Source of the DNA: a virus
Reading direction: 5' to 3' (one strand)
DNA length: 34,602 bases
IMG/VR virus record: IMGVR_UViG_3300017971_000564
Span: 1-34,602 of that record
Shown here: positions 1 through 34,602 of the stretch, piece by piece
How the letters are laid out: every line of letters starts with the position of its first letter
Position numbering within the stretch: the stretch's first letter is position 1
Position numbers and translations under genes: made by a program
The notes under the pieces: model-generated
Told to the model about the DNA's origin: nothing
Database searches by the model: none
Seen by the model: only the letters and a program-made list of their open reading frames with translations

Positions 1-237
1 CACCGCATACGCCACCGCACACGCCTCATACGCCACCGCAGACGCCACCGCAGCCACCGCCCCCGCCCCCGCCCCCGCCGCCCACTCCGCCGCACCCGCC
101 CCCCCCCCCGCCGCACCCGCCGCCGCACCCGCCACCGCACACGCCTCCTACGCCACCGCACACGCCACCGCACACGCCACCGCATCCGCCGCCGCACACG
201 CCGCATACGCCACCGCAGACGCCACCGCATCCGCCGC
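1..237 (+). repeat. Ala-codon tandem repeat (left end)
   Basis: Imperfect tandem units of GCC-ACC-GCA-CAC type, 6 to 12 bases long, encode Ala alternating with Thr, His, Tyr, Ser, Asp or Pro. The same repeat occupies 34381-34602. A stretch of about 40 bases near the start (from about base 12) matches the right-end repeat with one mismatch. This explains why an assembly could break here. Confidence 0.85.
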
Positions 238-421
238 CGCTCGACGCAAAACGCTGGCGCGGTGTGCGACCATCGCACGCCGTCGCATCCCGTGGTCGGT
301 GGTACGAGACAGGCTCGCTGCACTCGCGGCGGGGGGGGGGGAGAGCATGCCGGGCCATGTGGCCGACGTGACGCGGCTCCTGCCCGACCACAACGACGGA
401 GGGCCTGATGAGTGCGCCTGA
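2..421 (+). CDS. Ala-rich repeat protein, C-terminal part (rest at window end)
   Basis: This is the 3' part of an open frame that enters from base 2. The first 78 or so codons are an alternating Ala-X repeat (TAYATAHASYATADATA type). A unique tail follows, with 'CATIARRRIPWSVV' and the ending 'GGPDECA'. The N-terminal part is the gene starting at 34093. Phage proteins of this kind, sometimes labelled putative immunity proteins, have a conserved head, an Ala-rich middle and a short tail of the IVRxxIPW type, which fits here. The run of eleven G at 331-341 and the C-rich stretch near 100 look like poor sequence, so the exact frame is uncertain. The stop overlaps the next gene by 14 bases. Confidence 0.6.
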   Translation, partial: TAYATAHASYATADATAATAPAPAPAAHSAAPAPPPAAPAAAPATAHASYATAHATAHATASAAAHAAYATADATASAAARRKTLARCATIARRRIPWSVVRDRLAALAAGGGESMPGHVADVTRLLPDHNDGGPDECA

Positions 422-641
422 CATGCTGACGCCGGAGGAGTGGCAGGAGGCGTTCTGCGACCTTGTGCATCCAAGGACTACCGAAGAATGGCGCAACGAA
501 GCGGCCGAGAAGCTCCGCACCCACGACGCAGCCCAGCGGGCCGCCATTGCGAACTCACCTTGCCGGTGCATACGGGCAGGTAGCAAGATGTGCCCACCGT
601 GCAAGGCACGCGCCATCGCGGCGGGGGAGGGGGAGACGTGA
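408..641 (+). CDS. Small Cys-containing protein of unknown function, 77 aa
   Basis: The ATG at 408 overlaps the end of the repeat gene, and the stop overlaps the next start as GTGA. The first 50 residues are acidic and helical-looking. The C-terminal part carries CRC and CPPC (about residues 52-65), a possible zinc site. The protein ends AAGEGET, encoded by a G-rich tract that also acts as the ribosome binding site of the next gene. I do not recognise the family. Confidence 0.65.
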   Translation: MSAPDMLTPEEWQEAFCDLVHPRTTEEWRNEAAEKLRTHDAAQRAAIANSPCRCIRAGSKMCPPCKARAIAAGEGET

Positions 642-1024
642 GCACCGGAGCGTGCTGTTGCGTTGACGTAGACGAGCCGTATGCCGTTCTTCAACAGGGG
701 GTGATAGCGGCCAAGGGGCCAGAGGAATGTGGGGAGTGCGGCGCCGCCATCGAGCCCGGCGAGGACCACGAGTTCTTCCAGGGCACGATGCCCGGCGAGC
801 GCACCCCGCAGATCTACACGCACCGGACGTGCATGTTCTGCCTCGCCGTCCGCCGCGATTTCTTCTCCTGTGGCTGGTTCTTCGGGTCGATGCGCGAGGA
901 TTTCTACTCCTGCAACGGTTGGGACTACGCGGGCGAGTGGCCGGATGAGTCGTGGGTTGCCGTCGAGGAACAGGGCAAGGAGGATGCGGCCCGAGCCGAG
1001 AAGGAGGCCGCCGGTGGGCCGTAA
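638..1024 (+). CDS. Zinc-ribbon-like phage protein, 128 aa
   Basis: The GTG start at 638 overlaps the previous stop, with GGAGGGGGAGA just upstream. The protein has an N-terminal CCC, then ECGECGAAIEPGE, and later CMFC. This order (CxxCG, I-x-PGE, then a second CxxC before a helix) is typical of a common phage family of small putative zinc-binding proteins. The region FFSCGWFFGSMREDFYSC adds aromatic residues and two more Cys. The C-terminal 25 residues are charged. Function is unknown; metal binding is inferred from the cysteines. Confidence 0.75.
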   Translation: MSTGACCCVDVDEPYAVLQQGVIAAKGPEECGECGAAIEPGEDHEFFQGTMPGERTPQIYTHRTCMFCLAVRRDFFSCGWFFGSMREDFYSCNGWDYAGEWPDESWVAVEEQGKEDAARAEKEAAGGP

Positions 1025-1229
1025 GCGTTCACCCCCGGTTCCATGGGAAGGGAAGCCGGGGTGGCTCGACGTCGACTGCGGCTGCTGCGGCGGTCTCGAG
1101 TGGGGCGGCGAGTATCCCAGGGAATGCACCGCCTGCGGTGGCTCCGGTCGCTACGCGCTCCACGAGGAAACCGGGACGATCGCCCTCTATCCTGGTGGCC
1201 CGTTTCTAGGGAGCCTCCCGAATGGTTGA
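1014..1229 (+). CDS. DnaJ-type zinc-finger-like mini-protein, 71 aa
   Basis: The GTG at 1014 has AAGGAGG seven bases upstream and overlaps the previous gene. The protein contains DCGCCGG and, 13 residues later, ECTACGGSGR, the CxxCxGxG pattern of DnaJ-like zinc fingers. Such single-repeat proteins are frequent in phages and are thought to bind nucleic acid or protein. The role here is unknown. Confidence 0.7.
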   Translation: MGRKRSPPVPWEGKPGWLDVDCGCCGGLEWGGEYPRECTACGGSGRYALHEETGTIALYPGGPFLGSLPNG

Positions 1230-1479
1230 CCAGGCCGAACTCGACGCCCTTCGCGCGGAGCTTCAGCGTGCCCGCGCCGACGAGGCTCGCCACCGGAACC
1301 TTCACCGCCGCGCCGCCGAACTATGCGAGGCCGAGCGCATCGCCCACGATCGCATCCGCACGCCTGCCATCGCCGTTCGGAACGCCCTCCGCCGCATGAT
1401 GGCCGGGGGCGCGGTCCGCATCACCGACGAGGAGCTGGCCCCGCTCGAGCGGCTCCTCAGCGAAGGGTTGGAGGTCTAG
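1222..1479 (+). CDS. Helical protein of unknown function, 85 aa
   Basis: The ATG at 1222 overlaps the previous stop (ATGGTTGA). It is rich in Arg, Ala and Glu with long predicted helices; residues 1-45 have heptad-like spacing suited to a coiled coil. No catalytic motif is seen. It sits in the run of small early-type genes. Confidence 0.65.
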   Translation: MVDQAELDALRAELQRARADEARHRNLHRRAAELCEAERIAHDRIRTPAIAVRNALRRMMAGGAVRITDEELAPLERLLSEGLEV

Positions 1480-1480
1480 C

Positions 1481-1729
1481 GTGGCGCTCGGCGAGGAACA
1501 CCTGAAGGTCATCGACCAGGCATTCGGGAACGGCTGGCGCCAGTTCGTGCTGAAGCCAGGTTGCTCGGAGCACCCCGGGAAGTTCGAGGACGGCTGCTCG
1601 GACTGCATGCAGTGGTGGCTCCTTCGGCTGGTGCGCGACCTCGACCTCCAGAACGATGCCCTCCGGTCCATCACACGACAGGAGATGCGGCGCGGCCCCC
1701 TACGCCAGGGCCGTCGACCCGGCTGGTAG
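1481..1729 (+). CDS. Unknown protein with Cys/His cluster, 82 aa
   Basis: The GTG at 1481 comes two bases after the previous stop. The middle reads GCSEHPGKFEDGCSDCMQWW, a C-x2-H-x8-C-x2-C arrangement that could bind zinc. The rest is helical, and the C-terminus is Arg-rich. The family is not recognised. Confidence 0.6.
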   Translation: MALGEEHLKVIDQAFGNGWRQFVLKPGCSEHPGKFEDGCSDCMQWWLLRLVRDLDLQNDALRSITRQEMRRGPLRQGRRPGW

Positions 1730-1732
1730 AAT
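1724..1732 (+). promoter_or_regulatory. Candidate extended -10 promoter element
   Basis: TGGTAGAAT is an extended -10 (TGn plus TAGAAT). It ends five bases before the ATG at 1738, so a transcript from it would be leaderless or nearly so. No clear -35 is visible. Confidence 0.35.
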
Positions 1733-1737
1733 GCGGT

Positions 1738-1914
1738 ATGCCGACCCGTGCACAGCTGGCCGAGGCCGTGGTGGTGATGCGCCGCGCCCTCTCGTACTAC
1801 GTCGAACTCGGCCGTACGCCAACGGCATGGAAGGCCAACGGTCAGGACCGGGGGGCGGTGGCCCGCGAGGCGATCGCGGACGCCGACCGCATCATGGGAG
1901 CCCCCTCTGGTTGA
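1738..1914 (+). CDS. Small unknown protein, 58 aa
   Basis: The ATG at 1738 follows a TAGAAT box with no Shine-Dalgarno sequence, so leaderless initiation is possible. The protein (start MPTRAQLAEAV, end DRIMGAPSG) looks helical and has no recognisable motif. Codon third positions are strongly G/C, as in its neighbours. Confidence 0.5.
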   Translation: MPTRAQLAEAVVVMRRALSYYVELGRTPTAWKANGQDRGAVAREAIADADRIMGAPSG

Positions 1915-1975
1915 CGTCGCTCCTCTGGCCGTTACTGGCCCTGGGGTATATCCTGCGCGCAGGAGGGAGTTGAAC

Positions 1976-2263
1976 ATGGCGAAGAAGAAGAAGACACCGG
2001 CGAAGAAGAAGGCCCCCAAGAAGGCCGCGTCGACCAAGGGGAAGAGCGGACTCCAGAAGGACCCGCCCCCGAAGCCGAAGCCCGAGCCCAAGGCGGTCGA
2101 GCCCCGCAAGCCCGGCCCCGCCGAGGTCGCGCTGCTCGAGTGCGTGGGGAAGGTCCAGGCGGCCGCCGCCGAGGCCCGGCATCCTCGCGTCAAGCAGCTG
2201 CTGGGCAACGACGGGCGCAAGCTCGCGGCCCACGCGAAGGCCGTCGCCGCCTACGGCGAGTGA
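1976..2263 (+). CDS. Lys/Pro/Ala-rich basic protein, 95 aa
   Basis: The ATG at 1976 has AGGAGGG eight bases upstream; a TTG six bases earlier is the alternative. Residues 1-30 are a lysine-rich tail with KKKTPAKKK and KKAP motifs, like histone H1 or bacterial HU-type tails. Residues 30-45 are Pro/Lys-rich, and the last 50 form an Ala-rich helical region. Non-specific DNA binding is a reasonable inference. A 61-base gap precedes the gene, and a TATATC box at 1947 could be a promoter, without a good -35. Confidence 0.65.
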   Translation: MAKKKKTPAKKKAPKKAASTKGKSGLQKDPPPKPKPEPKAVEPRKPGPAEVALLECVGKVQAAAAEARHPRVKQLLGNDGRKLAAHAKAVAAYGE

Positions 2264-2412
2264 CCGCCGGCTCGCGGCCATTCCGGGACGTGCTCTGGTG
2301 CTCCGCCTGCAAGGAGGCGTACTGGAGCCGCCCCAACTCTAACCGTTGCCCCGCCTGCGGGCGGGCGGGGAAGAAGCGGTCAGACCGCCCGCGTGCGAGG
2401 AGACGGCGATGA
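2260..2412 (+). CDS. Zinc-ribbon mini-protein, 50 aa
   Basis: The GTG at 2260 overlaps the previous stop (GTGA). CSAC and CPAC, 15 residues apart, form a classic zinc ribbon, followed by a very basic C-terminal tail (KKRSDRPRARRRR). This resembles small phage-encoded nucleic-acid-binding ribbons. It ends in an ATGA overlap with the next gene. Confidence 0.6.
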   Translation: MTAGSRPFRDVLWCSACKEAYWSRPNSNRCPACGRAGKKRSDRPRARRRR

Positions 2413-2573
2413 CCGACAAGAAGAAGGGCGCCCTCATCTGCGCCAACTGCGGCGCGGACCTGGACCCCGCCACGCGGGCCGCACACCGCTGCCCCGAGCC
2501 CAAGGCCAAGCTGGCCGCGGTCCCCAAGCCGGATGCCAAGCCCAAGCCCGGCCCCACCGACGACGACGGCTGA
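2409..2573 (+). CDS. Zinc-knuckle-like mini-protein, 54 aa
   Basis: The ATG at 2409 overlaps the previous stop. It has CANCGADLDPATRAAHRCP, a C-x2-C plus H-x-C site, and then a Lys/Pro-rich tail (KPDAKPKPGPTDDDG). The tail composition recalls the 1976 and 3062 proteins. Function is unknown. Confidence 0.6.
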   Translation: MTDKKKGALICANCGADLDPATRAAHRCPEPKAKLAAVPKPDAKPKPGPTDDDG

Positions 2574-2748
2574 ACCCCACCGGCACGACTGGCGCTGGGT
2601 CGTCCAGTTCGTGCCCGGGGACATCACGCAGCAGCGCCTCGTCTGCGCTACCTGTGACGCCGTGACCTCGCTCCCCGTCTGCCGTCCCCAGCGCGCCTGC
2701 CGCGACTGCGACGACCCACACTGCCCCTGCCTATGCCACCTACCCTGA
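2533..2748 (+). CDS. Cys-rich zinc-ribbon-like protein, 71 aa
   Basis: The nearest plausible start is the ATG at 2533, inside the previous gene, so the first 14 codons are dual coding. No ribosome binding site is visible, and a GTG at 2611 is the fallback. The part after the overlap reads HRHDWRW...VCATCDA and ends with a dense cluster of Cys and His (CRDCDDPHCPCLCHLP). HxWxW followed by CxxC is common in small phage proteins. The start is uncertain but the frame is convincing. Confidence 0.55.
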   Translation: MPSPSPAPPTTTAEPHRHDWRWVVQFVPGDITQQRLVCATCDAVTSLPVCRPQRACRDCDDPHCPCLCHLP

Positions 2749-2972
2749 CCCGCTTCCTCCGCGGCCCCCTCGACGGGCTCCTCATGCCCCTCAACGAGGC
2801 CCCGGATCTCATCGGCTTCGAGCAGGGCTGCGCCGGCTACACCGCGGTCTACGTTGCCGTCTGGGACGAGCCCCGGGCGCCAGAGTTCCCAGAGGTCGCC
2901 CTCCGGATCTACCGCTTCGACCGCTACGAGTCCAACGCCCCGCCCCCCTACACGACCTCACGCCCCGTATAG
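2733..2972 (+). CDS. Small unknown phage protein, 79 aa
   Basis: The ATG at 2733 overlaps the previous gene by 16 bases. The protein starts with FLRGPLDGLLMPLNEAPD and has an aromatic middle (YTAVYVAVW, RIYRFDRYES), suggesting a compact beta fold. Proteins with an N-terminal GPLDG motif are common in phages and uncharacterised. Confidence 0.6.
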   Translation: MPPTLTRFLRGPLDGLLMPLNEAPDLIGFEQGCAGYTAVYVAVWDEPRAPEFPEVALRIYRFDRYESNAPPPYTTSRPV

Positions 2973-2990
2973 CGTGGGCGACCATGCGGC

Positions 2991-3019
2991 TGGACCGCCC
3001 CAGACCTACCGTGTAAGAT
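2991..3019 (+). promoter_or_regulatory. Candidate sigma-70-like promoter
   Basis: TGGACC at 2991-2996 (four of six to TTGACA) is separated by 17 bases from TAAGAT at 3014-3019 (four of six to TATAAT). It lies in the only sizable gap between 2972 and 3062 and would drive the genes from 3062 on. Confidence 0.4.
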
Positions 3020-3061
3020 CTCTGCACACCAACCCGAACCGCTACCATGGGAGCACCTACC

Positions 3062-3331
3062 ATGAGCGACGACCCCAAGAAGCCCGAGGCCCCGAAGGAC
3101 CGCAAGAAGCCCGAGCGCGTGAAGGCGCTCTACTTCGTCGGGAAGTGGCACGACAAGCAGAAGGGCCTGGTCGAGGTCCTGGGCACGGCCGAGAGCAACG
3201 TCGACGCCGAGACGAAGATCGCCAGCGGCATGGTCGCGCCGAATGGCGAGTTCTTCGCGGTGGCGATCCGGCCGGCCATCCTGGTCGAGACGAAGCAGAA
3301 GCCGATCGTCACGGCGAAGAGGGTTCAGTAG
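3062..3331 (+). CDS. Charged protein of unknown function, 89 aa
   Basis: The ATG at 3062 is preferred because GGGAG lies eight bases upstream. The in-frame ATG at 3047 would add five residues and lacks a ribosome binding site. The first 22 residues are Lys/Pro/Asp-rich (SDDPKKPEAPKDRKKPERVK). The remainder looks like a compact alpha/beta domain (ALYFVGKW..., FFAVAIRPAILVETKQKP). No family is recognised. Confidence 0.6.
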   Translation: MSDDPKKPEAPKDRKKPERVKALYFVGKWHDKQKGLVEVLGTAESNVDAETKIASGMVAPNGEFFAVAIRPAILVETKQKPIVTAKRVQ

Positions 3332-3774
3332 TGAGCGAACCGAAGGCCGACGCCTACGAGGACCTCGTTCAGCTTGACACGATGCGCGAGCTGCGCATGG
3401 ACCTGGACGCCCTCCGGGAAACTGCGACGATGACCAATAACCACGAAGCAAACGCCCAGCTAAAGGTCGGCGTTGCCGTCTGCATGGGGCTCGAGGCCAT
3501 CGTCCAGCGGCTCGATGCTCTCCGGGAGGGCAGCCGCCTGAACCGGCCACCGGCCACCGGTCAGCGGCCCGGGGCACCGGGACTGATGGCGCGCGTCTGC
3601 AAGCCGAAGCGCCACGCGCGCCCCGCACGGGGCTGGGCGTGCGTCGACGCGGAAACCGGCCAGATCTGCATTCACAACGTGTACGGCACGAGGGGCGACG
3701 CCAACATAGCGATGAAGGAGAGCCCCAGCTTCTACTCCCGGGTGGTCCGCATCCGCGTCGAGGAGGTCCAGTGA
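3331..3774 (+). CDS. Unknown protein with helical N-terminus, 147 aa
   Basis: The GTG at 3331 shares one base with the previous stop. Residues 1-70 look like a helical coiled-coil-like segment. Residues 85-147 form a separate basic, beta-rich segment (ARPARGWACVDAETGQICI...). The gene ends in a GTGA overlap. Function is unknown. Confidence 0.6.
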   Translation: MSEPKADAYEDLVQLDTMRELRMDLDALRETATMTNNHEANAQLKVGVAVCMGLEAIVQRLDALREGSRLNRPPATGQRPGAPGLMARVCKPKRHARPARGWACVDAETGQICIHNVYGTRGDANIAMKESPSFYSRVVRIRVEEVQ

Positions 3775-3872
3775 AGCGCCTGTGGGCCGCCCGCGACGAC
3801 TGGATGGCCCCGCTGTTCCTCGGCCTGAAGCTGGGGGCGGCGCTCGGCCTGGCCACGGCGCTGGTGCTGTGA
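3771..3872 (+). CDS. Single-span membrane peptide, 33 aa
   Basis: The GTG at 3771 overlaps the previous stop. After a basic start (VKRLWAARDDW) nearly the whole peptide is hydrophobic (APLFLGLKLGAALGLATALVL), suited to one transmembrane helix. Small peptides of this sort in phages can be holins or membrane regulators, but nothing more specific can be said. The 3' end holds an 18-base sequence that recurs at 3884-3901. Confidence 0.45.
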   Translation: MKRLWAARDDWMAPLFLGLKLGAALGLATALVL

Positions 3873-3901
3873 TGCTCGACGTGGCTCGGCCTGGCCACGG
3901 C
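3842..3901 (+). repeat. 18-base direct repeat
   Basis: GCTCGGCCTGGCCACGGC occurs at 3842-3859 and again at 3884-3901, 42 bases apart. The flanking genes at 3771 and 3916 also both begin with the codons for VKR-W. This suggests a small local duplication. Confidence 0.6.
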
Positions 3902-3915
3902 CGGGGCTGCTCCCC

Positions 3916-4077
3916 GTGAAGCGCTGGGTGCGCCCCCGCTGTATGCGAATCCCCTGGGTGCCGAAGTGGCTCCGCGACCACCTGCGCGGTGCCGCTTCCT
4001 TCCGCTCTGCCCTATACGGCCCAGGCGTTCCCACGCTGAAGGGCTCGGCCTGCTACCGGGCGAGCTGCGGCGAATGA
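3916..4077 (+). CDS. Small basic protein, 53 aa, doubtful
   Basis: The GTG at 3916 and the ATGA overlap with the next gene at 4074 are typical of this genome. The product (start VKRWVRPRCMRIPWVPKWL) is basic, with Cys at both ends and no recognised motif. It may serve to couple translation into the ParB-like gene. Confidence 0.4.
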   Translation: MKRWVRPRCMRIPWVPKWLRDHLRGAASFRSALYGPGVPTLKGSACYRASCGE

Positions 4078-4730
4078 AGATCCGCGACCGCATCCGCGAA
4101 CTGCGCCGCGTCCGGGCCGGCGACCTCGCCCCCCACCCCCGCAACTGGCGCACACACCCCAAGGCCCAGCAGGAGGCCCTACGCGGCCTCCTCGCCGAGA
4201 TCGGCTACGCCGACGCCCTCCTCGCCCGCGAACTCGACGACGGCACGTTGCAGCTGGTTGACGGCCACCTGCGGGCCGAGACCACCCCCGACCAGGAGGT
4301 CCCGGTCCTCGTGCTCGACCTCGACGAGGGGGAGGCCAACAAGCTCCTGGCGACCCTGGATCCCCTGGCGGCCCTAGCGGGCCGCGACGAGGAGGCCCTG
4401 GCCGATCTACTGGGGACCATCGAGAGCGACTCCGAGGCCCTCCAAGGGCTCCTGAGCGGCCTTTCCGAGGACGCCGGCCGCTTCGACCCCGATGCCGGGT
4501 CCATGCCTCCGCTCGGCGGCGAGGGGGGCTCGGCGGGGGCCGGATACCGCCTGATGACCTTCACGGTCTCCGACGACCAGCACGAGGCCATCGAGCGCGC
4601 CCTGACGGTCGCCCTGACCGGCGAAATGATGGGGGACCCCGACGAGGGCGAGAACGAGAACCAGAAGGGGAACGCGCTCCACCGGCTCGCGCTCCGCTAC
4701 CTCGAGCGTGCGGAGGCGAAGGGTGGGTAG
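4074..4730 (+). CDS. ParB/Srx-fold nuclease-like protein, 218 aa
   Basis: The ATG at 4074 overlaps the previous stop. Residues 15-125 match the ParB N-terminal (ParB/Srx) fold: LAPHPRNWRTHP, LLAEIGYADALLA, then LVDGHLRAE, the position of the conserved G-x-HR loop. VPVLVLDLDEGEANKLLATLDP and LLGTI follow. A Gly/Ser-rich linker (about 140-160) leads to a C-terminal domain with YRLMTFTVSDDQHEAIERAL. Phage proteins of this type are often encoded just before a DNA-modification gene or the terminase, as here. Nuclease or NTP-binding activity is possible. Partitioning is unlikely in a packaged lytic phage. Confidence 0.85.
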   Translation: MKIRDRIRELRRVRAGDLAPHPRNWRTHPKAQQEALRGLLAEIGYADALLARELDDGTLQLVDGHLRAETTPDQEVPVLVLDLDEGEANKLLATLDPLAALAGRDEEALADLLGTIESDSEALQGLLSGLSEDAGRFDPDAGSMPPLGGEGGSAGAGYRLMTFTVSDDQHEAIERALTVALTGEMMGDPDEGENENQKGNALHRLALRYLERAEAKGG

Positions 4731-5502
4731 GGCCAAGGACATCCGCGTGGAGCCGATCGCGGCCTCCGATGCGGTCCGGATCGTCCGGAAGCTCCACTAC
4801 AGCGGGAAGGTCGTCCAGAACTCCCAGGTGCACCTCGGGGTCTTCCTCGACGGCCGGTGCGGGGGCGCCCTCCAGCTCGGCCCCTCGATGGACAAGCGGA
4901 AGATGATCGGGCTGGTGGCGGGAACGGAATGGAACGAGTTCCTGGAGCTGAACCGCCTCGCCCTGGCGGACTGGCTCCCGCGGAACTCGGAGAGCCGAGT
5001 CATCGCCGTCACCATGAGGATACTGCGGCGCCACTACCCGTGGCTCAAGTGGGTCGTGTCGTACGCCGACGCCACGCAATGCGGGGACGGCACGATCTAC
5101 CGGGCCTCCGGCTTCGTCCTCACGATGATCAAGCGGAACTCCCAGATCTACGGATTCCCCGACGGGACGGTGGCGCACAAGATGGTGTTCGAGACCGCGC
5201 GCCCGACTCCGCAGCAGCGGAAGCTCCGCGGCCGCCTCGGGATGCAGACGGCGCCGGTCACGAAGCTCCTGCGCGCGGCTGGCGCGGAGCAGCTCGAGGG
5301 GTTCCAGCTCCGGTATATCTACTTTCTCCAGCCGAAGGAGCGAGCGAACCTGACGGTGCCTGAACTCCCATACGATGCGATCCGGGAGGCGGGCGCGACG
5401 ATGTACAAGGGCATACGCGGCGGAAGCAAAGACAGCGTTGCGGCCTCCAACCAGGAGGCAGAGGGCGGTGCAACTCCGACCTCGCCGCTCGACGATGCGT
5501 AG
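4723..5502 (+). CDS. Mom-family DNA modification protein, 259 aa
   Basis: The GTG at 4723 has GGAGG six bases upstream, a better fit than the GTG at 4708. The protein has the hallmark blocks of the Mom-like group: KLHYSGKVVQNSQVHLGVFLDG (23-44), QLGPSMDKRK (51-60), EFLELNRLALADWLPRNSES (72-91) and SYADATQCGDGTIYRASGF (113-131). Phage Mu Mom has a GNAT-related fold and converts adenine to a carbamoylmethyl derivative, protecting DNA from restriction enzymes. Family membership is clear by sequence pattern; the exact modification is inferred. The C-terminal 60 residues are variable. It overlaps the ParB-like gene by eight bases, so the two are probably co-translated. Confidence 0.88.
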   Translation: MGRAKDIRVEPIAASDAVRIVRKLHYSGKVVQNSQVHLGVFLDGRCGGALQLGPSMDKRKMIGLVAGTEWNEFLELNRLALADWLPRNSESRVIAVTMRILRRHYPWLKWVVSYADATQCGDGTIYRASGFVLTMIKRNSQIYGFPDGTVAHKMVFETARPTPQQRKLRGRLGMQTAPVTKLLRAAGAEQLEGFQLRYIYFLQPKERANLTVPELPYDAIREAGATMYKGIRGGSKDSVAASNQEAEGGATPTSPLDDA

Positions 5503-5680
5503 GTTCCGATACTGCGGCGCGCATCCATGCGCGAGCCCCCGTGGCTGCTACCCGATCGAGGTCGGGCGCTGGGGCTGGCTGCTGCGCATGCTGGGCCTCG
5601 CGCCGCTCTGCCCATACTGCCGGAAGGCGACGGGGCGTAGGTTCGTGCGTGGATGGTTGGAGCGTCCGCGAGTAGGCTGA
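5495..5680 (+). CDS. Small Cys-rich protein, 61 aa
   Basis: The ATG at 5495 overlaps the end of the Mom-like gene. It is basic, with Cys at residues 7, 12 and 17 and a later CPYC, plus a hydrophobic centre (WGWLLRMLGLAPL). It is probably a metal-binding mini-protein, perhaps membrane-associated. The family is not recognised. Confidence 0.5.
   Translation: MRRFRYCGAHPCASPRGCYPIEVGRWGWLLRMLGLAPLCPYCRKATGRRFVRGWLERPRVG
5650..5678 (+). promoter_or_regulatory. Candidate promoter giving a near-leaderless start
   Basis: TGGATG (5650-5655), a 17-base spacer and TAGGCT (5673-5678) precede the ATG at 5685 by six bases. Transcription starting seven bases after the -10 would begin on the start codon. 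TAGGCT also occurs as the -10 box before the tail tube gene. Confidence 0.4.
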
Positions 5681-5684
5681 GGGC

Positions 5685-6080
5685 ATGAAGTACGCGAAGC
5701 TGGTCGGACCCCACTCCGAACTCCTCGGGCATGGCTACGAGGTCGGGGACCTCCTGGCGATCTTCGATGACGCGGTCCTCGGCGGCCGGCCGTTCAGCGA
5801 CTGGCCGGGGCTGCGGGCCTTCAACTTCGTGCCCATCACGGAGCCCGAGGCCGCGGACCTCGCGAACCTCATCCCGAACGAGGAGGATGGGGAGGCCCTC
5901 CCGCGGGCCACGCTCGACGCCTCCGCCCTCCAGGCCGTGGCCACGGTCCCGGCCGATTGGGACTCCTCGGAGAAGTTCGCGGTCGCCGAACCCATCGCGA
6001 AGGCCCCCAAGCTCTCGGACGTGGTACGCCTCAAGGCCGGGGTGAAGCCCAGGTCGGTCGTGGAGCTACTCGGTGGCTGA
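5685..6080 (+). CDS. Unknown virion-region protein, 131 aa
   Basis: The ATG at 5685 follows a TAGGCT box. The protein is acidic, with an N-terminal domain (KYAKLVGPHSELLGHGYEVGDLLAIFDD) and a C-terminal segment KLSDVVRLKAGVKPRSVVELLGG. It overlaps the spike gene by eight bases, which suggests a structural or accessory role. No family is recognised. Confidence 0.65.
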   Translation: MKYAKLVGPHSELLGHGYEVGDLLAIFDDAVLGGRPFSDWPGLRAFNFVPITEPEAADLANLIPNEEDGEALPRATLDASALQAVATVPADWDSSEKFAVAEPIAKAPKLSDVVRLKAGVKPRSVVELLGG

Positions 6081-7110
6081 GGTAACCGAGAAGATCGGCG
6101 CGCTCCCGGGGGCGACCTACCCGACGATCAAGGACGCCAACGACGCCACGAAGGTGATCGACCACGTGGCGAACACACGGACCAGCCGGCTCCAACTCCA
6201 GAACCAGGCGCACAGCGACGCGAGCACATCCCTGACCGGGGCGACCACCAACGCCACCTACCGGCGGATCTGGGAGGTCGAGGACGACGCCAAGCATGCC
6301 TATGTCCGAGGGGCGACCTGCACGGTCACGCTGACGAGCGGGAACGGCATCGCACTGGGCGAGGATTATCAGGAGGTCCGCGGCTGGGTCGTGAACGGCA
6401 ACGGGGTGGGGTCGGCCTGCTTCCGGATGGCGAACGCAAGCGGCTCGACCGGCGGCCTGATGGAGGCGTGCGTTCTCTACGGCGCCAACAACTCCGGTGT
6501 CCGCAACTGGAGCGGCACGCACAGCAACTGGACGTTCCGACAGTGCACTGCCTACGGGATGATCTACGGGTTCCGGCTCTCCTTCGTGGGCGGCACAGGA
6601 CTCAAGGCCGAACGGTGCGAGGCGTACAACGGCAGCGCAGGCGGCTTCGATGTCGCGCCGAACTGTCTCTACACGGGCTGCCGGTCCTTCAACCCCGGCG
6701 CCTCGGTTGGCGACTTTCTGACGCACGACGCGGCATCCGACTACAACATCTCGAGCGACGCCACGGTCCCCGACAACGGGAACTCCATCCCGAACGCTAC
6801 GCCGGCCGACGAGGCCGCGGACGTCACCCCGGGCTCCGAGGACCCGCATCTCATCGAGGACGCGCAGAGCATCGATGCAGGGGTGGCCATCGCGGGGATC
6901 TCCGAGACGTGGGAGGGCGTGTCCATCCCGCAGGGCGCTGCGCCTGACCTGGGCGTCGACGAGTGGGAGCCCACGGCGCTGGCCCTCGACCCCGTGGAGT
7001 TCGACACGCCCATGGCTGACCTCGTCGAGTTCGACAGCCCCATGGCCGACGTTGTAGAATTCGATACGCCGATGGCAGACGTGGTGGAGTTCGAGACTCC
7101 CATGGAGTGA
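6073..7110 (+). CDS. Beta-helix-like spike or fibre protein with C-terminal repeats, 345 aa
   Basis: The GTG at 6073 overlaps the previous gene. Residues 80-235 show short repeating strands with stacked Asn, Gly, Thr and aromatic residues (GWVVNGNGVGS, CVLYGANNSGVRNWSGTHSN, CTAYGMIYGF, CEAYNGSAGGFDV), typical of right-handed parallel beta-helix proteins such as pectate-lyase-like spikes. The last 40 residues are four copies of a 10-residue repeat (xVEFDTPMAD). Such proteins bind or cleave surface glycans or act as fibres. Its position before the terminase rather than after the tail genes is unusual. No catalytic residues can be assigned. Confidence 0.7.
   Translation: MAEVTEKIGALPGATYPTIKDANDATKVIDHVANTRTSRLQLQNQAHSDASTSLTGATTNATYRRIWEVEDDAKHAYVRGATCTVTLTSGNGIALGEDYQEVRGWVVNGNGVGSACFRMANASGSTGGLMEACVLYGANNSGVRNWSGTHSNWTFRQCTAYGMIYGFRLSFVGGTGLKAERCEAYNGSAGGFDVAPNCLYTGCRSFNPGASVGDFLTHDAASDYNISSDATVPDNGNSIPNATPADEAADVTPGSEDPHLIEDAQSIDAGVAIAGISETWEGVSIPQGAAPDLGVDEWEPTALALDPVEFDTPMADLVEFDSPMADVVEFDTPMADVVEFETPME
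6991..7107 (+). repeat. Four tandem 30-base repeats encoding VEFDTPMAD-type units
   Basis: Four in-frame copies encode PVEFDTPMAD, LVEFDSPMAD, VVEFDTPMAD and VVEFETPME. The copies differ mostly at synonymous positions: Val is GTG, GTC, GTA and GTG, and Glu is GAG or GAA. This points to selection on the peptide rather than recent copying. Confidence 0.9.
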
Positions 7111-7113
7111 CCG

Positions 7114-7431
7114 ATGGCCGACGATGCGAGCGTGTTCGAGAACGACGTAGAGCTGCCGAAGCTCCGCGGCAAGACCGGGGTAGACCTCACCACGGCCGAC
7201 CGCCTGGCGATCCTCTACACGAAGCCCGATGGCACCAGCGGCCAGTTCAACGCCGATGACAGCGGCACGCCCTCCGATGGCTATGTGGAGTACGAGCCGC
7301 AGGCCGGGGACCTCGACCAGGACGGCCCCTGGATCATGCAGGGGTACGCGGAGGCCGACGCCGGCTGGAAGCGCCACGGTGCCCCGGCCACGGTCATGGT
7401 GGGCCTGGGGCTGCCGTACACGGCGCCCTGA
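7114..7431 (+). CDS. Ig-like / BppU-N-like tail-associated protein, 105 aa
   Basis: The ATG at 7114 comes three bases after the spike stop. It has the sequence pattern of small beta-sandwich phage proteins related to the N-terminal domain of baseplate upper protein BppU: VDLTTADRLAILYTKPDG, then GYVEYEPQAGDLDQDGPWIMQGYAEADAGW. A role in attaching or decorating a fibre or spike is likely, given the spike gene next to it. Confidence 0.65.
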   Translation: MADDASVFENDVELPKLRGKTGVDLTTADRLAILYTKPDGTSGQFNADDSGTPSDGYVEYEPQAGDLDQDGPWIMQGYAEADAGWKRHGAPATVMVGLGLPYTAP

Positions 7432-8012
7432 TGCCCTCGGGGAACGGGAAGGACGAGGGGCTCCTCCCGCCGCCGGAGGATCGCGTAGACGGCGCCGAAC
7501 TGCGGCCCCCGCACGCGGTGGGCGACCTGGTTCTGAAGCTCCAGCGGAAGCAGCTGACCCACGAGGACCTGAGCGACCACGAGAAGGTCATGCTCGTCCG
7601 CTTCCTCCTGCTCGAGGGCATGCGGCCCGCGGACATCGCCCGCCTCATGGGGTGCGTTCGCAAGACCGTCTACAACCTCAAGGAGAAGGGGATCGCCGAG
7701 GCCCAGAACGAGCTGGCCGACCTCACCGTCTACAAGATCGCCGCGCAGCACCTACAGCGCGGGGAGCACATCGCGGCCAAGCTCATCCGCGATGGAAAGG
7801 ACTTCCAGGCGTGGCTCGTTTACCGGGGCATGATCGCCGACCTACAGAGCCTCAACGTGGTGGCGAAGGCCCCGGCCCGCGTCGAGGTCGCGATCGCCAA
7901 CCTGCCGGAGAGCGAGACCGATGCCGAGCGTGAATACCAGGAGATCCGGGACGCCGAGCACTGGGCGGTGGACGGAGCTTTGCCTGCGGGCCAGGAGAGC
8001 GCAGAGGCGTAG
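7431..8012 (+). CDS. terS: Terminase small subunit-like protein, 193 aa
   Basis: The ATG at 7431 shares one base with the previous stop. Residues 63-87 (MRPADIARLMGCVRKTVYNLKEKGI) form a helix-turn-helix as in DNA-recognition domains of small terminases. The following helical region (94-150) could be the oligomerisation part. It lies directly upstream of, and overlaps, the large subunit. It would bind the packaging site and present it to TerL. Confidence 0.75.
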   Translation: MPSGNGKDEGLLPPPEDRVDGAELRPPHAVGDLVLKLQRKQLTHEDLSDHEKVMLVRFLLLEGMRPADIARLMGCVRKTVYNLKEKGIAEAQNELADLTVYKIAAQHLQRGEHIAAKLIRDGKDFQAWLVYRGMIADLQSLNVVAKAPARVEVAIANLPESETDAEREYQEIRDAEHWAVDGALPAGQESAEA

Positions 8013-9417
8013 GGCGCAGCTGTCCTTCGCCTACTTCTGCTTCTTCTTCCTCCGCGACATGTTCCGCCTCCGCGCGGCGCCGTTCCACGTGGAACTCATG
8101 GGCCGCGTTGAGGGCCTGTCCGGTGGCGTCCGCGACTGCGTGGAGATCCCGCGCGAGCACGCGAAGAGCACCATCCGCTCGATCGCCACGCCCCTCTGGA
8201 CCAGCCTCACCGGCCGGAAGCGCCACACGGTCATCACCGTCGAGACCGCCGCCAAGGCCAAGGCGTACCTGGACACCATCAAGAAGCGGCTCGACGACGA
8301 CGACCGCCTCATAGGCTGCTTCGGCCCCCAGGGCGAGGGCCATGCCCGCATCTACCAGGCAGGCCTCATCGAACTGCCGGCCGGCCAGATCATCTCGACC
8401 CTCGGCAAGGGCCAGAGCCCCCGCGGCCTCCTGCGCCACGGCGGCCGCCCCGACCTGCTCATCGGCGACGACCTCCAGGATAACGAGAGCGTGCTGTCCC
8501 CCGAGCAGCGCGAGAAGGACTGGCGCTGGTTCACCCAGGAGTTCCTGCGGTGCGGCGAGGAGGGGGCGGCCGACTTCCTCATCAACGGCACGCGGCTGCA
8601 CACCGAGTGCATCACGGCCCGGCTGGCCAAGCTCGCCGAGGACCCGGGCACCGGCTGGACCCACCGGCAGCTCCGGGCGACCGCTGACGGCTCCGCCGAG
8701 GGCGCCCCGCTCTGGCCCGAGAAGTGGGGGAACGCCGCGCTGGTCCGCGCACGGAAGGAGATGGGCGCCACGGGCTACGCCAAGGAGATGGACAACGACC
8801 CACGCTCCTCCGAGGACGCTGCCTTCCGGTCCGGCTGGTTCGTGTGGGAGACGCCGCCCGAGGGGCTGCCGCTCGAGCTCTACACGTTCATGGACCCCGC
8901 CGGGGGCAACCGGAAGGGCGACTACACGGCGGTCATCCTGCTCGCCAAGAGCCGGGCGAAGCAGAAGGAGCCGAGCGGGGACGAGCCGAACTGGAACCCC
9001 TACGTCGGCATCTGCTGGTGCCTGGACGCCTGGGTAGAGCGGCGGAGCCTGCTGGAGGGTGGTAAGAAGATGGTCGAGTGGTTCCAGAACTCCAACGGCT
9101 ACCCGGCGCCCAAGCTGTCGGCTTTCGAGGACGACCCCCTGCACGCGATCCGAAACAACCTCCGCCAGCTCGAGCGCGACCTCGGCGCCCACATTCGGCT
9201 GCGCGGCATCCGCCGCAAGGAGAACAAGCAGGGCCGCGTCATCGCCGGACTCCAGAGCCCGATCGAGACCGGACGCCTGCGCTTCGCGCCGAAGCTGAAG
9301 GGCTCTCTGCTGCATTCGCAGCTCCTTGACTTTCCTACGGCCGCCCACGACGATGGCCCCGACGCGCTGGAGGGTGCGTGGTATGTAGCGCACCGCCCTA
9401 TGCCCGGGGTCGGGTAG
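7921..9417 (+). CDS. terL: Terminase large subunit, 498 aa
   Basis: The start is the ATG at 7921 or the GTG at 7930; both lie inside the small-subunit gene, since no start codon exists between that overlap and the conserved region. The ATPase part has a variant Walker A, IPREHAKST (76-84), and Walker B, DLLIGDDLQD (178-187). The RNase H-like nuclease has MDPAGGNRKGDYTA (D325), AFEDD (401-405) and AHDDGPDALEG (475-485) as likely metal ligands. It cuts concatemeric DNA and drives packaging through the portal. Length is normal for the family. Confidence 0.95.
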   Translation: MPSVNTRRSGTPSTGRWTELCLRARRAQRRRAQLSFAYFCFFFLRDMFRLRAAPFHVELMGRVEGLSGGVRDCVEIPREHAKSTIRSIATPLWTSLTGRKRHTVITVETAAKAKAYLDTIKKRLDDDDRLIGCFGPQGEGHARIYQAGLIELPAGQIISTLGKGQSPRGLLRHGGRPDLLIGDDLQDNESVLSPEQREKDWRWFTQEFLRCGEEGAADFLINGTRLHTECITARLAKLAEDPGTGWTHRQLRATADGSAEGAPLWPEKWGNAALVRARKEMGATGYAKEMDNDPRSSEDAAFRSGWFVWETPPEGLPLELYTFMDPAGGNRKGDYTAVILLAKSRAKQKEPSGDEPNWNPYVGICWCLDAWVERRSLLEGGKKMVEWFQNSNGYPAPKLSAFEDDPLHAIRNNLRQLERDLGAHIRLRGIRRKENKQGRVIAGLQSPIETGRLRFAPKLKGSLLHSQLLDFPTAAHDDGPDALEGAWYVAHRPMPGVG

Positions 9418-9426
9418 GAGGACAGC

Positions 9427-11586
9427 TTGCCCAACCGCACGCGGAACCGAGGTCTGCTGGGCCGCGCAACGCACGCCATCCAGAGGCAGATGCTGAAGAG
9501 CTTCTTCGGGCTCGACTTCGAGACGGCCGAACTCCTGCTCAACAACCATTCCTGGACCCTCGGACGCCGGTCGGGCCTCGCCGGCCTCGCCGAGCCCTTC
9601 AAGAATCACGCGTGGGTACGCAAGGCCGCCCACATCACGGCCAACTCCATCTCGCAGGTGCCCATCGTGTTCTACGACGGGCCGCCCGACGACGAGGAGC
9701 GCGAGAAGGTGGAGAACCCGCAGCTGCGGGAGCTGTTCGCGAACCCCAACCCCATGCAGACCGAGACGCAGTTCTGGTATGCGACCATGGTCTACCAGCT
9801 CATGCGCGGCCAGTGCCTGTGGATCGCCGAGCGTCCCAACGTCGCCACGCTGCCCCAGGAGTTGTGGCCGGTCGGCCCGAAGGGTTGGGAGCCGCAGGTT
9901 GACAAGACCTCGAAGATGATCACCGGCTGGACGTTCCGAGGCACGGACGGGAAGGCCCTTGAGTTCGCGCCCTGGGAGGTCATCCAACACAAGTTCTTCA
10001 ACCCCGACGACCCGACCTCCGGGCTGTCGCGCATACAGGCCGCCCTCACCGAGGTAAGCCTCGACCGGAAGGCCCAGCAGTCGGACCTCAAGACGCTCGA
10101 GAACGCGGCGGTGCCGCTGGGCGCTCTCCAGACGGACGCCGAGCTGGACGATGACCAGGTCAACATCATCCAGCAGCAGTGGGAGAGCCGACACCAGGGG
10201 CCGAACCGTCGCGGCCGCATCGCGGTCCTTCACTCGGGGCTGGGGTTCGATCGCATCGGCCTGACCCCCGAGGAGAGCCAGCGGGCCGAGCAGCGCGGCA
10301 TGACCCGCGAGGACATCGCCGCGGCCTTCAACTGCCCCTGGGAGATCATGGGGTTCGGGAAGGCCACGTTCGAGAACTACCGCGAGGCCGAGAAGGTGTG
10401 GTGGCGCACGGAGCTGCTCCCGGACATGGGCGACCTCGAGGAGGTCACGAGCGAGCGGCTGGTGCTGCCGGCGACGGCCGGCCGCGTCTGGGCCGGCTTC
10501 GATACCACCGAGGTAGCGGCCCTCCAGCCGGACCTCACCGAACGCCTCGAGCAGGCGCGCATCCTCATCGAGAACCGGGTGCCCTGGTCGGAGGCCGACC
10601 GCCGGCTGAAGCTCGAACTCGAGGAGTTCCCCGGGTACGAGGAGGCGTTCGTGCCCTTCAACCTCGTGCCCCTCTCCGACTCGGGGACCCCCGAGGCCCC
10701 GCCCGAGGAGGAGCGCACGGCGAAGCAGAAGGAGCCCGAGGAAGGGGAGGCGCCGGCGCCACCGTTCACGGGCGCACGCGCCGACGCCTACTGGAACGAG
10801 TTCGCGGCGAAGGTCCTGGACCCCATGGAGCGGAAGTTCCGGTCCCGTCTCAACGGCTACTTCATGCGGCAGCGGGCCGAGCAGCTGAGCCTCTTCGAGG
10901 AGTGGTTCGCCGAGCAGGGCACGGACCTGGTAGAGCGTGGGGGCGTGTTCGTGCGCGCCCTCCGCATCAAGCAGGCCGAGCTGGACGCGGCGATTGACCA
11001 GTTCCTGTTCGACGAGGAGACGTGGAACGAGCAGCTCCAGGAAACCCTCCACCCGCTGTACGAGGAGATCATCACCGAGGCCGGCGAGGACATGGGCACG
11101 CTGCTGGGCATCGACTTCGAGCCGGCGAACCCGCAGGTCGCGGAGTTCGTGCGGCTGAAGGAGAGCCGGGTGACCGAGATCAACGTGACGACCCGCGAAC
11201 GGCTGCGGGCCGGCATCAAGACCACGCTGGCCGATGGCATCGAGATCGGCGAGGGCATCAGCCAGCTGGCCACGCGCGTCGACCGCGTCATCCGCGACGT
11301 CTACAACGACGCGAACCGGCGGCGGTCCTTCACCATCGCCCGCACCGAGGTCGCCACCAGCGCGAACGGCACGCGGTTCTGGATGATGCAGAACGAGGGC
11401 GTGAACTTCCACGAGTGGATCTCGAGCCGCGACGCCGAGGTCAGGGACACCCACCAGATCGACGGCGAGGTTCGCCGGGTGGGTAGCGAGTTCTCCAACG
11501 GGCTGCTATACCCCGGTCAGGTGGGGGGGCCTCCAGAGGAGGTCATCAACTGCCGATGCGTTGCGGTGCCGGTGGTCAAGGAGTAG
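9427..11586 (+). CDS. Portal protein fused to MuF-like head morphogenesis domain, 719 aa
   Basis: The TTG at 9427 has AGGAGGAC about five bases upstream. Residues 1-430 match an HK97-type portal: VRKAAHITANSISQVPIVFY, LFANPNPMQTETQFWYATMVYQLMRGQ, MTREDIAAAFNCPWEIMGF. An acidic Pro-rich linker (about 418-448) follows. The last 130 residues look like a Mu F / SPP1 gp7 domain: RTEVATSANGTRFWMM, EWISSRDAEVRDTHQIDGEV, EEVINCRCVAVPV. These are usually two genes; here there is one continuous frame. The portal forms the DNA entry ring, and the MuF part would sit inside the capsid. Confidence 0.92.
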   Translation: MPNRTRNRGLLGRATHAIQRQMLKSFFGLDFETAELLLNNHSWTLGRRSGLAGLAEPFKNHAWVRKAAHITANSISQVPIVFYDGPPDDEEREKVENPQLRELFANPNPMQTETQFWYATMVYQLMRGQCLWIAERPNVATLPQELWPVGPKGWEPQVDKTSKMITGWTFRGTDGKALEFAPWEVIQHKFFNPDDPTSGLSRIQAALTEVSLDRKAQQSDLKTLENAAVPLGALQTDAELDDDQVNIIQQQWESRHQGPNRRGRIAVLHSGLGFDRIGLTPEESQRAEQRGMTREDIAAAFNCPWEIMGFGKATFENYREAEKVWWRTELLPDMGDLEEVTSERLVLPATAGRVWAGFDTTEVAALQPDLTERLEQARILIENRVPWSEADRRLKLELEEFPGYEEAFVPFNLVPLSDSGTPEAPPEEERTAKQKEPEEGEAPAPPFTGARADAYWNEFAAKVLDPMERKFRSRLNGYFMRQRAEQLSLFEEWFAEQGTDLVERGGVFVRALRIKQAELDAAIDQFLFDEETWNEQLQETLHPLYEEIITEAGEDMGTLLGIDFEPANPQVAEFVRLKESRVTEINVTTRERLRAGIKTTLADGIEIGEGISQLATRVDRVIRDVYNDANRRRSFTIARTEVATSANGTRFWMMQNEGVNFHEWISSRDAEVRDTHQIDGEVRRVGSEFSNGLLYPGQVGGPPEEVINCRCVAVPVVKE

Positions 11587-11612
11587 CCTTGCAGCCAGAG
11601 GAGGCCGATGCC

Positions 11613-12536
11613 ATGGAGCCCAAGACCCGTCAGAAGGCGCTGGCCGCCGCCGTCCAGAAGCAGGAGGGCGCCGACCGCGTTCTCGTGTTCACGGCCTCCG
11701 ACGAGAGCGTAGACCGCGATGGTGATGTCATCGTGGCCGAGGGCTGGGACCTCGAAGCCTGGGATCAGAACGGTCCCTTCCTCTGGCAGCACAGCCGGGA
11801 GTTCCTGCCCCTGGGCAACGGGGCCGGGCTCGGCGGCACGGTGGCCGGCGACAAGCTGGTCCTGCCCATCAAGTTCGCTGACGAGGAGAGCGGGTACGGG
11901 TTCGCCGACCTGACCTACGCGCTGTTCCTCGACGGCACCCTCCGGGCCGTGTCGGTGGGGTTCCTGCCGAAGCAGTGGGAGCCGATCCCTCCGACCGAGG
12001 ACGACCCCTGGGCGCGCGGCTACCGCTACGAGAAGCAGGAGCTTCTCGAGCTATCGGCGGCGGCCGTCCAGTCCAACCGCAACGCCATCCGGCAGCGGGC
12101 TCTGGCGGGTGGCTTCCGTCAGAAGGACGTGGCCCTCCTGGTCGAGCGGGAGATCATCCCCCAGGACCATCTGGTCGTGTGCCAGGCCGAGGCCGATGGC
12201 ACCTACACGATCGTCGCGCCGGAGAAGAAGGCCGGCGAGGCTGGGGCCAACGAGAAGCCTCCGAAGCCGAAGGAGGCGCCCACCTTCGAGGACCTGGTAA
12301 CCGAGTCCCTGGAGAAGATGGGCCAGGACATTCGCGCGCTGTCCACCGAGCTGGCGGCGCGTTCGGATCTTCGTGGGGTCACGGGAGGCGACGAACAGCG
12401 CGCCGCACCCGTGTCGGGCGGTGAGGGTGCGGGAGGTCCCGTGGACCAGAACGCAGAACCCGAGAGCCGCATTCCGAACCCCGAAGCTGTGCAGCGCGCT
12501 GTACGGGCTGAAGTGGAGAAACAGCTTCAGACATGA
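11613..12536 (+). CDS. HK97-type prohead protease (S78-like), 307 aa
   Basis: The ATG at 11613 has GAGGAGG eight bases upstream. The catalytic set is recognisable: His60 in FLWQHSREF, Ser114 in LRAVSVGF and Glu146 in ELLELSAAAVQSN, as in U35/S78 prohead proteases. Residues 205-307 form a charged extension with a helical part (FEDLVTESLEKMGQDIRALSTEL) that may act as an internal scaffold. It cleaves the capsid N-terminal delta region during maturation. It overlaps the capsid gene as ATGA. Confidence 0.9.
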   Translation: MEPKTRQKALAAAVQKQEGADRVLVFTASDESVDRDGDVIVAEGWDLEAWDQNGPFLWQHSREFLPLGNGAGLGGTVAGDKLVLPIKFADEESGYGFADLTYALFLDGTLRAVSVGFLPKQWEPIPPTEDDPWARGYRYEKQELLELSAAAVQSNRNAIRQRALAGGFRQKDVALLVEREIIPQDHLVVCQAEADGTYTIVAPEKKAGEAGANEKPPKPKEAPTFEDLVTESLEKMGQDIRALSTELAARSDLRGVTGGDEQRAAPVSGGEGAGGPVDQNAEPESRIPNPEAVQRAVRAEVEKQLQT

Positions 12537-13738
12537 GCGACGACGACGAGAAGAAGGGGCGTACCCCGGACGTCGACGGTGAGGGCAAGGAGCAGGGCGA
12601 CACCGCTCTCGCTACCGCCATCGCCCAGGGCCTCGAGCCGTTCACGGATTCCGTGAAGGGCATCGATACCCGCGTCGGCGAACTGGAGAAGCTCCTCCAG
12701 GCGCGCAAGATGTACCTCCCCGGTCTCGAGGAGGAAGCGAAGCGCGGCAAGTTCCAGCTCCGGAAGGTGCTCTGGGCACTGAAGAGTCAGGCGTCGGAGG
12801 CCGTCAAGGCCGCCGGCTACGAACTCGACGTGTGCAAGGAGTTCTGGAAGAAGCACGGGGACTTGTGGGTCGGGATCCACGGCAAGGACCTGTCTACGGA
12901 CGTGGACACCGCCGGTGGCTATCTCGTGCCCGCCCAGGTCATGCCCGATTTCATCGAGCTGCTCCGTGCGATGACCGTCGTGCGGGAACTCGGTGCGACG
13001 AGCGTGACCGGTCTCGAGTCTAGCCCCATTCTCTTCCCCAAGCAGACCGGTGCTGGCACCGCCTACTGGGTGGACGAGAATGCGGACATCACCGAAAGCC
13101 AGCAGACGTTCGGGCAGGTCAAGGGCCAGACCCGACAGCTCGCTGCGCTGACCGTGGTGTCCAATCTCCTCCTTCAACAGTCGGACCCCAGCGTCAACGC
13201 GATCATCCAGCGCGACCTCGCGCGGATTCTCGCTCTGGCTCTCGACAACGCTGCCATCCAGGGCACGGGCGTCGATGGTCAGCCGCTCGGGATTCTCACC
13301 GACAGCGATGTCGATGACGAGTCTCTGGCGACGGTGGACTTCGACAAGCTGATGGACTTCCAGAACACCGTGGCAGCGGCGGACGCAGAAGAGGGCAACC
13401 TCGGCTGGGCCATGTCGCCGAACGGCTGGAACATCATCCGTCAGCTGAAGGACGATGACGGGCGCTATTTCCTGAACCCGAACCTGGGTGAGAAGGAGTC
13501 CAAACAGCTCCTCGGCGCCCAGGTGCGTACCACGACCCAGCTGGCGACTACGGATGTGGTCTACGGCAACTGGGCCGACCAGCTCTTGCTGGAGTGGGGC
13601 GCCATCGAGTTCCGGGCAAGCGCGGAAACCTCCGATGCCTTCAAGAAGAATCAGACGTGGATTCGGGCGATCATGCTCGTCGACGCCATCCGGCGCCGTA
13701 ACGCGTCCTTCGTGAAGGCCGACGACCTGGCCGCATAG
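12533..13738 (+). CDS. Major capsid protein, HK97 fold, 401 aa
   Basis: The ATG at 12533 overlaps the protease stop. Residues 1-118 are a charged helical delta-like domain. Mature capsid probably begins near STDVDTAGGYLVP (121-133), the usual start of the N-arm. ALTVVSNLLLQQSDPSVNAIIQRDLARILALALDNAAIQGTG is the spine-helix region, followed by PLGIL, a standard HK97-family block. The C-terminal part has FRASAETSDAFKKNQTWIRAI. Codon third positions are somewhat less G/C than in neighbours, which fits high expression. Confidence 0.93.
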   Translation: MSDDDEKKGRTPDVDGEGKEQGDTALATAIAQGLEPFTDSVKGIDTRVGELEKLLQARKMYLPGLEEEAKRGKFQLRKVLWALKSQASEAVKAAGYELDVCKEFWKKHGDLWVGIHGKDLSTDVDTAGGYLVPAQVMPDFIELLRAMTVVRELGATSVTGLESSPILFPKQTGAGTAYWVDENADITESQQTFGQVKGQTRQLAALTVVSNLLLQQSDPSVNAIIQRDLARILALALDNAAIQGTGVDGQPLGILTDSDVDDESLATVDFDKLMDFQNTVAAADAEEGNLGWAMSPNGWNIIRQLKDDDGRYFLNPNLGEKESKQLLGAQVRTTTQLATTDVVYGNWADQLLLEWGAIEFRASAETSDAFKKNQTWIRAIMLVDAIRRRNASFVKADDLAA

Positions 13739-13750
13739 GGGCGAGCGACG

Positions 13751-14146
13751 ATGGGTAAACTCCTCGACGTTCCGAACAACTGCGGCAACGAGGTCGCCGT
13801 CGATCCGGCCACTCACACGGCCGATTTCGACGGGACCGGTATCGACCGGACCGACCTGGGAGGCCGTGGCTTCTTCGCGGGAGTCATGGACAACATCGGG
13901 GGCACGTCCCCCGTGTTCTCCTTCCAGGTGCAGGACTCGGACGATGACGGCGTGGCAGATGCCTACGCCGACACCGACGACGCTGCTGTCACCGTTGCGG
14001 CTGATGGCGCGTTCGAGGTCCCGGTCAAGCTGGAGGGCCTCAAGAAGTACGTGCGTGTCACGTGTACCGTGACGGGGACCTCCCCGACCGGTGACGTGGC
14101 CGCGCTGCTGGTCGCTGCGAAGCGGCCCGAGGTTCCGCCCTCGTGA
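13751..14146 (+). CDS. Decoration/cement-like protein, paralog 1 of 3, 131 aa
   Basis: The ATG at 13751 follows the capsid gene by 12 bases. The protein is small, acidic and beta-rich, with FSFQVQDSDDDGVADAY and VPVKLEGLKKYVRVTCTVTG. The QxSDD block followed by LK-(K/R)-aromatic-(V/L)R recurs in the two genes downstream. Similar small proteins after the capsid gene in other phages are capsid decoration or head-fibre proteins. Copy number should be high given its place before the hairpin at 14154. Confidence 0.7.
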   Translation: MGKLLDVPNNCGNEVAVDPATHTADFDGTGIDRTDLGGRGFFAGVMDNIGGTSPVFSFQVQDSDDDGVADAYADTDDAAVTVAADGAFEVPVKLEGLKKYVRVTCTVTGTSPTGDVAALLVAAKRPEVPPS

Positions 14147-14153
14147 CCTTTCA

Positions 14154-14181
14154 GGGGGGGATGGCTAAAGACATCCCCCCC
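14154..14181 (+). terminator. Strong 10-bp hairpin after capsid/decoration genes
   Basis: GGGGGGGATG (14154-14163) pairs perfectly with CATCCCCCCC (14172-14181) around an eight-base loop GCTAAAGA. It begins eight bases after the decoration gene stop, and no U-run follows. It may be a partial terminator, an mRNA 3'-end stabiliser or an RNase III-type processing site separating high-level capsid mRNA from downstream genes. Confidence 0.75.
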
Positions 14182-14206
14182 GCTACTCTGTGGAGGGTGA
14201 GGACCG

Positions 14207-14644
14207 ATGGGTAAGGGCGGCGACGTTACGGCCTACGAACTCGAGAGCTGGCACGAGTTCGATGCCATCCCCAGCGCTCCCGAGGTCGTGGGGTTCGAGC
14301 GCAACATGTCCTCATACACGGGCATCGGCATGCTGCTCTACACCTTCGGCACCCCGACCGGCGATGCGCAGGTCATCCACGCCGAGCACTCCGACGACGC
14401 CTCCTCCTGGGAAGCCGCTCCCGATTCGGCCTTCGACAATCTCATCGGCGACCCCGATGACCTCTGGAATGTGCTCTCCGGGACCATCACGCTGGCGGCC
14501 GTGCGTGTGAAACTCGGGAAGCTCAAGCGCTACCTTCGCTTCCGCATCACGTGGACCGCTGGAATCAACGTCTGGGACTTCACCATGCTCGTCTCGAAGA
14601 AGCGCGAGGAGACCGCGTTCGACGAGACGAACCGGGCCGCGTAG
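14207..14644 (+). CDS. Decoration-like protein, paralog 2 of 3, 145 aa
   Basis: The ATG at 14207 has a GGAGGGTGAGG ribosome binding site. It shares the block AEHSDDASSWEAA and later VRVKLGKLKRYLRFRITW with the genes on both sides. Predicted beta-rich, no signal peptide, no enzyme motif. It is likely a virion protein of the head surface or the head-tail region. Confidence 0.65.
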   Translation: MGKGGDVTAYELESWHEFDAIPSAPEVVGFERNMSSYTGIGMLLYTFGTPTGDAQVIHAEHSDDASSWEAAPDSAFDNLIGDPDDLWNVLSGTITLAAVRVKLGKLKRYLRFRITWTAGINVWDFTMLVSKKREETAFDETNRAA

Positions 14645-14653
14645 GAGGTCCCT

Positions 14654-15073
14654 GTGCGCAGCAACGACGCAACCGGCTGGGGCGACTACATGGCGGTTAC
14701 CGCGGCCTGGACCGTGGTATCCGGCGCTGCCTTCTCGGCCGCGAAGGATCTGCGGCTGGCGACCGGGAACCTCATCTTCACGCTCAACAGCCTGCTCGGC
14801 GGTGCGGGCGATACGCTGACGGTCCAGCTCCAACACTCCGACGACAACGGCGTGGCCGACCCCTACACCAGCGTTTCGGGCAAGGCGTTCGACCCCATCA
14901 CCGACGCGCAGAACGTGCGGCAGTACATCACGGCCCACAAGAAGGATCTCAAGCGGTTCGTGCGGTTCGCCTACATCCCGGCCGGCGCAGCCCCGTTCCT
15001 CTTCATCGTCACCATCGGGCTGTGGTCCATCCCTCTCGGCGCGCTGCCGACCGTGTTCACCCAGAACGATTAG
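14654..15073 (+). CDS. Decoration-like protein, paralog 3 of 3, 139 aa
   Basis: The GTG at 14654 has AGGAGG five bases upstream. It contains VQLQHSDDNGVADPYTSV and HKKDLKRFVRFAYIP, matching the paralogs at 13751 and 14207. The C-terminal segment is hydrophobic (APFLFIVTIGLWSIPLGALPT), unlike the others. It is probably a third surface or minor head protein. Confidence 0.65.
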   Translation: MRSNDATGWGDYMAVTAAWTVVSGAAFSAAKDLRLATGNLIFTLNSLLGGAGDTLTVQLQHSDDNGVADPYTSVSGKAFDPITDAQNVRQYITAHKKDLKRFVRFAYIPAGAAPFLFIVTIGLWSIPLGALPTVFTQND

Positions 15074-15082
15074 GGGGCCACC

Positions 15083-15256
15083 GTGGCAGAGAGTATCGCA
15101 GAGCAGATCGCCGCGAAGAAGACGACGGCCGTCGTGGCCCTCTTCGACTTCCTGGGCAAGAAGGGCGACTGGACGACCAAGGCCGGCCAGGACCTCGTCA
15201 AGGCCGCGGTGGCAGAGCAGGTCGAGAACGGCGACCTGATCCTGGCGGAGGAGTAG
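15083..15256 (+). CDS. Small unknown protein, 57 aa
   Basis: The GTG at 15083 lies in a good context (stop TAG, GGGG, then GTG). The product (AESIAEQIAAKK, VVALFDFLGKKGDWTTKAGQDLV) is helical with an acidic C-terminus. Third positions are G/C as expected. It sits between decoration and connector genes, so it is probably a minor virion or assembly protein. Confidence 0.55.
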   Translation: MAESIAEQIAAKKTTAVVALFDFLGKKGDWTTKAGQDLVKAAVAEQVENGDLILAEE

Positions 15257-15259
15257 ACC

Positions 15260-15868
15260 GTGGCCGCCCTCGCCATGACCACCAGGCAGCGCGTCAAGGA
15301 GCTGCTCACGGTCAAGCCCTCGGACACCACGCAGGACGCCCTAATCGACATCCTCATCGGGCGGTGGAGCCGGGCGGCCGAGCGGGTGCTGAACCGGCAC
15401 GTCAAGACCGAGGCCCGCGTAGAGGTCTACAACACGGGGGCCATGCAGAGGGTGTGGAGCCTCCCGGCCTACGGGGACCCGAACTCGGCGGTCACGCAGC
15501 TCGTGCACGACCTCGACCGCGACTGGACCGACACGGGTGACATCGTCGACGCCGACGACTGGACCTACGATCCGGTCACCGGGCTGCTCTACCTGGACGT
15601 CCTGCTGGCCGCCGGCCCCCGGACCCTCCAGGTGACCTACACGGCCGGCATGGCCGACACGACGGCGAACTTCATCGACCGGTACGAGGACGCGGCCCAC
15701 GCGGTCGAGATGCAGGTGGCCCACATCTTCAACCGGAAGGACGAGCTGGGCCTCCAGTCGCTGTCCATGCAGGGGCAGAACGTCTCCATGGCGGACGAGC
15801 CGGCCCGGTGGCTGAAGGCATCGAAGGAGGCCCTGCGACGCCTGCGGAGGCTGTCGCTTGCCGCCTAG
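15260..15868 (+). CDS. Head-tail connector protein (gp6-like), 202 aa
   Basis: The GTG at 15260 follows the previous stop by three bases. It has an N-terminal TTRQRVKELLTV...DILIGRWSRAAERVLNR, a beta-rich middle, LQVTYTAGMADTTANFIDRYEDAAHAVEMQVAHIFNRKDELGL, and a C-terminal helix. This is the general pattern of adaptor proteins that bind below the portal. Family placement is from pattern and position. Confidence 0.7.
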   Translation: MAALAMTTRQRVKELLTVKPSDTTQDALIDILIGRWSRAAERVLNRHVKTEARVEVYNTGAMQRVWSLPAYGDPNSAVTQLVHDLDRDWTDTGDIVDADDWTYDPVTGLLYLDVLLAAGPRTLQVTYTAGMADTTANFIDRYEDAAHAVEMQVAHIFNRKDELGLQSLSMQGQNVSMADEPARWLKASKEALRRLRRLSLAA

Positions 15869-16520
15869 AGTCCAGATGAAGGTCGAGGGCCTTCGCAAGG
15901 CCGTCGCCATCCTCGCCCGTATGCCCCGCGTCATCGGTGGGGCGGTCCTCGGCGCCTTCAAGATCCACGGCAAGCAGTTCGAGCGTGACTTCGTCCAGCG
16001 CCGCCTCTCGAGCGGTGCACCCCCGGGGCGGGCGAAGCCGGGCGCCCTGGCATCCCGGACCGGCGCCCTCCGCCGGAACTTCCGGGTGCGCGTCGTGGGC
16101 GCGCCTCAGGACCCGGACTCCATCGCGGCCATCGCCGAGATCGGGAAGAACGCCCCGTATGCCACGGTGCACGAGTACGGGGCCGAGGGGTCCAACGCCG
16201 TGCGCTCGTCGCGGCCCCGTGGCTTCCTGGCCATCCCCGTGGGGCCGGCGAGGACGCGGGCGGGCGCCAACCCCGTGGGGCCGCGGGACATCCCCGACCT
16301 GTTCCCGGTGACCTCGAAGGCCGGCTCGCTGCTGCTCGTCAAGCGGGTGGGCAAGGGCATCCAGCCCTGGTTCGTGCTCAAGCGATCGGTGTCGATCCCG
16401 GCGCGCCTGAACCTGCGGAAGGACTGGCTGGGGTCCCGTGTGGACGCCGCGACTACAATGGTCGCCCAGATCGGTGGGGCGCTGACGCGCCTCTTCTCTC
16501 GCGGAGGTCGCGGTGGCTGA
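15858..16520 (+). CDS. HK97 gp10-like head-tail joining protein, 220 aa
   Basis: The TTG at 15858 is chosen because GGAGG lies seven bases upstream; the ATG at 15876 has no ribosome binding site. The N-terminal helix VEGLRKAVAILARMP, GALASRTGALRRNFRVRV, and YATVHEYGAEGSN match the gp10-like family (helix, S/T-G-x-L-R and H-E-Y/F-G motifs). It should form part of the neck or tail completion complex. Confidence 0.75.
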   Translation: MPPRVQMKVEGLRKAVAILARMPRVIGGAVLGAFKIHGKQFERDFVQRRLSSGAPPGRAKPGALASRTGALRRNFRVRVVGAPQDPDSIAAIAEIGKNAPYATVHEYGAEGSNAVRSSRPRGFLAIPVGPARTRAGANPVGPRDIPDLFPVTSKAGSLLLVKRVGKGIQPWFVLKRSVSIPARLNLRKDWLGSRVDAATTMVAQIGGALTRLFSRGGRGG

Positions 16521-16974
16521 CACCATCCTCGAGCAGGCCATGGCCGCCCTCCAGACCAACCTCGAGGCCATCAAGGTCTCGAACGGCTACGAGACCGACG
16601 TCAAGCAGGTGCTGCGCATGCCGGGCTCCGGGGCCTCGCGCGGGTCCTACCCGGTCATCAACCAGTGGGAACTCCAGGACACCGTACAGGAGGGGCCGGG
16701 CGAGCAGGTGCCCGTGCTCTTCGTCTCGCGGGTCAAGCGGGTGCTGCTCGAGCTCTGGATGCGGAGCCGCTCGGACCAGCCCACGGACATCAACAACCTC
16801 ATCGGCGACACGATTAAGGCGGTGAAGGCCGACCACAACCTTGGCGGCCTGGTCATCGACATGGAGATCCAGACGGTGCGCATCGCCGTCTCGGACGACT
16901 CGAGCCTCGTGGGGGCCGAGGTCGACGTGAACGTGTGGTATCGCCACCGGCTCTCCAACCCCTTCTCGCTGTGA
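16513..16974 (+). CDS. Tail terminator / tail completion-like protein, 153 aa
   Basis: The GTG at 16513 overlaps the gp10-like gene. It begins with a helix (DTILEQAMAALQTNLEAI), then beta strands, and ends with VDVNVWYRHRLSNPF. This order and its location between the gp10-like and tail tube genes fit tail terminator proteins that cap the tube. Assignment is mainly by synteny. Confidence 0.6.
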   Translation: MADTILEQAMAALQTNLEAIKVSNGYETDVKQVLRMPGSGASRGSYPVINQWELQDTVQEGPGEQVPVLFVSRVKRVLLELWMRSRSDQPTDINNLIGDTIKAVKADHNLGGLVIDMEIQTVRIAVSDDSSLVGAEVDVNVWYRHRLSNPFSL

Positions 16975-17003
16975 TTGCGTATCCGGGGGTTCGGTGCTAG
17001 GCT
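16975..17003 (+). promoter_or_regulatory. Candidate promoter before tail tube gene
   Basis: TTGCGT (16975-16980), 17 bases, then TAGGCT (16998-17003) with an upstream TGc (extended -10). It sits in a 60-base gap before a gene needed in high copy. Confidence 0.45.
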
Positions 17004-17034
17004 GGCGCGGAGGCTAGGAGCCACGGAGGGATAG

Positions 17035-17994
17035 ATGCATCTCGCGAAGCTGCGGACCCTGGGCGTCAAGGTCGAGAGCACGGAGGGCACGTATGACGCG
17101 CCCGGCGCGGCCGACGCCATCATGCTGATCGAGGAACCGAACTGGAACCCGATCATCGAGAAGGCGGACCGGCCCGCGGTTCGCAACACGCTCACGCCTC
17201 TCCAGAAGGTGCGAACGCTCGGAAAGGTCGAAATCACCTTCTCGTTCGAGATGAAGGGCGAGGACACCACGGCCGACAGCATTCCGAGCTGGGCCAAGAT
17301 CTTCACTGCCGCCGGCTTCCTGGTCACCCAGAACGTCGGAACCAGCGTGGCGATCACCCCGTCCGATGCGCTCTCCTCGTTCGCGACGATCCCGAGCTAT
17401 TCGCTCCTCGCCCAGCTGGACGGCTACGCCCTCCCGGTGCGTGGCGCACGCGTCGCCTCGATGGCGCTGAACTGCGTGGTCGGCGACCGGTGGGTGTGCA
17501 CGGTCACCATGAACGGCATCCTCGAGGGCGACGACTGGGATACCTCGAGCCTGTTCGACCCGAGCTTTAGCACCCAGCTCCCCGAGGTCTGGCACGACGA
17601 CGGCGTGTTCACGCTGGACGCCACGCCGATCAAGGTGGCCCGCATGGCCATCGACATGGGCATCGAGGGCGACTGGCGGCCGGACCCGAACCAGCAGTAC
17701 GGCCTGTGCTCGTGGGCCGTGGGCGGCCGTGCCATCACCGGCCAGCTGGACCCCGAGTTCGACCCGGCGACGCTCGACTACCTCGAGAAGCTGGTAACCG
17801 ACACCCGCCTGGCCCTGGTGGCCAAGCAGCGGGTGGGCGTCACGGGCAAGAGCCTGGACATCGCCATGCCCTACATCGAGGTCGACGACCACCCCGAGGC
17901 CCAGCGCGGCCCGATCCAGGTCGTGGACTACACCTTCGCCGCCTCCGGGCTGGCGACCGGGGAGGCCGACGAGTTCACGCTCACGAAGCAGTAG
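17035..17994 (+). CDS. Major tail tube protein, 319 aa
   Basis: The ATG at 17035 has GGAGGG four bases upstream. It begins with KLRTLGVKVESTEGTYDAPGAADAI, the usual N-terminus of phage tail tube proteins, and continues as a beta-rich two-part protein. The length is on the large side and may include an extra surface domain. The next two genes are the chaperones and the tape measure protein, which supports the call. Confidence 0.8.
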   Translation: MHLAKLRTLGVKVESTEGTYDAPGAADAIMLIEEPNWNPIIEKADRPAVRNTLTPLQKVRTLGKVEITFSFEMKGEDTTADSIPSWAKIFTAAGFLVTQNVGTSVAITPSDALSSFATIPSYSLLAQLDGYALPVRGARVASMALNCVVGDRWVCTVTMNGILEGDDWDTSSLFDPSFSTQLPEVWHDDGVFTLDATPIKVARMAIDMGIEGDWRPDPNQQYGLCSWAVGGRAITGQLDPEFDPATLDYLEKLVTDTRLALVAKQRVGVTGKSLDIAMPYIEVDDHPEAQRGPIQVVDYTFAASGLATGEADEFTLTKQ

Positions 17995-18026
17995 ACGCCT
18001 GACCACCATCTCCAAGGGAGGCACCT

Positions 18027-18410
18027 ATGGTGTGGGCTATCGACCCGAACAAGGTCCACGAGTACATCCCGGCCGAGGAGGCCGAGAAACCAGAGCAGGA
18101 GCGCACGGTGCTCCTGGGGCGCCCCCTCACGCCCATGCAGTACGCGCAGCTCTTCCAGGACCACATGGGCGAGGACGGGCAGAGCCTGTCGCCCGTGGGG
18201 TTCATGCTCGCCGCCGAGTGGGGCCTGGCCGGCTGGCGCAACCTCCGCAACCGCGAGACGAAGCAGGAGGTCGCGTTCCCCAACGACGGCAGCGGGATTC
18301 GCTACGTGCGGCCCAGCATCGCGACCTCGTTCGGAATCTTCATCGTGAGCCTGTGCGCGCTCGGGGAGGCCGAGTTGGGGGAATCGACGTCGGGCTCGAC
18401 ATCTGGCTAG
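18027..18410 (+). CDS. Tail assembly chaperone (G-like), 127 aa
   Basis: The ATG at 18027 has AAGGGAGG upstream. The protein starts VWAIDPNKVHEYIPAEEAEKPEQE, is acidic and mainly helical, and ends in STSGSTSG. Its position between tail tube and tape measure and the overlapping -1 frame after it are the signature of gpG/gpGT chaperones, which keep the tape measure soluble during tail assembly. Confidence 0.75.
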   Translation: MVWAIDPNKVHEYIPAEEAEKPEQERTVLLGRPLTPMQYAQLFQDHMGEDGQSLSPVGFMLAAEWGLAGWRNLRNRETKQEVAFPNDGSGIRYVRPSIATSFGIFIVSLCALGEAELGESTSGSTSG

Positions 18411-18727
18411 ACCGCCTCGGGTACGAGCCCGCCTGCGATACCTGTCACACGCTGCCCGAGGACGTGCGCCGAGCGCACGGATGCATCGGGACCGCGCCCG
18501 CCCCCGTCTGGTTCGACTCGAAGAACCGACCGCACTACCGCTGCCCGCAGCGTGAGGTCAGCCGGACGGTCATCCTGCTGCTCGACATGTACGAACGTCA
18601 GTCGTGCGGTATCCTTCCGGCAGCGGGCGGACTCCTAGACCAGACGCCCCAGGTGCTTCAGGCGTTCCGCTACATCCGGGCCGAGCGCGCGGCCCACATG
18701 CGGCGGACCGGGAAGGGTAAGGGCTGA
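18027..18727 (+). CDS. Tail assembly chaperone fusion (GT-like) by -1 frameshift, about 233 aa
   Basis: The same start as the short form, with a shift to the -1 frame near 18377-18383, gives a product that ends at 18727. The added part (GIDVGLDIWLDRLGYEPACDTCHTLPED...) has no start codon with a ribosome binding site, contains a CxxC, and reaches the tape measure start with a one-base overlap. This is the classical GT arrangement. An independent GTG upstream of the overlap is possible but unsupported. Confidence 0.65.
18377..18383 (+). promoter_or_regulatory. Probable -1 ribosomal frameshift site
   Basis: In frame 0 the codons are TTG GGG GAA. A slip of the tRNA on GGG by one base back still reads GGG, and decoding resumes as GGA ATC GAC. 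The frame 0 stop is 18408-18410. A short GTCG/CGAC hairpin lies downstream. This is not a perfect X-XXY-YYZ heptamer. Confidence 0.5.
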
Positions 18728-20874
18728 TGCCTCCAGAGACCCCGGTAGCGGTCACGCTTCGACTGAAGGACCTGCTGACCGACGAGGCGCCCAAGGCGAA
18801 GAGCGCCCTCTCGCAGATCGGCGGGGCGCTCAAGGGGGTGGGCCGGGCCTTCTTCAGCCTGCGCAACATCATCATCGGCGGCATCGGGGCCGTGGTCCTG
18901 AAGCGGTCGCTCGACCGTGTCATCTCGGCGGCCATCGAGCAAGAGGACGCGGTCAACAAGCTGAACTCCGCGCTCATGGTGCAGGGCGCGTTCTCGGACG
19001 AGGTCAGCGAGGCGAACCAGCGGCTGGCCGCCAGCCTCCAGAGGACAAGCCGCTTCGGCGACGAGGCGATCCTGAGCGCCCAATCGCTCCTGCTCACCTA
19101 CGGCGTGCAGGCCGATCGGCTCCGGGAGGCCACGGAGGCGACGCTCGACTTCGCCGCGGCCACGGGCCGGGATCTCAACACGGCCGCCCTGACCGTGGGC
19201 AAGGCCGCCGCGGGCTTCACCGGGGAGCTGAGCCGCTACGGCATCATCGTCGAGACGGAGGGCATCCCGAAGAGCGAGGTATTCACGGCCGTTCTCGAGA
19301 AGATGAACAGCCAGTTCGGGGGGCGTGCGCAGGCCGACGTCGAGACCTACGGCGGCCGCACGCAGCAGCTGGCGAACTCCTGGGGCGACCTGCTCGAGGA
19401 GATCGGGATGCTGGTCACCAAGACCCCGGAGGTCAACCAGTTCCTCGGCGACTCGTCCGAGGGCTTCCAGAACCTTGCATCGCTCGTCCGGGAGAACCGG
19501 GAGGAGCTACAGGCATTCGTGGTCAAGGGCCTCGAGGTCCTGTTGCGCGGCCTCGAGGTCGCGCTCGAGCAAGCCCAGGACCTGGGCAACATGTTCGACG
19601 ACATGTTTGGGACCAAGACCGAGCGCCGGTTCCTTGAGACCCAGATGCGAAACATCACGGCCGGGATGGAGGGCTTCACCGACACGCAGAAGCGTATTGC
19701 CGAACGGTCGATCCTCGCCGGGAAAAGCGTACGGGAATACAACGAGACGCTGGGCATGATGGAGATTCAGAACGAGGAGACGCTGCGCGGGGCCGAGGGG
19801 CTACGCGAGCAGCTGATTCTCTGGGTCGGTGGCGTCGACGAGGCGACGCGCAGGGCTGACGTATTCGACGGCGCGCTCTCCGGGCTTCGTGATGGCATCG
19901 CCGACCTGAGGGCCGAGCTGGACAAGCCGGGCAAGACGGTCGGGGACGTGCTTGGCCCGGGGGGTGACGAGGCAGAGGCGGCCGCGGAGGCCGAGGCCGA
20001 GAGCATGCGGGGCCTCCAGGAACTCTTCGAGCAGACCCAGGCTGCACAACGCGACGAGATGATCGAGACGCGGCAGCTTGAGTTCGAGCAGAATATGGCA
20101 CGGCAGACGGAGCAGGAGCGGTCCGCCGAGGCCCTCCGCGAGCTGGCCGAGGCTGAGGAGGAGGCACGCGCCGACCGCCTCATCGCCGAGCAGCAGTTCG
20201 CGTTCGAGCGAAACATGATCATGGCCCAGCTGAGCGACGCCGAGCGGGCGTCGGTCGAGGCACAGCTCGCGACCTTCAAGGGCGCCGAGGAAGAGCGGCT
20301 GGCGTTTCTCACCGAGGCGGCCAACCGTGAGCTTCAGCTGCGCCAGCAGAAGAACGCCCTCGCCCTCTCGTCCACGATCGAGTTCTTCAAGATCGCGGGG
20401 GCCATGGCCCAGAAGGGCACGAAGAAGCAGTTCGACATCTCGAAGGCAGCGGCCCTGGCAGAGGCTGCCGTCTCTCACCGGGCGGCCATCGCCAAGGCAG
20501 CGGCCATCGGCTTCCCGCAGAACATCCCCATCATCGCCCTCGAGGTCGCCCGGATGGTCGAGAACATTCGGAAGATCACGGGCACGAACATCGGCGGAGG
20601 GGGCGGAGGGGGCGGTGGACTCGGGGGCGGCGGCGGTGGTGGCGGCGGAGCCGCGGCCCCCATCGAGCCCATCGGCGCCCCCACGGGTGCTCCGGGCGGG
20701 GCTGGCGGTGGAGTCCCCGTAGGTGCTGGGGTCGAAACCAGCCGCCCCGACCGGGGTCCCAGGATCAGCGTTCAGTTCAACCGGGGTGTCATTTTCGGGA
20801 CGCCCGCGCAGATCGCCAGGCGCCTCACCGACATCGAGGAAGAGGTCATGGCCGGCACGGAGAACATCGACTAG
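18727..20874 (+). CDS. Tape measure protein, 715 aa
   Basis: The ATG at 18727 shares one base with the chaperone stop. An N-terminal amphipathic region and a hydrophobic helix (NIIIGGIGAVVLKRSL, 47-62) are followed by TYGVQADRLREATEATLDFAAATG, a common tape-measure block. Long helical coiled-coil segments rich in Glu, Ala and Arg (about 430-600) come next, then a Gly-rich linker (about 620-650), and a short C-terminal domain (RISVQFNRGVIFGTPAQIARRL). At about 0.15 nm per residue it predicts a tail near 105-110 nm. It sets tail length and is ejected with the DNA. Confidence 0.88.
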   Translation: MPPETPVAVTLRLKDLLTDEAPKAKSALSQIGGALKGVGRAFFSLRNIIIGGIGAVVLKRSLDRVISAAIEQEDAVNKLNSALMVQGAFSDEVSEANQRLAASLQRTSRFGDEAILSAQSLLLTYGVQADRLREATEATLDFAAATGRDLNTAALTVGKAAAGFTGELSRYGIIVETEGIPKSEVFTAVLEKMNSQFGGRAQADVETYGGRTQQLANSWGDLLEEIGMLVTKTPEVNQFLGDSSEGFQNLASLVRENREELQAFVVKGLEVLLRGLEVALEQAQDLGNMFDDMFGTKTERRFLETQMRNITAGMEGFTDTQKRIAERSILAGKSVREYNETLGMMEIQNEETLRGAEGLREQLILWVGGVDEATRRADVFDGALSGLRDGIADLRAELDKPGKTVGDVLGPGGDEAEAAAEAEAESMRGLQELFEQTQAAQRDEMIETRQLEFEQNMARQTEQERSAEALRELAEAEEEARADRLIAEQQFAFERNMIMAQLSDAERASVEAQLATFKGAEEERLAFLTEAANRELQLRQQKNALALSSTIEFFKIAGAMAQKGTKKQFDISKAAALAEAAVSHRAAIAKAAAIGFPQNIPIIALEVARMVENIRKITGTNIGGGGGGGGGLGGGGGGGGGAAAPIEPIGAPTGAPGGAGGGVPVGAGVETSRPDRGPRISVQFNRGVIFGTPAQIARRLTDIEEEVMAGTENID

Positions 20875-20883
20875 AGGAGCCCG

Positions 20884-21708
20884 ATGGACCTCACGCCACG
20901 CATCCTCGCCGACAACCTCTTCAGCCGGTCCGGCGTCAGCGTCACGGACCCGGGCGCGGCCAGCGGCTACCCGGCCGCGAACCTCTACGATGGCATCGGC
21001 TGGCTCAAGTGGATGCCGGACACCACGGCGGACAAGGAGTTGATCGTCGACGCGGGCTCGGCGGTCGCACCCGACGCATGGGGGCTCGTGGGCCACAACC
21101 TCTTCACCGAGACCACCACGGCCGCCCTCTACTACAGCGACGCAAGCGCCACCGGTCCCTGGACCCTCGAGGACAGTTACGCGCCGACCTCCGACGAGGA
21201 TTTCATGCGCGCCCTCGACGGCACGGAGAGCCATCGCTACTGGCGCATCCTGTTCTCGTCGATCGACGCCACGAGCCTCTTCGTCTCGGAGGCTCTGCTG
21301 GGCGAGGCGGTCAGCTTCTCGATCGGACTCGACTGGCGGGGGTTCGACCCCGACGACGAGGAGCCGGTCACGAGCATGCAGCGCAATCGGCTCGGCCACG
21401 TCATCGGCGTGCAGTTCGACCACTCGCGCCGGCGCCAGCGGTGGATCTGGCCCATGATCCCGACCAGCGAGCTGGACGACGCGACGACGTACACTGGGTT
21501 CGGGTGGTGGCGCAAGGAGATCGCGCGCCGGAACGTCCCCGCCCTCTACCTCTGGAACGCCGACGAGACGAGCCAGACGTACCAGCATGAGGCCATCTGG
21601 GGCCACGTCACGCAGTTCCCGCGGCAGCCCCTGCGGACCGCGCTGGCCGATGGGTGGCGGCGCCTCGAGCTGGAGATCACCGGGCGCGTGAGCGGAGAGG
21701 ACGACTGA
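20884..21708 (+). CDS. Distal tail-like protein, 274 aa
   Basis: The ATG at 20884 has GAGGAG upstream. The N-terminal part is beta-rich with a discoidin-like look (YPAANLYDGIGWLKWMPDTTADKELIVDAGSA..., YWRILFSS). The second half has FSIGLDWRGFDPDDEEPVTSMQRNRLGHV and ends with EITGRV. Placement directly after the tape measure and before the hub fits a Dit-type baseplate ring component. No enzyme motif is seen. Confidence 0.65.
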   Translation: MDLTPRILADNLFSRSGVSVTDPGAASGYPAANLYDGIGWLKWMPDTTADKELIVDAGSAVAPDAWGLVGHNLFTETTTAALYYSDASATGPWTLEDSYAPTSDEDFMRALDGTESHRYWRILFSSIDATSLFVSEALLGEAVSFSIGLDWRGFDPDDEEPVTSMQRNRLGHVIGVQFDHSRRRQRWIWPMIPTSELDDATTYTGFGWWRKEIARRNVPALYLWNADETSQTYQHEAIWGHVTQFPRQPLRTALADGWRRLELEITGRVSGEDD

Positions 21709-21709
21709 C

Positions 21710-23935
21710 GTGGCGGTGAGCGCCGAGTACACGGCGGCCGTCGAGAAGGTGGCGCGGCGACACGTCGCGGTCGTGCGGTTCACCAACCTCGTCTGCCCGC
21801 TCGGTGGCACGACCGAGATGGTATTCGCCTCCAAGGAGGGCGCCTCCATCTACAAGCGGGTCGCCGACCAGGTCTACCCCTACGTCCTGGAGATCCCCGG
21901 GACCACGGTCAAGATCGCGCCCAGCACCTTCACCAAGACCTCCCGCACGGCCAAGAGCGTGGTGATGGCCGACGACTACACGGTGGGCAAGACCTGGTTT
22001 GACAGCGGGTGCACGGCCGCAACAGACGGCCTCTCCTTCTGGCATACCTTCGTCCACGCGTTCCCCGATTACTTCGGCACCGACGTCGAGATCATTTCCT
22101 TCTTCAGCGACCCGGGCCTCACCGACCTCGACAAGGGGCGGACCATCTTCGTCGGCCAGCTCGAGAACATCCGCTTCGGCCAGGACCGGACCGTCGAGCT
22201 GGTGGTGCGGGATACCCTCTACTTCAAGAACAAGAGCCTGCCCGCGGCCACCGCCTCCTCCCAGAAGATCACGAGCGCCATGACCTCCTCGTCGGCAAAC
22301 GTCAACGTGAGCGATGGGAGCCAGTACAGCGACCCCGACGACTGGACCAACGTCCACTGGCCGCCGCCCTGCGTGCGTATCGAGAGCGAGGTCATCGCCT
22401 ACAGGAACGTCGCGGGCAACGCCCTGAGGGTGGCTCGGAACTACATCAAGCGCTCCGAGGAGATGGCCCACGCCGACTGGACGAGGACGAATACCACGGT
22501 CGTCGACCAGGCGGACAGCGGCCCGTGGGGGGGCGAGAAGTACAACGCCACCGAGGTCGAGTTCACTGCCGCCGGCGCCAACGCCGCGGCCACCGGGGTC
22601 GAGGCCGTCTCGGGCCAGGAGTTCCACTACTCGGTGTGGCTGAAGGAGCACCCGGACCACCCGGGCGAGACCGTGCGCATCACGCTCCAGAACGATGCGG
22701 GGACCACGTTCTTCAACTCGGATGTGACCCTGACCGACGAGTGGCAGCGCTTCAAGGTCACCGGGACGTTCGGGGCCGTGCCCGGGAACGCCATCGGGAA
22801 GGTCCAGGCCAAGACCACCTACGCGACCCCCTACTCCTTCTACGCCTCGCAGCACCAGGTGGACGACGGCAGCGCGTTCCGGCCCTACGTCTACACCGGG
22901 GCCTCGGCCGGCGACGACGCGGGGCGCGGGGCCTACGGGACGTCCGCTGCTTCCCATGCCGACGACACGGCCATCCGGGAGATGATGGTCTACGCGGCGC
23001 CCTCGGACGGCACGAAGGGCCTGAACCCGTTCATGGTATTCAGGTCGCTGTGCGCCATCGCGGAGATCCCCAACTCCAAGATCGAGGTCGATGACCTGGA
23101 CGCCGAGCGGCTGTTGGCCCCCAGCGACAGCGCGCGGCGCTTCATCGAGCGGCCCCGCAAGATCGCGCAGCTGGTGGCCGAGCTGTCCGCCGACTTCCTC
23201 ATCGACTTCTGGACCAACGAGGACGGCCTTATCACCGGCCGGCTGAGCTACCGTTCCAAGCGCATCGGGGAGACCATCGAGGTCCTGGACGAGGCCGACC
23301 AGATCCTGGCCGAGCCCCCGCTCGTGGACGAGGGGAAGGACGACCGGCTCAGCCGGGGCATCGCCTACTATGAGATTGAGAAGGACGCCCAGGGCAGGGA
23401 GAAGGACGGCACGAAGCCCGACGACTACGAGGAGGCGGAGGTCATCGACGATCCCTCCTACGAGGGCGCGAACGGCGCGGCCCAGCGGACCAAGTTCTTC
23501 TTCACCCGCTGGATCTACCGGGAGGCCGAGGCCGACGCGCTGGTCACCCGCCAGCTGGCCCGCTTCGGTGATGGCGCCCGGCGAGCGATTGCCCGCGTCG
23601 GCTACCGTGCGCGGGGCATCGTGAAGGTGGGGTTCACCTACGAGATCCGGAGCACGCAGCTGACCGGGATCGGGAGCGGCGGGGACGTCGAGGCGACGCC
23701 GGTGGTCATGCAGATGCTGTCGGCCGAGGACGAGGGCGAGGGCACGGAGATGGAGGTCGAGCTGCTCGAGGCGATCGGCCAGAACCTCGCGTACTATCAC
23801 GCCTCTCCCTATACTGGGGCCAGCGACTACGACACGGACAAGGCGGCGGATCCCTCGCTGCTCGAGTACGCCTACTGGGCGGACACGGACGCGCGGCTGG
23901 GCGCCGACGACGATCCGCCCTACGTCTGGGGGTAA
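21710..23935 (+). CDS. Baseplate hub / tail-associated protein with inserted carbohydrate-binding-like domain, 741 aa
   Basis: The GTG at 21710 follows the previous stop by one base. The N-terminal third (HVAVVRFTNLVCPLGG..., GQLENIRFGQDRTVELVVRDT) and the C-terminal third (GLNPFMVFRSLC, VAELSADFLIDFWTNEDG, YEIEKDAQG) look like the hub protein of siphoviruses. Residues 243-405 are different. They read like a CBM4/9-type jelly roll (YIKRSEEMAHADWTRT, FHYSVWLKEHPDHPGETVRITL, WQRFKVTGTF) and interrupt a common tail motif, NALRVAR / RGAYGTSAASHADDTA. The insert probably binds host surface sugars. Confidence 0.75.
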   Translation: MAVSAEYTAAVEKVARRHVAVVRFTNLVCPLGGTTEMVFASKEGASIYKRVADQVYPYVLEIPGTTVKIAPSTFTKTSRTAKSVVMADDYTVGKTWFDSGCTAATDGLSFWHTFVHAFPDYFGTDVEIISFFSDPGLTDLDKGRTIFVGQLENIRFGQDRTVELVVRDTLYFKNKSLPAATASSQKITSAMTSSSANVNVSDGSQYSDPDDWTNVHWPPPCVRIESEVIAYRNVAGNALRVARNYIKRSEEMAHADWTRTNTTVVDQADSGPWGGEKYNATEVEFTAAGANAAATGVEAVSGQEFHYSVWLKEHPDHPGETVRITLQNDAGTTFFNSDVTLTDEWQRFKVTGTFGAVPGNAIGKVQAKTTYATPYSFYASQHQVDDGSAFRPYVYTGASAGDDAGRGAYGTSAASHADDTAIREMMVYAAPSDGTKGLNPFMVFRSLCAIAEIPNSKIEVDDLDAERLLAPSDSARRFIERPRKIAQLVAELSADFLIDFWTNEDGLITGRLSYRSKRIGETIEVLDEADQILAEPPLVDEGKDDRLSRGIAYYEIEKDAQGREKDGTKPDDYEEAEVIDDPSYEGANGAAQRTKFFFTRWIYREAEADALVTRQLARFGDGARRAIARVGYRARGIVKVGFTYEIRSTQLTGIGSGGDVEATPVVMQMLSAEDEGEGTEMEVELLEAIGQNLAYYHASPYTGASDYDTDKAADPSLLEYAYWADTDARLGADDDPPYVWG

Positions 23936-23937
23936 CG

Positions 23938-25089
23938 GTGGCCTATCAGAACATCCCGGACACGGAGATCGGCCCGGAGAAGCCGGTTCTCCACACGACG
24001 GGCAGGAAGCTCCGGGACAACGCCGAGGAAGCCTACGAGATGATCGTGGGGTCCCCGGCGACCAGCCCGCCGTTCACGCCGGACACCAGCGGCCACGACC
24101 ACGACGGCGCGAACTCGAAGCAGATCAACCTCTTCGCGTTCGGCACCGCCGACAGCGGCAACAAGACCGTGAGCGCCGACACCCAGGAGTCGATTATTCA
24201 CGGCTCCTACAACAACCTGACCATCGACGCCACCAAGACCTGGACCCTGGACAAGGGCTTCACGATCATCCAGGTGGCGGGCGACCTGGCCCTCAACGGG
24301 ACGATCCGCTGCGTTGACGATGACATCGGGCCGGCCACCGGGAACGCGGGGGCCGATGGCGACGACGGGAACAAGTTCGTAACGGGCCTCATGGATAACA
24401 CCGAGGGCCTGGGCGGCTCTGGGGTCATCGCGACCCCCGGCGGGGGCGGTGGTGGCGCCGGGATGGGCGGCGACGGGGGCGACGGCGCCAACAACATCGG
24501 CGGCGATGGTGTGGGCGGGGTCAACACCTTCCGCGACAGCGATACGCAGCGGTTGCCCTCCCGGAACTACTACCAGTTCTGCCATGAGTACGTGGTCTGG
24601 ACGCGGCCCACGGGCGGCGGGGCCGGCGGCGGATCGAACACCGACGCATCGGTCGGGCGCGACGGCGGGGAGCCGGGCGGCATCCTCATCCTCCTGGTAG
24701 AGGGCGACGTCACGGGCACGGGCTCCATCAACTCGAGCGGGCGGATCGCCCCGAACTCGGGGGGCTCCGGGAACCAGCGCGGAGGCGGTGGTGGAGGCGG
24801 AGGCGGCGCTACCTACCTCTTCTGCAAGGGCTCCATCTCGGCCATCAGCATGAGCGCCAACGGTGGGGCGGGCGGGAACGCTGGCGGAGGCGGTGGTGCC
24901 GCGGGTGGCGGCGGAGGCGGCGGAGGCGACCGCGTGGTGGTGACCTGCGAGGACATCGACGGCGGCCTCTCGATCAACGTAAACGGAGGGGCGGGCGGTT
25001 CTGGCCAGAGCGGCGGTGGGTCGGGCTCCTCGGGGCAGGCCGGGACGTCGACCGAGACCGAAGAGATCTACGCCTACCGCTACTTCTAG
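23938..25089 (+). CDS. Glycine-rich tail fibre / adhesin, 383 aa
   Basis: The GTG at 23938 comes two bases after the hub stop. Residues 1-75 hold an N-terminal attachment region with HDHDG (52-56), a motif frequent in tail fibres. Residues 75-125 are beta-rich. From about 140 on there are long Gly-rich blocks (TPGGGGGGAGMGGDGGDG, GGAGGNAGGGGGAAGGG) between short hydrophobic strands. This suggests a polyglycine-II-type sandwich, as in T-even gp38-like adhesins. It ends in TETEEIYAYRYF. Host recognition is the inferred role. Confidence 0.7.
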   Translation: MAYQNIPDTEIGPEKPVLHTTGRKLRDNAEEAYEMIVGSPATSPPFTPDTSGHDHDGANSKQINLFAFGTADSGNKTVSADTQESIIHGSYNNLTIDATKTWTLDKGFTIIQVAGDLALNGTIRCVDDDIGPATGNAGADGDDGNKFVTGLMDNTEGLGGSGVIATPGGGGGGAGMGGDGGDGANNIGGDGVGGVNTFRDSDTQRLPSRNYYQFCHEYVVWTRPTGGGAGGGSNTDASVGRDGGEPGGILILLVEGDVTGTGSINSSGRIAPNSGGSGNQRGGGGGGGGGATYLFCKGSISAISMSANGGAGGNAGGGGGAAGGGGGGGGDRVVVTCEDIDGGLSINVNGGAGGSGQSGGGSGSSGQAGTSTETEEIYAYRYF

Positions 25090-25098
25090 GAGGGTGCC

Positions 25099-25545
25099 GT
25101 GCCCAGGTATGTGCTACTGAACGAGGCGAAGGACGAGGTTCTCACGAACGTCGTGCAGTGCGCCGACCTCAAGGCGGCCAAGCGCATCTCGGGGATCTCC
25201 GACGAGAGCCGCATCATCCAGAACGACGACATCCCACAGGAACGCCTGGCCGTGCGCGGCGACCCGCCCGAGCTCTACGAGCTGCCGGTGCCCGATCCCT
25301 CCTGGGACCGCCCGGCCGCGAAGGCCCTGGCGGCCAAGATTGACGACGGCACCGCGACCATCCGCGACCTCATGGCCCTCATCAACCTGGTGGGCATCGC
25401 GAACCTCCAGCGGGTGAAGGTGAAGCGGAAGGCCAGCGCCCGGGAGGCGCGCATCGATGAGCTTCGCGGCAAGGCGGAGGCCGGTCCTCTGTCGGCCGCC
25501 GAACAGGAAGAGCTGGTCAGGAAGCTGGCCGGCGCCAAGAGCTGA
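25099..25545 (+). CDS. Unknown tail-region protein, 148 aa
   Basis: The GTG at 25099 has AGGAGG upstream. The N-terminal half is mixed alpha/beta (RYVLLNEAKDEVLTNVVQCADLKAAKRI). The C-terminal half is helical and charged (DLMALINLVGIANLQRVKVKRKA, then a coiled-coil-like end). It may be a fibre chaperone or accessory, since it follows the adhesin directly. No family is recognised. Confidence 0.6.
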   Translation: MPRYVLLNEAKDEVLTNVVQCADLKAAKRISGISDESRIIQNDDIPQERLAVRGDPPELYELPVPDPSWDRPAAKALAAKIDDGTATIRDLMALINLVGIANLQRVKVKRKASAREARIDELRGKAEAGPLSAAEQEELVRKLAGAKS

Positions 25546-25555
25546 GGAGGCACCT

Positions 25556-26128
25556 ATGAATCGGCTACTGGTGGCCGTGGCCCTATGCGGGTTGCTGGTC
25601 GGATGCGGGCTCAGCCCCGAGAAGCAGGATGCGATCGAGCAGAAGTACGCGGAGCGGTTCGCCAAGCTGGACGCCCTGGCCGAGAAGAGCGCGGAGCACA
25701 TCGCGAACCTCGAGGCCGAGTGGAAGGCCGGGAAGCTACCGGTCGAGGAGGGGTTGGCCGCGATCGAGACCGCCTACGCGGGGGCCGACGCGATTCGCGA
25801 GATGCGCGACGAGCTGACGGCGGACATGATGGGCGAGCTGAAGAGCGCGGACTGGTGGACCCGGATCGACTGGGGCCTCAACGTCGTGCTCGGGGGGGCC
25901 GCAGCCTGCGGGGTGCCCGCGTGGATCGTGGCGCTGCTGAAGGCCGCGAAGGCCGCCCGGAACGGACGGGTGGCCGAGGCGATGGCCCGGGGCGTCGAGG
26001 CGTTCAGCGAACGTCGGAAGGACGAGGGCGAGGTTCTCAAGCGTGGCATCGCCGACAAGATGGCTGCCGCGGGTGTCAGCTCAGACGGTGACCGCATCGT
26101 ACAGAAGGCGGTCAAGGCCGCGGCATGA
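25556..26128 (+). CDS. Putative lipoprotein, 190 aa
   Basis: The ATG at 25556 has GAGGAGG five bases upstream. MNRLLVAVALCGLLVGC is a lipoprotein signal with lipobox LVGC and Cys17 as the likely lipid site. A helical coiled-coil region (20-90) follows, then a second hydrophobic stretch (NVVLGGAAACGVPAWIVALLKAA, about 102-124) and an Ala/Lys-rich helical C-terminus. It overlaps the XhlA-like gene. A role in lysis, superinfection exclusion or the envelope is possible; no specific family is seen. Confidence 0.65.
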   Translation: MNRLLVAVALCGLLVGCGLSPEKQDAIEQKYAERFAKLDALAEKSAEHIANLEAEWKAGKLPVEEGLAAIETAYAGADAIREMRDELTADMMGELKSADWWTRIDWGLNVVLGGAAACGVPAWIVALLKAAKAARNGRVAEAMARGVEAFSERRKDEGEVLKRGIADKMAAAGVSSDGDRIVQKAVKAAA

Positions 26129-26550
26129 GCGACCAACTCCAGAGGATCGAGCGCCTCGCCCAGGAGGGTCGCGATGCGGCCTTCGCCGCGAAAGCGCACG
26201 CGCTCGATCTGAAGGAGGACGTGCACGGCATCTATGAGACGCTGCACGGGACGCGGACCGAGCCCGGGAAGGGCATGGCCACCAAGCTCGAGCTGCAAGG
26301 GCGCGAGATCGAACAGCTGGGCCAGGCCGTCGCCGACGTGGTGGCGGCCGCGTCCAACCTCCGCGACCGGACCGACCGGGTGGAGTCCGAGGCCAAGGAG
26401 CGCGACGGCAAGCTGGCCGAGCGGCTGAAGCCCGTCGAGGCGAGCACGCGCACGGCACGGAAGGGGATCTGGGCGGCGGTGGTCGGTCTGCTCAGCGCCG
26501 CCGGCGCCTGGGTGTGGAACGCGCTGACCCTCCGCGGGGGCGGTGGGTGA
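26125..26550 (+). CDS. XhlA/holin-like protein with coiled coil and C-terminal membrane helix, 141 aa
   Basis: The ATG at 26125 overlaps the lipoprotein stop. Residues 1-105 are heptad-patterned helices (RIERLAQEGRDAAFAAK, LELQGREIEQLGQAVADVVAAA). Residues 114-136 (GIWAAVVGLLSAAGAWVWNALTL) form one membrane helix, and the last residues are GGGG. This is the layout of XhlA-like holin accessory proteins. It is probably part of the lysis cluster. Confidence 0.6.
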   Translation: MSDQLQRIERLAQEGRDAAFAAKAHALDLKEDVHGIYETLHGTRTEPGKGMATKLELQGREIEQLGQAVADVVAAASNLRDRTDRVESEAKERDGKLAERLKPVEASTRTARKGIWAAVVGLLSAAGAWVWNALTLRGGGG

Positions 26551-26666
26551 AGACGCCGGCCGACCGCGAACTCCTCCGCGCGTGGTGGTGGATGTTCGGC
26601 ATCATCGGCGGGGCCGCCGTCCTGCTGCTCGGGATCTACGTGGCCACGGGGTGCGCCCCCCGGTGA
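26547..26666 (+). CDS. Single-span membrane peptide, 39 aa
   Basis: The GTG at 26547 overlaps the previous stop, and the stop overlaps the next start (GTGA). After a charged start with WWW comes MFGIIGGAAVLLLGIYVATGC, one membrane helix, then APR. It is a candidate holin or antiholin by size and place. Confidence 0.5.
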   Translation: MKTPADRELLRAWWWMFGIIGGAAVLLLGIYVATGCAPR

Positions 26667-26797
26667 GGCGGCTGTACGAGGAGCCCCACGACCCGGACGG
26701 GTCGCCCGGGGCGCTGTGGGGCGGGTGCGTCCTGATGGCCGCGGTGGTGGCGGCGCTGGCCCTCCTGACGGCCTTCTTCCGGTCGCGGGGGTCCTGA
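26663..26797 (+). CDS. Single-span membrane peptide, 44 aa
   Basis: The GTG at 26663 overlaps the previous stop. A polar start (RRLYEEPHDPDG) precedes the helix LWGGCVLMAAVVAALALLTAFF and the basic end RSRGS. With its two neighbours it makes three membrane-anchored products in a row at the end of the structural operon. Confidence 0.5.
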   Translation: MRRLYEEPHDPDGSPGALWGGCVLMAAVVAALALLTAFFRSRGS

Positions 26798-26893
26798 CGG
26801 CCCAGGGCAGCCCCGGAAACCCCGTTTAAATCGACGGCTCCGCCCACCGGCGGGGGTTCCTGGACCGGTTACCCCAGGCGGATCTGCGTCGAT

Positions 26894-26909
26894 CCTGGGC
26901 GCCCCCAGG
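26894..26909 (+). terminator. Hairpin terminator or attenuator after the late operon
   Basis: CCTGGG (26894-26899) pairs with CCCAGG (26904-26909) around CGCC. The same left arm can instead pair with CGCCCAG at 26924-26930, or with CCCAGG at 26873-26878, so the folds compete. No gene lies between 26798 and 27008. This gap also holds a weaker CTCCGCC/GGCGGGG hairpin around 26838-26855 and an A/T-richer stretch near 26951-27008 that could hold promoters. Confidence 0.45.
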
Positions 26910-27002
26910 GGCCTTCTCGTGGACGCCCAGAAGAAGCAGGAAAGCGGCCTTTTCTGGTAACTTCCCGTTCAACTATTCTCGGCGGGTGTAACAACGTGGA
27001 GT

Positions 27003-27008
27003 TACAGT
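27003..27008 (+). promoter_or_regulatory. Candidate -10 box (TACAGT)
   Basis: TACAGT ends six bases before an in-frame ATG at 27015. It could give a leaderless transcript, but the ATG at 27060 has a far better ribosome binding site. A TATTCT at 26974-26979 is another possible -10 box. Confidence 0.25.
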
Positions 27009-27059
27009 ATGGGTATGAAGAGCATGGAACAGAACGAAGCCCGCGCAAAGGAGGCCACC

Positions 27060-27356
27060 ATGCGCCAGCAGACCATCGACGGGATCCTTGTCACCCGCCC
27101 CACCCGCCAGGACATCGCCGCCCTCGAGGTTGGCGACCTCGCCCCCGACTGCTTCGGCGGCATGAGCGTCGTGACCGAGATATTCGGCCGCGGCGAGGAC
27201 ATCCACGGCGACCTCTACGTCTGCTACTACACGAAGCACGGCGAGAACGGCGCCATCTCGGGCAGCATGACCCAGGACGAGACGGTTCCGACCGTGCCGG
27301 TCACCCGGCGCTGGCAGCGCGCGCAGAGTGCCACGGTCGTCGGGGCGGAGGCCTGA
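27060..27356 (+). CDS. Unknown protein, first gene of the DNA-metabolism block, 98 aa
   Basis: The ATG at 27060 has AAAGGAGG five bases upstream. In-frame ATGs at 27009 and 27015 would add 15 to 17 residues. Residues 10-30 (TRPTRQDIAALEVGDLAPDCFGG) and the beta-strand-like VVTEIFGRGEDIHGDLYVCYYT suggest a small beta-barrel. The function is unknown. Confidence 0.65.
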   Translation: MRQQTIDGILVTRPTRQDIAALEVGDLAPDCFGGMSVVTEIFGRGEDIHGDLYVCYYTKHGENGAISGSMTQDETVPTVPVTRRWQRAQSATVVGAEA

Positions 27357-27357
27357 G

Positions 27358-27507
27358 GTGAAGGTCGCCGTCATTGAGACCGACGTCTATGGGGCGAATG
27401 GCTACCACACCCGCTGCCTCGACTGCGGCGCCGAGACGAAGCGGCGCGATCGCGAGGCCGCGGCGGTCCGCGACGCGAAGAAGCACACCTGCAAGAAGGA
27501 GGGCTGA
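27358..27507 (+). CDS. Zinc-finger-like mini-protein, 49 aa
   Basis: The GTG at 27358 is one base after the previous stop. YHTRCLDCGAETKRRDREAA and HTCKKEG give C-x2-C plus a distal H-x-C. Basic and probably nucleic-acid-binding. Confidence 0.55.
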   Translation: MKVAVIETDVYGANGYHTRCLDCGAETKRRDREAAAVRDAKKHTCKKEG

Positions 27508-27510
27508 CCG

Positions 27511-27654
27511 ATGACCCGTGAACAGAAGATCACCGAGGCATGCCGTCGTCATGCGGCTGGGTTGGCCAAGGCTTCGGGTGGCAACCTCAATCCGCGTGGC
27601 GTCGGCGCGCTCATCGCCAAGCTCAACCGCGCCGCTTGGAGATCCCGTGTATGA
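27511..27654 (+). CDS. Small basic protein, 47 aa
   Basis: The ATG at 27511 follows the previous stop by three bases. The product (TREQKITEACRRHAAGLAKASGGNLNPRGVGALIAKL) is helical and basic. Its stop overlaps the starts of both frames of the methyltransferase region. Family not known. Confidence 0.5.
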   Translation: MTREQKITEACRRHAAGLAKASGGNLNPRGVGALIAKLNRAAWRSRV

Positions 27655-28372
27655 GCTGGCACTATTTGCCGGAGCTGGTGGCGGGCTCCTCGGCTCCAGC
27701 CTCCTCGGGTGGCGCACCGTCTGCGCCGTGGAAGTGGAACCGTTCTGCCGGGAGATCCTGTTGCGCCGTCAGCGGGACGGTCTGCTCGACCTGTTCCCGG
27801 TGTGGGATGACGTTCGGACCTTCGCGGGCCGACCTTGGCGTGGCGCTGTGGATGTCGTCACTGCTGGCTTCCCGTGCCAACCGTTCTCGGTCGCCGGCGC
27901 GATGCGGGGAGCCGACGACGACCGGAACCTCTGGCCCGAGACCGCCCGCATACTTGGCGAGGTTCGACCCCGCTACGCGTTCCTGGAGAACGTCCCAGGG
28001 CTCCTTACCTCTGGCTACTTCGATACCGTGCTCGGTGACCTGGACGCGCTCGGGTTCGATGCGACGTGGGATTGTCTACCCGCGTCCGCCATCGGTGCCC
28101 CTCACCGGAGGGACCGACTCTGGATTGTGGCCCACGCCGAGCGCGCGCGACTGGAAGAGCAGCAACGCGAGCCCCGAGACAATGGCGCGGAATGCTCGGC
28201 CTCTGAACGAGGTAGCGACCGCGGGGAAGGGTGGGCCACTGAACCCAACGTGGGTCGAGTGGCTCATGGGGTGGCCCATCGGGTGGACCGCATTAGAGCC
28301 CTTGGAAATGGCCAGGTTCCGCGAGTGGTCGCGGAGGCATGGAGGAGGTTGAGATGCCGTGGATCGCGATAG
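27647..28372 (+). CDS. DNA cytosine-5 methyltransferase, 241 aa
   Basis: The GTG at 27647 starts four bases before the overlapping ORF. The standard m5C motifs appear in order: I, LFAGAGGGL (6-14); IV, GFPCQPFS (74-81) with catalytic Cys77; VI, LENV (113-116); VIII, GAPHRRDRLW (150-159); and X, RALGNGQVP (217-225). The target recognition region between VIII and IX is short, roughly 40 residues. The enzyme should methylate cytosine in an unknown site and protect phage DNA. From about 28150 on, G/C at third positions is lower in this frame than in the overlapping one. Confidence 0.88.
   Translation: MYELALFAGAGGGLLGSSLLGWRTVCAVEVEPFCREILLRRQRDGLLDLFPVWDDVRTFAGRPWRGAVDVVTAGFPCQPFSVAGAMRGADDDRNLWPETARILGEVRPRYAFLENVPGLLTSGYFDTVLGDLDALGFDATWDCLPASAIGAPHRRDRLWIVAHAERARLEEQQREPRDNGAECSASERGSDRGEGWATEPNVGRVAHGVAHRVDRIRALGNGQVPRVVAEAWRRLRCRGSR
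27651..28352 (+). CDS. Overlapping ORF resembling the phage MSWHYL/MSWLYS protein family, 233 aa
   Basis: A second uninterrupted frame covers almost the whole methyltransferase gene. It starts at an ATG in an ATGA overlap and encodes MSWHYLPEL, CSRCGMTFGP, YLARFDPATRSWRTSQGSL, GLWPTPSARDWKS, and LNPTWVEWLMGWPIGWT. From memory, the same order of motifs marks a set of phage and prophage proteins usually annotated as hypothetical or methylase-related. By hand count, third-position G/C over the last 67 codons is about 78% here against about 60% in the methyltransferase frame. Whether it is translated cannot be decided from the sequence. No own Shine-Dalgarno is clear. Confidence 0.5.
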   Translation: MSWHYLPELVAGSSAPASSGGAPSAPWKWNRSAGRSCCAVSGTVCSTCSRCGMTFGPSRADLGVALWMSSLLASRANRSRSPARCGEPTTTGTSGPRPPAYLARFDPATRSWRTSQGSLPLATSIPCSVTWTRSGSMRRGIVYPRPPSVPLTGGTDSGLWPTPSARDWKSSNASPETMARNARPLNEVATAGKGGPLNPTWVEWLMGWPIGWTALEPLEMARFREWSRRHGGG

Positions 28373-28614
28373 GAGAACGCCTGCCCCCGGGGCCGGTCGA
28401 GTTCGAGAGCGTCGACGCCTACCTCGAGCACCTACGGGAGGGCTACGGTCTCGAGCCGATCCTCTCACAGGGCCAGGAGGGGGGCGCCGACGTGCTCCGG
28501 GACCTATCGGGCCGGGTGGTCCTGCGGTGGGAGGAACCCCCCCTGGACGCGCCCCGGTCCGACGTTACAATCGGCCGTAACAAGGAGGGCGACGATGCCA
28601 ACGAAGGCACGTAA
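28354..28614 (+). CDS. Unknown protein, 86 aa
   Basis: The ATG at 28354 has GGAGGAGG five bases upstream, inside the end of the overlapping ORF. The N-terminal part (PWIAIGERLPPGPVEFESVDAYLEHLREGYGL) looks compact. The C-terminal region contains the promoter for the next gene. No known family. Confidence 0.6.
   Translation: MPWIAIGERLPPGPVEFESVDAYLEHLREGYGLEPILSQGQEGGADVLRDLSGRVVLRWEEPPLDAPRSDVTIGRNKEGDDANEGT
28544..28571 (+). promoter_or_regulatory. Candidate sigma-70-like promoter
   Basis: TGGACG (28544-28549), 16 bases, then TACAAT (28566-28571; five of six to TATAAT). It lies inside the 3' part of the previous gene and is followed by AAGGAGGG and the ATG at 28595. Confidence 0.45.
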
Positions 28615-28762
28615 GACCACCGTGTACGACCACACCTGCACGCGATGCTGTGGCGAGTGGACCGGTGGCCCGAACCCCAAGCGGTGCGCGAAGTGCGGGA
28701 ACCCCTACTGGAACGATCCCCCGACGCGGCCCAACGCGAAGGACCGGACGGTCGAGAAGTGA
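28595..28762 (+). CDS. Zinc-ribbon protein, 55 aa
   Basis: The ATG at 28595 has AAGGAGGG about five bases upstream. HTCTRCCGEWTGG and RCAKCGNPYWNDPP form a C-x2-C...C-x2-C ribbon with the W and NPYW signature common in small phage zinc-ribbon proteins. The frame is clear despite the short length. Confidence 0.65.
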   Translation: MPTKARKTTVYDHTCTRCCGEWTGGPNPKRCAKCGNPYWNDPPTRPNAKDRTVEK

Positions 28763-28902
28763 AGCGACTGCTCCCCCTCGTCTGTTCCTGGTGCGGCGCC
28801 CACATGGGCGGCCCCAAGCCGACCCCGCAGGACAAGCATCGGTCGCACGGCATCTGCGAGACGTGCAAGGCCAAGCATCTGTCGGTGGCCCCCCGTGCCT
28901 AG
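28759..28902 (+). CDS. Zinc-finger-like protein, 47 aa
   Basis: The GTG at 28759 overlaps the previous stop. LVCSWCGAHMGG and SHGICETCKAKHL match small phage proteins with C-x2-C and a S-H-G-I-C-x2-C end. The role is unknown; metal binding is inferred. Confidence 0.6.
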   Translation: MKRLLPLVCSWCGAHMGGPKPTPQDKHRSHGICETCKAKHLSVAPRA

Positions 28903-29125
28903 CGTGCCCATCTGCTCGACCTGCATGGTGGTCCTTCGCCAGCAGGAGGAGGGCATCGTGCGCGACGCGGGGGTCCCCGGGAACCCAACCCACTGGATCG
29001 CGCGGCGCTACCGGTGCCCGGCGTGCGGGACCGAGGTATGGGTCCGCGGCGCGGAGATCAACGACTACGAGGCCCACGAGGCGAAGGGAGGCGGCGAGCG
29101 GATACGCGAGTTCTACTACCGATAG
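28895..29125 (+). CDS. Zinc-ribbon protein, 76 aa
   Basis: The GTG at 28895 overlaps the previous gene by eight bases. CSTC (9-12) and CPAC (42-45) form a ribbon, and the C-terminal half is charged (EINDYEAHEAKGGGERIREFYYR). The last codon and stop are part of the hairpin at 29124-29155. Confidence 0.6.
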   Translation: MPSVPICSTCMVVLRQQEEGIVRDAGVPGNPTHWIARRYRCPACGTEVWVRGAEINDYEAHEAKGGGERIREFYYR

Positions 29126-29155
29126 CGGCCGGCCCCCGCGGAGAGGCCGGCCGCT
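29124..29155 (+). terminator. Perfect 11-bp G/C hairpin
   Basis: AGCGGCCGGCC (29124-29134) and GGCCGGCCGCT (29145-29155) are exact complements around a ten-base loop. The stem starts in the stop codon of the preceding gene. No U-tract follows, which is common for terminators in high-G+C hosts. Confidence 0.75.
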
Positions 29156-29186
29156 CGTACACCCACCCAAAGCAAAGGAGTCGGTG

Positions 29187-30038
29187 ATGACTCAGGAACA
29201 GGATACGGGGGCGGCTGTCCCGGAGCAACAGCCGGCGGTCCACGAGGACCGGTCCAACACGATCGGGAAGCTGGCCGAGGCCCTGGCCGCCGCCCAGGGG
29301 AAGTTCCCCAAGATCGAGCGCAACAGCGAGGTCACGGTCAAGACCAAGAAGGGCTACAGCTACGCGTTCAAGTACGCGACCCTCGACCACATCCGGGAGA
29401 AGGTCACGCCGGCCCTGGCCGCGAACGGCCTGGCGCTCATCCAGCGCCTCGCCCCGGACGCAGACGGCGCAACGCGACTGCGGACCATGCTCGCCCACAA
29501 GACCGGCGAATGGATCGAGTCGGTGGCCCCGCTGGTCAAGGGCGACGAAAGCGGCCCCAAGGCGTTCGGGTCCGCCCTGACCTACATGCGGCGCTACGCG
29601 GTCTGCGCCCTGCTCGGGATCGTCGCCGATGAGGACGACGACGCCGGTGGCGCGGAGGGCGACGAGACGCGGCCGGCCGGTAGCCGGTTCGACGGGGACA
29701 GCGGACACGGCACCGGGTACGACGACTGGCAGAAGAACCCGATCACCGAGCCGCAGCGGAAGCGTCTGTACGCGATCGCCACGAACGCCGGCTGGGACCA
29801 CGACCAGATGAAGGACCTGCTGGCCGCGTACAACTTCGAGTCGTCGCGCGACGTCACGCGGGGCCTCTACGACGCGATCTGCGCGTGGGTCGAGAAGCAG
29901 GCCCCGGGGGTCATCCCGGGCGACCTGGTTGGACCCAAGCCGGACGAGCAGCCGGACGCCCACGACCAGGGCGCCGAGCGGCCGGGCGAGGGCGACCTCG
30001 AGCCGGGGGAGCGCGACGATGGCGAAACGCCCTTCTAG
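29187..30038 (+). CDS. erf: Erf-family single-strand annealing protein, 283 aa
   Basis: The ATG at 29187 has AAAGGAG upstream. Residues 25-150 match the ERF family: LAEALAAAQGKFPKIERN, YSYAFKYATLDHIREKVTPALAANGLALIQRL, LVKGDESGPKAFGSALTYMRRYAVCALLGI. An acidic linker and a C-terminal region (ITEPQRKRLYAIATNAGWDHDQ...) typical of Erf-like partners follow. It promotes annealing of phage DNA ends for recombination and possibly genome circularisation. No partner exonuclease is seen. Confidence 0.92.
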   Translation: MTQEQDTGAAVPEQQPAVHEDRSNTIGKLAEALAAAQGKFPKIERNSEVTVKTKKGYSYAFKYATLDHIREKVTPALAANGLALIQRLAPDADGATRLRTMLAHKTGEWIESVAPLVKGDESGPKAFGSALTYMRRYAVCALLGIVADEDDDAGGAEGDETRPAGSRFDGDSGHGTGYDDWQKNPITEPQRKRLYAIATNAGWDHDQMKDLLAAYNFESSRDVTRGLYDAICAWVEKQAPGVIPGDLVGPKPDEQPDAHDQGAERPGEGDLEPGERDDGETPF

Positions 30039-30354
30039 CCAGACCGAGCTGGACTTCTCCGCCGTGCCCCCTCCCCGGGCGCGGCGGGGCGACCCGGTTA
30101 CCAGCCACATCTCGGCACGCATGGCCGAGGGCATGGTGACCGGTCACGACCGGCAGGTCATGGACGCCCTGCTGGGGGAGCTGCGGTCGACGGGTGGCAC
30201 GGGCCACGAGATCGCGGCGGCGACCGGGCTCAACAACGTGCAGGTCATGCGGCGGATCAAGCCCCTGCGCGACGGGGGCCTGGTGGAGGAGACCGAGGAC
30301 ACGCGGCCGTCGCCATCGGGGCGGCCGTGCACCGTATGGAGGGCGAAGCGATGA
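30019..30354 (+). CDS. Winged helix-turn-helix protein, 111 aa
   Basis: The ATG at 30019 overlaps the erf gene. Residues 55-100 (MDALLGELRSTGGTGHEIAAATGLNNVQVMRRIKPLRDGGLVEET) form a wHTH, followed by TRPSPSGRPCTVWRA, a common wing end in phage versions. It may regulate early genes or bind replicating DNA. Confidence 0.75.
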   Translation: MAKRPSSQTELDFSAVPPPRARRGDPVTSHISARMAEGMVTGHDRQVMDALLGELRSTGGTGHEIAAATGLNNVQVMRRIKPLRDGGLVEETEDTRPSPSGRPCTVWRAKR

Positions 30355-31046
30355 GGATTCGACCGCTGGCGTTCTCGCCAGAGATGGTCCTGGCGCTACG
30401 CGCCGGCCGGAAGACGCAGACGCGGCGGGTGCTGCGAACGCAGCCGACGTACAGCCCCGTGGCAGACGGCGGCCTGTGGGAGTTCCCGTGGGGCGCGGCG
30501 ACGTCGATGGACTACATGCCGGTCGTGCGCGGTCACCGGACCGCCAACGTCTGTCCTCATGGGATGGTGGGCGACTTCCTATGGGTGCGCGAGGCGTGGC
30601 GGGCGCCAGCCTATCTCAACGACTGCAACGCGTTCGAGATCGACGCGCGAGCCCGCTTCGTGGGATTTGAGCCCGGTGGGCCGATGGACCCACGCTGCGC
30701 CCTTCGCTACGAGGCTGACGGCGAGGAGCGCCGCGATTGGGCCGGTGTGAAGGACTACGACTGGAGGCCGTGGGGCCGATATCGGCACGCGCGATTCATG
30801 CCCCGATGGGCCGCCCGACTATACCTCCAGATCACGCGACTGCGCCTCGAGCGCGTACAGTTGATCGACGAGGCCGACGCCGAGGCGGAGGGATGCTACG
30901 CGGCCGGCGGTGGTGTGCCCGACGCGCGCTGGCAGTTCCGTGGCATATGGCAAACACTCAACGCGAACCGAGGCTCCGGCTGGGACGGGAACCCATGGGT
31001 ATGGGTTCTCGACTTCCACCCGGTGCCGCAGGAGGTAGTGGAATGA
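30351..31046 (+). CDS. ASCH-domain-like protein, 231 aa
   Basis: The ATG at 30351 overlaps the previous stop. RPLAFSPEMVLALRAGRKTQTRRV is the standard start of phage ASCH-type proteins, with GDFLWVREAW, FMPRWAARLYLQITRLRLERVQLI, and NPWVWVLDFH. The fold is related to PUA and probably binds RNA or modified nucleotides. Precise function unknown. Confidence 0.8.
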   Translation: MRIRPLAFSPEMVLALRAGRKTQTRRVLRTQPTYSPVADGGLWEFPWGAATSMDYMPVVRGHRTANVCPHGMVGDFLWVREAWRAPAYLNDCNAFEIDARARFVGFEPGGPMDPRCALRYEADGEERRDWAGVKDYDWRPWGRYRHARFMPRWAARLYLQITRLRLERVQLIDEADAEAEGCYAAGGGVPDARWQFRGIWQTLNANRGSGWDGNPWVWVLDFHPVPQEVVE

Positions 31047-31225
31047 ACCAGCCAGCCCGAGTCGAGTGGATGAGCGGGGGCGACCGCCTCCTCATGGGTC
31101 CCAAGGAGAAGGACTACGAGCGGCTCCTGCGTCGGGTCCGCCTCTACTTCATGGTCGGCACGCTCGTCGGCCTGGCGGTCGGCGGGATCTACGCCAACGT
31201 CTGCTGGCTACTGCTCGTCCCGTGA
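31043..31225 (+). CDS. Small membrane protein, 60 aa
   Basis: The ATG at 31043 overlaps the ASCH stop and has GGAGGTAG upstream. A charged N-terminus ends in DYERLLRRVRLY, then FMVGTLVGLAVGGIYANVCWLLLVP, one membrane span. The function is unknown. Confidence 0.55.
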   Translation: MNQPARVEWMSGGDRLLMGPKEKDYERLLRRVRLYFMVGTLVGLAVGGIYANVCWLLLVP

Positions 31226-31581
31226 ACCCCCGCGGCGACGCGGCGCGACGTCGAGCCGACACCCTCTGGCGCGAGTACATCTTCCGCCAGGGGTGGTGCC
31301 AGGTATGCGGTGTCGACCGCGGCCTCGAGCCACACCACCTGATCGGGCGCGGCCAGAAGAGCGTCCGCCACGACCCCATGAACGGCCTCCTCCTCTGCGT
31401 GGCGCACCACACCGGGGACGGGAAACCGAGCGCGCACGGGACGCCCAAGGCGTTCAGGGCGTGGCTTCGGGAGCACCTACCGAACCGGGCTGCGTGGATG
31501 GAGGAGGCCAAGCGTGCGGGGGCCGGACGCGTCGACTACGTGGCGGCCGCAGCGCGCCTCGAGAAGGCGCTGGACTCCTAG
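31222..31581 (+). CDS. HNH endonuclease, 119 aa
   Basis: The GTG at 31222 overlaps the previous stop. C-x2-C (CQVC, 27-30), LEPHHLIGRG (37-46), and DPMNGLLLCVAHHTG (54-68) form the HNH/zinc ligand set. The C-terminal helix adds a basic surface. In phages such proteins process recombination intermediates or aid packaging. The location among replication genes favours a recombination role of NinG type, but this is not established. Confidence 0.8.
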   Translation: MNPRGDAARRRADTLWREYIFRQGWCQVCGVDRGLEPHHLIGRGQKSVRHDPMNGLLLCVAHHTGDGKPSAHGTPKAFRAWLREHLPNRAAWMEEAKRAGAGRVDYVAAAARLEKALDS

Positions 31582-31605
31582 CACAGCAGAGGTAAGGTCG
31601 ACAAC

Positions 31606-31698
31606 GGAACGGAATGATGCGCAACACCAACCACAGAGCGATAGAGGTCGGGGGGCGGAAATCGCACTCTCCCTGCCAGACGGGGAGCGTTCCGTTCC
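31606..31698 (+). promoter_or_regulatory. Inverted repeat in an intergenic control region
   Basis: GGAACGGAA (31606-31614) and its complement TTCCGTTCC (31690-31698) flank 75 bases. They lie in a 156-base gap between the HNH gene and the replication initiator, the largest gap in this half. It may be an operator, or part of the origin. Confidence 0.5.
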
Positions 31699-31737
31699 AC
31701 CGTCCCCCGGCCTCGTTCGCTCGCGCAGGGTGCACAT

Positions 31738-32166
31738 GTGAAGGCGAAGCCACCGGCTAAGGGGAACGGCGCCTACTTCCGGGTGCCTAACTACAAGCGG
31801 TTCCAGCACTACAAGGACCGCCGGCCACCGTGGATCAAGCTCCACGTCGCCATCTTCGACGACATGGAATTCGGCGCCCTCCCCGACGATGTCAAGTGGC
31901 ACGTCGTGGGCATCTGGGTCCTCGCATCCAAGCTCGATAACTGCGTTCCGTTCGATGCCGAATGGGTCACGAAAAAGATCGACGCCGTTACACCGGTCGA
32001 CCTCGAAGGGCTCGCAAGTCTAGGCTGGATAAAGCGTTGCAAGAAGCCCCGCCGCAAGCGTGGCGCTAGCACAGCGCTAGCAGACAGCAAGCAAGGTGCT
32101 ACCTCAGAGACAGAGACAGAGACAGAGGCAAAGGGAGAGGAGAGGCCAGATGGCGCCCCCTTCTAG
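31738..32166 (+). CDS. Replication initiator-like protein (O/DnaD-type N-terminal domain), 142 aa
   Basis: The GTG at 31738 is the nearest in-frame start; its ribosome binding site is weak. Residues 12-105 have the pattern of phage replisome organisers: YFRVPNYKRFQHYKDRRPPWIKLHVAIFDDMEFGALPDD, KWHVVGIWVLASKLDNCVPFD, AEWVTKKIDAVTPVDLEGLASLGWIKR. The C-terminal 35 residues are basic then acidic (TETETE), and the DNA coding for them holds repeats. It would bind the origin and recruit the loader encoded next. Confidence 0.75.
   Translation: MKAKPPAKGNGAYFRVPNYKRFQHYKDRRPPWIKLHVAIFDDMEFGALPDDVKWHVVGIWVLASKLDNCVPFDAEWVTKKIDAVTPVDLEGLASLGWIKRCKKPRRKRGASTALADSKQGATSETETETEAKGEERPDGAPF
32063..32147 (+). 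other. Candidate replication origin inside the initiator gene
   Basis: GCGCTAGC occurs twice (32063-32070, 32074-32081), each with the palindrome GCTAGC. A looser copy, GTGCTACC, follows at 32096. A purine-rich strand made of CAGAGA repeats then runs to 32147 with lower G+C. Lambda places iterons and an A/T-rich tract in its O gene in the same way. Confidence 0.4.
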
Positions 32167-32518
32167 AGGATCCGTATGCCGAGCCATGAAGCGCTGCCTC
32201 GCCGCACGGCTCACCGGTCGACCCAACGACGACCGCGACACGCTGGCGCCCATCGCCGACACCTGGCAGGAGGCGCTGGCGCCCCTCGACGACGAGGCCC
32301 TCCGCGAGGCGATCGCCGAGCACATGCGCCGCAGCAAGTTCTGGCCCACCCCCGCGGAGATCATGGTGGCCGCCAAGGCCGGGCGGGCCAAGCGCGCGGA
32401 GCGCATCCGGGAGATGAGCTACCGGCTGACGCTCCTCGAGTGTTCACCCAAGCCCGAGGACCAGGAGGAGGCCCGCGAACTCGAGGCCGAGTTGGCGCGG
32501 CTGAAAGGAGCGACGTGA
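32150..32518 (+). CDS. Helicase-loader-like replication protein, 122 aa
   Basis: The ATG at 32150 has AGAGGAGAGG upstream and overlaps the initiator. The sequence has TWQEALAPLDDEALREAIAEHMRRSKFWPTPAEIM. The W-x2-A-L helix and K-F-W-P-T-P-A-E-I are typical of phage loader or primosome proteins adjacent to the initiator. The C-terminal half is a charged coiled coil (RIREMSYRLTLLE..., EARELEAELARL). Confidence 0.7.
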   Translation: MAPPSRGSVCRAMKRCLAARLTGRPNDDRDTLAPIADTWQEALAPLDDEALREAIAEHMRRSKFWPTPAEIMVAAKAGRAKRAERIREMSYRLTLLECSPKPEDQEEARELEAELARLKGAT

Positions 32519-32814
32519 TGAGCTGCACCGTATGCGGGGCGCCCACGGCACCGGGCCGAAACCTGTGCCGGTCGGACGTCTGCTGGGATCGCAACGACCT
32601 CCGCCGCGAGCGCGCGGCCGCCGTGGCCGACGAGCCGGAACTGGTGAAGTGTGGCCAGTGCCCCGAGCGGGTTCGCGTCCTCGACGACTGGGGTACGTGC
32701 GGGCACGTGATGTGCCGGGAGGCCCGGTTGAAGCAGGACATGGGCTGGGTGAAAGGCACTACCATGCGGCTTGGCCCAGGCGAGCGGCTGGCCGACCTCG
32801 AGGCCGAGCTGTGA
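32518..32814 (+). CDS. Cys-rich putative zinc protein, 98 aa
   Basis: The ATG at 32518 shares one base with the previous stop (TGATG). It has MSCTVCGAP, NLCRSDVCW, then KCGQCPER and CGHVMCRE, two Cys-rich clusters suited to two zinc sites. The remainder is charged. The role is unknown. Confidence 0.6.
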   Translation: MSCTVCGAPTAPGRNLCRSDVCWDRNDLRRERAAAVADEPELVKCGQCPERVRVLDDWGTCGHVMCREARLKQDMGWVKGTTMRLGPGERLADLEAEL

Positions 32815-33239
32815 GCGTCGGCCAGAAGCACACGGTTGACGCCGTCCTCGAGAAGGTCCAGTGGGCGGTGATGACCAAGCTGTCAGGCGCAGCGTTCGCC
32901 CATCTCGTCGACGACGTGAAGACTGCAGGCCCGCTCATCGACTACGGCGCCGACGAGCTACTGGTCCAGGCGCGTCTCTTCCTGTACGCCATCCCAGACC
33001 AGAAGGTCGAGTGGTCGTGCTCCTATCCCGCCGGCTGGTGGCAACACCTGAAGCAGACCATCCTCCCCGCATGGGTCCAGCGGTGGTGGCCGGTGAAGCT
33101 GACGACCAGGACGTACAGCGCGCCGATGTTCCGTGCGTGTTGCCCCCACCTGAACGAGGAGCCAGACGAGGCGCACCTGCGCTGGCTGGCCGGCCAGTGC
33201 GTGCCGCGCGAGTTCGGGTTTCCGAAGGAGGCTCCATGA
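32811..33239 (+). CDS. Unknown phage protein, 142 aa
   Basis: The GTG at 32811 overlaps the previous stop. The C-terminal half has the block YPAGWWQHLKQTILPAWVQRWWPVK, followed by CCPHLNE. Similar 'YP-x2-WWQ-x2-K' blocks appear in small phage proteins of unknown role. The N-terminal half looks helical. Confidence 0.65.
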   Translation: MSVGQKHTVDAVLEKVQWAVMTKLSGAAFAHLVDDVKTAGPLIDYGADELLVQARLFLYAIPDQKVEWSCSYPAGWWQHLKQTILPAWVQRWWPVKLTTRTYSAPMFRACCPHLNEEPDEAHLRWLAGQCVPREFGFPKEAP

Positions 33240-33781
33240 TCCTGCTCCACGACCTCCGCTGGCTCTACTTCGCGCCGCCCCGAACCGCGTCGACGTCCAT
33301 CCACCGCTGGCTCCAGGAGGTCTACGGTGGCGAGCGTTTCCACACCGGCAGCCACCAGAACCAGGCGCCCCCGCACATGCCGCTCGCCTACTGGTGGGGC
33401 TTCACGGTCGTGCGTAATCCCTACGATCGGCTGGCCTCATGGCACGCGGCGAGCACCGAGCATCGGAAGAAGAGCCCCGTGGAGTTCATGGAGTGGCTCA
33501 TGTACGGCGAGCCGCTCCGGGCGCTCAATCCCTACGCCACGAGCTCGCAGGCGCGGTTCATCGATACGAGCTGCGCGGCCCGGCTGCGCGGCTTCCTCGT
33601 CCTGCGATGGGAGGATCTGACCGACTGCCTATACGACCTGCCGTTCGTGATGCCCGGCGACCTGCTGCGCCTGAAGCATCTGGCGAAGACCGAGGAGAAG
33701 CCCGAGTGGCCGGCGGCCGCGATCGACATGGTTGCGATCCACAGTGCCGATGACTTCAGGAGGTTCGGCTATGAGCTATGA
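33236..33781 (+). CDS. Sulfotransferase-like protein, 181 aa
   Basis: The ATG at 33236 overlaps the previous stop and has AAGGAGG upstream. FAPPRTASTSIHRWLQ (12-27) fits the 5'-phosphosulfate loop (R-T-x-S-T-S), and FTVVRNPYDRLASWH (56-70) fits the 3'-phosphate motif. Later, FLVLRWEDL (beta strand plus D-L) is common in the sulfotransferase fold. The enzyme would transfer sulfate from PAPS to an unknown acceptor, perhaps a glycan. It is short for the family, so it is a minimal version. Confidence 0.82.
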   Translation: MILLHDLRWLYFAPPRTASTSIHRWLQEVYGGERFHTGSHQNQAPPHMPLAYWWGFTVVRNPYDRLASWHAASTEHRKKSPVEFMEWLMYGEPLRALNPYATSSQARFIDTSCAARLRGFLVLRWEDLTDCLYDLPFVMPGDLLRLKHLAKTEEKPEWPAAAIDMVAIHSADDFRRFGYEL

Positions 33782-34100
33782 GCGGCCAACAGACGAGGAG
33801 GCGCGGCTGCGTGCACTCATCAGCGCGGGGTCGGAAAACGCGGACCGCATCTTGGCCTACATCGCTTCGCTTCGCGAAGAGAAGGACAAGGCCGAAGCCG
33901 AGGCCCGGCGTCTCCGGGAGGCGGCCAAGGTTGTGCTCGACCTGTTGGCCTTCCACGAGGGAAGCGAGCGGTATGTAGCCGAGAGCACCGGGGAGCCATT
34001 CGTGGCTATCAACGCACGGAAGGGCGATGGCGACCTGCAAACCATGCTAGTAGAACTGCGCGCCGCCCTCGCGGCGGGGGAGGGGGAGAGCGATGGCTAA
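33771..34100 (+). CDS. Helical protein of unknown function, 109 aa
   Basis: The ATG at 33771 has AGGAGG seven bases upstream and overlaps the sulfotransferase. Residues 10-60 are a coiled-coil-like helix (RLRALISAGSENADRILAYIASLREEKDKAEAEARRLREA), and the end is ELRAALAAGEGESDG. This last block recurs at the ends of the repeat gene and of the gene at 408. Confidence 0.6.
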   Translation: MSYERPTDEEARLRALISAGSENADRILAYIASLREEKDKAEAEARRLREAAKVVLDLLAFHEGSERYVAESTGEPFVAINARKGDGDLQTMLVELRAALAAGEGESDG

Positions 34101-34602
34101 TCACAGACAACTACTAGAGCGATGGGGCGCGTGCACCGACGGGGCCGAGTGGTACGACGGCCAGGACAGTTACAAGGCGTGGCGGGCGTGCAAACGCGGG
34201 GACTGGATGTTGTGGGTTGCGGGCCGCTTGGACATCGACCGCAAGCTGCTGGTGTTGGCTGCGTGCGATTGTGCCGCGCTCGCGTTGCGTTACGTGGAGG
34301 ACGGCGAGGACAGGCCGAGGATGGCGATTGAGACGGCGCGGGCGTGGTGCCGCGGCGAGGCAACCCTGGACGATGTGGGGGCCACCGCACACGCCGCACA
34401 CGCCTCATACGCCGCCGCATACGCCACCGCATACGCCACCGCACACGCCTCCTACGCCACCGCACACGCCTCATACGCCACCGCACACGCCACCGCACAC
34501 GCCTCATCCGCCGCCGCACACGCCACCGCACACGCCACCGCACCCGCCACCCCAGCCGCCGCCCCCGCCGCCGCACACGCCCCCGCAGCCGCCGCCGCAC
34601 GC
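34093..34602 (+). CDS. Ala-rich repeat protein, N-terminal part (continues at window start)
   Basis: The ATG at 34093 has AGGGGGAGAG upstream and overlaps the previous stop. Residues 1-95 are conserved-looking: WGACTDGAEWYDGQDSYKAWRACKRGDWMLWVAGRL, VLAACDCAALALRYVEDGEDRPRMAIETARAWCRGEATLDDV. The Ala-X repeat starts at 34381 and continues to the end of the window. Phage proteins of this type are sometimes annotated as putative immunity proteins without a shown function. If joined to the left end, the full protein is about 310 residues; two bases appear to be missing at the join. Confidence 0.75.
   Translation, partial: MANHRQLLERWGACTDGAEWYDGQDSYKAWRACKRGDWMLWVAGRLDIDRKLLVLAACDCAALALRYVEDGEDRPRMAIETARAWCRGEATLDDVGATAHAAHASYAAAYATAYATAHASYATAHASYATAHATAHASSAAAHATAHATAPATPAAAPAAAHAPAAAAAR
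34381..34602 (+). repeat. Ala-codon tandem repeat (right end)
   Basis: Units of GCC-ACC-GCA-CAC and GCC-TCA-TAC continue for 222 bases with increasing C-for-A substitutions toward the end. This probably reflects sequencing noise. The frame is open to the last base. Confidence 0.85.

Follow-up and report, generated by a model that had tools for sequence, protein, structure and literature searches.

According to our analysis, the locus studied here most probably encodes a single cytosine-5 DNA methyltransferase as two polypeptides, alpha and beta, read from overlapping frames of the same DNA, and we put the probability of this reading at roughly 0.86. It is based on comparison: both frames are maintained among homologs, alpha is without motif IX, beta holds the equivalent of that motif, and the pieces are fused in relatives. 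From these observations we infer the translation of beta, the assembly of the two chains, their activity and their biological role. Because the two-frame arrangement is kept across hundreds of phages and prophages, we regard the second frame, to judge from the sequences, as a real, poorly annotated enzyme subunit and not as a chance reading.

Two overlapping frames at one locus

The window, that is, the whole stretch of DNA analysed, is a dsDNA phage record of 34.6 kb, whose genes include those for terminase, portal, major head, tape-measure and Erf-like proteins. The two long frames described in an earlier note on this DNA are both present, beta (27651-28352) being nested within alpha (27647-28372) with its ATG 4 bases 3' of the alpha GTG. 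The features of the locus are as follows.

27638 to 27641, + strand: Shine-Dalgarno-like GGAG, identified in the sequence; upstream of both starts, 5 bases from that of alpha and 9 from that of beta
27647 to 28372, + strand: alpha subunit, the m5C methyltransferase frame; GTG start, TAG stop at 28370-28372, 241 aa; motifs I-VIII and X, without IX
27651 to 28352, + strand: predicted beta subunit, the overlapping frame, +1 relative to alpha; ATG start, TGA stop at 28350-28352, 233 aa
27662 to 27685, + strand: alpha motif I (LFAGAGGG), from the translation; conserved in alignment A2
27866 to 27883, + strand: alpha motif IV with the catalytic cysteine (GFPCQP); G74, F75, P76 and C77 invariant in A2
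27951 to 28085, + strand: beta residues 101-145 (..FDPATRSWRTS..SVTWTRSGSMRRG..); predicted strands 103-106, 111-113, 135-138 and 141-144; constrained in beta
27986 to 27994, + strand: alpha motif VI (ENV); E114 and N115 invariant in A2
28094 to 28132, + strand: alpha motif VIII (GAPHRRDRLWIVA, which includes GAPHRRDR); R155 and R157 invariant in A2
28122 to 28157, + strand: beta PTP-type segment (GLWPTPSARDWK), with which the presumed target-recognition region opens; in the fused mycobacteriophage enzymes it is found on one chain, after VIII and before IX
28239 to 28289, + strand: beta motif-IX equivalent (LNPTWVEWLMGWPIGWT), identified by conservation; at the motif-IX position of the fused enzymes (hhalign 97%), with a fast beta wobble position
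28295 to 28321, + strand: alpha motif X (RALGNGQVP); conserved in A2

Elsewhere in the window, positions 30351-31043 encode a phrog_874 protein (E 2e-50), which belongs to a conserved phage family without known function, and positions 21710-23935, after the tape-measure region, hold a 741-aa ORF with no PHROG match.

Distribution of the conserved motifs between alpha and beta

Alpha matches phrog_363 (E 5.3e-70) and Pfam PF00145 (E 2.8e-34), its residues 5-172 corresponding to positions 5-170 of the 324 in the Pfam profile, and positions 4-168 of the alpha profile align with residues 15-176 of M.HhaI. The catalytic residues PC, EN, R155 and R157 are invariant among the 85 homologs of A2. Intact catalytic motifs are thus shared with the monomeric m5C methyltransferases of PF00145, such as M.HhaI and M.HaeIII; the latter, however, keep motifs I to X on one chain, whereas alpha has a very short variable region and no motif IX. 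In the translation, the Pfam comparison and the homolog alignment alike, a motif of the LTPxExxRLQGFP type is absent from alpha, and positions 171-324 of PF00145 find no counterpart. The earlier description of this frame as having all m5C motifs in order therefore holds for I-VIII and X and fails for IX.

Beta matches phrog_1008, annotated as 'DNA methyltransferase' (E 1.8e-27), and has no direct match in Pfam, NCBIfam or PADLOC, its first 95 residues in particular matching no Pfam family. PHROG 363 and 1008 are both labelled DNA methyltransferase, and the two frames of the window fall one into each; they are nevertheless two separate entries, and the matches themselves give no hint of a shared stretch of DNA. 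A PDB profile search with beta returned chance matches only. The structure model of beta alone is poor (pLDDT 59), and the absence of a PDB match in a Foldseek search with this model is expected at such confidence.

The peptide LNPTWVEWLMGWPIGWT, which in the beta frame directly precedes the DNA encoding alpha motif X, is conserved at 90-100% in most positions among 84-85 homologs (consensus LNPxWVEWLMGWPxGWT). Against the profile of the monomeric enzymes it aligns in register with motif IX, at an hhalign E of 0.42 which is below significance, so that the link runs via the family of fused enzymes. These are methylases of cluster-F mycobacteriophages (Fancypants gp73 and loci L147 and L152-L171), which share with the window pair the N-terminal half, the PTP-type segments, motif IX (EWMMGWPAGW) and motif X, but are encoded as a single polypeptide in a single frame, unlike the two frames of the window. 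In Fancypants gp73, one chain runs from motifs I-VIII to LLPTPSAAD and LLSTPQARDYKG, then to NPRLAAAFPEWMMGWPAGWVTE and LRIIGNGVVPQQ, and 21 fused proteins of this type align with one another. BLASTP aligned window beta with Fancypants gp73 at 2e-4, the match covering motif IX and the PTP segment, and hhalign of the C-terminal alignments of beta and the fused enzymes gave 97%. The structure model of the fused enzyme superposes on M.HhaI over residues 12 to 325 (Z 20.1, 188 residues, rmsd 2.6). In our view these fusions fix the probable function of beta, since the same pieces stand there on one chain.

The earlier note had assigned the second frame to a separate group of phage proteins; on the comparison above, it would instead be the other subunit of the same enzyme, supplying the motif IX that alpha is missing. 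A related proposal, that beta is a free-standing protein with a function of its own unrelated to methylation and overprinted on the enzyme, could appeal to its 95 N-terminal residues outside any Pfam family, yet its C-terminal half is the very part of the enzyme found in the fused relatives, and no clear beta without alpha occurs among the loci, the exceptions being contig ends or remnants with alpha equally truncated. We deem this proposal very improbable.

The beta frame is open beyond chance

The homologs were collected by IMG/VR scans, where L007-L086 were found by beta, while L087-L139 and L262-L341 were found by alpha only. As null model we used a codon permutation that preserves the alpha protein and the alpha codon counts. 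Of 81 non-redundant loci, 77 keep beta open all the way between its start and motif X, where the model predicts 1.25; for the alpha-found subset the figures are 21 of 22 and 0.14. Two independent repeats on non-redundant, alpha-found phage loci gave 25/27 versus 0.26 expected and 39/40 versus 0.83, and the bacterial genomes of the beta-found set gave 50/53 versus 1.4. The third frame is open in none of the tested loci, and in control enzymes, five fused and five monomeric, the second frame is open in 0/10. Stops in the second frame of homologs with an intact methyltransferase are accordingly rare (77/81, 25/27 and 39/40 open), and overprinting is not refuted by them. One locus shows the reverse, a single in-frame stop (L043:2317-2320) which interrupts alpha and leaves beta intact, and which reflects a decayed gene or an error.

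These counts bear on the suggestion that the second frame stays open as a by-product, owing to conservation of the methyltransferase and to GC-rich codons, and has often been annotated though no gene at all. The GC content of 68% speaks for it, as does the window taken alone, where the open beta frame is reached by codon permutation with P = 0.026, weak evidence beside the overwhelming excess across the family. However, 77 open frames were found where 1.25 are expected with alpha protein and codons held fixed, the third frame is never open, the monomeric and fused controls are uniformly closed, the alpha-found sets were picked without reference to beta, the same peptide stands in frame in the fused enzymes, and over motif IX the third position of alpha is the slowest base. 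The open-frame excess and the codon-position rates together lead us to reject the by-product explanation, to which we leave next to no probability.

Codon-position constraint

In this overlap the third position of alpha is the second of beta and the first of alpha is the third of beta, so that substitution rates show which frame rules each segment. The fastest base across alpha residues 3-100 and 219-240 is the third position of alpha, with a third/first ratio of 1.5 to 3.8. Between residues 161 and 195 the frames are balanced (0.76-0.91), and over residues 196-218, which cover beta motif IX, the ratio drops to 0.37, the alpha third position being the slowest (0.087) and the beta third position the fastest (0.238). 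The fused enzymes, with motif IX in frame, show ordinary wobble there, with a ratio of 3.8. Synonymous sites of alpha are thus strongly constrained over motif IX, as overprinting predicts, and given these rates the alpha peptide 'EPNVGRVAHGVAHRVDR' appears to be largely a passenger of beta motif IX. In L340, beta reads HPDFVELIMDFPDKWT and the alpha segment there is altered, motif X being retained.

Amino-acid conservation points the same way, the strongest excess being that of beta over motif IX (identity 0.80 versus 0.30 in the shuffle null). Beta residues 101-145 score a BLOSUM value of 2.30 against 0.48 in the null and 1.34 in the third frame, whereas the first 95 residues are no more conserved than the third-frame control. 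Since the third frame, too, exceeds the shuffle null through shared descent, amino-acid conservation was not taken as proof alone, and codon-position rates and stop avoidance were used. The remark of the earlier note on third-position G/C is roughly right: up to 28150 the frames are equal (0.76 versus 0.74), beyond that point beta is higher (0.74 versus 0.61), and across the motif-IX stretch the values are 0.80 for beta and 0.50 for alpha. Its interpretation as a whole is partly supported: true overprinting is borne out, the second frame being conserved and constrained beyond the demands of alpha.

Paired starts and a probable shared ribosome-binding site

Of the 263 loci that begin with (x)ELxLF, 228 have ATG and 20 have GTG as the beta start triplet (248/263), and the alpha codon 2 that overlaps it is AAT in 222 and AAC in 1. 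An ATG, GTG or TTG for alpha lies exactly 4 bases 5' of the beta start in 186 of 205 distinct starts. A Shine-Dalgarno core is found upstream of 120 of these 205 (59%), compared with 28% in shuffled sequence, and it most often lies 4-6 bases from the alpha start. The first 90 codons of beta are stop-free in 45 of 49 loci, where 13.4 are expected, and this avoidance of stops favours initiation at the upstream beta start. Beta would then be translated from the ATG 4 bases downstream of the alpha start, sharing the ribosome-binding site of alpha.

Frameshifting was the other alternative raised in the earlier note. In a programmed form, ribosomes would pass from alpha into beta and return to alpha for motif X, giving one long enzyme. 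The fused versions demonstrate that a single chain works, and the order of the frames, alpha and then beta at +1, would suit a shift after motif VIII. The window would, however, need two shifts, and the VIII/PTP junction is among the most variable nucleotides of the locus (alpha third positions of residues 146-175 at 0.49-0.54), so that it holds no conserved nucleotide block and no conserved slippery site. Nor would frameshifting need a stop-free beta leader or a conserved beta start of its own. Given the variable junction and the conserved start, we find frameshifting improbable and favour two separately initiated subunits.

A doubtful but conceivable extension is that the near-complete overprinting, with its starts 4 bases apart, acts as a device by which a single ribosome-binding site yields both subunits at a constant ratio, with the catalytic and recognition halves co-inherited, and that the overprinted first 95 residues of beta are more than a spacer and do something in their own right, for instance keeping the chains together during translation.

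Spread and rearranged relatives

In IMG/VR, alpha finds at least 596 matching stretches and beta at least 598. Bacterial matches (n = 158) include Pseudomonas, Acinetobacter, Halomonas, Chromobacterium and Verrucomicrobia, and are probably prophages for the most part. Among 30 loci related to the fused enzymes, IX and X stand in the frame of the N-terminal half in 24 and in another frame in 6; in L175, L176 and L178, close relatives of the fused enzymes, beta overlaps alpha at +1. In L032, L040, L102 and L128/129, motif X follows IX in the beta frame, and alpha stops after VIII. Split pairs are also seen in Nyxis gp78/77, with a 26-base overlap, and Ryadel gp8/7, with a 209-base overlap, and Paenibacillus phage Bloom gp56/57 is a nested pair of which each member is annotated as a cytosine methyltransferase.

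Further variation was noted. The VIII-IX region of both fused enzymes and beta (L102:1957-3375, L154-L181) has tandem [L/W]PTPxxxD modules in varying number, up to about six, and these modules may set the recognition sequence. In L126 and L127 three frames are involved: one is alpha with I-VIII, the second starts like the N-terminus of beta and continues into motif X, and the third holds motif IX, a layout which is common to both contigs and hence probably no sequencing error. L139 (1819-2126) is a decayed copy of the pair, in which an internal deletion has brought motifs I and IX together in each frame. The nested 'methyltransferase' ORF of Streptococcus phage pST (L143:1460-1879) was set aside as a probably spurious annotation, the enclosing enzyme being monomeric with its own motif IX.

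Proposed mechanism and origin

Alpha, with motifs I-VIII and X, is predicted to bind the cofactor and provide the catalytic cysteine, and beta to contribute, through its C-terminal half, both motif IX and the PTP-type region for recognition. The two would form a heterodimer, one active enzyme, as expected by analogy with M.EcoHK31I, and the phage DNA methylated by this enzyme would probably be shielded from host restriction. Among the window ORFs examined, no restriction enzyme was identified nearby. As to the origin of the arrangement, a single-chain enzyme could plausibly first have undergone a frameshift somewhere after VIII and ahead of its recognition region, after which the tail would have been translated from a start within the first half, and this start may then have moved upstream until it came to share the ribosome-binding site of alpha. 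Indels between IX and X could likewise have shifted motif X between frames.

For dsDNA phages there are few documented cases of long genes that overlap on one strand and have a known function in either frame. Within the family described here the enzyme is fused in some members, split or partly nested in others and fully overprinted in others again, and the steps of protein splitting and overprinting are therefore traceable. For annotation, records which give one frame only list half an enzyme, so that cloning or specificity prediction from alpha alone would probably fail; Pfam, moreover, lacks a model for the beta family.

Comparison with known systems

Excerpts of the literature on overlapping genes in phages, on the methylases of mycobacteriophages and on P2-like phages of Burkholderia contain no description of the alpha/beta pair, and the out-of-frame HNH element in a phage methylase (PMC11855218) is a different overlap. 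Two-polypeptide m5C methyltransferases are known in M.EcoHK31I (YGGCCR; Lee, Kam and Shaw 1995, described in PMC3404938), where motifs I-VIII and X and the predicted target recognition domain are on the large subunit and only IX is on the small one (PMC3404938), and in M.AquI (CYCGRG), where alpha has I-VIII and beta IX-X (PMC3404938). With M.EcoHK31I the window shares a large chain with I-VIII and X and a motif IX found only on the smaller chain, a likeness in the described motif partition. The M.EcoHK31I beta gene reportedly lies within the alpha gene in another frame, and window beta is likewise nested, at +1. Unlike in M.EcoHK31I, the two starts in the window are 4 bases apart, that of beta being the second, almost the whole of alpha is overprinted, and the locus is a phage gene. 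The split after VIII is common to M.AquI and the window pair, and the M.AquI partition, with IX and X on beta, is matched by L032, L040, L102, L128, Nyxis gp78/77 and Ryadel gp8/7, whereas the window pair keeps motif X on alpha and overlaps almost completely. As judged from motif order, then, the phage family contains both the M.EcoHK31I and the M.AquI partition. The partition of motifs was already known from M.EcoHK31I; what is new here is that two genes with paired starts overprint each other almost completely, that this layout is so broadly distributed among phages and prophages, and that its frames have been rearranged in nature.
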